Below, piece by piece: positions 1 through 64,000 of a DNA stretch of 64,000 nt. The notes under the pieces are model-generated. The model searched no databases and had not been told where the DNA came from. It worked only from the letters and a program-made list of their open reading frames with translations. Each line of letters opens with the position of its first letter. Within the stretch, counting starts at the first letter, position 1. Source of the DNA: Synechococcus sp. KORDI-49 (GTDB taxonomy: Bacteria > Cyanobacteriota > Cyanobacteriia > PCC-6307 > Cyanobiaceae); assembly GCF_000737575.1 (NCBI RefSeq), contig NZ_CP006270.1, forward strand, positions 1,863,163 through 1,927,162, given 5' to 3'. The position numbers and the translations under genes were made by a program.

Positions 1-847
1 CGCCTCCCACCAGGGCCGTGCCATGACGGCCCAGCCGGGTGGGCAGCACGCAGTCGAACAGGTCGATGCCGTGCGCCACAGCCAAGGCCATCTCCCGCAG
101 GGTTCCGATTCCCATCAGGTAGCGCGGGCGGTCCACGGGGAGGAGAGGGGTGACATCCCTCACAATCCGGTGCATCTCCTCCACCGGTTCTCCGACACTC
201 ACCCCACCGACGGCGATGCCCGGCAGCTCGAAGGCCGAGACCGCGCGGGCGCTCTCCCGTCGCAGATGGGGGAAACAACCGCCCTGGACGATGCCGAACA
301 GGGCCTGATCCTCACGGGTGTGGGCGTTGACGCAGCGTTCCAGCCAGCTGTGGGTGCGCCGGCAGGCATCCACCACATCATTTTCTGTTGCCGGATAGGG
401 AGGGCACTGATCGAAGGCCATGGCTACATCGGCACCCAGCGCCATCTGGATCGATGTGGCGCGTTCGGGTGTCATGTCGATGATCCGTCCATCGCGCGGG
501 TTCCGGAACACCACTCCACGGTCATCAATGCGGTTCAGATCGCCGAGACTGAAGACCTGGAAGCCGCCTGAATCGGTCAGCATTGGACCGCTCCAGCCCA
601 TGAAGCGGTGGAGACCACCCGCCTCGGCAATGATGTCCTCCCCCGGCTGGAGATGCAGGTGGTACGTGTTGGAGAGAACCATCTGGGCGCCGGTCTCCTG
701 CAGCTGCCCGGTGCTGACGCCCTTCACCGTCGCCAGGGTCCCCACCGGCATGAACCGAGGGGTCTGAACCACCCCGTGAGGCGTTGTGAAGCGGCCGCAG
801 CGGGCAGCTGTCCGCGGGCAATGCGCTGTGATCTGGAAGCCGAACAA
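1..847 (-). CDS. tgt: Queuine/preQ1 tRNA-guanine transglycosylase, 3' end cut by window edge
   Basis: Exchanges guanine 34 of GUN-anticodon tRNAs (Asp, Asn, His, Tyr) for a queuosine base. About 282 residues are visible. The [10 protein letters not shown] motif (Asp about 92) and LFDCVLPTR with the catalytic Asp fit the family. The C-terminal zinc-binding Cys/His motif would lie beyond position 1. The start is inferred as TTG at 847. An in-frame TAG at 872-874 excludes longer forms, no ATG or GTG lies between, and AGGGG sits about 10 nt upstream. The family typically begins with this MF-F motif. It is divergent from cobS, 50 nt away. The queuosine-precursor transporter at 48490 is its likely functional partner. 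Confidence 0.93.
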
Positions 848-897
848 GTCCGTGGCACCCCTGCGCTGAACCTACGGTGAGAGCTGACCCACCCGGC

Positions 898-1653
898 ATG
901 GCCATCGCGCGGACCCCGCCCTGTTGGCTCGCGGATCTCGCCGGAGCCTGGATTTTCTACACCGTGCTGCCGGCCTGGCCATGGCCGCCGCCACGGTTCA
1001 GACGCATCGCTCGCTTCGCACCCTGGATCGGCCTTCTGATCGGCAGCTCGCAGGCGGTTCTTTGGTGGGTGCTGACAGAGCTGGGCTGGTCGCCGATCGC
1101 GCTGGCTCCGCTGGTGCTTGCTGTTGGGATCTGGCTCAGCGGGGGGCTGCATCACGACGGGTTGATGGACACCACCGATGGTCTGGCCGCAGGGGTGGAG
1201 CGTCGTCTGATCGCGATGGAGGACAGTCGTGTCGGTGCCAGCGGTGTTCTGGCGCTGGTGATGCTGCTCCTTCTGGAGGTGGCTGCGCTGATCCAACTGG
1301 GATCCTTTGCTCCCATCGCGCTGCTTTTGACGGGGTTCTGGGCGCGGGTGGCGCCGCTCTGGGCGATGGCGCGGTTCGACTATCTGCGGCCGGAGGGTTC
1401 CGCGGCCTTCCATCGGCGGCATGGCCGCCCGTGGCTGGATGCGGTCCCGGCACTGCTGGCGCTGCCTCTCCTGGCATGGCTCTCAGATCCTGTGTCGGCC
1501 CTGGTGGGTCTGCCCGTCGCCGTCCTCTGTGCTGATCGACTCGGACGACGGCTCGGCGGTCACACGGGTGACTCTTACGGGGCCTCGCTGGTGCTGACCG
1601 AGGGCTTCACGCTTCTGGTTCTCTCCCTGATACCGGCGGCAACGTCAGCCTGA
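898..1653 (+). CDS. cobS: Cobalamin synthase (adenosylcobinamide-GDP ribazoletransferase)
   Basis: Catalyses one of the last steps of B12 synthesis, joining adenosylcobinamide-GDP to the lower-ligand riboside, in the membrane. The 251-residue protein has the family signature GGLHHDGLMDTTDGL near residue 90, whose acidic residues bind Mg2+, followed by RVGASG and several hydrophobic helices. Length is normal for CobS (about 250 aa). ATG at 898 is preferred over a GTG at 877, which would add seven residues. The 3' end overlaps the convergent histidine kinase by 47 nt, so the two transcripts are antisense there. Confidence 0.93.
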   Translation: MAIARTPPCWLADLAGAWIFYTVLPAWPWPPPRFRRIARFAPWIGLLIGSSQAVLWWVLTELGWSPIALAPLVLAVGIWLSGGLHHDGLMDTTDGLAAGVERRLIAMEDSRVGASGVLALVMLLLLEVAALIQLGSFAPIALLLTGFWARVAPLWAMARFDYLRPEGSAAFHRRHGRPWLDAVPALLALPLLAWLSDPVSALVGLPVAVLCADRLGRRLGGHTGDSYGASLVLTEGFTLLVLSLIPAATSA

Positions 1654-2746
1654 ACAGGTTGCCAAGCGCCGGCAGATCAGAACTTGGAGAGACCACAGGC
1701 TGGTCGCCGGGCCTGACGCACAGCTGCAGGCTTCCGCCGTTCCGCTCTGCCAGATGGCGGGCCAGGGACAGGCCCAGGCCTGTTCCTGGCCGTTCCTGTC
1801 CGGCCTCTCCGCGCACGCCCCGCTCGAAGATTCGGCTGCGCTCATGTTCCGCGATGGGTGGTCCGGCATCCCAGACCGCGAGACCGTCCTCCATCAGGGC
1901 CAGGCCGATGGCACAGCCCGGGGGGCTGTAGCGGAATCCGTTCTCCAGCAGGTTGGCAACGATCTCACTCACCGCAGCCCCGCCCGTGGTCTGTTCGGAC
2001 CACGCGGGCCATTGCTCAGGCCCAGACCAGGGCCGTCCCTGCAGATTGGCCATGGCTTTCGCCCGTTCGATCAGCGGAACCAGCCGTTCCTTGAGGGTGA
2101 TGTCGGATTCGGCTGGGCCGGGGGGCAGCAGGAGTGGCGCGGAAGGATCACCGGTGGCCGGAAGTGTCGGTCCTCCCAGGCCGGCAAGGGCATCGATGTA
2201 ACGGCCGAGTTGGTTCTGTTCCGTCAACACCCCCTCCACGAGGGAACGGTGCTGACTGTCCGCTTCAAGCCTGCGGAGCAGCAGCTGGGCATAGGTGCGC
2301 AGCGCCGCCAGGGGATTCCGCAGCTGATGGATCAGTGTGCGGAGCTGATCCTTCTGCTGCGTCAGCTGGTCACGCAGCTGAAGGCATTCCAGTTCTCTGG
2401 AGAGGCCGTGGCTGATCGCTCCGGCACAGAGGCGAAGCCGGGCATCCAGATCCGAGGTCCAATCCTCTCTGGGATCCAGATCAGCCCGCAGTGCTCCGAG
2501 GATCAGATCACCGTCCTGCAGCGGGTACCAGCGACGCCCGCGGGCAGGCAGGCGCAGTTCAGGATCGTTGTCGGCGGGCGGCAGCTGCCGGTCATCGATG
2601 GACCACTGGCGGATCAGGACGAGGGAGGGGCTCTGATCCGCCGCGGGCTGACTCAGATACAGCCCGAGACGGCGCAGCCCCGAACCCCCTGAGATCCCCT
2701 CAAGCTGCTGATCGGCAAAACCAAGAAAGCGATCCGTCAGCTGCAT
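1607..2746 (-). CDS. Soluble sensor histidine kinase, Hik2/CSK-like
   Basis: A 379-residue two-component kinase without membrane segments. Residues 1-125 look like a degenerate GAF-type sensor. The phosphoacceptor His140 lies in HQLRNPLAALRTYAQLL. It is followed by an HATPase domain with N-box (EIVANLLENGFRYSP) and G-box (GTGLGLSLARHL). The H-box wording resembles cyanobacterial Hik2 and chloroplast sensor kinase, which report plastoquinone or redox state; that assignment is inference. The cysteine that binds the Fe-S cluster in Hik2 is not evident near the N-terminus. No response regulator gene is adjacent, so it is an orphan kinase. Its 3' end overlaps cobS. Confidence 0.85.
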   Translation of the reverse strand: MQLTDRFLGFADQQLEGISGGSGLRRLGLYLSQPAADQSPSLVLIRQWSIDDRQLPPADNDPELRLPARGRRWYPLQDGDLILGALRADLDPREDWTSDLDARLRLCAGAISHGLSRELECLQLRDQLTQQKDQLRTLIHQLRNPLAALRTYAQLLLRRLEADSQHRSLVEGVLTEQNQLGRYIDALAGLGGPTLPATGDPSAPLLLPPGPAESDITLKERLVPLIERAKAMANLQGRPWSGPEQWPAWSEQTTGGAAVSEIVANLLENGFRYSPPGCAIGLALMEDGLAVWDAGPPIAEHERSRIFERGVRGEAGQERPGTGLGLSLARHLAERNGGSLQLCVRPGDQPVVSPSSDLPALGNLFRLTLPPVSGREPEA

Positions 2747-3134
2747 GGGTACAGATGGGCGGATGACGACAGAACCGCAGGCGGTTGGTTAAGGGGACTT
2801 GAAAAATCTGGGAAAAGTCTTAAGATCCTTTTATCGGCTGAGACACCGCTCAGCATGAGCGTGTGTCCATCAACACTCGCAAAGGTTGCTTTTCTATCGC
2901 GACCAAAGCTACAGCAGAGACTGAAGCGTTCTTTGCTGGGTGCCGACTCCGGCATTGCTGGGGTGTTGGTGTTCTTCCGATGGTGACGGCAAGTCCTTCA
3001 CCGTTGCATGACGCGGCTCATGACGTTCCTGCGTCGAGATCCATCACGCGCAGTGCCCGGACAGGCTCAGGCGTCTCCGGTTCATAACCGTCTTGTCCAC
3101 ACATCCCCAGTAACCCTCACCCCGGAATCCGTTC
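2747..3134 (+). other. 388-nt intergenic region: promoter and structured leader of the DUF3155 gene
   Basis: The longest gene-free stretch in the window, between two divergent genes. It holds a hexamer dyad AACCGC-AG-GCGGTT (2773-2786), a sigma70-like promoter (2799-2826), a strong hairpin just after the predicted transcription start (GACAC/GCTCA at 2842-2852 pairing with TGAGC/GTGTC at 2856-2867), and a second hairpin TGCCG-ACTC-CGGCA (2941-2954). Short ORFs exist (for example a 43-codon ATG frame at 2855) but I recognise none. It could be a long 5' UTR or an independent small RNA. Confidence 0.5.
2799..2826 (+). promoter_or_regulatory. Sigma70-type promoter candidate upstream of the DUF3155 gene
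   Basis: TTGAAA (2799-2804), 16-nt spacer, TAAGAT (2821-2826). Transcription would begin near 2833, giving a leader of about 300 nt before the ATG at 3135 and placing a hairpin at the extreme 5' end of the RNA. Confidence 0.5.
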
Positions 3135-3503
3135 ATGTCCAAGAAGCGCAAGCGCATCAGTCGTCGTCGTCTCGCCGGACAGCGGGTTTTGGCGCATGTG
3201 GCCACCCATCATCTGGAAACCGGTGAGTACAAGCCGGTGACCGCGGCACGCCGCTACATCGCCGAGGCCGGTCTTGTTCCACCCGCACTCCTGAATGTGC
3301 GCCGGAACGAGCACACCACCGACCGTTTCTTCTGGGGCGAAAAGGGGCTGTTCAGCGCCCAGTACGCCGAAGAGAACCACTTCCTGTTTCCTTCGTTGCG
3401 CTCCATCGTTGATTCCGTCGGCGAAGACACCTTGTTTGAAGGTCTCGACATGGCAGCGGACGACTGGGAGGAGATGGAGGAATACGAGTACGCCTTCGTC
3501 TGA
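3135..3503 (+). CDS. DUF3155 family protein, cyanobacteria-specific, unknown function
   Basis: 122 residues, soluble, sharply bipolar in charge. Residues 2-13 are almost all Lys/Arg (KKRKRISRRRLAG) and the last 20 are acidic (DDWEEMEEYEYAF). The central part (PVTAARRYIAEAGLVPPALL) matches my recollection of the DUF3155 family, found across cyanobacteria and not characterised. The basic N-terminus suggests contact with RNA, ribosomes or DNA; that is inference. ATG at 3135 follows a long structured leader. It converges on the esterase gene with a 4-nt gap. Confidence 0.8.
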   Translation: MSKKRKRISRRRLAGQRVLAHVATHHLETGEYKPVTAARRYIAEAGLVPPALLNVRRNEHTTDRFFWGEKGLFSAQYAEENHFLFPSLRSIVDSVGEDTLFEGLDMAADDWEEMEEYEYAFV

Positions 3504-3507
3504 GTTT

Positions 3508-4068
3508 TCAGAGCACGCTGCCGAGAAAGTTCTGCATCGGCAGCAGTGCGGCATGGGGAATCGTGTGACCGTCCTGGAATGTGACTCGCTGACGGCGATC
3601 CCCCTGCAGCCGTTCCCAGATCGACTCCATGGCTGTCACGGGAACCACCGGATCCCCTGAGCCATGGAGCAGGAGAACGGGAGGGTGGTGTTGAGGTGGT
3701 TGCCAATCGGGATGCGGGTAGCCACTGCATGAGATCACCCCTGCCAATGGCAGAGAGCAGCCGCTGTCCAGGCTCATGGCACCACCCTGGGAAAATCCCA
3801 TCAGGACGGTCTTCTCCAGGGGATGATCGCTGTCGGCGAGATCGAGGAGACGCCGGCGGAGGAGAGCCACCGCCTCAGGCACGCGGTCCCAACGCGGGGG
3901 GAAGAGGTCGTACCACTGACGACCTGATGCTTCGGGACGGGCTTCCGGTGCCGAGAGGCAGATCACATCCAACAGCGATGGATGTTCGTCTGCGAGAGCA
4001 TCACCAACCGGACGCAGATCATCGGCATCGGCTCCCCAGCCATGCAGCAGCACGATGCGGTGATGCAT
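3508..4068 (-). CDS. Alpha/beta-hydrolase (phospholipase/carboxylesterase family)
   Basis: 186-residue cytosolic serine esterase of the small YpfH/APT1-like carboxylesterase type. Visible features are the N-terminal LLHGWGADADDL oxyanion region (residues 7-18), nucleophile Ser93 in GFSQGG, a catalytic Asp in LLHGSGDPVVP, and a catalytic His in DGHTIPHA. The substrate cannot be read from sequence. No signal peptide is present. It is divergent from purH, with 56 nt between the starts. Confidence 0.85.
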   Translation of the reverse strand: MHHRIVLLHGWGADADDLRPVGDALADEHPSLLDVICLSAPEARPEASGRQWYDLFPPRWDRVPEAVALLRRRLLDLADSDHPLEKTVLMGFSQGGAMSLDSGCSLPLAGVISCSGYPHPDWQPPQHHPPVLLLHGSGDPVVPVTAMESIWERLQGDRRQRVTFQDGHTIPHAALLPMQNFLGSVL

Positions 4069-4124
4069 GGAGACGTCGGATCACTGCTGCGTAGGTTGGC
4101 CCATGACTGCGCAGCCTGGCCCTG

Positions 4125-5687
<1,563 letters not shown>

Positions 5688-5741
5688 CACAGGTCGGGGA
5701 CCGTCGACCCGTAGCCTCGCTCTGTTGCTCTAGGACGTTCG

Positions 5742-6200
5742 ATGCTGGCCACGCTTCCCTTCAGCCTGAACTTCGTGCATCCGCTCACGGAATGGGCCCT
5801 GCTCGCAACTGGTGGCTGGGCGCTGTACCTGGGTATCAAGGCCAAGAAGACCAGAACAGGCACACCCGAGCAGCGCAAGGAGCTGGTTCCACGCAAGTTC
5901 GCCCAGCGGCACTACCGCTGGGGCAGCCTGCTCCTCGCGGTGATGACGCTGGGCACCCTCGGCGGCATGGCGGTGACTTACCTCAACAACGGAAAACTGT
6001 TCGTAGGCCCCCATCTGCTTGTCGGACTGGCCATGACGGGGATGATCGCGATCGCAGCGTCGCTCTCGCCGCTGATGCAGCAAGGCAACCTGATCGCCCG
6101 CAAGGCTCATGTTGGATTGAACATGGGCGTGATGACGCTGTTTCTCTGGCAGGCCGTCAGCGGAATGGAGATCGTCAACAAGATCTGGTCCAACCGCTGA
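5742..6200 (+). CDS. DUF4079 family membrane protein
   Basis: 152 residues with four predicted hydrophobic segments (about residues 10-30, 65-85, 95-115 and 125-145). It resembles the cyanobacterial DUF4079 family, whose fold recalls four-helix b-type cytochromes. The His residues (HPLTEW, HYRWG, HLLVG, HVGLN) could ligate haem, but that is inference. No function is known. It follows purH by 54 nt. Its stop abuts the stop of the convergent DUF1997 gene without any gap, and a terminator-like hairpin follows inside that neighbour. Confidence 0.75.
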   Translation: MLATLPFSLNFVHPLTEWALLATGGWALYLGIKAKKTRTGTPEQRKELVPRKFAQRHYRWGSLLLAVMTLGTLGGMAVTYLNNGKLFVGPHLLVGLAMTGMIAIAASLSPLMQQGNLIARKAHVGLNMGVMTLFLWQAVSGMEIVNKIWSNR

Positions 6201-6833
6201 TCAGAAGGCTGCCCGCCGTCTTGGCGGGCATTTCAGGCTGTACTGGGCGTGAAAGTCTTCCTGAACTTTCCAGGTCAGACGACGGGAGACCTGCCGCACG
6301 ATCTGACGCAGCAGATGATCGCCACTCGATTGCACCAGTCCGTCGGGAAGCACGGTGATGACCTGCGGAAGCCGGATCCAGACGGAGAGATCGAGATCCC
6401 AGCTCACGGCGGTGGCAAGACCGGGATCCATGCCCTCGGCCTCCGCCCAGGGTTTCAGCTCCATGCGCGCCTGGAAGTCGACTTCGTAATGGTTTCTGAG
6501 CGACGGATCCCCCCACGCCAGGTCGGTGGTCTCGATCCGGTAGATCAACTGATCCTGGGGCAGCAGCCGGAGGCTGATGGTGGGCTCGATCTCGAAGCCG
6601 AAATTGCCGAAGCGTCCCAGAGTCAGTCCGTAGGACTGCTGGTCGAGGGATTTCACCTGGATCGGTGCGGCGCAGCGCTCGAACCAGACCTCATGCCGGT
6701 CCAGGTAGTCCGCCACGACGGCGGTCGGAGCAAGCATCTCCATCCTGTCGGAAAAGCTGCTGGTGTAGCAACGGACCTGGGGGTCGGCCGACTGACGCAG
6801 ATTGTCTGTGTCGGAGTGCGACAAAAGCAGCAC
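6201..6833 (-). CDS. DUF1997 family protein
   Basis: 210 residues, soluble, no signal peptide. The pattern of beta-strand segments (YGLTLGRFGNFGFEIEP, LRLLPQDQLIYRIETTD, ELKPWAE) fits the cyanobacterial/plastid DUF1997 family, which looks like a START/SRPBCC-type lipid-binding fold; the function is unknown. The start is the upstream ATG at 6833; an internal ATG could give a form about 30 residues shorter. The C-terminus (KCPPRRRAAF) is encoded by DNA that forms a terminator-like hairpin on the other strand. Confidence 0.75.
   Translation of the reverse strand: MLLLSHSDTDNLRQSADPQVRCYTSSFSDRMEMLAPTAVVADYLDRHEVWFERCAAPIQVKSLDQQSYGLTLGRFGNFGFEIEPTISLRLLPQDQLIYRIETTDLAWGDPSLRNHYEVDFQARMELKPWAEAEGMDPGLATAVSWDLDLSVWIRLPQVITVLPDGLVQSSGDHLLRQIVRQVSRRLTWKVQEDFHAQYSLKCPPRRRAAF
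6210..6233 (+). terminator. Terminator-like hairpin for the DUF4079 transcript, inside DUF1997 coding sequence
   Basis: TGCCCGCC (6210-6217), loop GTCTT, GGCGGGCA (6223-6230), then TTTC. The 8-bp stem is perfect but the U-tract is short. It begins 10 nt after the DUF4079 stop and lies within the last codons of the convergent gene. Confidence 0.5.
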
Positions 6834-6894
6834 TGAGAACGAAATGCCGGTGACGGCAAATGGGTCGACGCTAAATGTAAAGCGTTTATGAAGC

Positions 6895-8094
6895 TCAGGT
6901 CTCGCTGAGCTTCATCAGTTTCTCGATCACCTCTTCCACGGCTCGATCGGGTGTCGACGCTCCTGAGGTGATGCCGACGGTGACAGGGCCTGCCGGCAGG
7001 AAATCACCGTTCAGGCACAGATCCAGCGACAGGGGTTTGTGTTCGATCGAGTTGGTCTCGGCGTCGAGGCGATCGGGTGTGTCGATGTGGAACGAGCGGA
7101 TGCCCCTGCTGACGGCGATTTCCTGCAGGTGGGTGGTGTTGGACGAGTTGAAGCCACCGATCACCACCATCAGATCCAGGGGTTCGTCCACCAGGGAGAA
7201 CATGGCGTCCTGACGCTCCTGGGTGGCGTCACAGATGGTGTTGAAGGCCAGGAAGTGGTCGTTCAGGTGGGTCGGACCGTATTTGCTGAGCATCGTCCGC
7301 TCGAACAGTCGTCCGATCTCTTCGGTTTCGCTCTTCAGCATCGTGGTCTGGTTGGCGACGCCGAGTCGGTCGAGATCCTGGTCTGGATCAAAACCGGGTG
7401 AGCAGGCCTTGGCGAAGCGCTCCATGAACTCGTTCCGATTGCCTTTGCCGAGGATGTAGTCGGACACAATCTGCGCTTCCTCCAGATCCAGCACCACGAG
7501 GTAGGTGCCGGCAAAAGAGCTCGTGGCCAGGGTTTCCTCGTGCTTCACCTTGCCGTGAATAACCGAGGTGAAGGTGTGCTTCTTGTGCTTTTCCACCGTG
7601 TTCCAGACCTTGGAGACCCAGGGGCACGTGGTGTCGACGATGTGGCAGCCCCGCTCGTTGAGCAGTTGCATCTCCTGAACCGTCGCTCCGAAGGCCGGCA
7701 GGATCACCACGTCACCGGAGGTCACCCCGGAGAAATCCTTCACTCCCTGCTCGACGGGGATGAACTGCACATCCATCTCACGCAGATGATCATTCACGGA
7801 GGGGTTGTGGATGATCTCGTTGGTGATCCACAACCGTTCCTTCGGGTAGTGACGCCGCGTCTCATAAGCCATGGCGACGGCTCTCTCCACGCCCCAGCAG
7901 AAACCGAAGGCTTCGGCCAGACGCACGGTGAGCCGCCCGTGGGTCAGTCGGTAGCCGTTGTCCCGGATCGTTCCGATCAGGCCGCTCTGATAGGCCTGTT
8001 CCAGACTCTCGGCGACCTCTTCGGCTCGACCGAAGCCACGCCGGTTGTAGCGCTCGGAGTGGTGCAGTGAGCGCTTGAAGGCGTGGGTGTCCAT
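6895..8094 (-). CDS. ispH: 4-hydroxy-3-methylbut-2-enyl diphosphate reductase
   Basis: Last enzyme of the MEP isoprenoid pathway, reducing HMBPP to IPP and DMAPP for carotenoids, phytol and quinones. The 399-residue protein is the long cyanobacterial/plant type. The three Fe-S cysteines are visible in [22 protein letters not shown] and near [21 protein letters not shown] and [11 protein letters not shown] match the substrate pocket. The IspH product supplies precursors upstream of CrtR (46180). It lies 61 nt upstream of the DUF1997 gene on the same strand and may be cotranscribed. Confidence 0.96.
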
Positions 8095-8145
8095 GGCGGG
8101 CGCTGGTGTGAAACGACTCTATGGGGCCTGCTGCGTCTGGAACGC

Positions 8146-8175
8146 AAAAAAAAAGCCCGGCTGAAGGCCGGGCTT
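8146..8175 (-). terminator. Rho-independent terminator of the ammonium transporter gene
   Basis: Perfect 9-bp GC-rich inverted repeat AAGCCCGGC / GCCGGGCTT (8153-8161 and 8167-8175) with a 5-nt loop, followed on the minus strand by nine T residues (8154-8146). It lies 22 nt beyond the amt stop codon. Confidence 0.93.
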
Positions 8176-8197
8176 GGAGTGAATCCCGAAGGGAAAA

Positions 8198-9658
<1,461 letters not shown>

Positions 9659-9763
9659 GAACGAAAGTGCAGAGCTGCTGATCGCGCCTGGAGTTGTATC
9701 CAGGCGAACGTGCCCACGCTGCCAACGGGACGGGCCCCTAATTGTTTGTCTTGATACCAAATT

Positions 9764-10528
9764 TCAAACTGGCTTGAGATGCCGCAAGCCTTCCCACCGA
9801 ATCTGGTTCGATTCGAAACGGAAACAGCAGGGGAGGACGTCAACCCCGCGGTCAAGGGCCTGACGGAACAAGTCGCCGTAGCGAGGATCAGCCGCGTCTC
9901 CCGGGGCGAACGATGTCACATCGGCTCGACTGAGACAGGGCACCAGCACCGCGCGGGCTTCAGGCAGCAGGTCCATCAGCTCCACCAGGTGTTTCTGCCC
10001 CCGTTCGGTCACCGTGTCCGGAAAGAGAGCCAGGGTGCCATCGGTCCAGGTGGTGTTCTTCACCTCGACGTAGATCGGCCGCTGATCCGGATTGTCGGCC
10101 GCAGGTGTGAGCAGCAGGTCGATGCGACTGCGACGATTTTTTCCATAGGCGACTTCGGCTCGGATGCTCTCGATCGTCCCGAGCTCTTCGGCAAGGCAAC
10201 CTGCCTCGATCGTGGCTCGAATGAGTCGGTTGGGAAGGGCGGTGTTGATGCCGACCCAGCAGGGTGATCCATCGGCGCCGGTCACTTCCGCCTGTTCCCA
10301 GGTCCAGGCCAGCTTCCGTTTCGGGGAGGGAGCATGCCGCACCCGCACCCGTTGGCCTGGGATCAGCACGCCGGTCATCGGGCCCGTGTTGGCGCAGTGG
10401 GCGGTGACCACCTGCCCGTCGCTGAGTTCCACATCGGCCAGAAAGCGTTTGTAACGCCTGATCAGCTGGCCCTCTGCGAGGGCATCAAAAGTGAGCAGGG
10501 CATCCCCGCGGGATGGAAGGCCGGTCAT
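9764..10528 (-). CDS. sfsA: SfsA family protein (sugar fermentation stimulation protein homologue)
   Basis: 254 residues. The N-terminal OB-like part (VTAHCANTGPMTGVLIPG, residues about 37-54) precedes a PD-(D/E)XK nuclease-like core with SRIDLLL and YVEVKNTTW, the catalytic-type Asp and Glu-x-Lys. It is named after an E. coli gene affecting maltose metabolism; the nucleic-acid role suggested by the fold is unproven. ATG at 10528 gives the normal family length. It sits 105 nt upstream of amt on the same strand and diverges from murJ with 68 nt between the starts. Confidence 0.92.
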   Translation of the reverse strand: MTGLPSRGDALLTFDALAEGQLIRRYKRFLADVELSDGQVVTAHCANTGPMTGVLIPGQRVRVRHAPSPKRKLAWTWEQAEVTGADGSPCWVGINTALPNRLIRATIEAGCLAEELGTIESIRAEVAYGKNRRSRIDLLLTPAADNPDQRPIYVEVKNTTWTDGTLALFPDTVTERGQKHLVELMDLLPEARAVLVPCLSRADVTSFAPGDAADPRYGDLFRQALDRGVDVLPCCFRFESNQIRWEGLRHLKPV

Positions 10529-10596
10529 GGCGCTAGCCGAGTGATGCCCATGGTCTCCTGCAGGCCCAGCACAATGCAGCCATCGCTGGGGCCTGG

Positions 10597-12204
10597 ATGG
10601 CGCGCTCACTTAAGGGGATCGCACTGGTCGTCACCTTCGGCACGCTGCTCAGCAAGGTTGGCGGCCTGGTTCGACAGCTTGTGATCGCCGCTGCCTTCGG
10701 GGTTGGAGCGGCTTACGACGCCTACAACTACGCCTATGTGCTGCCGGGGTTCCTGCTGATTCTGCTGGGGGGAATCAACGGACCGTTTCACAGCGCCATG
10801 GTCAGTGTTCTCAGTCGCCGCCCCCGCAACGAAAGCGCCCACATCCTTGCGGCTCTGAACACCAGCGTCAGTGCGCTGCTGCTGCTGGTCACCGTTCTGC
10901 TCGTGCTGGCGGCGGATCCGCTGATCACCCTGGTTGGGCCTGGGTTGAGCCCGGAGCTGCATGCCATCGCGACGGTGCAGCTGCAGGTGATGGCGCCGAT
11001 GGCGTTGCTGGCCGGCCTGATCGGTCTGGGTTTCGGGTCGCTCAATGCAGTGGATGAGTTCTGGATCCCGGCGATCTCGCCCCTGATGTCGAGTGCGGCG
11101 CTGATCCTGGGTGTCGGTCTGCTCTGGTGGCAGCTGGGCAGTGCCATCGCGCTGCCGGCCGCAGCCATGACCGGGGGTGTGGTGCTGGCGGCTGCAACCC
11201 TGGTCGGCGCGCTGCTGCAGTGGCTGATCCAGCTGCCGGCTCTGATCCGTCAGGGACTCGCCCGCTTCCAGCTGGTCTGGGACTGGCGCCATCCCGGCGT
11301 GCGCGAGGTGTGGAGGGTGATGGGGCCGGCGACCCTCTCATCGGGCATGTTGCAGATCAATGTGTTCACCGATCTGTTCTTCGCCTCCGGGATCGCAGGT
11401 GCGGCCGCGGGTCTCGGTTACGCGAATCTTCTTGTGCAGACGCCGCTGGGCCTGATCTCAAACGCTCTGCTGGTGCCGCTGTTGCCGACCTTCGCGCGTC
11501 TCACCGCCCCTGAAGATCGCCCTCAGTTGATCGAGCGGATCCGCCAGGGGCTGATGCTGTCCACCGCTTCGATGATTCCTCTGGGTGGTCTGTTCATCGC
11601 CCTGGGTGCTCCCATCGTCGCGCTCGTCTATGAGCGCGGAGCCTTCGATGCTTCCGCGGCTCAGCTGGTCACGGGGCTGCTGATGGCCTATGGCCTGGGA
11701 ATGCCGGCCTATCTCGGTCGGGATGTTCTGGTGCGGGTGTTCTATGCCCTCGGCGATGGCACCACGCCGTTCCGTTTTTCGCTGGCGGGCATCGGTCTCA
11801 ACGTGATCTTCGACTGGCTGCTCGTCGGAGGGCCGACCCCGTGGGGCGACCAATCCCCCGTGAATTTCGGGGCACCAGGCCTGGTGCTGGCGACGGTCGC
11901 CATCAACGGAATCACCTGTTTGGCTCTGCTGCTGGTGTTGCAACGGCGTCTCCAGGGGTTGCCGCTGCAGAGCTGGGGTCTGGACGCGCTGAAGCTGTCG
12001 ATGGCCGGCTTGGCGGCGGCACTTCCGGCCTGGGGGCTCTCCGCCGCTCTGAGCTGGCCCGTGGGGATGTCGGGCCTGCTTCTGCAGGTGATGGTTCCAG
12101 GCCTGCTGGGACTTGGACTGTTCGCGCTGGTGGGAACGACTCTCGGTGTCCGGGAGGTGCGTGAACTGGTTCGGAGCCTGATCCGCCGGTTCAGGGCTCG
12201 CTGA
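10597..12204 (+). CDS. murJ: Lipid II flippase MurJ (MviN)
   Basis: Flips undecaprenyl-linked peptidoglycan precursor across the plasma membrane. The 535-residue polytopic protein shows the conserved start LVVTFGTLLSKVGGLVRQLV, then AFGVGAAYDAYNYAY and repeated hydrophobic helices to the end (14 expected). Arg residues in VYERGAFDA and GRDVLVRVFYALGD correspond to conserved cavity and helix motifs. It diverges from sfsA and overlaps the convergent 87-aa gene by 14 nt. Confidence 0.95.
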   Translation: MARSLKGIALVVTFGTLLSKVGGLVRQLVIAAAFGVGAAYDAYNYAYVLPGFLLILLGGINGPFHSAMVSVLSRRPRNESAHILAALNTSVSALLLLVTVLLVLAADPLITLVGPGLSPELHAIATVQLQVMAPMALLAGLIGLGFGSLNAVDEFWIPAISPLMSSAALILGVGLLWWQLGSAIALPAAAMTGGVVLAAATLVGALLQWLIQLPALIRQGLARFQLVWDWRHPGVREVWRVMGPATLSSGMLQINVFTDLFFASGIAGAAAGLGYANLLVQTPLGLISNALLVPLLPTFARLTAPEDRPQLIERIRQGLMLSTASMIPLGGLFIALGAPIVALVYERGAFDASAAQLVTGLLMAYGLGMPAYLGRDVLVRVFYALGDGTTPFRFSLAGIGLNVIFDWLLVGGPTPWGDQSPVNFGAPGLVLATVAINGITCLALLLVLQRRLQGLPLQSWGLDALKLSMAGLAAALPAWGLSAALSWPVGMSGLLLQVMVPGLLGLGLFALVGTTLGVREVRELVRSLIRRFRAR

Positions 12205-12454
12205 GTCGGATCTCCCGATCCTCGCGGACCTGAATCGGCAGCTCCAGCTGCTGACGCCCCACCAGCTGCGGACCCTGGACCGAGACAATCCTGGCTTCGA
12301 TGCCGTAATCCCTGAAGGCGGTTTCCAGCTCCTGGATCAGAGCCTTCTCCACCTGGGCTTCTGCATCAACAACGGTTCCGATCAGGCGTTCCCCGAGGGG
12401 CCCGATCCGCTGGCGCACCACCTCGCGCGGATTGGTCACCTCAATGATCAGCAC
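12191..12454 (-). CDS. Conserved small cyanobacterial protein, unknown function
   Basis: 87 residues, soluble, mixed alpha/beta by eye, with an acidic helical middle (DAEAQVEKALIQELETAFRD) and a beta-rich C-terminus (IVSVQGPQLVGRQQLELPI). I believe it is a conserved cyanobacterial protein but cannot name a family. It is co-directional with the DUF3181 gene 27 nt upstream, so the two may form one unit with the 84-aa gene before them. Its stop lies inside the end of murJ. Confidence 0.72.
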   Translation of the reverse strand: MLIIEVTNPREVVRQRIGPLGERLIGTVVDAEAQVEKALIQELETAFRDYGIEARIVSVQGPQLVGRQQLELPIQVREDREIRLSEP

Positions 12455-12481
12455 GCCGTGGACGCTCCAAGGTTTGCAACC

Positions 12482-12772
12482 TTATCGGCAGTAGGGCTCC
12501 AGAATCTCCTCAAGTTCACGAAGTTGTGCCGGAGGGAGCAACCGGGCGAGCGGAAGCTGGCTGGCTCCACCGGCGATCTGCACTTTCACGGCTTCCACGG
12601 CTCGACGAGCCGCCACCGCTGCTCCCTGGTCCACCAGAGCGCTGCATTCGATCGCCAGTGGTCCGGCCAGTTCGGCGTCCCCCAGGTGGAGATGCCATCC
12701 ACTGATCTGGACGTACAGACGATCAGCAAGTGTGGCCTGCAGATCTTGCAGATCGGCGGCTGAGAGCGACAT
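12482..12772 (-). CDS. DUF3181 family protein
   Basis: 96 residues. The pattern LADRLYVQISGWHLHLGDAELAGPLA, followed by a Gly-rich turn (IAGGASQLPLARLLP) and a helical C-terminus, matches the cyanobacterial DUF3181 family as I recall it. Function is unknown and no catalytic motif is visible. It lies between two other small co-directional genes (27 and 32 nt spacing), suggesting one operon of small proteins. Confidence 0.75.
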   Translation of the reverse strand: MSLSAADLQDLQATLADRLYVQISGWHLHLGDAELAGPLAIECSALVDQGAAVAARRAVEAVKVQIAGGASQLPLARLLPPAQLRELEEILEPYCR

Positions 12773-12804
12773 CGGATCTCGAACGATCTGAGGTCATGGT
12801 GCCC

Positions 12805-13059
12805 TCATGCGTCCGGATCGGCAGTGGATGGATCCGGCCGCAGCCTGGCAACGATCAGCAGATGGGCGATCAGAACCGTCAGCCAGAGGCCGCTAAACAG
12901 CGGCAGCCAGTCCCATGGATGGCGCATCTCCTGAACGAACCAGAGACCGCTGTTCAGAGCGGCGAAGAGACCGGCATGCAGGCAGAGATTCACCACCCGC
13001 TCGAAATGGCGGTAGGTGGGATTGTCAGGGTCGGCGGGGCCGTACCAGCGGATCGGCAT
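12805..13059 (-). CDS. Small two-helix membrane protein
   Basis: 84 residues with a short N-terminal part (MPIRWYGPADPDNPTYRHFE) and two hydrophobic helices at about residues 24-42 and 50-70, joined by a short loop (QEMRHPWDW). Both termini are likely cytosolic. I do not recognise a characterised family. It is the first gene of a three-gene run of small proteins reading toward murJ. Confidence 0.65.
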   Translation of the reverse strand: MPIRWYGPADPDNPTYRHFERVVNLCLHAGLFAALNSGLWFVQEMRHPWDWLPLFSGLWLTVLIAHLLIVARLRPDPSTADPDA

Positions 13060-13109
13060 CGCGGCGGAGTCGGAGTTCAGAGGCGATCCTGGCCCCGACT
13101 GTGCTCCAG

Positions 13110-13139
13110 TTGACGGAGGCCCCCTCGATGGGCTCTCAT
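13110..13139 (+). promoter_or_regulatory. Possible promoter of tRNA-Arg
   Basis: TTGACG (13110-13115), 18-nt spacer, TCTCAT (13134-13139). The tRNA 5' end follows 13 nt later. The -35 box is good and the -10 box is weak. Confidence 0.35.
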
Positions 13140-13151
13140 GGATTCACGCCA

Positions 13152-13225
13152 GCGCTTGTAGCTCAGCGGATTAGAGCATCTGACTACGGATCAGAGGGTC
13201 GGGAGTTCGAATCTCTCCAGGCGCG
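13152..13225 (+). tRNA. tRNA-Arg (anticodon ACG)
   Basis: 74 nt. Acceptor strands GCGCTTG and CAGGCGC pair (one G-U). D arm GCTC/GAGC, anticodon stem TCTGA/TCAGA around loop CTACGGA (anticodon ACG), T arm GGGAG-TTCGAAT-CTCTC, discriminator G. CCA is not encoded. A34 needs deamination to inosine by TadA to read CGU/CGC/CGA. A strong terminator follows. Confidence 0.95.
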
Positions 13226-13231
13226 CTGTTG

Positions 13232-13258
13232 AACTGCCTTCCGGGGCAGTTTTTTTTT
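13232..13258 (+). terminator. Rho-independent terminator after tRNA-Arg
   Basis: AACTGCC (13232-13238) pairs with GGCAGTT (13245-13251), loop TTCCGG, then an uninterrupted T-run to 13258. It separates tRNA-Arg from glyA. Confidence 0.93.
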
Positions 13259-13322
13259 GGCCGAACACAGTTCCCTGGACTCAGAGTCCTTCCTTACGAT
13301 CAGTTCACGACAACCCAGCTCC

Positions 13323-14612
13323 ATGAGTCAGCAATCCGAGCGTTCGATCAACAGGGATCTGGCCCAGGCCGATCCGGCGATCGCCGGACTGATCGACCGG
13401 GAACAGAATCGACAGGAAACTCACCTCGAGCTGATCGCCAGCGAGAACTTCGCCTCCCGTGCCGTGATGGAGGCCCAGGGCTCGGTGCTCACCAACAAGT
13501 ACGCCGAGGGCCTGCCGAACAAGCGTTACTACGGGGGGTGTGAACACGTCGATGCCATCGAGGAGCTGGCCATTGAGCGGGCCAAGCAGCTGTTCGGGGC
13601 GGCCTGGGCGAATGTTCAGCCCCATAGCGGAGCCCAGGCCAATTTCGCCGTTTTCCTGGCTCTTCTCCAGCCCGGCGACACGATCATGGGCCTGGATCTC
13701 TCCCACGGCGGTCACCTCACCCACGGGTCTCCGGTCAACGTCAGCGGCAAGTGGTTCAAGGTCATTCAGTACGGCGTCGACCGAGAGACTCAGCGTCTGG
13801 ACATGGACGCGATCCGTGCGCTGGCCAGGGAGCACAAGCCGAAGCTGATCGTCTGCGGTTACTCCGCCTATCCGCGCACGATCGACTTCGCCGCGTTCCG
13901 TTCGATCGCTGATGAGGTCGGGGCCTATCTGCTGGCGGACATGGCTCACATCGCCGGTCTCGTGGCTGCCGGAGTGCATCCAAGCCCTGTGCCTCATTGC
14001 GATGTGGTCACAACCACCACGCACAAGACCCTGCGGGGACCCCGCGGTGGACTGATCCTCTGTCGCGATGCTGAATTCGCCAAGAAGTTCGACAAGGCGG
14101 TCTTCCCCGGCAGCCAGGGTGGGCCCCTAGAACACGTGATCGCCGCCAAGGCAGTCGCTTTCGGAGAGGCGTTGCAGCCGGCCTTCAGGGCCTACATCCA
14201 GCAGGTGGTGGCCAATGCAGCTGCCCTGGCGGCACGGTTGATCGAGCGCGGCATCGATGTGGTGAGCGGCGGCACGGACAATCATGTGGTCCTGCTCGAC
14301 CTTCGCTGCATCGGCATGACCGGCAAGGTGGCCGATCTGCTGGTGAGTGATGTGCACATCACCGCCAACAAGAACACGGTTCCGTTCGACCCGGAATCCC
14401 CCTTCGTCACCAGCGGTCTGCGTCTGGGTACAGCGGCTCTCACGACCAGAGGTTTCGATGCGGAGGCCTTTCGTGAAGTGGCTGATGTGATCGCTGATCG
14501 ATTGCTCAATCCTGAAGACGACGCCATTCAGCAGCGCTGTGTCAGCCGTGTGGAGGTGCTCTGCAGCCGGTTCCCTCTCTATGTGGAACAAAGAGAGCCG
14601 GCGATTGCCTGA
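13323..14612 (+). CDS. glyA: Serine hydroxymethyltransferase
   Basis: PLP enzyme interconverting serine and glycine and loading one-carbon units on tetrahydrofolate; it also serves photorespiratory glycine turnover. 429 residues, the normal length. The PLP lysine lies in [16 protein letters not shown] (about residue 235). [20 protein letters not shown] marks the N-terminal substrate region, and [14 protein letters not shown] the cofactor pocket. ATG at 13323 avoids overlap with the preceding terminator; an upstream in-frame start at 13257 is rejected. A perfect palindromic hairpin abuts its stop codon. Confidence 0.97.
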
Positions 14613-14636
14613 CTGGTCCAGGGTTCCCTGGATCAG
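14613..14636 (+). repeat. Palindromic hairpin directly after the glyA stop codon
   Basis: CTGGTCCAGGG (14613-14623) and CCCTGGATCAG (14626-14636) form an 11-pair dyad (one G-T) with a 2-nt centre, starting at the first base after TGA. No T-run follows, so it is more likely a 3'-end stabiliser or weak attenuator than a terminator. Confidence 0.55.
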
Positions 14637-14705
14637 TGGGAAGAGCCTCCTTAGGATCGGAAGGTCAACGACCACCTTCAGGGCAGCCCCCTTCCAGGAG
14701 TCTCC

Positions 14706-15854
14706 GTGAACCTCGCAGCGAGCCCGATTGCGGTTGCACTGATGAGCTTCGGGCTGGCAGCCGGCATCACCAGCGTGCTGGTTCCCCTGGTGCGCGCTCT
14801 GGGTCTCCACTTCGGGTTCACCGACAAACCCGACCCGCGCAAGCAGCACATCACACCGATGGTGAGGCTGGGCGGGGTCGCCATGGTGTTCGGCTTCGGA
14901 CTCGCTCTGGCCGCGGTCTGGTTGCTCGGCGGTTTCGGTCTCCTGGCTCCAGCCCGCGATCAACTGATCTGGAGCACGCTGGCCGGGTCGCTCTGCTTCT
15001 TCCTGATCGGGCTGGCCGATGATCTGTTCGCCCTGTCTCCATGGCCGCGGCTTGCCGGACAGGTGGCTGTCTCCTGCGTCATCTGGTCGGAGGGTGTCCG
15101 GATCGGAGCCATCGACCTTCCCTGGTTCAGTTCCACCGGCTCAGCGATCGTGCTCTCCGATGGCCTCAGCCTTCTGGCGACGGTGATCTGGCTGGTGGGG
15201 ATCACCAATGCGATCAACTGGCTGGATGGACTGGACGGTCTAGCTGCCGGAGTCGCCGGGATCGCAGCGGTCGGACTGGTTTCGGTGAGCTTCTCCCTGC
15301 ATCAGGTGGCAGCTGGGTTCCTTGCCGCCGCCCTCGCTGGCTGCTGTCTGGGATTTCTGCGCCACAACTTCAATCCCGCCCGCATCTTCATGGGGGATGG
15401 GGGGTCCTATTTCCTGGGATTCACACTGGCGGCGGTCAGCATCGTCGGTCCGGCCAAGGGACTCACCACCGTGAGTTTGCTGCTGCCATTGCTGATCCTT
15501 TCCCTGCCGCTGGCGGACATGTCCGCCGTGATCATGGGCAGGCTTCGTGAAGGGAGATCCCCCTTTCATCCCGATCGTCGGCATCTGCATCACCGCCTGC
15601 TTCGCGCCGGCTTCAGCCATCGACGCACCGTTCTGCTGATCTACGTGTTCACCCAGTGGCTCGCGGCTCTCGCTCTCGTTGTGGCCAATGCGGAGATGCG
15701 TTTTCTCTGGCTGGCGATCGCTTCCGCCCTGCTGGTGGGAACGGTGGTGATCAGTCGCCGCCAGCTCCAGACGGAGCTGGCCCTGCGTGATGTGGTCCCC
15801 TCCGCACCCCAGGAGATCTCCGACATCGCCCGATGCGGCGATCGTCATGGCTGA
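14706..15854 (+). CDS. UDP-HexNAc:polyprenol-phosphate HexNAc-1-phosphate transferase (WecA/TagO-like)
   Basis: Starts a lipid-linked glycan (O-antigen or other wall polymer) by moving a sugar-1-phosphate to undecaprenyl phosphate. The 382-residue polytopic protein has all three MraY/WecA signatures: the Asp pair in LADDLFAL, the catalytic loop [15 protein letters not shown] with FMGDGG, and the C-terminal His-rich HLHHRLL. It lacks MraY-specific N-terminal features, so WecA-type is favoured. GTG at 14706 has AGGAG five bases upstream. The stop overlaps the cinA start by 8 nt, implying translational coupling. Confidence 0.9.
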
Positions 15855-17106
15855 GCGCGGCGTCGAGATTCTGTGCGTCGGCACCGAGCTGCTCCTGGGC
15901 AGCATCCTCAACGGCAATGCCCGCTGGATCGCCGAGCAACTGGCAGGTCTCGGCTTGCCTCACTACCGCCAGACCGTTGTCGGGGACAACGTGGAGCGCC
16001 TCACCGCTGCTGCAAGGGAGGCGGCTGAGCGCAGCAGTGTTCTGATCACCACCGGGGGTCTCGGTCCCACACCGGATGACCTCACCACCGCCACCCTGGC
16101 GTCCGCCTTCGGCGCCGCCCTTGAGGAGCGGCCGGAACTCTGGCGGGAGATCCAGGAAAAACTCTCCACCGGTGGACGGCCGGTAGCGGCCAGCAACCGC
16201 TCCCAGGCCTGCCTGCCTCGGGGAGCCGAGGTCCTGCCCAATCCGCTCGGTTCGGCACCCGGAATGATCTGGTCCCCAAGGCCTGGCTTCACTGTGCTCA
16301 CGTTTCCGGGTGTGCCATCGGAGATGCGGGCGATGTGGAGCGCCACGGCCGAGCCTTGGTTGCGGCGTCACGGCGGAGCTGAAGGTGTGTTCGTCAGCCG
16401 GCAGCTCCGCTTCTCCGGCATCGGCGAATCGAATCTTGCGGAGCAGGTGGCCGACCTGCTGAACGGCAGCAATCCGACGGTGGCTCCTTACGCCTCGCTT
16501 GGAGATGTGAAACTTCGCCTCACGGCCTGTGGCTCTGATCATGCAGAGGCCGAGGCTCTGCTCGAACCGGTGGAGCGGGAGCTTCTGCTTCGCTGCGGTC
16601 AGCACTGCTACGGCCGTGAGGAGGAGAGTCTCGCTTCCGTGCTGCTCAGACAGCTGCGGGAGCGCGGGGAGACGCTCGCGGTTGCGGAGTCCTGCACAGG
16701 CGGTGGCGTCGGAGCGGCGATCACGGCGGTACCCGGATGTTCCGATGTGTTCCTCGGGGGCGTCATCGCCTACAGCAACGCGATGAAACAGCGGTTGCTC
16801 GGTGTGTCTCCGGATCTGATCCAGAGCCATGGCGCTGTCTCCGATCCCGTGGTGACGGCCATGGCGGAAGGAGCTCGGGACCGCCTCGGCAGTGACTGGG
16901 CCCTGGCGATCAGCGGGATCGCCGGACCGGGTGGTGGAGGGCCGGACAAGCCTGTGGGACTGGTGCATCTGGCTGTGGCGGGCCCTGATGGCTGCCAGGC
17001 CTGGGCTGAGCGGTTCGGAGATCGGCGCGGTCGTCTGGCGGTGCAGCAACTGAGTGTGATCCGGGTGCTCGATGGTCTCCGGCGGAGGCTGCTCTCCCGG
17101 GGATAG
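15847..17106 (+). CDS. cinA: CinA family protein (competence/damage-inducible; possible NMN deamidase)
   Basis: 419 residues with two domains. The N-terminal molybdopterin-binding-like domain (residues 1 to about 170) contains [11 protein letters not shown] and [14 protein letters not shown]. The C-terminal CinA domain contains [16 protein letters not shown] and [15 protein letters not shown], the pyridine-nucleotide amidohydrolase site in characterised CinA proteins. ATG at 15847 overlaps the upstream transferase by 8 nt; the longer frame from 15787 lies inside that gene. leuC follows within 40 nt. Confidence 0.95.
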
Positions 17107-17143
17107 TCCGGGGGTAGTGTTTTCTGCTGCTGCGGCTGAGCTG

Positions 17144-18562
17144 TTGAGTTCCGGCACCCTCTACGACAAGGTGTGGGATCTGCACCGGGTGGCGGAGCTT
17201 CCCGGAGGATCCACCCAGCTGTTCGTGGGTCTGCATCTGATCCATGAGGTCACCAGCCCCCAGGCTTTTGCTGCTTTGCGGGACAAGGGCCTGTCCGTGC
17301 GTTGCCCTGATCGAACGGTCGCCACCGTCGATCACATCGTTCCCACCACCGATCAGGCCCGTCCGTTCGCCGATCCCCTGGCGGAGGAGATGCTCACCAC
17401 CCTGGAGCGGAACTGCGCCGAGTACGGCATCGAACTGAACGGGATCGGCAGTGGCCGGCAGGGGATCGTCCATGTGATCGCGCCTGAGCTCGGCCTCACC
17501 CAGCCCGGCATGACCGTGGCCTGCGGGGATTCACACACCTCCACGCATGGAGCATTCGGTGCGATCGCCTTCGGGATCGGAACCAGTCAGGTGCGCGACG
17601 TGCTGGCCAGTCAGAGCCTGGCCATGAACAAGCTGAAGGTGCGCCGGATTCAGGTGGAGGGCCGACTCACGGAAGGGGTGTCCGCCAAGGATCTGATCCT
17701 GCATGTGATCCGGCATCTCGGCGTCAAAGGTGGGGTGGGTTTTGCCTATGAATTCGCCGGGCCTGCGGTGGCAGCTCTTTCCATGGAGGAGCGCATGACC
17801 CTGTGCAACATGGCGATCGAGGGTGGTGCCCGCTGTGGGTACGTCAATCCTGATGACGTCACGTTCGACTATCTGCGCGGTCGGTCCCATGCTCCGACCG
17901 GAGAGGCCTGGGATCGGGCCGTGACCTGGTGGCGTTCGCTGGCCAGTGGGTCTGATGCCGTGGTGGATGACGAGGTGGTTTTCGATGCCTCCTCCATCAC
18001 GCCAACCGTCACCTGGGGGATCACGCCAGGACAGGGACTCGGCATCCAGGAGCTCATTCCCGCCCCCGAGCAGCTGCCGGCGGGGGATCGCCCCATTGCG
18101 GAAGAGGCTTACCGCTACATGGATCTGAAGCCGGGCACGGCCATTGCCGGACTGCCGGTGGACGTCTGCTTCATCGGCAGCTGCACGAACGGGCGTCTCA
18201 GTGATCTCCGGGCCGCGGCGGCGGTTGCCCGTGGTCGGATGGTTGCGGACGGGATCCGCGCCTTTGTGGTGCCGGGTTCCGAGCAGGTGGCCCGGGCGGC
18301 GGAGGCGGAAGGCCTCGATGCCGTCTTCATCGACGCCGGATTCGAATGGCGGCAGCCGGGCTGCTCGATGTGCCTGGCGATGAATCCCGATCGGCTGCAG
18401 GGTCGCCAGATCAGTGCCAGCTCCAGCAACCGCAACTTCAAAGGTCGGCAGGGATCGGCAAGCGGACGAACCCTGCTGATGAGTCCTGCCATGGTCGCCG
18501 CTGCCGCCATCCACGGTCGGGTGACCGATGTCCGCACTCTCCTCAAGCCGCACGCCAGCTGA
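17144..18562 (+). CDS. leuC: 3-isopropylmalate dehydratase large subunit
   Basis: Aconitase-family subunit that isomerises isopropylmalate in leucine synthesis, working with LeuD. The three [4Fe-4S] cysteines are seen in [10 protein letters not shown] and [23 protein letters not shown] marks the active site. TTG at 17144 reproduces the usual N-terminus ([13 protein letters not shown], 472 aa). A GTG at 17117, with a G-rich stretch just upstream, would add nine residues and is the alternative. No ATG is available. It follows cinA closely, and its TGA overlaps the ATG of leuD by one base. Confidence 0.95.
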
Positions 18563-19173
18563 TGCGCCCTTTCCCTTCGGGTCAGATCCAGATGATTGAA
18601 GGCACCGCCATGGTGCTTGCCGGTGAAGACATCGATACGGATCGGATCATTCCCGCCCGTTTTCTCAAATGTGTGAGCTTCGATGCCCTGGCGGATCAGG
18701 TGTTCGCTGATGACCGAAGCGAACTGAACGGCCAGCATCCCTTCGATCAGCCGCAGTTTCAGGGCGCCTCGATTCTGGTGGTCAACGGCAACTTCGGATG
18801 TGGCTCCAGCCGCGAGCATGCGCCCCAGGCTCTGATGCGCTGGGGCATCAGAGCCGTTGTCGGCGTCAGTTTCGCTGAGATCTTCTACGGCAACTGTCTG
18901 GCTCTTGGAATCCCCTGTGCGACGGCCTCGGCGGATGAGATCGCTTCCCTCCAACAGGCGGTGCTCAACGAACCCGGCGGTGTCTGGTCACTGAATCTGA
19001 CAACGATGCGCATGGCGAGCGGTAGCGCTGACTGTGCCGTGAGCATCGATCCCGGTCCGCGCGACATGCTGTGCAGCGGCCGCTGGGACGCTACCTCGCA
19101 GCTGCTGGACCACGGCGAACAACTGGAGGCCTTGATGGGACGGCTGCCTTATCTGAATCGTTTCGCCACCTGA
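18562..19173 (+). CDS. leuD: 3-isopropylmalate dehydratase small subunit
   Basis: Swivel-domain partner of LeuC. The 203-residue protein shows the family markers GEDIDTDRIIPARFL (residues 20-34) and GCGSSREHAPQAL. ATG at 18562 shares its first base with the leuC stop (TGATG), a coupling arrangement that suits equimolar subunits. Length is normal. Confidence 0.96.
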   Translation: MRPFPSGQIQMIEGTAMVLAGEDIDTDRIIPARFLKCVSFDALADQVFADDRSELNGQHPFDQPQFQGASILVVNGNFGCGSSREHAPQALMRWGIRAVVGVSFAEIFYGNCLALGIPCATASADEIASLQQAVLNEPGGVWSLNLTTMRMASGSADCAVSIDPGPRDMLCSGRWDATSQLLDHGEQLEALMGRLPYLNRFAT

Positions 19174-19239
19174 TCGGAGCAACCGCCGGCGGCGCAATCA
19201 GACTCTTTGGTCTATGAAGAAGACAGAGGTCGTCATTCC

Positions 19240-19707
19240 ATGCATTCCTCCGCCCTGCAGCGGACTCTGACCGCCGCGGTTCTGCTGCTTCCGCTGTCGC
19301 CGTTCGTGCAGGCTGCACCGGTGGTGCCGTTGAGCGTCACGCCGTACGGGACTCCTGAGCAGCGACTGCGCCAAACAGGTGCCTGCCGGGGGTGTGATCT
19401 GCGGGGCCGTGATCTTTCCGGTGCCCATCTGATCGGTGTTGATCTGCGGGATGCCGATCTGCGCGGTGCTGTTCTGGTGGGCGCCAATCTGGAGGGGGCT
19501 GATCTCAGCGGTGCCAGGTTGAACCGGGCTGACCTGCGCAGGGCCAACCTCACCAATGCCGAACTCAGTGGTGTGGATCTGCGCCTGGCCGATCTGAGCG
19601 ACGCCGTCGTGATCAATGCCTATGCCCCTGGAGTGCGTTCCGAAGGCATCCGTTATGCCGGCGCCGATCTCACCGGTAGTCATCTGATCTACGGCGGCGG
19701 AGACTGA
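19240..19707 (+). CDS. Secreted pentapeptide-repeat protein
   Basis: 155 residues. An N-terminal signal peptide (hydrophobic core about residues 8-22, cleavage near VQAAP) directs it to the periplasm or thylakoid lumen. The mature part begins TPEQRLRQTGACRGCDLRG, with a CxxC pair, and then about 16 A(D/N)LxX repeats that should form a right-handed quadrilateral beta-helix. The CxxC before the repeats recurs in lumenal pentapeptide proteins. Function is unknown. ATG at 19240 is preferred over the in-frame start at 19207. Its stop abuts the stop of the convergent lptD-like gene. Confidence 0.82.
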   Translation: MHSSALQRTLTAAVLLLPLSPFVQAAPVVPLSVTPYGTPEQRLRQTGACRGCDLRGRDLSGAHLIGVDLRDADLRGAVLVGANLEGADLSGARLNRADLRRANLTNAELSGVDLRLADLSDAVVINAYAPGVRSEGIRYAGADLTGSHLIYGGGD

Positions 19708-22566
19708 TCAGAGCGGCAGTGCGTCGCGCTTGTCTTCCGGGTTGATCGGGTTGTAGGGAACGAACGGGACTCCTGTTCCGTTGAAATCGAAGTCATTCAG
19801 GCGAATGCGCACACCGCCGATGCCTTCGTAGGGGTTGAAGTACACCCCAACGTCGTAACTGCGGCGCTGCCAGCGGAGCTCGATATTGGAGTTGATCACA
19901 TCGCCGTAGTAAGGCGAGCCGGGATCGACGTTCATGTTGATTCCGGTGCTGAGCAGCAGAGGTCCCACGATCTGCTGGGTGAGGCCGAAGCCGAGGGTGC
20001 CGAAATCCACGACACGGTCGAAGTCGAAGGGGCTGGCGCCGTAGCGCAGGGTGCCGCCTCCGATCACCGTCAGTTGCGTGAAATCAAGGAACGGTCGGCT
20101 GAACGTTCCAAGCGTGAGTGTGGGTCCACCGCTGAAGCTCAGGGTCTTCTGATGGTGACCATCGCCATAGAGAGCGACAGAGCTGTTCAGGTTCGTGTTG
20201 AGCGTGAGGCCCGGAACGACCGGCACTGGCGAGTAGCGGTAAGCCGCCGCAGGGGTCAGAGCCGCCGTCTCACCTTTCAGAAGCGGGAACACACTGGTCA
20301 GAGAACCGAACACGCTGCCCCGGCCGGTTCTCAGCATCCTGCCGCTGCCGTATCGCTCTGCGTAGTAGTCGCCAAGTGCCGCCCGCAGCAGATACCGGTG
20401 GCGGTTCTCACCCTGCTCCCATTCCCCCCGTTGCTCTCCGTAGAGCCCGTACGCGGCATCGATGTCGGTTTCGCCGAGCGATCCGTTCCAGGTTCTGTAT
20501 CTGTAGGCGCCGAACAGATTGGCTTTGACGGTTCCGAGCCGTCCAAGGTCAAGACGGCGTCCGAAGGTCCCCCAGAATCGGCTCCCATCGAGGAACTGAT
20601 CGGGCTGAAAGCTGCTGATATCAGCCTCAGCATCCAGTTCGTCCTGACCGTATCGGCCTCTTACTCTGGCTCTGAGGCCGAACAGATCTCCGGCGTTGAT
20701 CGACTCTCCGTTGCTGCTGCCATCGATGGCCCGCTGCACCATGAACTGAGGCTGCAGAGCGACCTCGGTGTCCGATCCCAGTTCGATCGGTTTCAGATTG
20801 CGACCGACGAACAGGCCATCCCTGTCCTTGTTGTCGACTTCGATCACCCAGCGGTTTTCCACCTCCTCCTCCTTGGCGATCACCTGCCGCCGACTCACAG
20901 GCACCGGCAACCTGTCTTCGACGATGAGTCGGTTGCGTCGGGCGGAGATTAGAAGGTCACCATTGGGTTGTTCTCTTGCGATGACCCCTTCAGCATCGAT
21001 TCTGGTCTGCGAGGGGGTGTAGGGGTCATTGCTGAATCCCATCCGACTCGCCTGCCAGCCTTCAGCGGTGATCAGCACCCGAGAGGCCTGGATCCGCCAG
21101 CGGCTGATGGTGCCGTTGATCAGCTGGGTGCTTCCGAGTCGTTGCAGCTGCGGAACCTTGACCACGCCGAAGCGGTTTTCGTCCTTGACGCTGGAATTGA
21201 GCCGTTTCACCGGAACACCACTGCGGCGTTCGATGGCGAGATTCCCCCGGAAGCTCACCTTCTCCACCCTTTGGTCGATGGAGGCGATCGCTTCGGTGCG
21301 TAACGCCTGCTGTTCCGCCGGGGAAAGCGTGCTGATCGGTCGGGGCTGTGCCGGCGGCACATGCTCCAGGGTGCTGCCACCATCGCCGAGGGCCACCGAT
21401 TCGAGACGCTCAGACAGGGTTGTGGGGCTGACTCGGTCGTCGCGATCGGGATCCTCACACCCCAGGGGGGGGGGCATCTCACCGGGCTGCAGCTCAGGTT
21501 GCTCTTCTCCCCAGCGGTATCGCAATCCAAGGAGATAAGCATTGCTTCCCTCCTCCACGCCGCTGTAGGTCCCGAAGGCTCCGGATCGGTGGTGGATGCG
21601 TCCCACCAGGGAGAGCTCGGATGAGACAGCCGCCTCCACTTCGAAGCCGAGGTAGTTGAGCAGTTGGGTGTAGTTCTCCCGGTAGGTCTTCTCGTACAGG
21701 CTGTAGTCGGTGTTGTAGCTGAGGCCTTCAATGAAGCCGAAGCTCAACCAGGGCTGAACCCAGAGTCGGGCACCGATGCCGACGATCCCTTCCCCGAAGC
21801 TCTGTGCCGGCAGATCCGCGTATGGGGTGGATTGATTGAACTCGCCTCCAGGCTGCTGCCCGGCCATGTGTTTGAACAGGTCCGCCTCCAGTTCCAGCGA
21901 CAGAGGTCCGGCTCTGAGAATGCGTTTCTGCAGACCGACACCCAGCAGGTACTCCGGTCGCATCCGACCGTTGAACAGGAACGTGTCCCCGAAATTGGAA
22001 TCGATCATCTGCCCCCCCCAAGCGGTCACTGCCCAGGGTTGGGGATGCCAGTCCGGTACCGCAGGCAGCAGGGGAGGACAGGCCATGGCCGGGGATTCCG
22101 GCACCACCGAACCGTTTGGCTGACTCTCCGTGGATTCAGTTTGCTGTTCAGAGGACAACGCCGGAAAGAATCCGCCGTCGGATTCGCTCAGGTCGATGAC
22201 GCCGTACACATCATCGAGCTGGCCTTCGTTCTGGATCAGGCTGTAGCGGAACGCCGAGGCCTGAAAAAACTGCCCTTTGCGTCTCAGGCGAACGGAGCCC
22301 CGCGCGAACAGAGTCCGATACCCGGCGTCGAATTCGATCCGGTCAGCCAGCAACTCGTCGTTTCCCAGAACGACTCTGACGTTTCCCTCGGCGATGCTGA
22401 CGTTGCGGCGACTGTCATGAAACTGACGATCTGCAGTCAGTTGCAGCGTTTTCGGCGGTTCAAGGATCTCCTCCGCAGCTCTGATCTCAGAGCGCACAGG
22501 GAGCGATCCCATGGATCCGCCGAGCAGCAGTCCAGTGAGGCAGAAAGACAGGCGCTTTGACGCCAA
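19708..22566 (-). CDS. LptD/OstA-like outer membrane protein, DUF3769 family
   Basis: 952 residues. Residues 1-26 form a signal peptide. Residues about 38-110 form an OstA/LptA-like domain (LTADRQFHDSRRNVSIAEGNV, DRIEFDAGYRTLFARGSVRL) that bridges lipopolysaccharide. The long rest is beta-strand rich and ends near PFVPYNPINPEDKRDALPL, consistent with a barrel. This architecture is the cyanobacterial version of the LPS-assembly protein LptD. A low-complexity, proline- and acid-rich linker lies near residues 350-400. It is divergent from nothing close; psbI lies 97 nt upstream on the same strand. Confidence 0.85.
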   Translation of the reverse strand: MASKRLSFCLTGLLLGGSMGSLPVRSEIRAAEEILEPPKTLQLTADRQFHDSRRNVSIAEGNVRVVLGNDELLADRIEFDAGYRTLFARGSVRLRRKGQFFQASAFRYSLIQNEGQLDDVYGVIDLSESDGGFFPALSSEQQTESTESQPNGSVVPESPAMACPPLLPAVPDWHPQPWAVTAWGGQMIDSNFGDTFLFNGRMRPEYLLGVGLQKRILRAGPLSLELEADLFKHMAGQQPGGEFNQSTPYADLPAQSFGEGIVGIGARLWVQPWLSFGFIEGLSYNTDYSLYEKTYRENYTQLLNYLGFEVEAAVSSELSLVGRIHHRSGAFGTYSGVEEGSNAYLLGLRYRWGEEQPELQPGEMPPPLGCEDPDRDDRVSPTTLSERLESVALGDGGSTLEHVPPAQPRPISTLSPAEQQALRTEAIASIDQRVEKVSFRGNLAIERRSGVPVKRLNSSVKDENRFGVVKVPQLQRLGSTQLINGTISRWRIQASRVLITAEGWQASRMGFSNDPYTPSQTRIDAEGVIAREQPNGDLLISARRNRLIVEDRLPVPVSRRQVIAKEEEVENRWVIEVDNKDRDGLFVGRNLKPIELGSDTEVALQPQFMVQRAIDGSSNGESINAGDLFGLRARVRGRYGQDELDAEADISSFQPDQFLDGSRFWGTFGRRLDLGRLGTVKANLFGAYRYRTWNGSLGETDIDAAYGLYGEQRGEWEQGENRHRYLLRAALGDYYAERYGSGRMLRTGRGSVFGSLTSVFPLLKGETAALTPAAAYRYSPVPVVPGLTLNTNLNSSVALYGDGHHQKTLSFSGGPTLTLGTFSRPFLDFTQLTVIGGGTLRYGASPFDFDRVVDFGTLGFGLTQQIVGPLLLSTGINMNVDPGSPYYGDVINSNIELRWQRRSYDVGVYFNPYEGIGGVRIRLNDFDFNGTGVPFVPYNPINPEDKRDALPL

Positions 22567-22663
22567 GACGGACCAGCTGCGGTTCGCGATCCTGACAGTG
22601 AGCCGATCAAAGAACCTGACCCAGCGGACCAGTGTTTTGCGCGGTCCTGATTGGTTCCCGGAT

Positions 22664-22783
22664 TCAGTCTTCCAAGTCTTTGCGGCTTGGCGTGCGGCTC
22701 GGGTCGCTCGCCAGGAAGCCGAACACGAAGATGCCGATGAAGAAGAAGACGACCGAGTAAACGGAGATCTTGAGGGCGAGCAT
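22664..22783 (-). CDS. psbI: Photosystem II reaction centre protein I
   Basis: A 39-codon gene read by eye. Its product starts [20 protein letters not shown] and ends [10 protein letters not shown], the near-invariant PsbI sequence. It is a single-helix thylakoid subunit beside D1 and CP43, needed for early PSII assembly. The helix spans residues 6-24. ATG at 22783, TGA at 22664-22666. It lies between the lptD-like gene downstream and the divergent alpha-mannosidase, whose ATG is 37 nt away, so both promoters share a short region. Confidence 0.97.
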
Positions 22784-22820
22784 GGAGACCGACCGGCGTC
22801 TGTTTGAGCGACATCATCCT

Positions 22821-25802
22821 ATGGGGCAAGACAGGGTCACTTCGGGGTCGGACTCGCTGCGGGCCGGGCGATCGGAGTGGATTGAAACGTTTCGACGTCG
22901 CTCACGCCTCGATCTGCAGGCTTGCTGGCGGCGCAGTGGCCCCGGTGATCGCCCTCCCCACCTCGGGGATGCCTGGGGCCGGGCGCACCGTCCTGACTGG
23001 GCTGCGCGCGGACTTTTGATCTGGCCGCGCGGACGTGGCTGGATCCGTCTTGAGCAGAATCTGTCCTGGCCGCAGAGCTGGAGTCGGTCTCCCGAGAGTC
23101 GCGGACGTCTCGCCCTGAGCTGGTGGGCTGAGCGGATGCGGCTCTGGGTGGATGGGGAGCTCGTGCATGAGGGAGACCTCTTCGACACCGCTTGCCGTTG
23201 GATCGTTCCCGATCGCTGTCGTGAGGGGAAACCGCTGCAGCTGCTTCTGGAGCTCAGCAGCCCTCTGCACGATGACGGCGCTCTGATCAGCAGCTGTCTG
23301 AATCTCGAGCCGTGTTGCGAGGCGTCGGACCCAGATCGGGTCTTGCTCCCTGAGGCATTGCAGCTGCATCTCGCGGCCGGTGGAGACCTGCCGGCGCAGT
23401 GGCAACAGCTGGATCCCCTTTCCCTGCAGGCCCTGGATGCAGTGGAGAATCATCTGGCCCGTGCTGAGCCGGCACCGGGATCTCTGCACTGGCTGGGTCA
23501 CGCCCACCTCGATCTGGCCTGGCTCTGGCCGGTCGCCGACACCTGGCAGGCTGCGGAGCGAACATTCCGGTCCGCACTGCAGCTGCTGCAGCGCTGGCCT
23601 GAGCTCCATTTCGCCCATTCGACCCCGGCCCTCTACGAATGGCTGGAGCGGCATCGGCCGGCGCTGTTCGCCGGCGTGCGTGCCGCCAGCCGAGCCGGGC
23701 GCTGGGAACCGATCAACGGTCCCTGGGTTGAAACGGACTGCGTGCTGGTGAGCAGTGCGTCGCTCTGGCAGCAGTTTCACCTGGGGCAGGCCTACAGCCG
23801 GCGCGTCTTCCCGGAGTGGACCCATGAGTTGGCCTGGTTGCCGGACAGCTTCGGGTTCACCGCCGGTCTGCCAGCCGTGGCGGAGCGCACAGGCGTGCGT
23901 TGGTTCTGCACCCACAAGCTGGCGTGGAATGCTGACCAGCCCTTCCCCCATCGTCTATTCCGCTGGCGCAGCCGTGGCGGTGCTGAGCTGTTCGCTCTGA
24001 TGCTGCCGCCGATCGGCCGGCGGGGTGAACCGCTGGACATGCTGAATGAACAGCGGGATTGGCAGCTGGCGACAGGGTTGGACCGGGCGCTTTGGATCCC
24101 GGGCGTGGGAGATCACGGCGGCGGACCGACCGACGAGATGCTCGATCAGATGCGCCTCTGGGACGCCATGCCCCAGGCGCCCAAACGGAGTGCTGGAACG
24201 GTGAGGGATCATCTGGCTTCCCTTGAGCCGCACGCCGGTCGTCTTCCGGTCTGGCGGGATGAGCTGTATCTGGAGCTGCACCGCGGCTGTGCCACGAGCC
24301 GTCCGGACCAGAAGCGACACAACCGCACGCTGGAGCGGTTGCTGCGTGAGGTGGATGCCGTCGCTGCCCTGGGGGGATGTTCAGGGACGGCAGGTGAGAT
24401 GGGGGAATGGAAACCGCTGTTGTTTCAGCAGTTTCACGACATCCTTCCAGGAACCTCCATCCCGGAGGTGTTCGACCAGGCCGAAGCGGTCTGGCGTTCA
24501 GCCCGGAGGAAGGCGGTGTCTCAGCGTGACCATCAGCTGCGGCAGCTATGCGGGGGCTCGGCCGGCCCTTCACGCTGTCGGGAGACCTGGCTCTGGTTCG
24601 GTCTGCAGCCGTTGGCGCGCTGGTCGCCCCTGCTGCGTCTGCCTGCCGGGGCGTGGTCGGCGGCTGACATGGTTCTGCCGCGACAGGCGTGTCCCAGCGG
24701 CGGAGTGTGGGTGCAGCTACCCCTTCAGAGCGGGATCAGTTCGGTCGCTCTCAACCGATGCGATGCATCAGCGGTTGAGGTCGCTCCAATCCGGGCTCCG
24801 GTGAAGCTGCAGCGACTGGATGGCGATCGCTGGAGGGTCAGCAATGGATTGCTGGAGGTGGACTGCGGGCCGGGAGGGCTGCTCCAGTTGCGTGACAGTC
24901 AGGGGGTGGCTCAGCTGGCAGGTCCGCTGCAGCTGGCCCGCTTCCAGGACCGCGGGGAGTTCTGGGACGCCTGGGATCTTGCAGCGGAGTACCGCCGCCA
25001 TCCCCTGGCGGTTGAGGTGCTGGGGCCATGCCAGCTGCTGGAGCGCGGCCCCCTGGTGGTCCATGTCGTGCAGCGTTACCGGCTGGGATCGAGTGTCATG
25101 CGCCTGGACATGCGTCTGCAGGCCGACTGCCCCTGGATCGAGCTGATCTGCAGCATCGACTGGAGCCAGCGCCATGAACTGCTTCGTCTGGAGCTGCCCC
25201 TTGCCTCCGCAGCGGTCCGCTATGCGGCGGACTCCGCCGGCACTGTCCTGGAGCGTCCGGCCATGGCACGCACGTCGCGGGAGCAGTCGCGATGGGAAGT
25301 GCCGCTGATCTCCTGGCTTGCCACCCAGGTGAACGCCCCTGGGGGTGGACTGGCCGTCCTGCTGGATGGACCCCAGGGGGTGGATGTGGTGCCCGAACGG
25401 ATCGGTGTCTCCCTGCTGCGCGGTCCGACCTGGCCTGACCCTGGGGCGGATCGTGGTTGGCACCGTCAGCGACTGGCTCTGATGCCGGTCACCGGCTCAT
25501 GGAGCAGCGCTTGCGTGCCCCAGGCGGCGATCGCCTTCCGCGAGCCGGGTTGGAGTGGTCCTCTCGCCGGACACCCGACGTCGCGGCGATGGTTGCCAGC
25601 TCTCGCCGGGGAGCTTGTTCCTGTGGCGCTGCGGCCGGAGGATGACGGCCTGGGCCTCCGCTGTCTCAATCCAGGGCCATCGCGCTGCCGTTGGGAACCC
25701 AGGGAAGGCTGGCTCGTGTCCCGCCAGGGGGGTGAACCGGCTCAGGTCATCGAGCTACGGCCGGGGGAGCTTGCCGATCTGCGGTTGGTTCAATCCTCGT
25801 GA
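22821..25802 (+). CDS. Alpha-mannosidase, glycoside hydrolase family 38
   Basis: 993-residue cytosolic enzyme (no signal peptide) that should hydrolyse terminal alpha-mannosyl linkages. The GH38 Zn site is GHAHLDLAW (His227, Asp231... of the chosen start). The nucleophile is Asp342 in [26 protein letters not shown] gives another active-site His-Asp segment. The middle bundle and C-terminal beta-domains follow. ATG at 22821 is chosen because the frame start at 22770 would run into divergent psbI. It could recycle mannose-containing glycans or compatible solutes; that is inference. It overlaps convergent psbN by 13 nt. Confidence 0.93.
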
Positions 25803-25930
25803 TCGTCGAACGGGTCATCCAGCGCCTTGGATGGGGGACCGAACGCCTGATAGACACCAAAGCCGGTGAGGCTCAGCAACACAGCCAGCACACCGATCGC
25901 CACCGACATGGCCGGGGAAGACGTTTCCAT
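25790..25930 (-). CDS. psbN: PSII assembly protein PsbN
   Basis: 46 residues beginning [19 protein letters not shown] and ending [12 protein letters not shown], the canonical PsbN sequence. It has one transmembrane helix (residues 6-27) and a stromal acidic tail. It is not a PSII subunit but assists heterodimer formation and repair. ATG at 25930; the frame upstream to 26023 is a shadow. It is divergent from psbH, the classic arrangement, and its last codons overlap the mannosidase gene. Confidence 0.97.
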
Positions 25931-26014
25931 CACATCTCTCGACAGGATCGACTCCAAGCCGGAGCCGGCCCCTACAGTATCGGCACTTTTCACCACCCGA
26001 GACCAAGCGTCGCC

Positions 26015-26215
26015 ATGGCTCAACGCACCCGTCTGGGAGACCTCCTCCGCCCTCTGAACTCCGAGTACGGCAAGGTCGTGCCTGGCTGGGGAACCACCCC
26101 TGTCATGGGGATCTTCATGGTGCTCTTCCTCGTCTTTCTGCTGGTGATCCTTCAGCTGTACAACAAGTCCCTGATCCTGGAAGGCATCAACGTCAACTGG
26201 AACGGCCTCGGCTGA
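26015..26215 (+). CDS. psbH: Photosystem II protein H
   Basis: 66 residues beginning [20 protein letters not shown]. One transmembrane helix (about residues 29-49) is followed by a lumenal tail ending NVNWNGLG. It belongs to the CP47 module and is needed for PSII stability. The eukaryotic phosphorylated N-terminal extension is absent, as usual in cyanobacteria. It is 85 nt from divergent psbN and 9 nt before tatA, so the unit is probably psbH-tatA-pth. Confidence 0.98.
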
Positions 26216-26224
26216 TCGGTTGTC

Positions 26225-26458
26225 ATGAATGTCTTCGGCGTCGGCCTCCCTGAGATGGCGGTGATCGGCGCCGTTGCCTTGCTTGTCTTCGGTCCCAAGC
26301 GTCTTCCGGAACTCGGCAAGACGCTGGGGAAAACGCTCAAAGGATTTCAGTCCGCCTCCAAGGAGTTCGAGCGGGAGATCAACAAGGCCATGGCCGATCC
26401 CGAGCTCGAGGATGGCTCCGGAGACTCGCCCCAGGACAACGATTCACCCCAGGTCTGA
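26225..26458 (+). CDS. tatA: Twin-arginine translocase subunit TatA/E
   Basis: 77 residues. The N-terminal helix (residues 1-20, with Glu10) is followed by the FGPKRLPELGKTLGK hinge and amphipathic helix, then a charged tail. It forms the pore of the Tat system exporting folded proteins across plasma and thylakoid membranes. The FGP motif and length place it with TatA/E rather than TatB. It is sandwiched between psbH (9 nt) and pth (8 nt). Confidence 0.95.
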   Translation: MNVFGVGLPEMAVIGAVALLVFGPKRLPELGKTLGKTLKGFQSASKEFEREINKAMADPELEDGSGDSPQDNDSPQV

Positions 26459-26466
26459 TCCGGCCG

Positions 26467-27087
26467 ATGTCCGCAGATCTGAGGCTGGTGGTCGGTCTGG
26501 GCAATCCAGGGCCGAAATATGCGGGGACCCGCCACAACATCGGGTTCATGGTTCTGGAGCGGTTGGCCTCCCGGGAGGGTGTTCAGTTCCGTCAGCAGAG
26601 CAAGTTGCACGGCCTGGCCAGCGAGGTCGGTCATGGCGAGGCGCGCTTGCGCCTGCTGATGCCTCAGACCTACATGAACGACAGCGGTCGATCGATCAGA
26701 GCTGCGCTCGATTGGTTCGGACTGACAGCGGATCAGCTGCTGGTTCTGGTGGATGACATGGACCTCCCTCTCGGTCGCCTGCGACTTCGTGCTCAGGGCA
26801 GTGCAGGCGGTCACAACGGCCTGCGCAGCACGATTCAGCATCTCGGCGGGCAGGAGTTCCCTCGGCTGAGGATCGGAATCGGTGCCCCTGCGGACACTCC
26901 CGATGAGCGACGGGCCAGAACCGTGTCGCATGTGCTCGGTGCTTTCAGCAAGGTCGAGGAACCTTGTGTGGATGCTGTGCTGGATGCCGTTCTTGATGGT
27001 CTGGGACGCATTCAGCGCCAGGGCATGGAACGGGCCGGCAACTGGATCAATGCCTACCGGCCGCAGAGCCTTGCCAGCGGCGGATGA
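26467..27087 (+). CDS. pth: Peptidyl-tRNA hydrolase
   Basis: 206 residues. Rescues tRNA from prematurely released peptidyl-tRNA. Family motifs are GLGNPGPKYAGTRHNIGF (catalytic His about residue 24), an Asp in VDDMDLPLGRLRLR, and GSAGGHNGLRS. The stop overlaps the ATG of the DUF3146 gene (27084), giving likely translational coupling. Confidence 0.97.
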   Translation: MSADLRLVVGLGNPGPKYAGTRHNIGFMVLERLASREGVQFRQQSKLHGLASEVGHGEARLRLLMPQTYMNDSGRSIRAALDWFGLTADQLLVLVDDMDLPLGRLRLRAQGSAGGHNGLRSTIQHLGGQEFPRLRIGIGAPADTPDERRARTVSHVLGAFSKVEEPCVDAVLDAVLDGLGRIQRQGMERAGNWINAYRPQSLASGG

Positions 27088-27341
27088 CAGCACTCCCCGC
27101 CACCACGGCCCACCTCCGGGTGTTGCGCCAGTGCTTCAGCGAGCAGTGCGTTGAGGGGGAGGTGGCGGCCGGGGGCTTTCAGTGGCAGTTCCGCTGGGCG
27201 TTTGATTGCGGTGACCTGACCGTGGAGCCCTCCCTGGGGCGGGCTCTGATCCAGGACGCTCTGCGTCGATTCCTGGTGCGCTCGGATTATCGACTTGAAC
27301 CCGGCGGTGATTACACCTTCACCGTTCGGGCCCGCTTCTGA
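27084..27341 (+). CDS. DUF3146 family protein
   Basis: 85 residues, soluble. TTAHLRVLRQCFSEQCVEGEV at the N-terminus and DYRLEPGGDYTFTVRARF at the C-terminus fit the cyanobacterial DUF3146 family as I recall it. Function is unknown. It starts within the last codon of pth (4-nt overlap) and its end overlaps the convergent YqgF-like gene by 23 nt. Confidence 0.78.
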   Translation: MTALPATTAHLRVLRQCFSEQCVEGEVAAGGFQWQFRWAFDCGDLTVEPSLGRALIQDALRRFLVRSDYRLEPGGDYTFTVRARF

Positions 27342-27759
27342 GGCGCTGTTTCGCACCCGACCAACGGCATGGTGTTCCCAGGCTGTCCTCCACCATCACA
27401 AGGGCGGCGATCGCATCAAGCTCCTCAGGTGGGATCAGAAGGCCGCGGGGAATCAGCCGTTGCCACCCCCTGGGAGGCCACAGCTCCCAGTAGCGACGGC
27501 GGGCCCGCAGGGTGGTGCCGTATTCATTCACCTGCTGAACAGGAGCGAGGGACCGCAGCTTCGGCAGCCATGCCGCACTGCCGGTGCCGTCACCCAGCAC
27601 GATCCCGTCCAGTCCTCCGGCGACCTGCCAGTCGCTCAACCGGTCCAGAACCTGCTCGCAGATCACGACAGCCCCGCTGAGCACCTGAAGGGATTCGGTG
27701 TCAACGAGCACGAGGCCGCATTTGCTTCTCCCGGGATCAACACCGGCCAGTCGGCTCAT
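27319..27759 (-). CDS. RNase H-fold resolvase-like protein (YqgF/RuvX-related)
   Basis: 146 residues. The N-terminal LAGVDPGRSKCGLVLVD gives the first catalytic-type Asp of the RNase H fold, GIVLGDGTGS resembles the second strand region, and ELDAIAALVMVEDSL supplies a late acidic pair. This matches the YqgF/RuvX or RuvC-like superfamily, whose members process pre-16S rRNA or Holliday junctions. It is divergent from standard RuvX, so the exact role is open. It starts 4 nt inside the end of the DUF3084 gene, suggesting coupling. Confidence 0.8.
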   Translation of the reverse strand: MSRLAGVDPGRSKCGLVLVDTESLQVLSGAVVICEQVLDRLSDWQVAGGLDGIVLGDGTGSAAWLPKLRSLAPVQQVNEYGTTLRARRRYWELWPPRGWQRLIPRGLLIPPEELDAIAALVMVEDSLGTPCRWSGAKQRLRSGPER

Positions 27760-28955
27760 GGGCTGACCCGAAACGCCACCAGCACCGGATCGCCACTGTC
27801 GCTGTCGCTCTCGGCGATCACCTCAAGGGTCAGATCCCCCTCTCCTTCGGGGCGGTCCACCAGAGCCAGGCCGAGCTGAGCAAAGACCGTCCCGTCGAAC
27901 TGGAGTCCTTCCACGAGGGAGCCACGACGCTGCACCTCGGCGAACGCAGAGGCGAGCAGAAGGTTCAGGCGGCGGCGGACCATCTCCGGTGATCGATCCT
28001 GGTCCGGGAGGGTTGCCGACGCCAGGACTTCGCCGCTGCGACTGATGCGCCGGTTCGGTCGGACGTCAGGAAAGGCATAGACGATGGTCTCTCCGCGCAG
28101 CACGTTGGTGGCAGAGCGGATCGAAACCACCCATGTGCCCGGCTTGCTGATGATCGTCCGCAGACGCTGCACATCGTTCCGGGGAACCAGGAGGATCTGT
28201 CGGTCGGGGGTCTCACCGGGTCGGACCTGCTGGTAGGCCGTGAGATTCGCGTCCTGCAGCAAACGGTCGATCACCGTCTTCGCCTGTCCTGCACTCTCCA
28301 GTCGGATGGTGGCTGTGGCCAGAGCCTCTCCGCTGCTGAGAACCACGGAACCGCGGCGCAGGGCGATCAGGTTGCGCTCCAGCTCCTTGAGTTCCGCCTC
28401 ACCGGCTTGGATGCTGGCCCGAACCCGCTTGAGTTCCTCCTCGGTGCGGCGGATGTCTGCGTCCCGGGCCTTGATGTCCCTGTCCCGCTGCTGAATGTCG
28501 CGGCTGAGGCGCTGCTGCTCGGCCTCCAGCCGGACGCGCTGCTGCTGCAGAGGCTCCAACTCCTCACGAAGTGTCGCTGCCCGCTGCTTGGCCGTCGACA
28601 GCTCGGCATCGATGCGTTGCGTCTGGGCAATGGCCTGACGACGTTCTTCCTCGGCTGACTCCAGGGCACCTCTGTTCTGCTGCAGCTGGCGGCGGCTGTC
28701 CTGAAGTTTCTGTTGCAGTCCGTCGAGCTCAAACAGCCCAACCCGCAACTGACGGCTGACCAGCAGCATCAGACCGAGGGACAGCGCACTGATCAGGCTG
28801 CCGGTGAGCACCGTGATCAGCACCGCCGTCCGTCGGGGTCGCATGTTGAACAGGCTGAGGCGTGCCTTGCCGACACGGCTGCCCAACCTGTCGCCCAGAG
28901 CTGAAAGCACGCCGCCGAGCACCAGCAGCGCGATGATCAGCAGCCATCCGCTCAC
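27756..28955 (-). CDS. DUF3084 family membrane-anchored coiled-coil protein
   Basis: 399 residues. Two N-terminal membrane helices (about 3-20 and 45-67) flank a basic loop (RVGKARLSLFNMRPRRTAV). A coiled coil rich in Glu/Gln/Arg spans about residues 75-200. A globular C-terminal domain follows (about 200-399). This matches the cyanobacterial DUF3084 family of unknown function. The layout suggests a cytoplasmic rod tethered to the membrane. It is 27 nt downstream of ntcA on the same strand. Confidence 0.85.
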   Translation of the reverse strand: MSGWLLIIALLVLGGVLSALGDRLGSRVGKARLSLFNMRPRRTAVLITVLTGSLISALSLGLMLLVSRQLRVGLFELDGLQQKLQDSRRQLQQNRGALESAEEERRQAIAQTQRIDAELSTAKQRAATLREELEPLQQQRVRLEAEQQRLSRDIQQRDRDIKARDADIRRTEEELKRVRASIQAGEAELKELERNLIALRRGSVVLSSGEALATATIRLESAGQAKTVIDRLLQDANLTAYQQVRPGETPDRQILLVPRNDVQRLRTIISKPGTWVVSIRSATNVLRGETIVYAFPDVRPNRRISRSGEVLASATLPDQDRSPEMVRRRLNLLLASAFAEVQRRGSLVEGLQFDGTVFAQLGLALVDRPEGEGDLTLEVIAESDSDSGDPVLVAFRVSP

Positions 28956-28982
28956 GGCGTCACCTCCCAGTGGGGCTGACTC

Positions 28983-29705
28983 TCAGCTGAACCGCTTGGC
29001 CAGAGCAATCGGATCCAGAACCGTGATCTTCTTGCGGTCAATCTGAACGAGACCGGATTGACGCAAGTCTCCCAGCAGTCGGGTGATCGTGACCCGCGTG
29101 GAGCCGATCGCCTCGGCGATGGCCTGATGGGAGAGGCGGAGGTCGATGGTGATGCCCAGTTGGTCCGGCACGCCGAAGTCCCGACAGAGCACCAGCAGAA
29201 AACTCACCAGGCGGGAGGACATGTCCCGGTGCGTGAGGGTCTCGATCATTGTTTCGGTCTGCAGAATCCTGCTGGAGAGACCCTGAAGCAGCCTGAGCCC
29301 GACTGCGGTGTCGGCCTCAATCGCGGCACGGACTGAGCCGGCCGGTGCCGTCACCATCTCCACCCGGGTGAAGGCGACAGCGTGATAAAAGCGATCGGAA
29401 CGGTGGCCTGTGAGCAGCGACAGCACCCCGAACAGGCTGTTCTCACGAAGCAGAGCGACGGTGATCTCTTCGCCCGACTCATAGACCCTGGAAAGCCGCA
29501 CGGCACCGCGCCGGATCAGGTAAACCCTCTCGGCGGGATCACCTGGAAAGAAGATGGTCTTGTTTCGTTCGACAAGTTCCGTGCTGGCGCCGTCCAGATC
29601 TCTGATGACATCAAGCAGCGAGCGGGATGAGCTGACCGGCTGGTCCTGGGGCGCATGGGCCGAAACGGCGACGTAACGGCTGAACCCACTGCTGGTTCCC
29701 AACAA
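28983..29705 (-). CDS. ntcA: Global nitrogen regulator NtcA
   Basis: CRP/FNR-family activator that senses 2-oxoglutarate and switches on ammonium, nitrate and glutamine genes. The 240-residue protein has the conserved effector domain ([35 protein letters not shown]) and a C-terminal helix-turn-helix ([18 protein letters not shown]) identical in style to other NtcA proteins. The start is TTG at 29705 or 29702; no ATG or GTG is in frame before conserved sequence. With the promoter at 29724-29765 the leader is only about 12 nt. The promoter carries a perfect NtcA box, so the gene is autoregulated. Confidence 0.97.
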
Positions 29706-29723
29706 TCCGTTTCGACTGGTTAA

Positions 29724-29765
29724 AAGTTAAGGATCGACCCTGTTCAGCTGTGTAGCCGTTATTAC
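29724..29765 (-). promoter_or_regulatory. NtcA-activated promoter of ntcA
   Basis: Reading the minus strand: GTA (29765-29763), 8 nt, TAC (29754-29752), exactly 22 nt, then TAACTT (29729-29724). This is the complete consensus GTA-N8-TAC-N22-TA-N3-T of class II NtcA-dependent promoters. The NtcA box begins 4 nt beyond the rph stop codon. Predicted transcription start is near 29717. Confidence 0.92.
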
Positions 29766-29769
29766 GCAA

Positions 29770-30504
29770 TCAGCTGCGGCTGCTCAGGGCATGGCTCTGG
29801 GCGGCCAGAAGGGCGTCAAGCCCGGGCTGCGCCAGATCCAGCAGGACGTTCAGCTGCCCGCGGCTGAACGGAGCTCCTTCGGCCGTGCCCTGGATCTCCA
29901 GGAGACTCCCGTCGCCTGAGGCGACCACATTCAGATCAACGTCAGCTCGGCTGTCTTCGCTGTAATCCAGATCCAGCAGCGGCTTGCCCTCCAGGAGTCC
30001 GACGGACACCGCTGCCACCTGGCTCCGGATCGGCTGGCGCTCCAGGATCCCCTGGGCGATCAGACGGTCACAGGCCAGCTGCAGAGCCATCCAGGCCCCG
30101 GTGACCGACGCGGTTCGGGTGCCGGCATCCGCCTGGATCACATCACAATCGATTAGCAGGCTGCGTTCTCCGAGAGCTTCCAGGTCCACCGCGGCGCGCA
30201 GGCTGCGGCCGATCAATCGCTGAATCTCCTGGGTGCGGCCGGAGAGCTTGAGCAATTCCCGCGACTGCCTCTGAGGTGTGGAGCCGGGCAGGAGCCGGTA
30301 TTCAGCGCTGATCCAGCCCAGTCCGTTCCCCTTCCGCCAGCGCGGCACCGTCTCTTCGAGGCAGACGCTGCACAGAACTGCCGTGCGTCCGGTGCGCACG
30401 ATCAATGAACTGAGAGCGAACCCCATCGGATCCCAGCTCACTTCAAACGGCCGAAGGGCATCTGGACGACGCCCGTCGGCTCGGGTCTCGGAGGGATCCA
30501 CCAT
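29770..30504 (-). CDS. rph: Ribonuclease PH
   Basis: Phosphorolytic 3'-5' exonuclease trimming tRNA 3' ends. 244 residues. [15 protein letters not shown] at the N-terminus, the [20 protein letters not shown] loop, and [20 protein letters not shown] with catalytic acidic residues are family hallmarks. ATG at 30504 gives the normal length; the open frame upstream to 31035 is antisense shadow. A TTGACA-type promoter at 30512-30540 places transcription start within a base or two of the ATG. It is followed by the ntcA promoter. Confidence 0.96.
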
Positions 30505-30511
30505 GAACCTG

Positions 30512-30540
30512 ATTTCACAGCACACCATCCGTAGTGTCAA
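30512..30540 (-). promoter_or_regulatory. Promoter of rph, near-leaderless
   Basis: Minus strand TTGACA (30540-30535), 17-nt spacer, TGAAAT (30517-30512). The -35 is perfect and the -10 has 4 of 6 matches. Start would fall at about 30505, directly before the ATG at 30504. Confidence 0.5.
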
Positions 30541-30545
30541 TGGCC

Positions 30546-30573
30546 TTGTGGAGTCGCATCGCGCCGCTACATT
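30546..30573 (+). promoter_or_regulatory. Promoter candidate for the CobO-like gene
   Basis: TTGTGG (30546-30551), 16-nt spacer, TACATT (30568-30573). It lies 40 nt before the ATG at 30613 and back to back with the rph promoter. Confidence 0.4.
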
Positions 30574-30612
30574 CGAGGTCTGCAGGGTGTATCCCTGGTG
30601 ACACCCGACGCG

Positions 30613-31212
30613 ATGACCGCAAGCCTGACCACCAGCCATCGATCCTCTGGAGCCCTGACCGGGGATCGCCATGCGCTGGAGAGGGCCGGTCTGCGTCCGC
30701 TTCCGCCGCTTCCCGCATCCGCGCCGCTGCATCTGGTGGCTCCGGAGGGCCAGCTGCAGGTGCATACGGCCTCCTATCGGGGCAGTTTTTCCAGTGTTCT
30801 CAGCCAGGCGATGCGGGCGGCAGGGCTCGGCAGCCGCGTCCTGATCGCCCAGTTCCTCAAGGGGGGGGTGAAGCAGGGGCCGGAGGGCTGTGTGCTGCTC
30901 TGCGGCGGGCTCACCTGGCTGCGTCCGGATATTCCGGCGTGTCTTGCGGAGCCCGATCAGCCTGGTGGTTCCGATGCCGTCGATGCCGTCTGGCAGGCCT
31001 GCCGGCGCCATCTCGCTGAAGGCGACCTTGATCAACTGGTGCTGGATGAAGTCGGTCTCGCGGCAGCGCTCGGCTACCTGAAGGAAGATGAGCTTCTGTC
31101 GAGCCTGCAGCAGCGTCCAGGCTCCATGGATGTGATCATCACTGGGCCGGCGATTCCTTCCAGCGTCATGGCCATGGCGGATCAGGTCACCGAACTGCGC
31201 AGAGGTTTCTGA
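30613..31212 (+). CDS. CobO/BtuR-like protein with a degenerate P-loop
   Basis: 199 residues. From residue 47 it aligns by eye with ATP:corrinoid adenosyltransferases: [15 protein letters not shown] then [21 protein letters not shown], then [18 protein letters not shown] (the Walker B/VLDE region). But where CobO has GNGKGKT, this protein has ASYRGSFS: the Walker A Gly and Lys are gone. A Pro-rich 40-residue N-terminus is extra. It is probably not a standard ATP-dependent adenosyltransferase. ATG at 30613 is chosen; a GTG at 30598 is possible. Its TGA overlaps the dcd ATG by one base, tying it to nucleotide metabolism. Confidence 0.8.
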
Positions 31213-31805
31213 TGCTCAAGAACGATCGCTGGATCACCGAGCAGGCTCAGAAGGGGATGCTCGAGCCCTTCCAGGCAGGTCTGGTGCGCCATCTTGATCC
31301 GGAGCAACGTCTGCGACCGGTTCTGAGCTTCGGATGTTCCTCCTACGGCTACGACCTTCGCCTCTCCCCGCAGGAGTTCATGATCTTCCGGCATGTGCCC
31401 GGAACGGTGATGAACCCCAAGCGGTTCAATCCCGCCAATCTGGAGCCCACGCCTCTGCATGAGGACGAGGACGGTGGCTACTTCATCCTTCCAGCGCATT
31501 CCTACGGCCTCGGTGTCGCCCTGGAGAAGCTTCGGGTGCCCGCCAACATCACGGTGATCTGTCTCGGCAAGAGCACCTATGCGCGGCTGGGCATCATCGT
31601 CAACACAACCCCCGCTGAAGCGAGCTGGGAAGGGCATCTGACGCTTGAGTTCAGCAACAGCTCCGGTGCTGACTGCCGTATCTATGCCAATGAAGGCATC
31701 TGTCAGCTGCTGTTCTTTGAGGGGGACCCCTGCGACACGACCTACAGCGATCGGCAGGGTAAATATCAGCATCAGCCGGAGCGTGTCACCCTGGCCCGCA
31801 TCTAG
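31212..31805 (+). CDS. dcd: dCTP deaminase
   Basis: Converts dCTP to dUTP, feeding dUMP for thymidylate synthesis. 197 residues, the Dcd length. Substrate motifs are [12 protein letters not shown] (residues about 39-50), [19 protein letters not shown], and the catalytic Glu in [11 protein letters not shown]. Its start overlaps the stop of the CobO-like gene. It converges on thyX, which acts two steps later; the two share the tetramer CTAG (31802-31805), which holds both stop codons. Confidence 0.96.
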
Positions 31806-32524
31806 GGAGCCAGGCGCGCTCTGTGCAGCCGGCTCTTCTCGTACCACTCGGCGAACTGCGGAGCCCAGTCCACCAGATGCGGCCACATCAAGTCGCAGAG
31901 TCTGCGGATCTCCAGCTGAGCATCAAGCTTCGCCCGCAGATCCATGAAGTGAAGGAAAGCCCTCAGGCTGAAGCTCACGATGAAATGCTGGCGGTAGTCG
32001 AAGGGAAGGATGCCGCGGGCATGTTCCTCCGCAAATCCGGCACGCAGCAGATCCCTGTAACGCTCGGCTGATTGCTGGCAGTGGTTGAGATCAAGTTCAC
32101 GCTCCGCCTGGCTGTAGAGGTATTTCTTCCCCTGTCGGTCGCTGTACTCCCCGACCGGTCGCAGGTAGAAGACCTCCTCCAGGGGCAGTTCGCCGTCCGC
32201 AGCCCGGCAGATGCGCTCGCCGGTGTATCGCATCGACTGCACATCGAAACTGACGCCCACCCGATGCGTCCGGGCCTGTTGCATCACCGAATGCGGAAAC
32301 CAGCCCACGTTCAGAACGATCTGAGCATGTTCGAGCGGACCGAAATGGCCCCGTTCCCCGGCAAGCAGCCGTTTGATGCAGATCTCGCCAGCCCGTTGTT
32401 CGTCAGGCCAGCTGTCCCGATTAGCGGCCACAAAACCCTCGCTGTAGTCCTGATGCATCGCGGCATAGATGCATTGCTGCGGATTCGGCGTGGCGGCGAT
32501 CAGATCGACTCGGAAACGCTCCAT
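31802..32524 (-). CDS. thyX: Flavin-dependent thymidylate synthase
   Basis: Makes dTMP from dUMP with FAD and NADPH. 240 residues. The family signature RHRxxS-type motif appears as RTHRVGVSFDVQSMRYT (residues about 84-100). FGPLEHAQIVLNVG and YRQHFIVSFSLRAFLHFMDLR mark FAD and substrate contacts. Marine picocyanobacteria often use ThyX rather than ThyA. It is convergent with dcd and 59 nt upstream of txlA's 3' end in the same direction. Confidence 0.95.
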   Translation of the reverse strand: MERFRVDLIAATPNPQQCIYAAMHQDYSEGFVAANRDSWPDEQRAGEICIKRLLAGERGHFGPLEHAQIVLNVGWFPHSVMQQARTHRVGVSFDVQSMRYTGERICRAADGELPLEEVFYLRPVGEYSDRQGKKYLYSQAERELDLNHCQQSAERYRDLLRAGFAEEHARGILPFDYRQHFIVSFSLRAFLHFMDLRAKLDAQLEIRRLCDLMWPHLVDWAPQFAEWYEKSRLHRARLAP

Positions 32525-32583
32525 GGCGTGCTGTTCAGCAGCTCGGTCCTGTGATCATGACGGTGATGGCCCGGCCATGCCCG

Positions 32584-33129
32584 TCAACCGTGGCTGCGGG
32601 GTCCGGTTCTGTCGGTGCTGGCCAGATCCTCAAGGGTGCTCGTGCTTCCGATTCCCTGAAGTGCTGGAACGGGGGTGTCGTTGATCAGGGCGTCACCAAG
32701 CGCCTGGAGTTCCTGGGGTGTCCGCACGCCGATGGAACGACCACGAGGCTGACCGTCCGCTGCGAAGAGGTTCAGCTGTGGGATGCCGTTGACCTCGTAC
32801 CGGTCCACCAGATCGAGCCAACGGGGATTGTCGACATTCACCAGCACCACGTCGAGGCGATCCCGCGTGGATTGCTCCAGGCTCAGCATCGCCGGAGCCA
32901 TCTCCCGGCAGGCCTGGCACCAGTCGGCATAGAACTCGATCAGCGTCGGCTGGCCATTGCTGAGCGCGACATCAGGATCCAGAGAACGCCGTGCCAACTG
33001 CTCCATCGGGGATTCGCTCTGGAGACCACCGCGCAGAACAAGGAGGGCCAGCGCGAGCGCGAAGGCCACCGCCAGCAGCAGGCCTTTCTGGAACGCTCCC
33101 AGGCTGGCTGGTGGTGGGCTGGCAGACAT
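32584..33129 (-). CDS. txlA: Membrane-anchored thioredoxin-like protein TxlA
   Basis: 181 residues. One N-terminal transmembrane anchor (about residues 15-33) precedes a thioredoxin domain with active-site Cys71-Gln-Ala-Cys74 in FYADWCQAC and the cis-Pro segment NGIPQLNLF. It matches cyanobacterial TxlA/HCF164, which passes reductant across the thylakoid for cytochrome and photosystem assembly. The C-terminal tail (residues about 155-181) is Ser/Thr-rich and variable. It is divergent from the membrane protein at 33192. Confidence 0.9.
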   Translation of the reverse strand: MSASPPPASLGAFQKGLLLAVAFALALALLVLRGGLQSESPMEQLARRSLDPDVALSNGQPTLIEFYADWCQACREMAPAMLSLEQSTRDRLDVVLVNVDNPRWLDLVDRYEVNGIPQLNLFAADGQPRGRSIGVRTPQELQALGDALINDTPVPALQGIGSTSTLEDLASTDRTGPRSHG

Positions 33130-33191
33130 GACGGACTCCGTTCAGGTGCACTCTGACAGGGCTCTCCGAAGGCTGTGGCTAGCGTTTGGCC

Positions 33192-33695
33192 ATGCCGATC
33201 CTGAGCCTGTTCACGCTGCCCTTCCGGGCTCCACTGCTGGGGGGGCTCTTCCTTGTGGCGCTGGTGATGGGCAACCACTGGACCGTCAATCAGAGCATCT
33301 ACGCCCAGAACCAGTCGATCAGCGTGAGTGTGTTCTGGCTGATCCAGCTGATTCAGGTCATCGCCGTGGTGGTCGTCTTCACGATCCCTGATCTGCTGAT
33401 GCGTCAGGTGTCGATGCTGATGGCGTCCAGCCGCGTGATCAGCCTCGTGGTCACGCTGCTGATGGTGATCGTGCTGGGGCTGTACGTGATGCGGCTGCAC
33501 CGTCTGACCGACGTGATGATCCTGGCTTCAGCCGTTCTGCTCGCGCGGCTGGATCTGATCAGGATCGGCATCGTTCCGCCGCCCCTGCTCACCATCATCG
33601 GCTTCACGGCTGTTCTGCTCTCGGGGATCGGGCTCGGTTGTGCCCTGCCCAATCCGGCCGGCACGCTCCTCACAGAAGCGGCGGTCCCGCTCTAA
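33192..33695 (+). CDS. Polytopic membrane protein, unknown function
   Basis: 167 residues with four predicted helices (about 12-30, 42-65, 77-97, 101-150 as one or two). No recognisable domain. ATG at 33192 is chosen over a TTG two codons upstream. It shows the same T-centred hydrophobic codons to the end, and its last 168 nt overlap the lytic transglycosylase gene on the other strand in exact codon register. Confidence 0.72.
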   Translation: MPILSLFTLPFRAPLLGGLFLVALVMGNHWTVNQSIYAQNQSISVSVFWLIQLIQVIAVVVVFTIPDLLMRQVSMLMASSRVISLVVTLLMVIVLGLYVMRLHRLTDVMILASAVLLARLDLIRIGIVPPPLLTIIGFTAVLLSGIGLGCALPNPAGTLLTEAAVPL

Positions 33696-35678
33696 GTACC
33701 CGAGCAGATTGTCCAGAACCTTTTTGGTGTAGTACCGGGTCTCAGGGTATGGAATCCGTTCCACCCAGAGCTCCGGGTCTTCAGCCAGGGTCTGTGGTTG
33801 CCAGTCACTGACGGCGCCGGGACCTGCGTTGTAGCTGGCGACCACCAGCATCGGATCGCCTTGCCATCGCTCCATCAGCTGACGCAGGTACTGCGCGCCG
33901 AGGCGGATGTTCAGGCTGGGATCGGCGAGGTCGGCATCGCTCAGGTTCCGGCCTGCGAGCTCCTCGGCCGTGGCGGGCATCAGCTGCATCACGCCCCGCG
34001 CCCCGGCGACGGAGCTCACTCCAGGGGAGAAGCGTGATTCCTGCTTGCTGATGGCCAACAGCAGATCGTGAGCCACATCGTGTTGCTCCGAAGCCGCCAG
34101 AAAGTCCTTCTGGAACGGTCGTGGCAGCTGCTGGCGTTGCAGCAGCAGTCGTTGGGAGCAGTTCGGGGAATGCCACCGCAGGCTCAGGCGCCACAGACGC
34201 TCAAGTCCAGTCCAGGTGTTCCCGATCGCCAGTCGCAGACGTCCCTCCACCAGCTGCTCATGCCGGGACAGCGGCTCGGCGGTGTCGGTTGAGCTGCGCC
34301 ACTGCTCCCAGGCCTGATCGACGAGTCCGAGGCGCCAGAGCCTGTTGACCATGGGATCCGCACTGTTCAGTGGAGTCCAGACATCCGAAACCGAGGTGGA
34401 GTTGGAGCCCTCGCCAAGATCCAGGCCTGTCTGTTCCCCGAGACGGACCCTGGCCCGCCACCGGTAGTAACCGGAACGCTGCCCATCGATGAGCCGGCGC
34501 CAGATGCCGTTTGCGGCATCTGGATTGCCGAGCCGCTGTTCAGCAAGTCCATGCCAGAACAGCCGACGTCCCTCCAGCGGCTCGGGCATCGCTCCGTCCG
34601 GAAGAGCTGTCAACCAGTTTCTGGCGTCATTCCATGCGCCCTCGAGCAGGGCCTCTCGTGCCAGATCCCATTGCAGCTGCCAGCTCGCCGGATCATCGGG
34701 CCAGCGTGTCAGCACCTGGGCTCCCCCCCTGCCGGCAGCCAGCCGGACACGGGCGGCTGCAACCGCAGCCGATCGCTTCTGCAGGCTTTCGGGCAGGGCA
34801 TCCAGCAGGTCGGGGTCAGGCCGGAGTGGTTCGCTCAGCAGGCGTGCGGCTTCATCACTGGCGGAGTCCATGGGAAAACGCCGGGTGAGATCCAGCAGCA
34901 GCTGTTCCCCTTCCGAGCGCTGTTCACGTCCTCCAGCCAAGAGCGCGCGTCCGATGGCCAGAGCGGTCCCCGCTGCCGGCGGCTGCTGCTGCAGGCAGGC
35001 GAGCCCTGCCGTTCCGTCTCCCAGTTGCGCGAGACCACGGGCCAGCAGCTGACGTTGCTCCCGATCCGGTGCACCGGTGCCGTTGGCATCACAGGCAGCG
35101 CGAAGCCGCGCTGCGCTGCCGGGCCACTGCACTCCCCAGCGGGCCAGATGCAGAGCACCGCGGTGGCCATGCAGCGGATCCGCTTCCAGTGCCCGGGCCG
35201 TTGCCAGCGCGGCGGGATGACGCGGTTGGACTGTCAGCAGCTCCTGCTGCAAGAGGGGTTCGACCTCCCCGAGACGGCTTCGCCCCCAGGCTGAGGAGGC
35301 CTGTTCCGGGAAGCGTCTGATCTGATCCCGCCACAGCTTCAAAGACGTCTGGGAAGCCCCCAGTCGCTCTGCCGTTTCCGCCGCCAGGGCCAGAGACACG
35401 GCTGCCAATGGGGCCGTGCCCCAGCCTTGACCCTGCAGCAGCCGTCGGCGCCGGTTGAGGTCTCCAGCGCTGCGACCTGTCATCAGCAGAGCGGCCTCAC
35501 GGCGTTGCTCCGGGTCGAGCGATCGTCGATAGACGCGCCACAGCTCCGCATCCGTTGCCGTTGGGTCGAGCCGATGCCTGTGCTGGCGCAGCTGCTGCTG
35601 ACCAAGCATCACCGCCAGGAGACTCGCCGCGGCCGTCCCGATGAGCAGTGCGGCTCCGAGCCGGGACCCTGCCGCCAC
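33528..35678 (-). CDS. Soluble lytic murein transglycosylase (SLT domain)
   Basis: 716 residues. Cleaves peptidoglycan glycan strands to 1,6-anhydro ends. An N-terminal membrane/signal segment (about residues 6-25) leads to a long TPR-like helical superhelix. The catalytic SLT domain follows at about 530-650: ISKQESRFSPGVSSVAGARG with the catalytic Glu, GVMQLMPATAEELAG, then ASYNAGPGAV and ETRYYTKKVL. GTG at 35678 has GGGGTGAT just upstream. About 55 C-terminal residues (REQNSREADDGEQGRRNDAD region) are antisense to the convergent membrane gene and are probably not part of the fold. Confidence 0.9.
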   Translation of the reverse strand: MAAGSRLGAALLIGTAAASLLAVMLGQQQLRQHRHRLDPTATDAELWRVYRRSLDPEQRREAALLMTGRSAGDLNRRRRLLQGQGWGTAPLAAVSLALAAETAERLGASQTSLKLWRDQIRRFPEQASSAWGRSRLGEVEPLLQQELLTVQPRHPAALATARALEADPLHGHRGALHLARWGVQWPGSAARLRAACDANGTGAPDREQRQLLARGLAQLGDGTAGLACLQQQPPAAGTALAIGRALLAGGREQRSEGEQLLLDLTRRFPMDSASDEAARLLSEPLRPDPDLLDALPESLQKRSAAVAAARVRLAAGRGGAQVLTRWPDDPASWQLQWDLAREALLEGAWNDARNWLTALPDGAMPEPLEGRRLFWHGLAEQRLGNPDAANGIWRRLIDGQRSGYYRWRARVRLGEQTGLDLGEGSNSTSVSDVWTPLNSADPMVNRLWRLGLVDQAWEQWRSSTDTAEPLSRHEQLVEGRLRLAIGNTWTGLERLWRLSLRWHSPNCSQRLLLQRQQLPRPFQKDFLAASEQHDVAHDLLLAISKQESRFSPGVSSVAGARGVMQLMPATAEELAGRNLSDADLADPSLNIRLGAQYLRQLMERWQGDPMLVVASYNAGPGAVSDWQPQTLAEDPELWVERIPYPETRYYTKKVLDNLLGYLERDRRFCEERAGRIGQGTTEPDPREQNSREADDGEQGRRNDADPDQIQPREQNG

Positions 35679-35726
35679 ATCACCCCAGAATCTGATGCCA
35701 TTGTGTGGCCCAGGTTGCGACTGGCG

Positions 35727-35918
35727 ATGCCTTCCTCACGACCGGGACGCCGACAGCGCTGGCGCACGCTGCTGGTGCTGCTGATCGCCACGACGATCTG
35801 GGCCCTCCGTTGGCTCTGGCCGCTTCAGATGCTGCCGGGATGGGTGCTGGCCTTGATGTTCGCCTGGGCGGGCATCGAGTTGATCGTGCTCATCTGGAGG
35901 CCGCATCGCTGGCGTTGA
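35727..35918 (+). CDS. Small two-helix membrane protein
   Basis: 63 residues beginning MPSSRPGRRQRWRTLLVLL. A basic N-terminus is followed by two hydrophobic helices (about 14-30 and 36-55) and a basic end (WRPHRWR). No family recognised. ATG at 35727 is chosen; an in-frame GTG at 35703 would add eight residues. It diverges from the transglycosylase gene (48 nt) and lies 77 nt before glmM, possibly cotranscribed with it. Confidence 0.6.
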   Translation: MPSSRPGRRQRWRTLLVLLIATTIWALRWLWPLQMLPGWVLALMFAWAGIELIVLIWRPHRWR

Positions 35919-35995
35919 GGGCGGAGCTGCACCTGTCCCCGGACGACCGGTCCCCTGAAACAACGCCCGTAGCCTGAAGGCCACGATTGAGACTC

Positions 35996-37390
35996 ATGGC
36001 TCAAGCCGCTGTCCCGCCCATTGGACCCTCACTGGGTTCTTCGGTTCCCGGGTTCGGGACGGATGGGATTCGAGGCCGGGCTGGCTCGGTGCTCACCCCG
36101 GCGTTGTGCCTGCAGGTGGGCTACTGGTTCGGGCGAGCACTGTCCCAGCCAGGGCCTGTGCTGATCGGGATGGACTCGCGCAGCAGTGGCTCGATGGTGG
36201 CTTCGGCTCTGACGGCCGGTCTCACAGCGGCTGGTCGGGAGGTGTGGAGCCTGGGCCTCTGTGCCACGCCGGCCGTGCCATTGCTGATCGGTCAGGTCGG
36301 CGCTGCCGGCGGTCTGATGGTTTCTGCCAGTCACAATCCCCCGGAGGACAACGGCATCAAGGCCTTCGGTGCGGATGGCGCCAAGCTGGGGAGTGATCTT
36401 CAGGCCCGCATCGAAGCCGGTCTCCGCGGTGAAGCAGAGGTGGGTGACTCCGATGGGTCCCGCTGCGGTGCGGCGCATCAGCGTTCCGATCTGCTCAGCT
36501 CCTACAGCGAAGCTCTGCTGGCCTCGGTGGGTCCAAAACGGCTCGATGGTGTGCCGATCGTTCTTGATCTCTGCTGGGGTTCTGCGACGGCCTGTGGGGC
36601 CGACGTGTTCGAGGCCCTCGGAGCTGATCTGACGGTTCTGCACGGCAAGCCCGACGGAGCTCGCATCAACGTCGCCTGCGGATCAACCCAACTCGATCCT
36701 CTGCGGCAGGCAGTGGTCGAACGGGGTGCTGCGATGGGCTTTGCGTTCGATGGAGATGCCGATCGGATGCTGGCGGTGGACGGCCGCGGCCGCGTCGTGG
36801 ACGGTGATCACGTGTTGTTTCTCTGGGGCTCAGTGCTTCAGCAGCAGCAGACGCTCCCTGATCAGCGTCTCGTGGCGACGGTGATGTCCAACCTCGGTTT
36901 CGAGCGGGCGTGGCAGCAACGCGGAGGTCTGCTGGATCGCACTCCCGTGGGTGATCAGCACGTGCACGCTGCGATGGTCGCCAGTGGTGCAGCCCTTGGC
37001 GGAGAGCAATCCGGCCATATCCTCTCGGCATCCCATGGGCTCTGCGGGGATGGTGTGCTGACGGCCCTGCAGTTGGCCACGCTCTGTCACGCCCAGGGGA
37101 TCAGTCTTTGCGACTGGCTGGATCGGAGCTTCCAGGCCTTCCCGCAGAAATTGGTGAATGTGCGGGTTCCGGATCGCAGCCGTCGCAAGGGCTGGGCCAG
37201 TTGCCCTCCCTTGAGTGATGCGGTCCGCTCTGCGGAGGAGGCCATGGGAGACGAGGGGCGAGTGCTGGTGCGTGCCAGTGGAACGGAACCGGTGCTGAGG
37301 GTGATGGTGGAGGCTGCCGATCAGCGGATGGTCGAATCCTGGACGACCCATCTGGCTGCCGTCGCGGATCGGCATCTCAACGCTGCCTGA
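35996..37390 (+). CDS. glmM: Phosphoglucosamine mutase
   Basis: Interconverts glucosamine-6-P and glucosamine-1-P on the way to UDP-GlcNAc. 464 residues. FGTDGIRGRAG at residues 20-30, the phosphoserine in MVSASHNPPEDNGIKAFG (Ser112), metal site FDGDADRM, and C-terminal RASGTEPVLRVM are the four hexosephosphate-mutase motifs. ATG at 35996 is preferred to a TTG nine bases upstream. It converges on a BadF-type kinase (14-nt overlap). Confidence 0.95.
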   Translation: MAQAAVPPIGPSLGSSVPGFGTDGIRGRAGSVLTPALCLQVGYWFGRALSQPGPVLIGMDSRSSGSMVASALTAGLTAAGREVWSLGLCATPAVPLLIGQVGAAGGLMVSASHNPPEDNGIKAFGADGAKLGSDLQARIEAGLRGEAEVGDSDGSRCGAAHQRSDLLSSYSEALLASVGPKRLDGVPIVLDLCWGSATACGADVFEALGADLTVLHGKPDGARINVACGSTQLDPLRQAVVERGAAMGFAFDGDADRMLAVDGRGRVVDGDHVLFLWGSVLQQQQTLPDQRLVATVMSNLGFERAWQQRGGLLDRTPVGDQHVHAAMVASGAALGGEQSGHILSASHGLCGDGVLTALQLATLCHAQGISLCDWLDRSFQAFPQKLVNVRVPDRSRRKGWASCPPLSDAVRSAEEAMGDEGRVLVRASGTEPVLRVMVEAADQRMVESWTTHLAAVADRHLNAA

Positions 37391-38312
37391 GGTCGCGGGC
37401 CAGGGTCAGGGCTCCATCGCAGGCGTCTCCGGAGGCAGCACTCCATCGAGCCTGAGGAAGTTGATGGCTCAGGACTTCCTCGATCATCCGGCGATAGCCC
37501 TGCAGATGCTCGATTGCACCCCCACGGGCGGCGAGCTGGGGAGCGGCAAGCTCGAGTCGGCCTCCAACCGTGATGACGCACTCGGTGAGGGCATGAGCCG
37601 AGCGTCGCAGGATGTGGGATGCCTCCACGAGTCCTTCCTCGGCTGCTGTCACCACCAGAGGAGCCAGAGCGGCAAAGCCGGCAGCCCCGAAATCCGGATT
37701 CACCACCATGGCTTTGACCTGGGCACTGCTGTGGCAGTGCATGGCTTTCCAGAGCCGCTGCCGCAAGGGGTGGTCCGGCAGACGGCCGTCCGCCATGCGA
37801 AGGCTGAGCTGCAGACCCTGATGGCCGAGATCAAAGGCGGCCCCGGCACCATCCAGCAGCCAACCCCAGCCACCGCTGCGAGCTTCCTCTCCCCTGGCAT
37901 TGCGTCCGATGCAGATCATGCCGGTGCCACTGATCAGCACGATTCCCGGACTGTCCGGGAAGGCCCCGTGCAACGCCGTGCGCTCATCACCTGTCGCCAG
38001 CACATGGTCTGGTGGCATCAACAGCTCCTGTGCGACTAGGTCGCCGGCCCGGTGCTGAAGCTCCGTTCCCTGCTCGATCCCACTGGCACCGATCACGGCG
38101 GCATCGAGCTCCAGCGCATCCCTCTGGCCAAGCGCGGCCTTGAGACTGCTGCCCACGGCCGCCCGGAAACGGGCGGCACCGTCGGGGGCGTCAAGGTGAC
38201 ACACGCCGGAACCCTGGCCTTCGCAAACGGTCATCCAGCCGTCAGCTGTCCAGCGGCTGATCCGGCAGCGGGTTCGGGTCTGTCCGGCGTCGAATCCTGC
38301 AAACAGCATCAT
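37377..38312 (-). CDS. BadF/BadG/BcrA-type ATPase, probable N-acetylglucosamine kinase
   Basis: 311 residues of the ASKHA fold. Phosphate-1 motif FAGFDAGQTRTRC at the N-terminus, then IGASGIEQGTE, and an adenosine/phosphate-2 segment GIVLISGTGMICIGRN and GGWGWLLDGAGAAFD. This family includes eukaryotic NAGK and bacterial amino-sugar kinases; GlcNAc kinase activity is inference, helped by glmM next door. ATG at 38312 overlaps the ictB stop as ATGA, indicating translational coupling; a second ATG follows at 38309. Confidence 0.82.
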   Translation of the reverse strand: MMLFAGFDAGQTRTRCRISRWTADGWMTVCEGQGSGVCHLDAPDGAARFRAAVGSSLKAALGQRDALELDAAVIGASGIEQGTELQHRAGDLVAQELLMPPDHVLATGDERTALHGAFPDSPGIVLISGTGMICIGRNARGEEARSGGWGWLLDGAGAAFDLGHQGLQLSLRMADGRLPDHPLRQRLWKAMHCHSSAQVKAMVVNPDFGAAGFAALAPLVVTAAEEGLVEASHILRRSAHALTECVITVGGRLELAAPQLAARGGAIEHLQGYRRMIEEVLSHQLPQARWSAASGDACDGALTLARDLRQR

Positions 38313-39592
38313 GCTTCGCTCGGTTGGGCGGCCAGGGTGGCCAGGCAGAACCATCCGATCAGCTGCACCTCAGGACGGAAGAAGATCGTGTCGGTGATTC
38401 CCTGGGTGAGCAGTCCGGTGATGGCGGCCAGGCTGGCCAGAGCGGCACCGGCAGCCGGTTGCGGCAGGGTCAGACCTCGGAGCCCGCGTTGCAGTGCGCT
38501 CCAGAGCAGTCCGAGTCCGGCGATCAATCCCGGCAGGCCCATCTCCACCAGCAGCTCAAGCGGCACCGAATAGGCGCTCAGGGCGTTGAATTTCGGCTGC
38601 TGATACAGCGGGTAGACGCTGTTGAAGGCTGCATTCCCCGGACCGATTCCCAGCCAGGGTCGATCCTGGATCATGTCGATCGCCGCCAGCCAGACGTTGA
38701 TCCGGAAGTTGTTGGAGCTGTCTCCGCGACCGGCCAGAAGGCTGGCGACCCTGGTTCGGATCGGCTCGAGCTTGGTGGCGGCCACGGTCAGCAGGGCTGC
38801 AGCCAGCAACAGCACGGCGAGGGGGAGGAGGCGGCGCCAGATGGGTGGCCAGTGGCGTGTGGTGCGAAGGATCAGCAGAAGCATCAACGTCGCCAGCCCG
38901 GCGAGCATGCCGATCCAACCGCCCCGGCTGTAGGTCCAGACGGTCGCGGCCACCCCGAGAATCAGCGTTGTGCCGGCGAACAGTCGGCTGCCGATTCCCT
39001 TCCAGCGCAACAGGGCGACAGCTGCCAGGGGCAGCAGGGGCAGCAGATACCCCGCCAGCAGGTTCGGATTGCCGAGTGGGCCGTAGATCCGGATGGTTCC
39101 AGTGCTGATCGAGTTCGGATCCGCCCAGCGGGCCAGTTCCTCGGTGGAGGCATACAGCTGCCTCAAGGCCAAGACACTGCTCAGCAATCCACCACTGAGC
39201 AGTCCCGCCAGCAGGCGATCCCACCAGGAGGGATTGCATGCAAGCAGTTTGCGGATCAGGGCATAGACGCTCAGGTAGCTGAGCAGTTTCAGCAATCCCT
39301 TCGCCGCGGCCATGGGGACGGGTGAGAACCCCGTGGTCAGAACGGCGATCCCGAGAATCAGCAGCAGCCAGCCACTGATGGCTCCGATCTCCTCCGGCGG
39401 GCTGCAGAGAGACCACAACAGCCAGAGCAGCGCCACGGCAGCGATCACCATGGACAGGCCCCCTCGCGTGAACAGGGGCAGGCCCGTGAGCAGCAGCACC
39501 AGCACACCGCCGCTCAGCCATTCCAGCCGCAGCAGAACGAGGTCTGCCGGACGGAGCAGACCCTGCCAGCGCAGCAACAGCGGTTCAGCCAT
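38309..39592 (-). CDS. ictB: IctB / O-antigen ligase-like membrane protein
   Basis: 427 residues, about 10-12 membrane segments. The Wzy_C ligase motifs are visible: TYSRGGWIGMLAG, NFRINVWLAAIDMIQDRPWLGIGPGN, and AYSVPLELLVEMGLPGL. Its cyanobacterial relatives are named IctB, originally proposed in inorganic-carbon accumulation but structurally O-antigen ligases. Given the surrounding envelope genes (glmM, amino-sugar kinase), a glycan-ligase role is at least as likely. It lies in a run trmB-ictB-kinase, 3 nt after trmB. Confidence 0.85.
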   Translation of the reverse strand: MAEPLLLRWQGLLRPADLVLLRLEWLSGGVLVLLLTGLPLFTRGGLSMVIAAVALLWLLWSLCSPPEEIGAISGWLLLILGIAVLTTGFSPVPMAAAKGLLKLLSYLSVYALIRKLLACNPSWWDRLLAGLLSGGLLSSVLALRQLYASTEELARWADPNSISTGTIRIYGPLGNPNLLAGYLLPLLPLAAVALLRWKGIGSRLFAGTTLILGVAATVWTYSRGGWIGMLAGLATLMLLLILRTTRHWPPIWRRLLPLAVLLLAAALLTVAATKLEPIRTRVASLLAGRGDSSNNFRINVWLAAIDMIQDRPWLGIGPGNAAFNSVYPLYQQPKFNALSAYSVPLELLVEMGLPGLIAGLGLLWSALQRGLRGLTLPQPAAGAALASLAAITGLLTQGITDTIFFRPEVQLIGWFCLATLAAQPSEA

Positions 39593-39595
39593 CGT

Positions 39596-40306
39596 TCAGG
39601 GGGCCATGCCGGCGTCTTCCGCGGGATTATCAATCTCCTGCCAGCGGCTTTCCAGCACATCGCGATCGGGTAAGGGGTCTTTGTTGCGTCGGTACAGCAC
39701 CCGATACACCGGCATCGCCTGCGCGAGCACGTAGCGCTCCCGTTCCGTAGGCACCGGCAATGGGTTGTCCTTTCGCCAGGGGCGCTGGTCCTGCTCCGGA
39801 CGCTCAAAACAGCCGCAGAGTTCTGTCAGGGCCACCATCGGTTCGATCACGGCCAGCACGTCGCTCTGCAGGAACAGCTCTCGGCCGGGTTGCAGGGCTG
39901 CCGCCATGGCGAGCAGCAAGGCGGGCTGCAGGACACGACGCTTGCGGTGGCGTCGCTTGAACCAGGGATCGGGAAACTGGATGGATACCCGTTGGAGGCG
40001 ATCGTCCGGCAGCGCCGCCATCCACGCCTCGAGGCTGATGTTGGCATTGCAGAACAGCACGCGCACGTTGCCGTGCTCGCTGGCCATCGCGTCGCGATCG
40101 GCAGAGACCACAAGGGGGCGGCGGATCTCCACACCCAGATGATTCCAGTCGGGCTTCAGCTCCGCTAACCCCAGCAGGCAGCGACCCCGCGCGCAGCCGA
40201 TGTCGAGATGGATCGGCAGGTCCGGATTGCGGAACAGCTCCTGCGGCGGAGGCAGCTGCAGCGGCAGCTGGAAAAAGCGGCTGAGGGGATTGACGTGCTG
40301 GCGCAA
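39596..40306 (-). CDS. trmB: tRNA (guanine-N7)-methyltransferase
   Basis: Methylates G46 of tRNA with S-adenosylmethionine. 236 residues. [18 protein letters not shown] (residues 32-49) is the SAM loop; [20 protein letters not shown] is the diagnostic TrmB motif with catalytic Asp; [10 protein letters not shown] contacts substrate. It is 12 nt after the FIST gene and 3 nt before ictB. Confidence 0.95.
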
Positions 40307-40318
40307 CGGTTCAGAGGG

Positions 40319-41596
40319 TCAGTCGTCAGTCGGGGAGGGGATCTGTCGCAGCAGTCCCCAGCAGGCGGTGTAGCCATGCAGATGCGTGGCTCCGGCCACA
40401 GGGCCGATCTCTCCATTGCAGAAGGCACCTGCCACAGGCAGCCCGGGCATCACCGTTCTGGCCAGAGACACATCTCCATCGGCTTCCCCGAACAACCCCT
40501 TGCCTCGACCCAGGCAGGCCATCAACAGACCGAAGTGGGCCTGAGTCCCCTCGCGATCCTGGCCGGCGGCCTCGCGCAGCAGCATCAGCGCATCCTGTCT
40601 CGAGGCCTCCGCTTCCCGCAGCTGAAACTGCACGTTTTGCCCCGGTCTCACCTTGTCGGCCACAGCCACGGCTCCGTTGCTGGGATCGACACCGATCAGG
40701 TTGCGCACCAGGAAGGCACCTCCGTCCCGGCGCGTGCCATCGGCCATCAGCTGCAGATCACGCCTCTCGATACCCAGAAACAGCGAGTGACGGACGAGAT
40801 CGCGCTCCTGATCGGTGAGATCCGCCAGAACCTCCTGAAGACAGGCCACCGGACTTCCCCGCCGCTCACCGTGACTGAGTTCAAGCAGCACGTTGCGCTG
40901 AACCTGTTCGATCGCGAACACGGGCCCGATCGGTCGGCATCCCTGGGCCACCACGGTGTCCAGCATCCAGTCGCCACCGATCGAACAGACCACAGCTCCC
41001 GTCAACACCTGATCGTTGAGAAACAGTGATCCGTGAGGAGCGTTGTGGGGGCAGGCGATGCCGCCGATCTTGCCGGCGGCGGGGTAGGCGTAATCCAGTC
41101 CGCTGATCAGGTCGTTGATGTTTGTGCTGGTGGGATCGATCAGCACGATCTGGCTGCGGCAGCGCGTTGGCTCGATTCCGGTCCATTCCTGCCACGACTG
41201 GGCGGAACCATCCAGATCAGGGAGATTGTCGGTCGTCAGTGCAGAGGCCTGCAGCTCGACTCCTGGCAGGCCGAGCAGCGTCACGCTCAGAGCGGCGGTC
41301 TGTTCCAGTTCCGACGCGGTTCCGCCCGCGGTCGTTCCGATCACACCCCCACCGGCGCATCCAATCCAGAGACGCGCCTTCAGACGGCTGCGCAGCATCG
41401 GGAGAAGTCGCGGCAGGTCGCTGGCGTAGCCGACCGACGCGAAGACAAGTGCCAGATCCGCATCACCCCGACGGCCGAGCTGGTCAGTGACGTCCTGAAC
41501 GGCCTCATCGAGCGAAGCTCTGTTGGACAGAGCTGTTCGGCAGGTGGGCTTGGCGGAGGCAGCCCGGAACCAGTCGAGGGGTGAGAACGTCGCCAT
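40319..41596 (-). CDS. FIST domain protein (FIST-N plus FIST-C)
   Basis: 425 residues, soluble. The FIST-N domain spans about residues 25-240 (ALVFASVGYASDLPRLLPML, WIGCAGGGVIGTTAGG) and FIST-C about 245-415 (EADGDVSLARTVMPGLPVAGAF with the conserved GPVAGATHLHGYT end). FIST proteins are thought to sense small ligands such as amino acids, usually in signalling proteins; here it stands alone. ATG at 41596 is chosen over 41635, which would run into the divergent gene's leader. It leads a four-gene run with trmB, ictB and the kinase. Confidence 0.85.
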   Translation of the reverse strand: MATFSPLDWFRAASAKPTCRTALSNRASLDEAVQDVTDQLGRRGDADLALVFASVGYASDLPRLLPMLRSRLKARLWIGCAGGGVIGTTAGGTASELEQTAALSVTLLGLPGVELQASALTTDNLPDLDGSAQSWQEWTGIEPTRCRSQIVLIDPTSTNINDLISGLDYAYPAAGKIGGIACPHNAPHGSLFLNDQVLTGAVVCSIGGDWMLDTVVAQGCRPIGPVFAIEQVQRNVLLELSHGERRGSPVACLQEVLADLTDQERDLVRHSLFLGIERRDLQLMADGTRRDGGAFLVRNLIGVDPSNGAVAVADKVRPGQNVQFQLREAEASRQDALMLLREAAGQDREGTQAHFGLLMACLGRGKGLFGEADGDVSLARTVMPGLPVAGAFCNGEIGPVAGATHLHGYTACWGLLRQIPSPTDD

Positions 41597-41640
41597 GGAC
41601 CGGACCCTATCAACCCTGATGGTCGGTAGGGCCATCGATA

Positions 41641-42276
41641 ATGACGCGACTTCGACTCCGCGCAGTGAACGAGCTGTCCTATCGAACGCTGGTGTGGCTC
41701 ACCTACCGCCTTGCGGCCACGTTCGCGCTCGGGTTGCCTCTGGTGCTGCTGGTCTGGTCCGCTCTGCGGCGCGAAGCATCCCTTGTGCGGTTGCTGACTC
41801 TGTACTGGAAAGTGGCCAGCCTGATGGGGATCAGCATGCTGCTGCTGACGGATCAGCGGCCCCTGGGATACCTCACGGCTGTGATCGCTCCCCTGCTGAT
41901 GGCCGTCTCCGTCTGGTTCTGGGTGGATCTCAACGAAGAACTGGAGGATCTTCCCCTCTGGCGTCCTCTGCCTCTGACGGTGCGACTCTGGCGCTGGGCC
42001 CTGAGTGGATTTGCCATCGTGAGTGTCGCGATGACCACGACCGCACTGGGGTGCATGCAGCAGGGCGGAAGCGCTGATTGTCTGGCCTGGCAAGAGGCTC
42101 CAAAGGGGGTTCACAGCGTGGTGGAGACCGTGTTCGACTTCGTGTTCGGGGGGCAGTGGACCGAGGCGGTGGCTGCCTTCATCGGGTACGTGGCGCTGGT
42201 GGCGTACCTGGCCGGTCTGCTGCAGTGGCTGCTGGTCCGTCTGCCCCGCCAGGGGCGGGTGGCGGGGGGCTTCTGA
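41641..42276 (+). CDS. DUF3177 family membrane protein
   Basis: 211 residues with five or six predicted helices (about 18-42, 55-75, 80-95, 115-140, 175-200). It fits the cyanobacterial DUF3177 family as I recall it. No catalytic motif or function known. It diverges from the FIST gene (44 nt) and is followed after 3 nt by the 97-aa gene, so the two likely form an operon. Confidence 0.75.
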   Translation: MTRLRLRAVNELSYRTLVWLTYRLAATFALGLPLVLLVWSALRREASLVRLLTLYWKVASLMGISMLLLTDQRPLGYLTAVIAPLLMAVSVWFWVDLNEELEDLPLWRPLPLTVRLWRWALSGFAIVSVAMTTTALGCMQQGGSADCLAWQEAPKGVHSVVETVFDFVFGGQWTEAVAAFIGYVALVAYLAGLLQWLLVRLPRQGRVAGGF

Positions 42277-42279
42277 GCG

Positions 42280-42573
42280 ATGACGGTTGAGATGCTGGTT
42301 CGTGCGATCGAGGAGCGCAGCCGAAACCACCCCGACCGTGTCGTGCGTCTGCTGGGATCGGTGGGGGACGAGCCCCTTGAACTGCTGATCTTTCGCGGCT
42401 TCAGCAGCAGCACTACCCACCCCACGGCCTTTGACCCCGACACCTCCGTGTTGCCGGAAGGAACACGGCTTGATCGGGCGGACCTGCTGCAAGGACCCCT
42501 GAATCCCTCCAGCGAGACGCTGCTCGTCGGAGGGATATCTCCGGAGGATCTGCTGGCTCAGGCCAGCTGGTGA
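42280..42573 (+). CDS. Conserved small protein of cyanobacterial/plastid type, unknown function
   Basis: 97 residues, soluble. The phrase [20 protein letters not shown] and then [20 protein letters not shown] recalls a small family shared with plant plastids (possibly DUF7734); I am not certain. Three nt after the DUF3177 gene. Its last 16 nt overlap ileS. Confidence 0.68.
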
Positions 42574-45479
42574 GTCCGCCGCTCCAGAACCTCCACGCAG
42601 CGGCCGCAGAGGTGGGGATGCTCGGGATGCCTTCCGACATCCCCTTCGTAGTGCCAGCAGCGTTCACACTTGGTGCCGCGCGCCCGTGACACCTCGATCA
42701 GGGCGATCGGGTCGTCCTGACTGGCCAGCAGCTCGGCCCAGGGTTCACCCCCCAGCTGCAGCTGGGAGACCAGCAGCCAGTCGCGCAGACCATCCACGTG
42801 CACATCTCCCTGCCTGTCGAGCCAGCTGAGAGCCGACTGGAGTCCGGGGCTTCGGGCTTCGATGCGCACGGCTGCTTCCAGGGAAGCGCCCAGTTCCTGC
42901 CGGCTGCGGCAGTCTTCCAGCACCCTGTTCACTGCGGTTCTCAGCTCCCTCAACTGCTGGACCGGCTCCACCACGCTCAGGTCGCGCCACTCCTGCGGAA
43001 CGTCCGGCCAGCCCCGGAGAAACACCGAGTTCTCCTCCACCGGATACGGCAGGTTCTGCCAGATGTCTTCCGCCATGTGGCAGAGCACCGGGGCGATCAG
43101 ACCGGCCAGTCGTTCGATGATCAACGCCATCACGGTCTGACAGCTGCGCCGGCGCCGGTCGGCCGGGGCGCTGACATACAGCCTGTCCTTGGCGATGTCG
43201 AGGTAGAAGTTCGAGAGGTCGGTGACGCAGAAGTTCTGCAGCAGCTGGAAGAACCGGAAGAATTCGAAGCTCTCGAAGGCTGCGGTGATCTCATCCATCA
43301 CCTCGGCGCTGCGCTGCAGCATCCAGCGATCGAGCAGGGGCAGGTCTGCCACGGGGATGGCGTCGCTTGCCGGATCGAAATCGTGCAGGTTGCCCAGCAG
43401 ATAACGGCTGGTGTTGCGCACCTTGCGGTAGACGTCGGCCAGCTGCCGCAGGATGCCGGCTCCGATGGGCACATCGGCGGAGTAGTCGACTGAGCTCACC
43501 CACAGCCGCAGCACATCGGCGCCGTAGGCAGGCTCCTGTTTCTGGTTCTTGCCGCCCTCGATGATCACCATCGGGTCGACCACATTGCCGAGCGATTTGC
43601 TCATCTTTCGCCCCTTTTCATCCAGAGCGAAGCCATGGGTGAGCACCCGCTTGTAAGGGGCATGACCGTTGACGGCCACGGAGGTGAGCAGGGAGCTCTG
43701 GAACCAGCCGCGGTGCTGGTCGGTGCCTTCGAGATAGAGGTCGGCGGGATAGCTGAGGTTGTCTCTCTGGCTGGAGACGGCGGCCCAGCTCGAGCCGGAA
43801 TCGAACCAGACATCCATGGTGTCGGTGCCTTTGCGCCACTGGTCGGCCTGGTCGGCATAGGCCGGAGGCAGCAGATCGGCTTCGTCTTTTTCCCACCAGA
43901 CGTCGGCGCCGTGCTCGCCGATCAGGCTCTCGATGTGAGAGAGGGTGTCGGCGTTGAGCAGCACCTCTCCGCTGCTGCGGTGGTAGAAGACCGGGATCGG
44001 CACGCCCCAGGTGCGCTGGCGCGAGATGCACCAGTCGCCCCGTTCCTTCACCATCGCCTCGATGCGGTTGCGTCCCGATGCGGGGGTCCACTGCACGTCA
44101 TCGATGGCGTCCAGAGCCTGCTGGCGGAAGCCGTCCACTGAGGCGAACCACTGCTCCGTGGCCCGGAAGATCGTTGGTTTCTTGGTGCGCCAGTCGTAGG
44201 GATAGCGGTGGCCGTAGGCCTCCTGCTTCAGCAGCGCTCCAGCGGCATCCAGGGCTTCGATGATCGCCGGGTTGGCGTCCCTGAGAACGTTCAGCCCAGC
44301 AAAGGGGCCCGCCTCTGCGGTGAGGGTGCCGCCTTCATCCACCGGACAGAGCACGGGGAGACCGTTCTTCTGGCCGGTGTGGAAGTCGTCGACGCCATGG
44401 CCTGGAGCCGTGTGCACCAGACCCGTTCCGGATTCCGTGGTGATGTACTCACCCCCGATCACCACCGGACTGGTGCGGTCCAGCAAGGGATGGCGATACA
44501 TCAGTCCTGCCAGCAGGGCTCCCTTCACCGTCAGCTTGCGGCTGAGGGGCAGTCCCAGGGTGGCCGTGAGTGGTTCGATCAGATCCGAAGCCACCAGCAG
44601 CATCCGGCCGGTGCCGTCGTCGGCGAGGGCGTAATCGAGCCGTTCGTTCACCGAGACCGCCAGGTTGGCCGGCAGGGTCCAGGGGGTGGTGGTCCAGATC
44701 GCGACCTGAAGGGCGTTCCCGAGGCTGGTGTCGTCGTCGGGCAGGCTGATGCCCTCGGCGTTGATGGCCTCCCGCAGAGCAGTCGGCAGTTGCACGGCCG
44801 GGAAAGCGACGAAGACGCTGGGGCTGGTGTGACCGTCGGGATACTCCAGCTCGGCTTCGGCCAGGGCCGTGCGTGAACTTGGACTCCAGTGCACCGGCTT
44901 GAGCCCTCGGTAGATGTGGCCCTTGAGAACCATCTCGCCGAACACCCGGATCTGGGCGGCCTCGTACTCCTTCTGCAGCGTCAGGTAGGGATGATCCCAG
45001 TCGGCCCAGATTCCCCAGCGCTGGAACCCCTTCATCTGGCCTTCGACCTGCTTGCGGGCATAGGCCGCGGCTTTCTTGCGCAACTTGATCGGTGTCAGGG
45101 CCTGGCGCTGCTCTTGATCCATCGACTGCAGAACCTTCAGCTCGATCGGCAGACCGTGGCAGTCCCAGCCCGGCACGAAGCGAACCCGGCGTCCGCGCAG
45201 AACCTGATACTTGTTGATGACGTCCTTGAGCACCTTGTTCAAGGCATGGCCCATGTGCAGGGCGCCATTGGCGTAAGGAGGTCCGTCGTGCAGGGTGAAC
45301 ACCGCACCGCTGTTCTCCAGACCGAGGCTCAGATCAATTCCCTGTTCGGCCCAGAACCCCTGCAGCTCCGGTTCTCGCTGAATGGCATTGGCACGCATGC
45401 CGAACCCGGTCTGCAGCAGGTTGAGCGTGTCCTTGTAGGAGGGACGTCCCTCGGCGGCGTCGCGCGACTCCTTGCTCAC
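42558..45479 (-). CDS. ileS: Isoleucyl-tRNA synthetase
   Basis: Charges tRNA-Ile. 973 residues, class I. The HIGH signature appears as HMGHALNKV (about residue 79), KMSKS as KMSKSLGN (about 619). The connective editing domain contains [12 protein letters not shown] and [15 protein letters not shown]. The C-terminal zinc site is CERCWHY...CGRCVEVL. The N-terminus ([20 protein letters not shown]) is typical of bacterial IleS. The Ycf66-like gene ends 27 nt upstream. Confidence 0.98.
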
Positions 45480-45506
45480 GGGAATTTCCAGCTCCAGTGG
45501 GGATTA

Positions 45507-45989
45507 TCAGCCCTCGGCATCGTCGGGTGCTGAGCTGGGCTCGGTATCCGGCTCAGGGGTCGCCGGGTCGCCATCGGCACGGATCCATCGCTTCCCGGAC
45601 ACGCCGGACTTGCCGCTGGGTTTCAGTTGCCTGGCCAGGCCTCCCAGCCCTTCGCCGAGGCTGCCGAAGGCGGCGCCCAGTTGTTGCAGTCCTGCCAGCC
45701 AGTGGTCCGGGGAACTCAGGCGCTCCTGCTCTTCAGCACTCAGGGCCCGCCAGCGGCTTTGCCCCACTTCCGCACTGAGGCGGCTGACCAGGAGGCCACC
45801 GCAGAGCACCGCCAGCATCGGGGCGCCGCGCAACCGGTCGCTGCTGGTCACCAGCACCAGACCCAGCAGCAGGATCACAGCCCCCCACACCCCATCCCGG
45901 GGTCGGCTCAGTTCCACCGCCAGGAGTGGCAGCAGCAGCAGGGCAAGACCGAACAGCAGACAGACATCGCCACTGAGGGTCGCAAGCAT
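45507..45989 (-). CDS. Ycf66-like membrane protein
   Basis: 160 residues with two or three N-terminal helices (about 8-26, 33-48, 57-72) separated by LSRPRDGVWGAV, then a soluble helical part (GQSRWRALSAEEQERL) and a charged, Pro/Asp-rich C-terminus. The helix pair with the RPRDG turn resembles the cyanobacterial/plastid Ycf66 family; that assignment is tentative. It sits 27 nt upstream of ileS on the same strand. Confidence 0.65.
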   Translation of the reverse strand: MLATLSGDVCLLFGLALLLLPLLAVELSRPRDGVWGAVILLLGLVLVTSSDRLRGAPMLAVLCGGLLVSRLSAEVGQSRWRALSAEEQERLSSPDHWLAGLQQLGAAFGSLGEGLGGLARQLKPSGKSGVSGKRWIRADGDPATPEPDTEPSSAPDDAEG

Positions 45990-46043
45990 CGGTCACGCCA
46001 GGTCGATGCCTTCATTGTGGATCGCTCTCTAGAGTCGGGTCAG

Positions 46044-46125
46044 GCCCACCTGGCGGAATTGGTAGACGCGCTGGTTTTAGGTACCAGTGGCCCAGGTCGT
46101 GGGGGTTCAAGTCCCCCGGTGGGCA
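46044..46125 (+). tRNA. tRNA-Leu (anticodon TAG)
   Basis: 82 nt, class II with a variable arm. Acceptor GCCCACC/GGTGGGC, anticodon stem CTGGT/ACCAG around loop TTTAGGT (anticodon TAG, reads CUN), variable arm between the anticodon and T stems, T arm GGGGG-TTCAAGT-CCCCC, discriminator A. CCA is not encoded. No terminator is visible before crtR, 54 nt downstream. Confidence 0.95.
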
Positions 46126-46179
46126 TTCCTTTCCCTACCTTGGTTGCGGACCGTTTCAGCTTTGGTGCCAGATCTCCGG

Positions 46180-47211
46180 ATGAACCAGAGCCCGGCTCAT
46201 CGACAGCAGTTCCGTCAGGTCCGGTCGGGGTATCGATCGGTTCCGCGGGAGTTCGTTGATCCCCCATCCGTGTGGAATCCCACCGTGGCGTTGTTTCTGG
46301 GTGGTTATCTCCTGGCGATGTTCACCATCTGGGGATGGTTCGTCGGCGGACTGCCTCTGCCCGTTCTCCTCTGCACAGGGTTTCTCGCCCTGCACCTCGA
46401 AGGGACGGTGATTCATGACGCCTGCCACAACGCAGCGCATCCCAACCGGTGGGTCAATCAGGCGATGGGCCACGGTTCGGCCCTTCTGCTCGGGTTCAGC
46501 TTCCCGGTGTTCACCAGGGTCCACCTGGAACACCATTCCCACGTCAATGATCCCAAGAACGATCCGGATCACATCGTGAGCACCTTCGGCCCCCTCTGGC
46601 TGATTGCTCCAAGATTTTTCTATCACGAGTGGTTTTTCTTTCAGCGTCGTCTCTGGAAACGCTGGGAACTGCTGCAGTGGGGATTCGAGCGCAGCGTCTT
46701 CGCTGTGATCGTGATCGCTGCCGCACGATTTGATTTCCTTCCGTTCATCTTCAACTGCTGGTTCGCACCGGCTCTCATGGTCGGAGTCACCCTCGGACTC
46801 TTCTTTGACTACCTTCCACACCGGCCATTCACCTCCCGCAACCGATGGACCAACGCCCGGATCTATCCAGGGCGCGTGATGAACTGGCTGATCATGGGCC
46901 AGAACTATCACCTCGTTCATCACCTCTGGCCTTCGATTCCCTGGTTTGAATACAAGCCCGCCTACGAGGCCACCAAACCGCTTCTGGATTCCAAAGGGTC
47001 ACCGCAGCGTCTCGGTATCTTCGAAACCCGCCGCGATGGCTACAACTTTCTCTACGACATTCTTGTCGGCGTCCGCAGTCACAAGTCTCGCCGCGGAAAA
47101 ATGCGACGGGTTGCCAGATTCATGCCGACAGGTGCGATTCAGAGACGATGGTTGGAATTCGTCGACTCCATAGCGATCAAGACGGAGCCGAGACGTCCGC
47201 TCGGTCACTGA
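46180..47211 (+). CDS. crtR: Beta-carotene hydroxylase CrtR
   Basis: Membrane di-iron enzyme that hydroxylates beta-carotene ionone rings to zeaxanthin. 343 residues. The three histidine boxes are HDACHNAAH, HLEHHSH and NYHLVHH, with WPSIPWFEYKPAYEATKPLL and GSPQRLGIF characteristic of CrtR. ATG at 46180 is chosen because longer frames run back into tRNA-Leu. Its TGA abuts the gatC stop with no gap. Confidence 0.93.
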   Translation: MNQSPAHRQQFRQVRSGYRSVPREFVDPPSVWNPTVALFLGGYLLAMFTIWGWFVGGLPLPVLLCTGFLALHLEGTVIHDACHNAAHPNRWVNQAMGHGSALLLGFSFPVFTRVHLEHHSHVNDPKNDPDHIVSTFGPLWLIAPRFFYHEWFFFQRRLWKRWELLQWGFERSVFAVIVIAAARFDFLPFIFNCWFAPALMVGVTLGLFFDYLPHRPFTSRNRWTNARIYPGRVMNWLIMGQNYHLVHHLWPSIPWFEYKPAYEATKPLLDSKGSPQRLGIFETRRDGYNFLYDILVGVRSHKSRRGKMRRVARFMPTGAIQRRWLEFVDSIAIKTEPRRPLGH

Positions 47212-47505
47212 TCATTCAGCCAGAATTCTCGGAACCCGGAAGAAATCTCCCTCGCGCTGGGGGGCCTGATTGAGAATCTCATCCCGCACAGGAGTTGGTG
47301 TGACCCTGTCTTCACGCGTCACGTTGGTGACCTCCACCGCACGTGTGGTTTCGGGAACGCCTTCGGTGTCGATGCTCTCGAGCTGACTGACGTACTCGAG
47401 GATTGATTCAAGCTGAGTGGTGTACGTGGCGACTTTCTCGTCAGGAAGGTCGAGGCGCGCCAGCTTGGCCACCTTGCGCACGTCGTCGGCGGAGATCCGG
47501 CTCAT
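47212..47505 (-). CDS. gatC: Asp-tRNA(Asn)/Glu-tRNA(Gln) amidotransferase subunit C
   Basis: Small stabilising subunit of the GatCAB transamidase that makes Gln-tRNA(Gln) and, where needed, Asn-tRNA(Asn). 97 residues. [20 protein letters not shown] at the N-terminus, then [20 protein letters not shown] and a C-terminal [10 protein letters not shown] are canonical. ATG at 47505 overlaps the creatininase stop by 4 nt. Confidence 0.94.
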
Positions 47506-48290
47506 GCCTCGCTCAGGAAACTGCGCAGATCCTCGCTCAATGCCGAAGCGGCTGTCTCCAGCAGGGCGACCCCATGGTCTGGAGTGGCCAGGAAGGGGTG
47601 GGACCCCATGCGTCCGTCCGGATGCCTGCGGCGGAAATCCTCCGGGCTGTGGATCGGTCCGGCGGGGGCCGGGTCCGGGAGATCGCGCTGCTTGCTCTGC
47701 AGGCTGGGCTCCACAGCGAGCGTGACGGCGATCTCGCTTGGGGTGGCGTGATGTCCCTCCTTGTTGCCGTAGAGCTCGCGGGCCTGTCGCATCACCGGTC
47801 CTGCCATGAACCAGTTGGACAGACGACAGCGCAGTTTCGGAGCCACCGGCAGGTCCCGGCTGGCGGCCGTGCCGTGGGCCTGAGCGAAAGCGGCCTTTGT
47901 GGTGGCGATGTTGCCGCCATGGCCGTTGATCACGAACACCCTTTCGAAGCCGTGCCGCGCCAGCGAGAGCACCAGATCCTGCATCACCGCGAGAAGCGTG
48001 GCCGGTTGGAGACTCATCGTTCCGGCGAAGCCGAGATGGTGCTCAGCCATCCCGAAAGCCTGGGCCGGTGTCACCAGCACTCCCGTGCGGCGGCCCACCT
48101 CCAGGGCGATCGCTTCGGCCGTGAGCGCATCGGTGCCGATCGCACCGGTGGGGCCGTGTTGTTCGGTGGACCCCAGCGGGATGATCACCCCCTTGCAGGT
48201 CTGCAGATAGCTCTCCACCTCGGGCCAGCTGCGCAGGGCAAGACGGATCGATTCGGTGGTCTGGGCGGTGCCGGGCAGGCTTGCAGTCAT
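47502..48290 (-). CDS. Creatininase-family amidohydrolase
   Basis: 262 residues. Metal ligands occur in [10 protein letters not shown] (Glu, His), a following GTDALTA Asp, and NGHGGN. The fold includes creatininase and enzymes of riboflavin and mycofactocin pathways such as the FAPy deformylase (ArfB) type; the substrate here is unknown. Its last 4 nt overlap the gatC start, so the two are probably co-translated. The small protein at 48293 ends 2 nt before its start. Confidence 0.85.
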
Positions 48291-48292
48291 GC

Positions 48293-48436
48293 TCAGTGGG
48301 CGGTGCCGTTGCCGTCGTACTGGTCGGTGTTGTAGTAGCCGCCACGGGTTCCGAAGAACAGGGTTGCGAGCGGGAACAGAACCACACTGCCCAACAGCAC
48401 AGTGCCCAGGTTGAAGCCGGAAAGCGCGATGTCCAT
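48293..48436 (-). CDS. 47-aa single-helix thylakoid-type protein, unknown
   Basis: Begins MDIALSGFNLGTVLLGSVVL. One helix (about residues 9-28) is followed by a conserved-looking soluble tail FFGTRGGYYNTDQYDGNGTA. The composition resembles small photosystem accessory proteins, but I cannot name it. ATG at 48436 is chosen; the frame extends upstream to 48496 without a convincing start. It is 2 nt before the creatininase ATG. Confidence 0.7.
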   Translation of the reverse strand: MDIALSGFNLGTVLLGSVVLFPLATLFFGTRGGYYNTDQYDGNGTAH

Positions 48437-48489
48437 GGCGATCGGTGCAATGGCATCAGCTTGGCGGCAACGGCGCTTCGCTGCAGCGT

Positions 48490-49209
48490 TCAGCATTGGT
48501 CCGCGGTCAGTTCACGCCCGTCGCCGGGTACCTCCAGCCAGCGCCGCAGCCACCCCGTCAACCAGATGAACGGCAGGGTGTCGGCCAAGGCAGCCAGCAG
48601 TTTGAACAGGTAGCCGCTGGCGATGAAGCTGCCCAGCTGCGGCAACACAGGCTCTCCGGGACGCACCGGCAGCACGTGAGCTCCGTAGTGGCTGATCAAC
48701 ACCACAGCGCTGGTGTCCACCAGCTGGCTCACCAGGGTGGAGCCGTTGTTCCGCAACCAGAGGGCTCGGCCGTTTGTGAGTTGCTTCCAGAAGTGAAACA
48801 GCCGCACATCCACGAACTGGGCGGTGAGATAGGCCACCATCGAGGCTCCGATGGATCCGAAGCTCAGGGCCTGGATGGTGCGGAAGGTCGTCTCGGATGT
48901 GCCCGGCATCGCCGGCAGCAGTCCACCCAGCCACAGGATCAGCAGCACCCAGCCATTGAGAAGCAGACCCACCCACACCACCTGATTCGCTTTCTGCTCC
49001 CCCCAGAGCTCACTGATCAGATCGGTGCAGAGAAAGGTGATCGGGTACGGCAGGGCGCCGACGGCCACAACGATCGGCCAGTTGCCGATGCTGCCGAACT
49101 GCAGAAATCGCGTCAGCCCCAGGATGTTGAGCATGCCGAGCGTTCCGAGGAACAACCCCGCCAGCACCAGGAACACCCCGTCACGGCGGGCCTGGAGGCT
49201 GCTGCTCAT
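48490..49209 (-). CDS. Queuosine precursor transporter (YhhQ/VUT family)
   Basis: 239 residues with about six helices. The family motif [17 protein letters not shown] and [18 protein letters not shown] are visible. Imports queuine or preQ0/preQ1 bases, fitting the Tgt enzyme at the left edge as salvage partner. Overlap with the 47-aa gene is none; 53 nt separate them. It is divergent from mpg with 59 nt between starts. Confidence 0.88.
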
Positions 49210-49268
49210 GGCGGCGTCCCGGTGGGGTCGTCACCACCCTGACTCTGTGTCGTCGGCCTGTCATCCGC

Positions 49269-49880
49269 ATGCATGCGATTCCCCTTGCGTTCTTTGCCCG
49301 TCCTGCTCAAGAGGTGGGGCCGGAGCTGATCGGTTGCCGTCTGGTGAAACGTCTGCCCAATGGCGAGCTGCTCTGGGGGGTGATTGTCGAAACGGAGGCG
49401 TATTCGCAGGACGAACCCGCCTGTCATGGCCATCGACGACGCTCACCCCAGAACGAAACGCTGTTCGGAGCGCCTGGACGCTTCTATGTGTATGTGAGCT
49501 ACGGCATTCATCACTGCGTGAATGTGGTCACGGACCGCCAGGACTGGGCCAATGGGGTGCTCCTCCGCGCCGTGGCGGTTCCCGGGGAGCCGGAACGGGT
49601 TGCCGCGGGGCCTGGTCTGCTGGCCCGCCGCTTCGGCATCGACCGTGGTCATGACAGCCGGCCGGTGACCGGACAACATGACGTGTGGCTGGCCCAGCGG
49701 CCGGCATCCCTCGCCAGTCCGACCCTTGTGACCACAACGCGCATCGGCATCTCTCAGGGCGAGCAGCTGCCGCTGCGCTGGTATCTGCAGGCCAGTCGAA
49801 GCGTCAGTCGCCGGGCCAAGGGAGATCGCACACCAGCGAGGGGCCTGGCCTGGTTCCCCGATGAGGAGTACGGCCGATGA
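49269..49880 (+). CDS. mpg: 3-methyladenine DNA glycosylase (AAG/MPG family)
   Basis: 203 residues. Excises alkylated purines from DNA. The catalytic Glu lies in [17 protein letters not shown], with [22 protein letters not shown] as the second family block and [16 protein letters not shown] near the end. Eukaryote-type AAG enzymes are common in bacteria. Its TGA overlaps the pyrB ATG by 4 nt. Confidence 0.93.
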
Positions 49881-50926
49881 GCGGTTGGCACCATCGACAC
49901 ATCCTTGATCTGGCGGCGTTCTCACGGGAGGACTACGCGGCTGTGCTGGAACTGGCCCATCGCTTTCGATCGCTGCCGGTCACCGGTGCGCGTCGCCTGC
50001 CGGCCCTTCAGGGACGCCTCGTGGCCACCTTGTTCTTCGAACCGAGCACGCGGACCCGCAGCAGCTTTGAGCTGGCCGCCAAGCGGCTTTCAGCGGATGT
50101 GCAGAGCTTCTCGCCTTCCAGCAGTTCCCTCAGCAAGGGAGAGAGCGTGCTGGACACGGCGCGGACCTATGTGGCGATGGGGGCGGATGTTCTTGTGGTG
50201 CGCCATCGCTCGACCGGGGTGCCGAGGCAGCTCGCCAGGGATCTCGAGCTGGCCGGTGAACGCACCGTTGTGCTCAACGGTGGTGATGGTCTGCACAGCC
50301 ATCCAAGCCAGGGGCTGCTCGACCTCTACACCCTGGCGCGCCACTTCGATCCCAGGCACCCCATGCCTGAAGCGCTGCAGGGCAAGCGAATCCTGATCGT
50401 CGGAGACATCCTCCATTCGAGGGTGGCCCGCTCCAACCTCTGGGCTCTCACCGCCTGCGGCGCGGATGTGGTGCTCTGCGGCCCGGCCAGCCTGTTGCCG
50501 GATGCCTTTGCGGATTTCGTGAAGGCTCCGCCACCGGGTCAGAGCGTGGACCCTGTTCCCCAGCGGGGCAGCATCCGGGTGGAACGTCGTCTGGAACGGG
50601 CTCTCGAGGGGGTGGATGCCGTGATGACGCTGCGCCTCCAGAAGGAGCGCATGGGCCAACAGCTGCTCACCACCCTTGAGCGCTATCACCGCGATTACGG
50701 CCTCAGCCACGAGAGGTTGTCCCAGTGCGGACAGACCGTGCCGGTGCTGCATCCCGGGCCGGTCAACCGGGGTGTGGAGATGACCGGCGCTCTGCTGGAT
50801 GATCCGGCGCTGTGTCGGGTTGAGGAACAGGTGCGGAACGGCGTGCCGATCCGCATGGCTCTCCTCTACTTGATGGCCGCTGCCGAATCGGCATCAGAAC
50901 CTTCACTGGTGTCCATCAGCTCCTGA
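49877..50926 (+). CDS. pyrB: Aspartate carbamoyltransferase catalytic subunit
   Basis: First committed step of pyrimidine synthesis: carbamoyl phosphate plus aspartate gives carbamoyl-aspartate. 349 residues, slightly long. [18 protein letters not shown] binds carbamoyl phosphate; [12 protein letters not shown] and [11 protein letters not shown] bind substrate. Translationally coupled to mpg by 4 nt. Its last 61 nt overlap ndh on the opposite strand. Confidence 0.96.
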
Positions 50927-52383
50927 GTCTGTGGATGCCCCGTCATCTGGTGGGAGTAGTAGTCCATGGCCGCCTTGAGAGCGGCATCCGGCTCGGCGAT
51001 CGACACCCCTTCACCGGCCTGCATCGGGAAGTGGGCGTCCACGGCATCGAGGGCCATGTGCTGGCTGGGCATGCCGGTGAGCAGGATGGAAGCGCGCTGC
51101 TGGGTGAGCAGGGCGAAGATCCATTTGATCGACAGGGAGATGCGGTTCTCCCATTCGGGGATCAGCACCAGGTGCACGAACGCCCAGAGGATCCAGCCGA
51201 TGCCGTCGGCGAAGCGCAGGCCCCGAAGATCAGCGACTGCACTGGCTCGGTCGAGCACGGCCATGCTGCCGAAATCGAAGTACTGAAAGGTCGGTCTGGG
51301 TCTTTCGGCGACGATCGCGGCGATATCCCTGCCGATGTAGGTGCCGGCCTGTTTGGCGGGAGACGCCATGCCGGGCAGAGGCTTGCCGTCGGTGGTGTGG
51401 CTGTAGCTGCTGAGGTCACCCGCGACACGGATCTCGGGATGGTCCGGGATTGAGAAATCGTGCTGAACGATCACCCGTCCGCCCCGGTCCACTTCGCAGC
51501 CGGTGGCTTCGGCGAGTTTCTTGCCGAGGTGGGATGCGCGCACCCCCGCGGTCCAGATCACGGTTGCGGCCTGGATGCGGACATCACCGTTCGGGGTGCC
51601 CACGATCAGCTCGCCCGGGCGCATGGTCTGCACACGGCCCTTGGGCAGGAACTCGATGCCGTCGTTCTTGAGCGATCGCAGCGCTGCCTCCGACAGCATC
51701 TCTGGCATGGCCCTCAGAACCCGGTCGCCGGGATCGACCAGAACGATCCGGGTCTTCTTCGGATCGAGCTGTTTGAAAGCGTTCTTGAGAGCCCACTTCA
51801 TCAACTCTGAGACCGCACCGGCCATTTCGCAGCCGCTGGGACCGGCCCCGACGATCACCACGGTCTGCAGGAACTGACGCGCATCGGGATCCGGGGTCTG
51901 TTCCGCCTGTTCCATGGCCATCAGAAGCCGTCGACGGATTTCCTCGGCGTGTTCGAGGATCTTCATCGGCGGCGCGAAGGTGCGCCATTCGTCGTGACCG
52001 AAGAAGGTGCTGCCGGAACCGGTGGCCAGCACAAGGTGGTCGTAGCTGTAGGCCTTGCCGTTGAAGACGATCTGCTTGCCTTCCGGGTAGACGTTGGTCA
52101 CCTCCCCGAGGAGCACCTGAACGTTGCGCTGCTTGCCGACCAGTTCTCTCAGTGGGGTGGCGATGTCACCGCGGGAGACGAGCCCGGTGGACACCTGATA
52201 GAGCAGGGGTTGGAACAGGTTGAAGTTGCGCTTGTCGATCAGGGTGATGCGCACATCGGCCTTGGCCAGAGCCTTGCAGGCGTGCACCCCGGCAAAGCCG
52301 CCGCCCACGATCACCACATGGGGGGCATGACGGAGGCGTTCTTCTGGGGGCTCCAGCTCCAGGAAAAAATGATCGCCGGCCAT
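50866..52383 (-). CDS. ndh: Type II NADH dehydrogenase (NDH-2)
   Basis: 505-residue peripheral membrane flavoprotein that passes electrons from NAD(P)H to quinone without proton pumping. Two nucleotide-binding motifs are visible: [16 protein letters not shown] (FAD, residue about 23) and [17 protein letters not shown] (NADH). [18 protein letters not shown] and [16 protein letters not shown] complete the fold. The C-terminal segment ([20 protein letters not shown]) should contact the membrane. It overlaps pyrB and is 73 nt upstream of nothing co-directional except the ycf20 gene, which precedes it. Confidence 0.93.
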
Positions 52384-52456
52384 GAGGCTTCCGAACAGAT
52401 TTATCCGAAGGCTATGAAGCGTGTCCTGTTTTGTCGGTGTCGGCGAACCACCTCGT

Positions 52457-52798
52457 TCAGATCAGCTTGAAGGCCTCGAGGAACAGGCCGTAAAGCAGGC
52501 CGATCCGGCTCATGTCCAGGATCTGGAACAGCACTGGAGAGCGTTCTCCGGGCTGGGCCGGTCGTCGCAGACGCACGGTGAATTCGGTGCCGATCACCAC
52601 CAGCAGTGCCGCAACCGGGTCGATCTGACCAAGCGCGCCGGACACCGTGGTGATGGCTGTTCCCAACAGGAAGCCGATCAGGAGGCCGATCAACCGGAGT
52701 GACAGACGCCGCCAGGGGTTGCCCGCCCAACGCTCCAGGCGACGGTTGGCCTGGCCGAGGTTGGATTGGAGCCGAGTGGACTGGAGACGGGAGATCAT
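52457..52798 (-). CDS. ycf20: Ycf20 / DUF565 protein
   Basis: 113 residues. NPWRRLSLRLIGLLIGFLLG then a second helix (PVAALLVVIGTEFTVRL) and the ending RIGLLYGLFLEAFKLI match Ycf20. In algae and plants Ycf20-like proteins influence thermal dissipation; in cyanobacteria the role is unclear. The start is ATG at 52798. A 16-bp dyad lies 39-54 nt upstream. Confidence 0.85.
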   Translation of the reverse strand: MISRLQSTRLQSNLGQANRRLERWAGNPWRRLSLRLIGLLIGFLLGTAITTVSGALGQIDPVAALLVVIGTEFTVRLRRPAQPGERSPVLFQILDMSRIGLLYGLFLEAFKLI

Positions 52799-52836
52799 CG
52801 TCTCGGAGTGCTGGAAAAGAGGCAGGGATGGATTCC

Positions 52837-52852
52837 GGTGATCCCCATCACC
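52837..52852. promoter_or_regulatory. Palindrome upstream of ycf20, operator-like
   Basis: GGTGAT-CCCC-ATCACC, a perfect 6+4+6 dyad 39 nt upstream of the ycf20 ATG. It overlaps the left arm of a 12-bp inverted repeat whose other arm lies at 52962-52973. Confidence 0.4.
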
Positions 52853-52973
52853 CGACCAGCGGACCCTGCCGAACTCTGTCTACACCACAGATAGGGTTTG
52901 TGCCGGCATCATCCGCTACTGATAGGGGATTCCAATAAAAAAGCCCGGGAGGATCCCGAGCCGGGTGATGGGG
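52843..52973. repeat. 12-bp perfect inverted repeat bracketing a terminator
   Basis: CCCCATCACCCG (52843-52854) and CGGGTGATGGGG (52962-52973) are exact reverse complements, 107 nt apart. The right arm abuts the terminator hairpin at 52943-52961. The intervening stretch has no gene; it also contains GATAGGG twice (from 52890 and 52921). Confidence 0.6.
52937..52961 (-). terminator. Rho-independent terminator for the 68-aa gene
   Basis: GCCCGGGA (52943-52950), loop GGA, TCCCGAGC (52954-52961): 8-bp stem with one G-T pair, then six T residues on the minus strand (52942-52937). It ends the transcript of the gene at 53026-53232. Confidence 0.88.
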
Positions 52974-53025
52974 ACTGGCGCAGCAAAGCTTGTCCGCATT
53001 GGTTTGGCAAGCCGCCTGTCAGGGC

Positions 53026-53232
53026 TCAGCTGCTCTCCGCCTTGGCCTTGCGGGATGACTTGCCTTCGAGCAGCTCCAGAAGGGCCTCCATCTGGGCCAT
53101 CACCCCTCGGACTTCGCCTGCTTCCGGAAGCAGACCGTCCTCCATGACGCCCTGATGCATCTCACGGAGCTCCTGACGGATGTAACGCAGGTGGCTGACG
53201 ACCTGCTCACGCTTCGACTGCGACATCGACAA
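53026..53232 (-). CDS. Small helical protein, unknown function
   Basis: 68 residues, all helical by eye with heptad-like Leu/Ile/Met spacing (VVSHLRYIRQELREMHQGVM, GVMAQMEALLELLEG) and a basic Ser/Lys tail (KSSRKAKAESS). It may form a short coiled-coil dimer. No family recognised. ATG at 53232. A terminator follows it, supporting a real transcribed gene. Confidence 0.65.
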   Translation of the reverse strand: MSMSQSKREQVVSHLRYIRQELREMHQGVMEDGLLPEAGEVRGVMAQMEALLELLEGKSSRKAKAESS

Positions 53233-53269
53233 CAGGAAATTTCACTCTTCCCTTTTACCGCATTGTGTG

Positions 53270-53392
53270 TCAAGGGCGGCTCTGATCCGCCTGACTGATC
53301 CCCGCGGCAAAGGCCAACAGTGCATAGGTGATCAGTGCCACAGGACGCACCAGAACGCTGATCAGAACGAGTGTCGACACCCCCGTCAGCAC
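53270..53392 (-). CDS. Possible 40-aa single-helix protein
   Basis: A GTG-initiated frame (53392, or 53380) encoding STLVLISVLVRPVALITYAL then LAFAAGISQADQSRP. It has one hydrophobic helix and a plausible polar end, but no ribosome-binding site. It lies between tRNA-Ala and the 68-aa gene, all on the minus strand. It could equally be non-coding spacer. Confidence 0.3.
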   Translation of the reverse strand: MLTGVSTLVLISVLVRPVALITYALLAFAAGISQADQSRP

Positions 53393-53433
53393 CAGGGGGC
53401 GCCGACTTCTCCAGCAGGTGTGGAAAACCGCAG

Positions 53434-53506
53434 TGGAGAATAGGGGATTCGAACCCCTGACCTCTGCGGTGCGATCGCAGCGCTCTACCAACTGAGCTAA
53501 TTCCCC
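53434..53506 (-). tRNA. tRNA-Ala (anticodon CGC)
   Basis: 73 nt. Acceptor GGGGAAT/ATTCTCC, D arm GCTC/GAGC, anticodon stem CTGCG/CGCAG around loop ATCGCAC (anticodon CGC, reads GCG), T arm AGGGG-TTCGAAT-CCCCT, discriminator A, CCA not encoded. The anticodon arm contains the octamer GCGATCGC, the cyanobacterial HIP1 sequence. Confidence 0.95.
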
Positions 53507-53568
53507 GCCACGTCAAGCTAGCCGCAGGACTCTGGGCCACACTTGGCGATGAGCTTCCCATCGCAGCG

Positions 53569-53793
53569 ATGCAGTCCGTTTCCGCCGGCGCAACGATCAC
53601 GCCTGAACGACTTGCCTCCTTCGATGAGGTCTCCGTTGCGGAGCTTGCGCGACGTCTGGATGAGGACGACTACTCCACGCCGTTCGATGGGCTGTCCGAT
53701 TGGCATCTGCTGCGGGCGTTGGCCATCCACCGTCCTGATCTGACGGCTCCCTACGTGCATCTGGTTGACCAGGAACCTTTTGATGAGGACTGA
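53569..53793 (+). CDS. DUF2555 family protein
   Basis: 74 residues, acidic, soluble. VAELARRLDEDDYSTPFDGL followed by SDWHLLRALAIHRPDLTAPY fits the DUF2555 family of cyanobacteria and plastids as I recall it; function unknown. ATG at 53569. Its last 11 nt overlap the coaBC start. Confidence 0.78.
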   Translation: MQSVSAGATITPERLASFDEVSVAELARRLDEDDYSTPFDGLSDWHLLRALAIHRPDLTAPYVHLVDQEPFDED

Positions 53794-55078
53794 GCAGCCG
53801 TCTGATCCGCTGCAGGGTCGTCGGCTGCTGGTGGCCGCCAGCGGCAGCATCGCGGCCGTCAAGACTCCGCTGCTAGTCAGCGCGCTGGTGAAGTCGGGTG
53901 CCGAGGTCCGCTGTCTGGTCACGCCCAGTGCTGCGGAACTGGTCAGTCCGGTTGCTTTGGCGAGTCTCAGTCGTCACCGCTGTTATCAGGATGGAGACGA
54001 GTGGAGCCCGAGCTGCAGCAGGCCACTGCACATCGAGCTGGCGGAGTGGGCGGAGCTGGTGCTGGTGGCACCGCTCAGCGCCTCCACGCTGGCTCGCTGG
54101 ACCCAGGGCCTCGCAGATGGCCTGCTGGCCAGCCTCCTGCTGGCCTGCGAGTGCCCGGTTCTGGCCGCTGCCGCGATGAACACGGCCATGTGGAGGCATC
54201 CTGCGGTTCAGGGGAACTGGCAGACGTTGCACGGCTTCCCGAATGTGATGCCCCTGCAGCCCTCAGCCGGTCTGCTGGCCTGCGATCGGATCGGTGACGG
54301 GCGCATGGCGGATCCGCAGCTGATCGAACTCGCAGCCGCCTCACTGTTGAACGGCGAAGGCCAGGGGGCGATCGTGCGTCGCGACTGGCAGGGGCGGCGT
54401 CTGCTCGTGACGGCTGGAGCCACCGAGGAGCGCATTGATGCAGCCCGGCTGCTCAGCAACCGCAGCAGCGGTCGCATGGGTGTTCTGCTGGCTCAGGCAG
54501 CCCGGATGCGCGGCGCCGATGTGGATCTCATCCATGGCCCGCTGCAGGTTCCTGCTGCCTGGCTGGAGGGGTTGAACGCCCATCCGATTTCCTCGTCCCA
54601 GGATCTTGAGCGGGAGTTGGTTCGCCACCAGCCCGCTGCCGATGCGGTGGCGATGCTGGCCGCGGTCGCTGATCTGCGTCGCCGCGATGGTGGGCTCGCG
54701 GAGAAACCCGCCAAACAGGAGCTCCTCGGCCTGATGCAGGCGGGTTGGCAGGAGGTTCCGGATCTCCTGCGTGGCCTGGTGCTACGTCGTCCACCGGGGC
54801 AGAGGCTGTTGGGCTTCGCGGCGCTCACCGGATCTGATGAAGAGCTGCTCAGTCGTGGGGAGGAGAAGCGCATCAACAAAGGGTGCGATCTTCTGTTCGT
54901 CAACCCGATCGACAGGCCCGACCAGGGATTCTCCGTTGAACGGAACGGTGGCTGGTTGCTCGGAGGCGGAGCGGCTGAGCACCTGCCGGTTCGCTCGAAG
55001 CTCGCCCTCGCCCATGACCTGCTGGATCGCCTGCTGGCACTGAAGCCCCGTCTCGAGGCGCGTCCGACAAGTTGTTGA
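53783..55078 (+). CDS. coaBC: Bifunctional phosphopantothenoylcysteine decarboxylase/synthetase
   Basis: Two steps of coenzyme A synthesis. 431 residues. The N-terminal flavoprotein CoaC has LLVAASGSIAAVKTP (residues 14-28), AAAMNTAMWRHPAVQGN and an active-site Cys in LLACDRIGDGRMA. The CoaB half begins with LLVTAGATEERIDAARLLSN and RSSGRMGVLLA and includes AMLAAVADLR. ATG at 53783 with AGGA upstream is chosen over a TTG at 53765. It starts inside the DUF2555 gene. Confidence 0.93.
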   Translation: MRTEQPSDPLQGRRLLVAASGSIAAVKTPLLVSALVKSGAEVRCLVTPSAAELVSPVALASLSRHRCYQDGDEWSPSCSRPLHIELAEWAELVLVAPLSASTLARWTQGLADGLLASLLLACECPVLAAAAMNTAMWRHPAVQGNWQTLHGFPNVMPLQPSAGLLACDRIGDGRMADPQLIELAAASLLNGEGQGAIVRRDWQGRRLLVTAGATEERIDAARLLSNRSSGRMGVLLAQAARMRGADVDLIHGPLQVPAAWLEGLNAHPISSSQDLERELVRHQPAADAVAMLAAVADLRRRDGGLAEKPAKQELLGLMQAGWQEVPDLLRGLVLRRPPGQRLLGFAALTGSDEELLSRGEEKRINKGCDLLFVNPIDRPDQGFSVERNGGWLLGGGAAEHLPVRSKLALAHDLLDRLLALKPRLEARPTSC

Positions 55079-55191
55079 GAGCTGCAAAAGGCCAGCCTGG
55101 CAGTCGATTTCAGCCTTGTAGGATCCGCCAATCTCGGTCTGATCAGTCGATCAGCCGAACCTCAGCGTTCTCCAGCCGACCGGCTTCTCCC

Positions 55192-56022
55192 ATGCGCATC
55201 CGTCCTTTGCTGGCCGTCGTGCTGGCGCTCTGCCTCACCTTCTTCACCACGGCCTGCAGTGGTGACAGTGAAGCTGTCCAGCGTGGCGCGTCCAACGTCA
55301 CCTACGACGACATCCACAACACGGGCAAAGCCAACGATTGCCCCACGATCGGTGATTCCGCCCGTGGTTCGATTCCACTCAACGTGGGTGGCAGCTACGA
55401 ACTGCGCGATGTCTGCATGCATCCCGTTCAGGTGTATGCGAAGGAGGAGCCCAAGAACATCCGCCAACAGGCTGAGTTCGTTGAAGGCAAGATCCTCACG
55501 CGCTACACCTCCAGCCTGGATGAGGTCTTCGGCGATCTCACCGTGACCGAAGCCGGACTGGAATTCCAGGAGAAAGGTGGCATCGACTTCCAGCCGATCA
55601 CCGTCCTGGTGCCGGGCGGCGAGGAGTTTCCCTTCACCTTCTCCAGCAAGTCCCTGAAGGCCACCGCGGACGGCGCGGCCCTGACCACCAGCACGGACTT
55701 CGAGGGCAACTACCGCACCCCCAGCTACCGCACCAGCAACTTCATCGATCCCAAGGGCCGGGCCCTCACCACAGGCGTGCAGTACGCCCAGGGTCTGGTG
55801 GCCCTGGGAGGTGATGACGAGCAGTTGGAGAAGGACAACAACAAGCGCTACATCGATGGTGTTGGCACCATGAGCCTCTCGATCACGAAGGTTGATCCTG
55901 AGACAGGCGAATTCGCCGGCGTTTTCAGTGCCATTCAGCCTTCGGACTCCGATATGGGAGGCCGTGAAGTGGTGGACATCAAGATCACCGGAGATCTTTA
56001 CGGCCGTCTCGAAGAGTCCTGA
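55192..56022 (+). CDS. psbO: Photosystem II manganese-stabilising protein PsbO
   Basis: Lumenal 33-kDa extrinsic subunit that stabilises the Mn4CaO5 cluster. 276 residues. The signal peptide spans about residues 1-22 (LLAVVLALCLTFFTTAC); the mature part has VTYDDIHNTGKANDCPT, the conserved two-cysteine pair (DCPT and RDVCMHP), FQPITVLVPGGEEFPF, and C-terminal EFAGVFSAIQPSDSDMGG. Cys22 follows a weakly lipobox-like TTAC. ATG at 55192. A strong terminator follows the stop by 28 nt. Confidence 0.97.
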   Translation: MRIRPLLAVVLALCLTFFTTACSGDSEAVQRGASNVTYDDIHNTGKANDCPTIGDSARGSIPLNVGGSYELRDVCMHPVQVYAKEEPKNIRQQAEFVEGKILTRYTSSLDEVFGDLTVTEAGLEFQEKGGIDFQPITVLVPGGEEFPFTFSSKSLKATADGAALTTSTDFEGNYRTPSYRTSNFIDPKGRALTTGVQYAQGLVALGGDDEQLEKDNNKRYIDGVGTMSLSITKVDPETGEFAGVFSAIQPSDSDMGGREVVDIKITGDLYGRLEES

Positions 56023-56050
56023 TCGCCTTTCGACCCGTCCATTCACTGTG

Positions 56051-56074
56051 AAGGGGCCTTCGGGCCCTTTTTTT
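56051..56074 (+). terminator. Rho-independent terminator of psbO
   Basis: AAGGGGCC (56051-56058), TTCG tetraloop, GGCCCTTT (56063-56070) with one G-T, then more T residues to 56074. Eight-bp stem with a stable UUCG loop, 28 nt past the psbO stop. Confidence 0.92.
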
Positions 56075-56124
56075 GTGTTCATCGCAGCCGTCTGGGAGAA
56101 TCTCGCCGATTCGGACCCTCACTC

Positions 56125-57297
56125 ATGACAGCCAGCGCTTCTGCAGCCGCCCAGCGATCCGGCGTGATCGCTCCCTACGGCGGTTCGTTGGTGGATCTGA
56201 TGGTGCCGGAATCGGATCGTGCTGCGATCCGTGCATCGGCCGGCAAGACCCTGGAATGCTCCGATCGCAATGCCTGTGATGTCGAGCTGCTCACGGTCGG
56301 TGGGTTCTCCCCCCTGCGCGGCTTCATGCATCAGGAGGATTACGACGCGGTGGTCGCCGGACACCGGACGGCAGCAGGTCAGCTGTTCGGCCTGCCGATC
56401 GTGATGGACACCGATCGCGAGGACGTGGTGGTCGGCGACAAGGTTCTGCTCACCTACAAAGGGCAGGAGCTTGCTGTTCTCCATGTGGAGGACAAGTGGG
56501 AGCCGAACAAGGTTGTGGAGGCCAAGGGCTGTTACGGCACCACGTCGATCGAGCACCCTGCGGTTCGCATGATCAGCATGGAGCGCAAGCGCTTCTACCT
56601 GGGCGGCAGCCTCAAGGGTCTGGAGCTTCCCCAGCGCGTGTTCCCGTGCAAGACCCCGGCCGAGGTGCGGGCTGACCTGCCCGATGGTGAGGACGTGGTG
56701 GCCTTCCAGTGCCGCAACCCGATCCACCGTGCGCACTACGAACTGTTCACGCGGGCGCTGCATGCCCAGAACGTGAGCGAGAACGCTGTGGTGCTGGTGC
56801 ACCCCACCTGCGGACCCACCCAGCAGGACGACATCCCCGGTGCTGTGCGCTTCCAGACCTACGAGCGTCTGGCTGCCGAAGTGAACAACGACCGGATCCG
56901 CTGGGCCTACCTGCCCTATGCCATGCACATGGCCGGCCCGAGGGAGGCCCTGCAGCACATGATCATCCGCCGCAACTACGGCTGCACCCACTTCATCATC
57001 GGCCGCGACATGGCCGGCTGTAAGTCCTCCCTGAGTGGTGACGACTTCTACGGCCCCTACGACGCCCAGAACTTCGCCAAGGAGTGCGCTCCAGAGCTCA
57101 CCATGGAGACCGTGCCCTCCCTGAACCTCGTCTACACCGAAGAAGAGGGATACGTCACCGCTGAGCACGCGGAGGCCCGGGGACTGCATGTGAAGAAGCT
57201 GAGCGGAACCCAGTTCCGCAAGATGCTGCGCGGCGGCGAGGAAATCCCTGAGTGGTTCGCCTTCAAGAGCGTGGTTGAGGTGCTTCGGTCGGCCTGA
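56125..57297 (+). CDS. sat: ATP sulfurylase
   Basis: Activates sulfate with ATP to adenosine 5'-phosphosulfate, the entry to assimilation. 390 residues. QCRNPIHRAHYEL (residues about 196-208) is the HxxH nucleotide motif; VLVHPTCGPTQQDDIP and THFIIGRDMAG complete the active site. ATG at 56125. It lies between the psbO terminator and ftsH. Confidence 0.95.
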   Translation: MTASASAAAQRSGVIAPYGGSLVDLMVPESDRAAIRASAGKTLECSDRNACDVELLTVGGFSPLRGFMHQEDYDAVVAGHRTAAGQLFGLPIVMDTDREDVVVGDKVLLTYKGQELAVLHVEDKWEPNKVVEAKGCYGTTSIEHPAVRMISMERKRFYLGGSLKGLELPQRVFPCKTPAEVRADLPDGEDVVAFQCRNPIHRAHYELFTRALHAQNVSENAVVLVHPTCGPTQQDDIPGAVRFQTYERLAAEVNNDRIRWAYLPYAMHMAGPREALQHMIIRRNYGCTHFIIGRDMAGCKSSLSGDDFYGPYDAQNFAKECAPELTMETVPSLNLVYTEEEGYVTAEHAEARGLHVKKLSGTQFRKMLRGGEEIPEWFAFKSVVEVLRSA

Positions 57298-57341
57298 GCT
57301 CTCATAGACCCGTTAACATTCCTTCACTGAGCAGGCGAACC

Positions 57342-59189
57342 TTGAACAAGCGCTGGAGAACCATCGGTCTGACGGCCCTGCTGGTCTTGGCGATCGTGGT
57401 GATCGCCCCGGCCTTCCTCGGTGGCGGCAACACCCAGCAGGAAGCGCGGACCATGCGCTATAGCGATTTCGTCGAGGCCGTTCAGGAGAATCAGGTCAGT
57501 CGGGTTCTGATTTCACCCGATCGCGGCACAGCGCAGGTTGTTGAGAACGATGGCCGCAGAGCCGAGGTGAACCTGGCTCCTGACAAGGAACTGCTGGGTC
57601 TGCTGACCGAGCACAACGTTGATATCGCTGTCCAGCCCTCGAGCCAGCCGAGTGCCTGGCAGCAGGCAGCCGGCAGCCTGATCTTCCCGCTGCTGCTGCT
57701 GGGTGGATTGTTCTTTCTGTTCCGCCGGGCTCAATCCGGTGGTGGTGGCAACCCGGCCATGAATTTCGGCAAGAGCAAGGCCCGCGTTCAGATGGAACCT
57801 TCGACGCAGGTCACCTTCACCGATGTGGCCGGCATCGAGGGCGCCAAGCTCGAACTGACGGAGGTCGTTGACTTCCTCAAGAATCCCGAGCGGTTCACAG
57901 CCGTTGGCGCCAAGATCCCCAAGGGGTGTCTGCTGGTCGGTCCTCCCGGCACCGGCAAGACGCTTCTGGCCAAGGCTGTGGCTGGTGAAGCCGGAGTTCC
58001 TTTCTTTTCGATCTCGGGTTCTGAGTTCGTCGAAATGTTCGTCGGCGTCGGCGCGAGCCGCGTTCGCGATCTGTTCGAGCAGGCTAAGAAGAATGCCCCC
58101 TGCATCATCTTCATTGACGAGATCGATGCGGTCGGCCGTCAGCGGGGTGCTGGCCTCGGCGGTGGAAATGACGAGCGCGAGCAGACACTCAATCAGCTGC
58201 TCACCGAGATGGATGGCTTTGAGGGCAATACCGGAATCATTATCATCGCGGCCACCAACCGTCCTGATGTTCTTGATGCGGCCTTGCTGCGTCCCGGTCG
58301 CTTCGATCGTCAGGTGACCGTCGACCGTCCTGATTACTCCGGCCGTCTTCAGATCCTCGGTGTTCATGCCCGCGGCAAGACCCTCGCCAAGGATGTTGAC
58401 CTCGACAAGGTGGCCCGCCGCACTCCCGGATACACCGGCGCTGACCTCGCCAACCTGCTGAACGAGGCTGCGATTCTCGCAGCCCGCCGTGAGCTCACGG
58501 AAGTGAGCAACGATGAAATCAGTGATGCGATCGAGCGCATCATGGTTGGTCCTGAGAAGAAGGATGCCGTGATCAGCGAGCGCAAGAAGTGGCTCGTGGC
58601 TTATCACGAAGCCGGTCACGCGATTGTTGGTGCCCTGATGCCCGACTACGACCCGGTTCAGAAGATTTCCATCATTCCCCGCGGCAATGCCGGTGGCCTC
58701 ACCTTCTTCACTCCCAGTGAGGAACGCATGGAGTCTGGTCTTTACTCCCGCGCCTATCTGCAGAACCAGATGGCTGTCGCCCTCGGCGGCCGTGTCGCTG
58801 AGGAGATTGTCTACGGAGAAGACGAAGTCACTACGGGCGCATCGAACGACCTCCAGCAGGTGGCATCCACCGCTCGCCAGATGATCACAAGATTCGGGAT
58901 GAGCGACAAACTCGGGCCGGTTGCCCTGGGTCGCTCCCAGGGCGGCATGTTCCTGGGTCGCGATATCGCTGCTGAGCGTGATTTCTCCGAGGACACGGCA
59001 TCCACCATCGATCAGGAGGTGTCGGATCTTGTTGATGTCGCCTACAAGCGAGCCACCAAGGTGCTGGTTGATAACCGACCAGTTCTCGATGAGCTGGCTG
59101 AGCTGCTCGTCGAGCAGGAAACAGTTGATGCCGAGGAGCTGCAGGAACTTCTGATCACCCGCGACGTCCGCGTTGCCGAGTACGTCTGA
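57342..59189 (+). CDS. ftsH: ATP-dependent zinc metalloprotease FtsH
   Basis: Thylakoid protease that degrades photodamaged D1 during PSII repair. 615 residues. Helices at about 8-27 and 111-127 flank a lumenal domain. AAA core: Walker A GPPGTGKT at 200-207, Walker B IFIDEID at 256-262, second region of homology near [20 protein letters not shown]. Zinc motif HEAGH at 422-426. The start is TTG at 57342 ([10 protein letters not shown]); no better ATG or GTG exists near. The sequence matches the FtsH2-type light-induced paralogue best. Its end overlaps the frame upstream of eda. Confidence 0.97.
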
Positions 59190-59226
59190 GCGACCGGAAT
59201 CCGTTTGGCGATCAAGGCAGGATGCC

Positions 59227-59874
59227 TTGATTGCCTCCCTCCAACAGCAGCCTCTGCTGGTTGTGGTTCGTCCGGATGAGCGGGATCTTGCCGGCCAGGC
59301 CGGCTCCGGTTCACTGCTCGATCAGCTTCGTTTGCTTCAGGACAGCGGGCTGGTTCATGTGGAGGTGGCCTGGCGGGACCACCCTCTCTGGTCCCCATTC
59401 ATCAGACGCCTGAGAGAAGCCTGTCCGCAACTGCTGGTTGGCGCAGCCTCCGTTGTCCAGCGGGAGGCTCTTGCCGAGCTGGCGGATCTGGATCTCCGTT
59501 ACGCTATGTCACCCTGCTGGGATCCAATCCTGCTGGATCAGGCGCGTCGGCAGGGGATTCTTCTGGTTCCGGGGGTGTTCAGCCCTACGGAAGTGATGCA
59601 GGCGATCCGTTGCGGGTGCCGGCTGGTCAAGCTCTTTCCGGCGGCAACCCTGGGATGCCGCTACTGGTCGCGGCTGCTGGTTCCCCTCGGGGAGCGCCCG
59701 GCCGTGATCGCCGCCGGTGGTCTGGCCGTTTCCGACCTTGAGCAATGGTTGTCGGCTGGCCATGACGCCGTCGCTCTTGGACGTCGGGTCATCGGGCCGG
59801 ATGGCGTCGATGAGCATCTGCTGCGCTGGCTGCAGGCTTCGCCGATGGAGCGGAGATGCCACCCCACTGGTTGA
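59227..59874 (+). CDS. eda: KDPG/KHG aldolase
   Basis: Class I aldolase splitting 2-keto-3-deoxy-6-phosphogluconate to pyruvate and glyceraldehyde-3-P in the Entner-Doudoroff pathway. 215 residues from the chosen TTG (59227, with AGGA just upstream). A TTG at 59173, inside ftsH, would give 233. The (beta/alpha)8 pattern shows LLVVVRPDERDL, AGQAGSGS, a Glu in HVEVAWRD and the Schiff-base Lys in GCRLVKLFPA. Phosphate-loop AGGLAVSDL follows. Confidence 0.88.
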   Translation: MIASLQQQPLLVVVRPDERDLAGQAGSGSLLDQLRLLQDSGLVHVEVAWRDHPLWSPFIRRLREACPQLLVGAASVVQREALAELADLDLRYAMSPCWDPILLDQARRQGILLVPGVFSPTEVMQAIRCGCRLVKLFPAATLGCRYWSRLLVPLGERPAVIAAGGLAVSDLEQWLSAGHDAVALGRRVIGPDGVDEHLLRWLQASPMERRCHPTG

Positions 59875-59919
59875 CATGCGTCCAGGATGCTACAGATGAG
59901 ATAGCTGTTTCTCTGCGTT

Positions 59920-60354
59920 ATGTCGCAGCTCACCATCAAGCTCAGCGACAAGGCTGATGCCCTGATCGCTCAGTTGCAGAAGGAGATCTTCAACCGTCGT
60001 CGCAAGAAGGTCTCTGCCTCCGGGGTCGTCGAGACTCTGGTGGAAAGCGGCGCAAAGTCTCAGTCCGACAAGCGGTTCGCCACATCCTGGACCAACCTGA
60101 TCAAGGACATCGAGAAGGCCGCCAAGCTCGCCTACGCCCACGGAAGCAAGCCATCCACTCTCACGGATGAGGAATGGGCTCTGGTTCTCAATCACAGAAG
60201 CCGCTCCTCCGCGTCCCGACCGCGCAAGACGATCAAGAAGAAAGCGGCTGCCCAGAAGCCGTCCCGTCGCACCCGCACCCGCAGTTCCGCTCAGCCTGCC
60301 GCTGAGTCTCAGGCTGTCAGCAGCAACGGCAAAGCTCCCGTCACCTCCGCCTGA
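59920..60354 (+). CDS. Ribbon-helix-helix-like protein with basic tail
   Basis: 144 residues. Residues 1-48 look like a ribbon-helix-helix: strand QLTIKLSDKADALIAQ, helix QKEIFNRRRKKVS, helix SASGVVETLVESGAK. Residues about 93-125 are a Lys/Arg/Ser/Ala tail (RKTIKKKAAAQKPSRRTRTR), like histone H1 or bacterial basic DNA-binding tails. It is likely a DNA-binding, perhaps nucleoid-associated, protein; that is inference and I know no characterised relative. ATG at 59920, 45 nt after eda. Confidence 0.72.
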   Translation: MSQLTIKLSDKADALIAQLQKEIFNRRRKKVSASGVVETLVESGAKSQSDKRFATSWTNLIKDIEKAAKLAYAHGSKPSTLTDEEWALVLNHRSRSSASRPRKTIKKKAAAQKPSRRTRTRSSAQPAAESQAVSSNGKAPVTSA

Positions 60355-60369
60355 GGTCGGCCCCCGGCG

Positions 60370-61458
60370 TCACCAGAGGCTGCATTGCCCCTGCTGACGC
60401 AGCAGGTGATCAGCGAGAACCAGGGAGACCATCGCTTCCACCATCGGCACGGCCCGCGGCAACACGCATGGGTCGTGCCGTCCCTTGCCGGCCAGCGTCG
60501 TGGCGTTGCCTTCGGCATCCACCGTCTGCTGTTCCTTGCGGATGGTGGCCGTTGGCTTGAAGGCAACGCGCAGCACGATCGGCTCACCGTTGCTGATGCC
60601 CCCCTGAATGCCGCCGGAGTTGTTGGTGGCGGTTTGTAGCCGCCCCTCTTCAGTCGGCACAAAGGCATCGTTGTGCTCGCTGCCCTTCAGCAGGGTGCCG
60701 CCGAAGCCCGAGCCGATCTCGAAGCCCTTCGTTGCCGGCAAGGACATCACCGCCTTGGCCAGGTCTGCCTCGAGTTTGTCGAACACGGGCATGCCAAGCC
60801 CCATGGCGGGCTGGCGCACAACGCATTCGATCACACCGCCGCAGGAGTCGCCCTCCCGACCGATCGCCTCGATGCGCTCGATCATGGCTTTGGCGGTGGC
60901 CTGGTCGGGACAACGCACGATGTTCGCTTCCACGTCCGCTAACGACACGCTCTGCTGGTCGATGTCGGCCTCGATGGTGTGAATCCGTTTCACCCAGGCC
61001 AGCACTTCCGTGCCGGCCGCTTTGCGCAGTAGCTGTTTGGCGATCGCACCCGCGGCCACCCGGCCGATGGTTTCGCGCGCGGACGCGCGGCCGCCGCCGC
61101 TGCGCGCCTGGATGCCGTACTTCGCCTGGTAGGTGGCATCCGCATGGGATGGACGGAATGCCACCGCCATGTCTTTGTAATCGCCGGGTCGCTGATCCTT
61201 GTTGCGCACGACCATGGCGATCGGCGTCCCGAGGGTGGTGTCGTCCATCAGGCCGCTCAGCACTTCCACCTGATCCGCTTCCCGGCGTGGCGTGGTGATA
61301 TGGCTCTGGCCGGGACGACGGCGGTCCAGTTCCGCCTGGATCATCGCCACGTCCAGCTTCAGCCTCGGCGGACAGCCCTCCACGATCACGCCGACGCCGC
61401 CACCGTGGGATTCCCCGAAGGTGCTGATCCGGAAGAGATCGCCAAAGCTGCTTCCCAT
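60370..61458 (-). CDS. aroC: Chorismate synthase
   Basis: Makes chorismate from EPSP with reduced flavin. 362 residues. [20 protein letters not shown] at the N-terminus, [20 protein letters not shown] and the conserved [18 protein letters not shown] end of the active site are all present. It ends 15 nt from the RHH gene and follows the glycan operon by 39 nt on the same strand. Confidence 0.97.
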
Positions 61459-61497
61459 GGGTCAATGCCGTTCGTCGAAGGCTACGGGCAAGACTCC

Positions 61498-62151
61498 TCA
61501 GGCGTCTTCCACCACGAAGGACTGACCGGCCTGAGCGAAGGTCCGGTAAGGGATGAAATTCAGATCCGGCCTCAGCATCCGCAGCTCCTCCAGACCATGC
61601 CGGGCCCCGGAACGATCAAAGCGGCTGAAGCAGAAGTAGTGCTCGAAAGCCAGGATCATGCCGTTGGACAGCTTCGGTTCCAGCCAGCGCAGCACGGCTC
61701 GGACGGCGCTGAACTGCTGACAGCTGATGCTGGCCAGCGCGATGCGCGATGGCTCGGTGACGGTCGCATCGAGAGCGGTGAGATCCACGCGGCTGATGCG
61801 GCAGGCATGCGTCGGGAGACCAGCCAGACGACAGCGTCGCCGGAACCCCCCCTCCGAGATGGTTGCGGTCCCGGCCAGCCAGCGCGGGTGCAGGTCCTGG
61901 GCCGTTCGGGCTGCCGGCAGGGGCTCGAAACTGCCCATGGCCCAGATCTGGCGCTGCGTCGGCTGGGAGCGGATGGCGCGCCAGGCCAGGGGCACCTGGC
62001 GGAACCGTTCACAGCCGAATTCGGCGAAGTCTCCCTCGATCCTGTTGAAGTGGAGCAATCGGAACGCGATCGTGAAGAACCCGGCGATCTCGCGATCGTC
62101 CTGTCGCCGCTGGGCCAGCGATGCAGCGAGGAAGCGGATTCTCTCCATCAC
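61498..62151 (-). CDS. TylF-like class I SAM methyltransferase
   Basis: 217 residues. GDFAEFGCERFRQVPLAWRAI resembles the SAM-binding start of the TylF/MycF macrocin O-methyltransferase family; ALASISCQQFSAVRAVLRWL and LSNGMILAFEHYFCF resemble its central and late blocks. Sugar O-methylation is inferred. The usual metal-binding Asp pair is not clearly present. Its start overlaps the glycosyltransferase stop by 4 nt. Confidence 0.65.
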   Translation of the reverse strand: MMERIRFLAASLAQRRQDDREIAGFFTIAFRLLHFNRIEGDFAEFGCERFRQVPLAWRAIRSQPTQRQIWAMGSFEPLPAARTAQDLHPRWLAGTATISEGGFRRRCRLAGLPTHACRISRVDLTALDATVTEPSRIALASISCQQFSAVRAVLRWLEPKLSNGMILAFEHYFCFSRFDRSGARHGLEELRMLRPDLNFIPYRTFAQAGQSFVVEDA

Positions 62152-63236
62152 GGCTCGGTCTGCGGCCGCATCGTGCCGGGTTTCACCTCGATCGACTGGA
62201 GCAGCTCCAATCCCTCCCGCAGGGTCGTCTGCCAGTCCCTTCCCCGGCGCCGGATCAGGCGTGTGTTGGGGTAGAAGGGCGATCGCTCCTGATGATCCGG
62301 CCAGGTGGTGACACTTTCATCGTCAAGCACCACGACACAGGGGATCCCCAGCGCTCCTGCCAGGTGGGCTGTGGTGTTGCTGATGGTGAGTACCCGGCGC
62401 ACGGAGGCGATCTGACCGGCATAGCCATCAAGGTCCAGGAACTGATTCACAGGTTGTGAGGTGCGGATCGGCCTGCCGCTCCGTTCAGCGAGCATCCTGC
62501 GGCCGGCGGCCCGCTCGCGGTACTGCAGCGATTGAATCCGTCCCTGCACCGTTCTCAGCACCTCGGCCCAGTCGTCGAGATCCGGCAGGTTCTTGTACAT
62601 CGCCTTCGAATACCAGGAGATGCCCAGGCCGCGGCGCTCGGTCTGGAGCGATGGCGGTGGCGTGAGCGGCAGAAAGCCATTGCGGATGCTTTCCTCATCG
62701 CGACCGTAGAAGTAGGCGAGTTGCTCGTAACTGGTGACGGGCATGCGCAGCTCGGCGTCGATCTCCGAGATCTCGCTGATGAAGCGCACGGCAGGAAAAC
62801 TGCGCTCGAACAGAGGAACCAGTCGTTCTTCGGTCAGAACCACCACGACCGGGACCTCCTGAACTGCCCGGGCAGCCAGGTGCACCTGGCGCAGTTCATC
62901 GCCGAGATCCCTCAGCCGACGTTGCACGAACAATCCCTCGACGCGCTGGCGCGGACCCCGCCACGGCTGTCCGGAGCCTGGATTCTCCAGTTCGGAGATC
63001 TGGTGGAACGTGCGCCAGGCCTCCTTGTAGTACCCGAAGCGCTCCATCTTGTTGGCGCTTTCACGCATGCTGCGCAGATCCCCGACCGATCGCGCCAGTG
63101 CGGCCTGTTCCGCATGCCAGCAGAGATTGTTGAAACTGATCCGCTGGACCGGCCTCGGCGGACGGAACCGTTGGATCAGTCGTCTTCCGATGCCATTCAG
63201 CTCAGGCGGCACCGGCGGTTTCCTCACCAGGGTCAC
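62148..63236 (-). CDS. GT9/GT41-like glycosyltransferase
   Basis: 362 residues. A helical N-terminal half (residues about 40-130) precedes a GT-B-type C-terminal domain with SNTTAHLAGALGIPCVVVL at 286-304, the donor-binding motif of heptosyltransferase/GT9 and OGT-like enzymes, and RSPFYPNTRLIRR. The acceptor is unknown. ATG at 63236 overlaps the hydroxylase stop by 35 nt; a later start is possible. It is the middle gene of the cluster. Confidence 0.75.
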   Translation of the reverse strand: MTLVRKPPVPPELNGIGRRLIQRFRPPRPVQRISFNNLCWHAEQAALARSVGDLRSMRESANKMERFGYYKEAWRTFHQISELENPGSGQPWRGPRQRVEGLFVQRRLRDLGDELRQVHLAARAVQEVPVVVVLTEERLVPLFERSFPAVRFISEISEIDAELRMPVTSYEQLAYFYGRDEESIRNGFLPLTPPPSLQTERRGLGISWYSKAMYKNLPDLDDWAEVLRTVQGRIQSLQYRERAAGRRMLAERSGRPIRTSQPVNQFLDLDGYAGQIASVRRVLTISNTTAHLAGALGIPCVVVLDDESVTTWPDHQERSPFYPNTRLIRRRGRDWQTTLREGLELLQSIEVKPGTMRPQTEP

Positions 63237-63963
63237 TTTTCAGAAGCGCGCGTTGGCGCATGCACTGCACGTGCTGCCAGAGCTGGGCTCCCCAGAGGAA
63301 CAGCCATCCAAGTCCGACCAGCCAGAACGGCTGGTCGTGGCGAAACACGTCGAACAGCAGCACCACCCGTGGCTGATCCGACCGGTTCACGGCCGAATGC
63401 AGGAACGTGTCATCCCACAGCAGACCTTCACCTTCATGGAGGTGATATGTCGTTCCATCGATGAGCAGTTCGCAGGAGGTCCGCCCATCCGCGAGTATCT
63501 GCACATAGAGCGGCAGGTGGTAGCGCCATACGCCCTTGAACGGTCCTCGGTGGGGGCGGAGCACCTTGCCGGGAGGGAACAGGCTCACCGCTGCGGAGAC
63601 AACATCGCGATGGCGCGCCAGAAAACTCCTCAGGGTGGGGATCAGGGCCTGATTGGCGGGGTAGTCGTAGCCGTAACCCCGCAGCGGCAGCATGCCCCAG
63701 ACCTTCCGGTCGAATTCATAGAGCGTCCGCTGCTGCTCCATGATTTCGTGGTTCGCCGGCAGGCGACCGGAGAGTGCCACCTCCAGGGTTTCACGACGGA
63801 TGTCGGTGTACGCGTTCTGCAGTTCTCCGCTGGCGGGGAAGTGAGCCGACGTGTTCACCACCGGCGGGTTCTTCAGCCCCTGCTCGTAGCACCAGCGTGT
63901 CAGCTCCCTCCAGAATCTGTAATTCCAGGGGCCCCAGCGGAGCAGCGTCTTCCGCACCTGCAT
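63202..63963 (-). CDS. Aspartyl/asparaginyl beta-hydroxylase-like (LpxO-type) dioxygenase
   Basis: 253 residues. Fe(II)/2-oxoglutarate dioxygenase. The HxxPHRGPFKGVWRYHLPL block (first Fe-binding His) and GEGLLWDDTFLHSAVNRSD with the second His and 2-OG-binding Arg (RVVLLFDVFR) match the AspH/LpxO family. A C-terminal hydrophobic helix (FWLVGLGWLFLWGAQLW) suggests membrane association as in LpxO, which hydroxylates lipid A acyl chains. Substrate is inferred only. ATG at 63963. Confidence 0.82.
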   Translation of the reverse strand: MQVRKTLLRWGPWNYRFWRELTRWCYEQGLKNPPVVNTSAHFPASGELQNAYTDIRRETLEVALSGRLPANHEIMEQQRTLYEFDRKVWGMLPLRGYGYDYPANQALIPTLRSFLARHRDVVSAAVSLFPPGKVLRPHRGPFKGVWRYHLPLYVQILADGRTSCELLIDGTTYHLHEGEGLLWDDTFLHSAVNRSDQPRVVLLFDVFRHDQPFWLVGLGWLFLWGAQLWQHVQCMRQRALLKSDPGEETAGAA

Positions 63964-64000
63964 GGCTCAGATTGGGCTGAAGCTTGGCATGCGCGTCATG

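Follow-up and report, generated by a model that had tools for sequence, protein, structure and literature searches.

Convergent genes can come to overlap when a mutated stop codon lets one of them be read on into the other. Stop-codon mutation (SCM) as a source of convergent overlaps has been described in a survey of 58 prokaryotes (PMC2174442), where, according to the available text, the phase 123:321 accounts for 33% of 1218 convergent overlaps of at least 5 nt. The same text reports that SCM fits the convergent-overlap phases in E. coli and a sizeable share of the overlaps of >100 nt of all types, that cyanobacteria are richer in convergent overlaps than most bacteria, and that the variation in phase needs selective explanations besides SCM. 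The gene pair described here resembles the SCM overlaps of that text in being arranged tail to tail, in having codon facing codon, and in being ended by the neighbor's next in-frame stop. It differs from the genome-wide counts given there in that the stop shifts repeatedly within one genus, and that the neutrality of the tail has been tested. The SCM mechanism is therefore already known, and what is added is a new and well documented case with an unusually full evolutionary series. Among titles and abstract openings of papers available without subscription, we recognized no description of this gene pair.

The window is the whole 64,000-nt stretch of Synechococcus sp. KORDI-49 that was analyzed. 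The two genes lie on opposite strands with overlapping 3' ends, and the coordinates of their features are summarized in Table 1. Both are genuine genes, as indicated by the SLT match of the enzyme, the homologues of the membrane protein and the comparative loci. Re-reading of the sequence confirmed both genes, the 168-nt overlap and its exact register as set out in an earlier note. Within the overlap, codon positions 1, 2 and 3 on one strand face positions 3, 2 and 1 on the other (register 0). The membrane protein gene has a possible earlier start at an in-frame TTG at 33186.

Table 1. Features of the overlapping gene pair (positions in the window)
Feature	Position	Strand	Description
Membrane protein gene	33192-33695	+	167 aa; convergent partner of the lytic transglycosylase
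Lytic transglycosylase gene	33528-35678	-	716 aa, GTG start, Slt70-like
Antisense overlap, codon facing codon	33528-33695	both	168 nt
Transglycosylase stop TGA	33528-33530	-	Faces Ser TCA, membrane-gene alignment column 112
Run-on tail, polar	33531-33671	-	Transglycosylase residues 670-716; pLDDT <50 from 673
Cys669 codon	33672-33674	-	Close to the presumed native end
Membrane gene stop TAA	33693-33695	+	Faces a Leu codon, close to where the enzyme presumably once ended
SLT domain	33774-34097	-	Residues 528-635
Cys507 codon	34158-34160	-	Co-occurs with Cys669 in 43 of 47 relatives

The enzyme matches the SLT domain PF01464 with E = 3.9e-28 and 97.8 bits, against a cut-off of 21.3. E547 and S548 are invariant across 40 aligned enzyme sequences, and we take E547 of this E-S pair to be the catalytic glutamate of the SLT domain. 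Profile matches to Slt70-type structures reach E = 4e-39 over the C-terminal half, and Foldseek comparison with structures of this type gives E = 2.2e-14 with a TM-score of only 0.38-0.42. The predicted model has a mean pLDDT of 89.8, with 579 of 716 residues at 90 or above, and is confident to about residue 670. Judged by its sequence and predicted fold, the enzyme belongs with the Slt70-type soluble lytic transglycosylases (PDB 1QSA, 1QTE and 5OHU), with which it shares the SLT domain with its E-S pair and the helical scaffold. Unlike these it has an N-terminal helix (predicted for residues 4-32), a conserved Cys507/Cys669 pair and the run-on tail.

The cysteines bear on where the native enzyme probably ended. 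Of 47 long enzymes, 44 have Cys669 and 43 have both Cys669 and Cys507; both are missing in two. Cys196 and Cys228 are found in all 47. A Cys507-Cys669 disulfide that pins the native C-terminus is likely. Outside the genus, 39 of 59 enzymes end no more than four residues from the tail cysteine, 10 end within 5-10 residues of it and three end later, while the cysteine is absent in seven. The native end of the enzyme is thus probably near Cys669, and relatives that end at such an earlier stop are the 39 of 59 just described. The lost stop itself is not seen in a close relative: every one of the 29 scorable loci in the genus has an overlap, and divergence from the other genera is too great for the changed base to be named.

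The membrane protein has homologues in 46 of 118 related genomes (E ≤ 0.001), the matches within the genus being 42-59% identical apart from two marginal ones. Its family is represented in 206 of 400 genomes of the taxonomic family, 174 matching genomes lying outside the genus, with conserved stretches around PDLLMRQVSMLMASSR and LLARLDL. It is predicted to be helical, with nine helices, five of which have at least 20 residues. Searches of Pfam (E 0.001) and NCBIfam (E 0.01) gave no match, and neither did a fold search of the PDB, where the best E was 3.8.

We compared 90 loci that contain the enzyme, 31 within the genus and 59 outside it. The latter comprise 52 loci with both genes, drawn from the 174 genomes that match the membrane protein, and seven with the enzyme only. 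Counts for the genus omit G017, in which the enzyme frame is broken on the contig, and G008, which has no membrane gene, leaving 29 scorable loci. Wherever both genes occur, at 30 loci of the genus and 52 outside it, they are convergent (82 of 82), and in 8 of the 90 the enzyme has no adjoining membrane gene. In the genus the overlap is in register 0 at each of the 29 scorable loci and measures 33, 51, 63, 75, 87, 96, 102, 111, 126 or 168 nt; the exact 168-nt overlap occurs in nine genomes of at least two lineages. The earlier note would have yielded to a sequencing indel that restored an earlier stop. We found nothing in favor of an indel close to the enzyme gene's 3' end, whether introduced in sequencing or in assembly; it is vanishingly improbable and can be ruled out, because the frame enters the overlap unchanged at all 29 scorable loci, which come from different genomes.

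Outside the genus, the related genus g34 (22 loci) has 12 overlaps in register 0 (27-45 nt), seven in register 1 (8-59 nt) and three loci without overlap. In the six loci of genera g29 and g3 the genes overlap by 36-48 nt in register 0, so the register may predate the genus. In the remaining genera the spacing extends from a gap of 45 nt to an overlap of 56 nt, and all registers occur. Tails of at least 30 aa beyond the aligned core occur in 21 of the 31 loci of the genus, all 21 with an overlapping membrane gene, and in none of the 59 outside, where the longest tail is 24 aa. The proposal that a long tail exists only where the membrane gene overlaps is borne out by this distribution. Where the membrane gene is absent, the longest tails measure 24 aa (G008), 21 aa (G040) and 18 aa (G057). 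In G008 a stretch of 27% G+C (L010, 1290-1545) lies beside an intact enzyme gene, with in-frame stops and weak remnants of the membrane gene: the best tblastn match to a relative's protein has E = 0.021, a seven-residue match faces the end of the enzyme, and the 24-residue tail persists. The membrane gene of G008 has seemingly decayed, and its remnants would be a relic of the overlap.

How unusual is such an overlap for this genome? We called genes by codon usage, independently of the annotation, in the window and twenty 20-kb stretches of the same genome, giving 371 genes in 464 kb. There are 76 convergent pairs, of which 34 overlap, eight by at least 30 nt and one by at least 100 nt; the 168-nt overlap is the longest of the 76. 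Two further convergent overlaps in the window, both resting on these same gene calls, are 877-1653/1607-2746 (47 nt, register 2) and 49877-50926/50866-52383 (61 nt, register 1). A stop in the in-register antisense frame needs a sense TTA, CTA or TCA, and these three codons make up only 0.54% of sense codons in the sample, so a tail that begins with loss of the native stop in this register should be long. Indeed this frame is open for at least 168 nt opposite 75% of the 371 genes, with a median run of 394 nt from the 3' end. The other two registers have median open runs of 58 and 71 nt and reach 168 nt in 16% and 17%. As three quarters of the genes leave that much open, the length of 168 nt is ordinary; the pairing is unusual for the genome, but its length after loss of the native stop is not. 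Among convergent overlaps of at least 10 nt, register 0 is scarce (3 of 27; p = 0.013 if one-third is taken as a crude expectation), although open antisense runs in the sample are far longer in this register than in the other two.

The overlap could instead be kept for mutual regulation of the two mRNAs, through antisense pairing, through collision of polymerases or as an excludon-like switch that controls the wall-degrading enzyme. The convergent arrangement in 82 of 82 loci is in keeping with this. The spacing of the genes is not, since it varies between a gap of 45 nt and an overlap of 168 nt and the coding overlap is therefore not conserved; moreover the enzyme manages without an adjoining membrane gene in 8 of 90 loci, and overlapping ends are common in the genome (34 of 76 convergent pairs). 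To our knowledge there is no link between the functions of the membrane protein and the transglycosylase, nor are antagonistic functions known. Simple consensus scans of 33000-36000 found neither terminator-like nor promoter-like matches in the overlap, which also speaks against regulation; the same terminator consensus has two matches at 35834-35851 and 35967-35986. In Synechococcus PCC 7002, 107 of 177 termination events detected with rifampicin fall at 3'-3' overlapping transcripts, on the available text of PMC10349824, whose authors allow that there may be technical reasons for these. The likeness to such transcripts and to excludons lies in the geometry of the two genes. On balance we regard a regulatory role as improbable.

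The composition of the tail follows in large part from the register. The earlier note proposed that T-centered hydrophobic codons of the membrane gene face A-centered polar codons, and that this explains a tail rich in Asp, Glu, Asn, Gln and Arg. For the first four residues this holds: opposite each of the overlap's 24 T-centered membrane codons stands a codon for Asp, Glu, Asn or Gln. It fails for arginine, as 10 Arg residues of the tail derive from C-centered membrane codons and none from T-centered ones. The opposite hydropathy of complementary codons is the rule of Blalock and Smith, reviewed in PMC2206014, and as given in the available text it accounts for a polar peptide arising from the in-register antisense of a membrane protein; for the gene pair here it implies no binding between the two products. 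The polarity of the tail is 0.618, compared with a mean of 0.501 in antisense segments of like T-centered content, 4 of 123 of which are as high. Residues 673-716 have a predicted pLDDT below 50, with values of 29-44 per block of ten, which may stem partly from the shallow alignment of the tail.

We have examined whether this sequence is under selection in its own frame. Of 39 aligned relatives none is more than 57% identical to the enzyme, leaving no near strains for comparison, and we therefore compared the eight other genomes with a 168-nt overlap with one another. In columns 113-149 the fourfold sites of the membrane gene double as first codon positions of the tail; their divergence is 0.257, no lower than the 0.178 found outside the overlap, a ratio of 1.44 (bootstrap 0.83-2.34). 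pN/pS of the membrane frame is 0.22 in the overlap and 0.18 outside. That of the antisense frame is 0.77 in columns 113-149, the same as outside the overlap where it is non-coding (0.77), and 0.87 over the whole overlap. We thus detected no purifying selection in the second, tail-coding frame by pN/pS among the eight genomes. Two comparisons with five clade-mates lacking the tail there lean the opposite way: in columns 113-133 antisense pN/pS is 0.97 where tail-coding against 1.17, a small difference, and the fourfold ratio of 1.44 compares with 1.60. Since the divergence test comprises eight related genomes, weak constraint could be missed. As far as these genomes tell, the DNA appears to evolve as code for the membrane protein, and the tail follows.

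These data bear on the possibility that the tail itself is functional, for instance in electrostatic binding or in regulation of the enzyme. The same end point in nine genomes of at least two lineages might be read in that way, as might a polarity somewhat above that of matched antisense segments. Yet the tail is without detectable constraint and predicted to be disordered, it has other lengths in 20 of 29 loci, and tails of at least 30 aa are found in none of the 59 loci outside the genus. We consider a function of this kind very unlikely. A folded or conserved domain is likewise disfavored by the lack of constraint and the predicted disorder. The earlier view of the tail as a passive product of lost termination rather than a folded domain is supported by its distribution, its predicted disorder and the lack of purifying selection of its own.

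The stop of the enzyme has moved many times. In the scorable loci of the genus it always faces a TTA, CTA or TCA codon of the membrane gene, in nine alignment columns, four of which have Leu or Ser in at least 25 of 29 genomes. Column 112 ends the enzyme in nine of 29 loci. G004, whose enzyme is truncated at the edge of its contig, was left off the tree of 31 enzyme rows. On this tree at least 15 changes of the stop label are required, including one that separates the three outgroup rows. The genome of the window, G000, is placed apart from the other eight 168-nt genomes, but it has a long branch and its exact place is uncertain. The longest tail of the genus corresponds to 55 membrane-gene codons, and none of the 29 scorable loci passes column 112.

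The best explanation, to which we give a probability of about 0.8, is run-on after loss of a stop into the in-register antisense of the membrane gene, producing an unconstrained polar tail. A convergent pair that is kept in many genera of the family would have moved end into end. Within the genus the transglycosylase would then have lost its native stop just after Cys669, presumably by point mutation. Translation would continue antisense and in register, where stops are possible only opposite the rare TTA, CTA and TCA codons, and the enzyme would gain a disordered extension at its C-terminus, with an amino-acid sequence dictated by the membrane protein. Mutations in the membrane gene, often synonymous ones, would create or abolish a stop of the enzyme, and tail length would consequently vary by lineage. 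The tail is probably translated and tolerated, and very long tails may be weeded out. The overlap, its register, the shifting stop and the lack of detectable selection on the tail are direct observations.

Run-on of this kind leaves the question of length. The passive character claimed for the tail appears to hold for its sequence but not wholly for its length, as no tail in the genus exceeds 55 codons of the membrane gene and the overlap seems enriched in stop-facing codons. Tail length is probably not neutral, given this limit, the longer run that a purely passive tail would often reach and the recurrence of one stop column. A new point is that the end of the enzyme is set by rare Leu and Ser codons (TTA, CTA and TCA) of the membrane gene, apparently enriched in the overlap of this genus only. 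This leads to a tentative extension of the run-on explanation, not opposed to it, in which the tail is neutral in sequence but policed in length: long antisense tails would be harmful, and Leu and Ser codons of the membrane gene would be recruited as stops of the enzyme. With similar reserve, these rare codons may be favored in the overlap as opposite-strand stops that keep the tail short, column 112 acting as a back-stop.

With column 112 left out of the main count, 358 Leu/Ser codons fall in columns 113-151 of the genus and 31 of them are stop-facing, compared with 28 of 999 in columns 1-111. There is no such rise in the 52 loci outside the genus (17 of 530 against 57 of 1943). Had stops occurred at the rate seen past the ends of the enzymes, 13.8 of the 29 genomes would be expected to have one within 55 codons, and all 29 do, a comparison that ignores relatedness. 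Other A-ending codons rise alike in g34 (0.049 to 0.082) and in the genus (0.073 to 0.102), whereas stop-facing codons do not rise in g34 (0.035 to 0.031), whose GC3 is like that of the genus (0.75 and 0.74). Counted as origins on the tree per Leu/Ser column, the excess is 2.93-fold (p = 0.001) for stop-facing codons against 1.48-fold (p = 0.09) for other A-ending codons. At column 112, TCA encodes 17 of the 27 serines found there in the genus and 6 of 38 outside it; the 17 include eight genomes that stop earlier. In the 464-kb sample TCA provides 532 of 7798 Ser codons. The scarcity of register 0 among convergent overlaps of at least 10 nt (3 of 27) is also in line with policing. Against policing, the test was conceived after the data had been seen, and the contrast between origins of stop-facing and other A-ending codons amounts only to z ~ 1.8 by our own arithmetic. 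A-ending CTN and TCN codons are raised past the first stop too (10 of 119), where selection for termination should not act, and the available text of a eubacterial survey (PMC6764699) reports nothing compelling in favor of selection for additional stops downstream of genes. Taken together the data weakly suggest that the run-on is trimmed by selection, a reading we hold less likely than not.

The genus offers a clean natural series, in many lineages, of how long antisense overlaps originate and of what may check them: the sequence of the tail looks neutral while its length seems bounded. For annotation it carries a warning, in that the last 47 residues of the enzyme are probably not a domain. 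If the trimming is real, the choice of codons in one gene would be explained in part by the ending of another.
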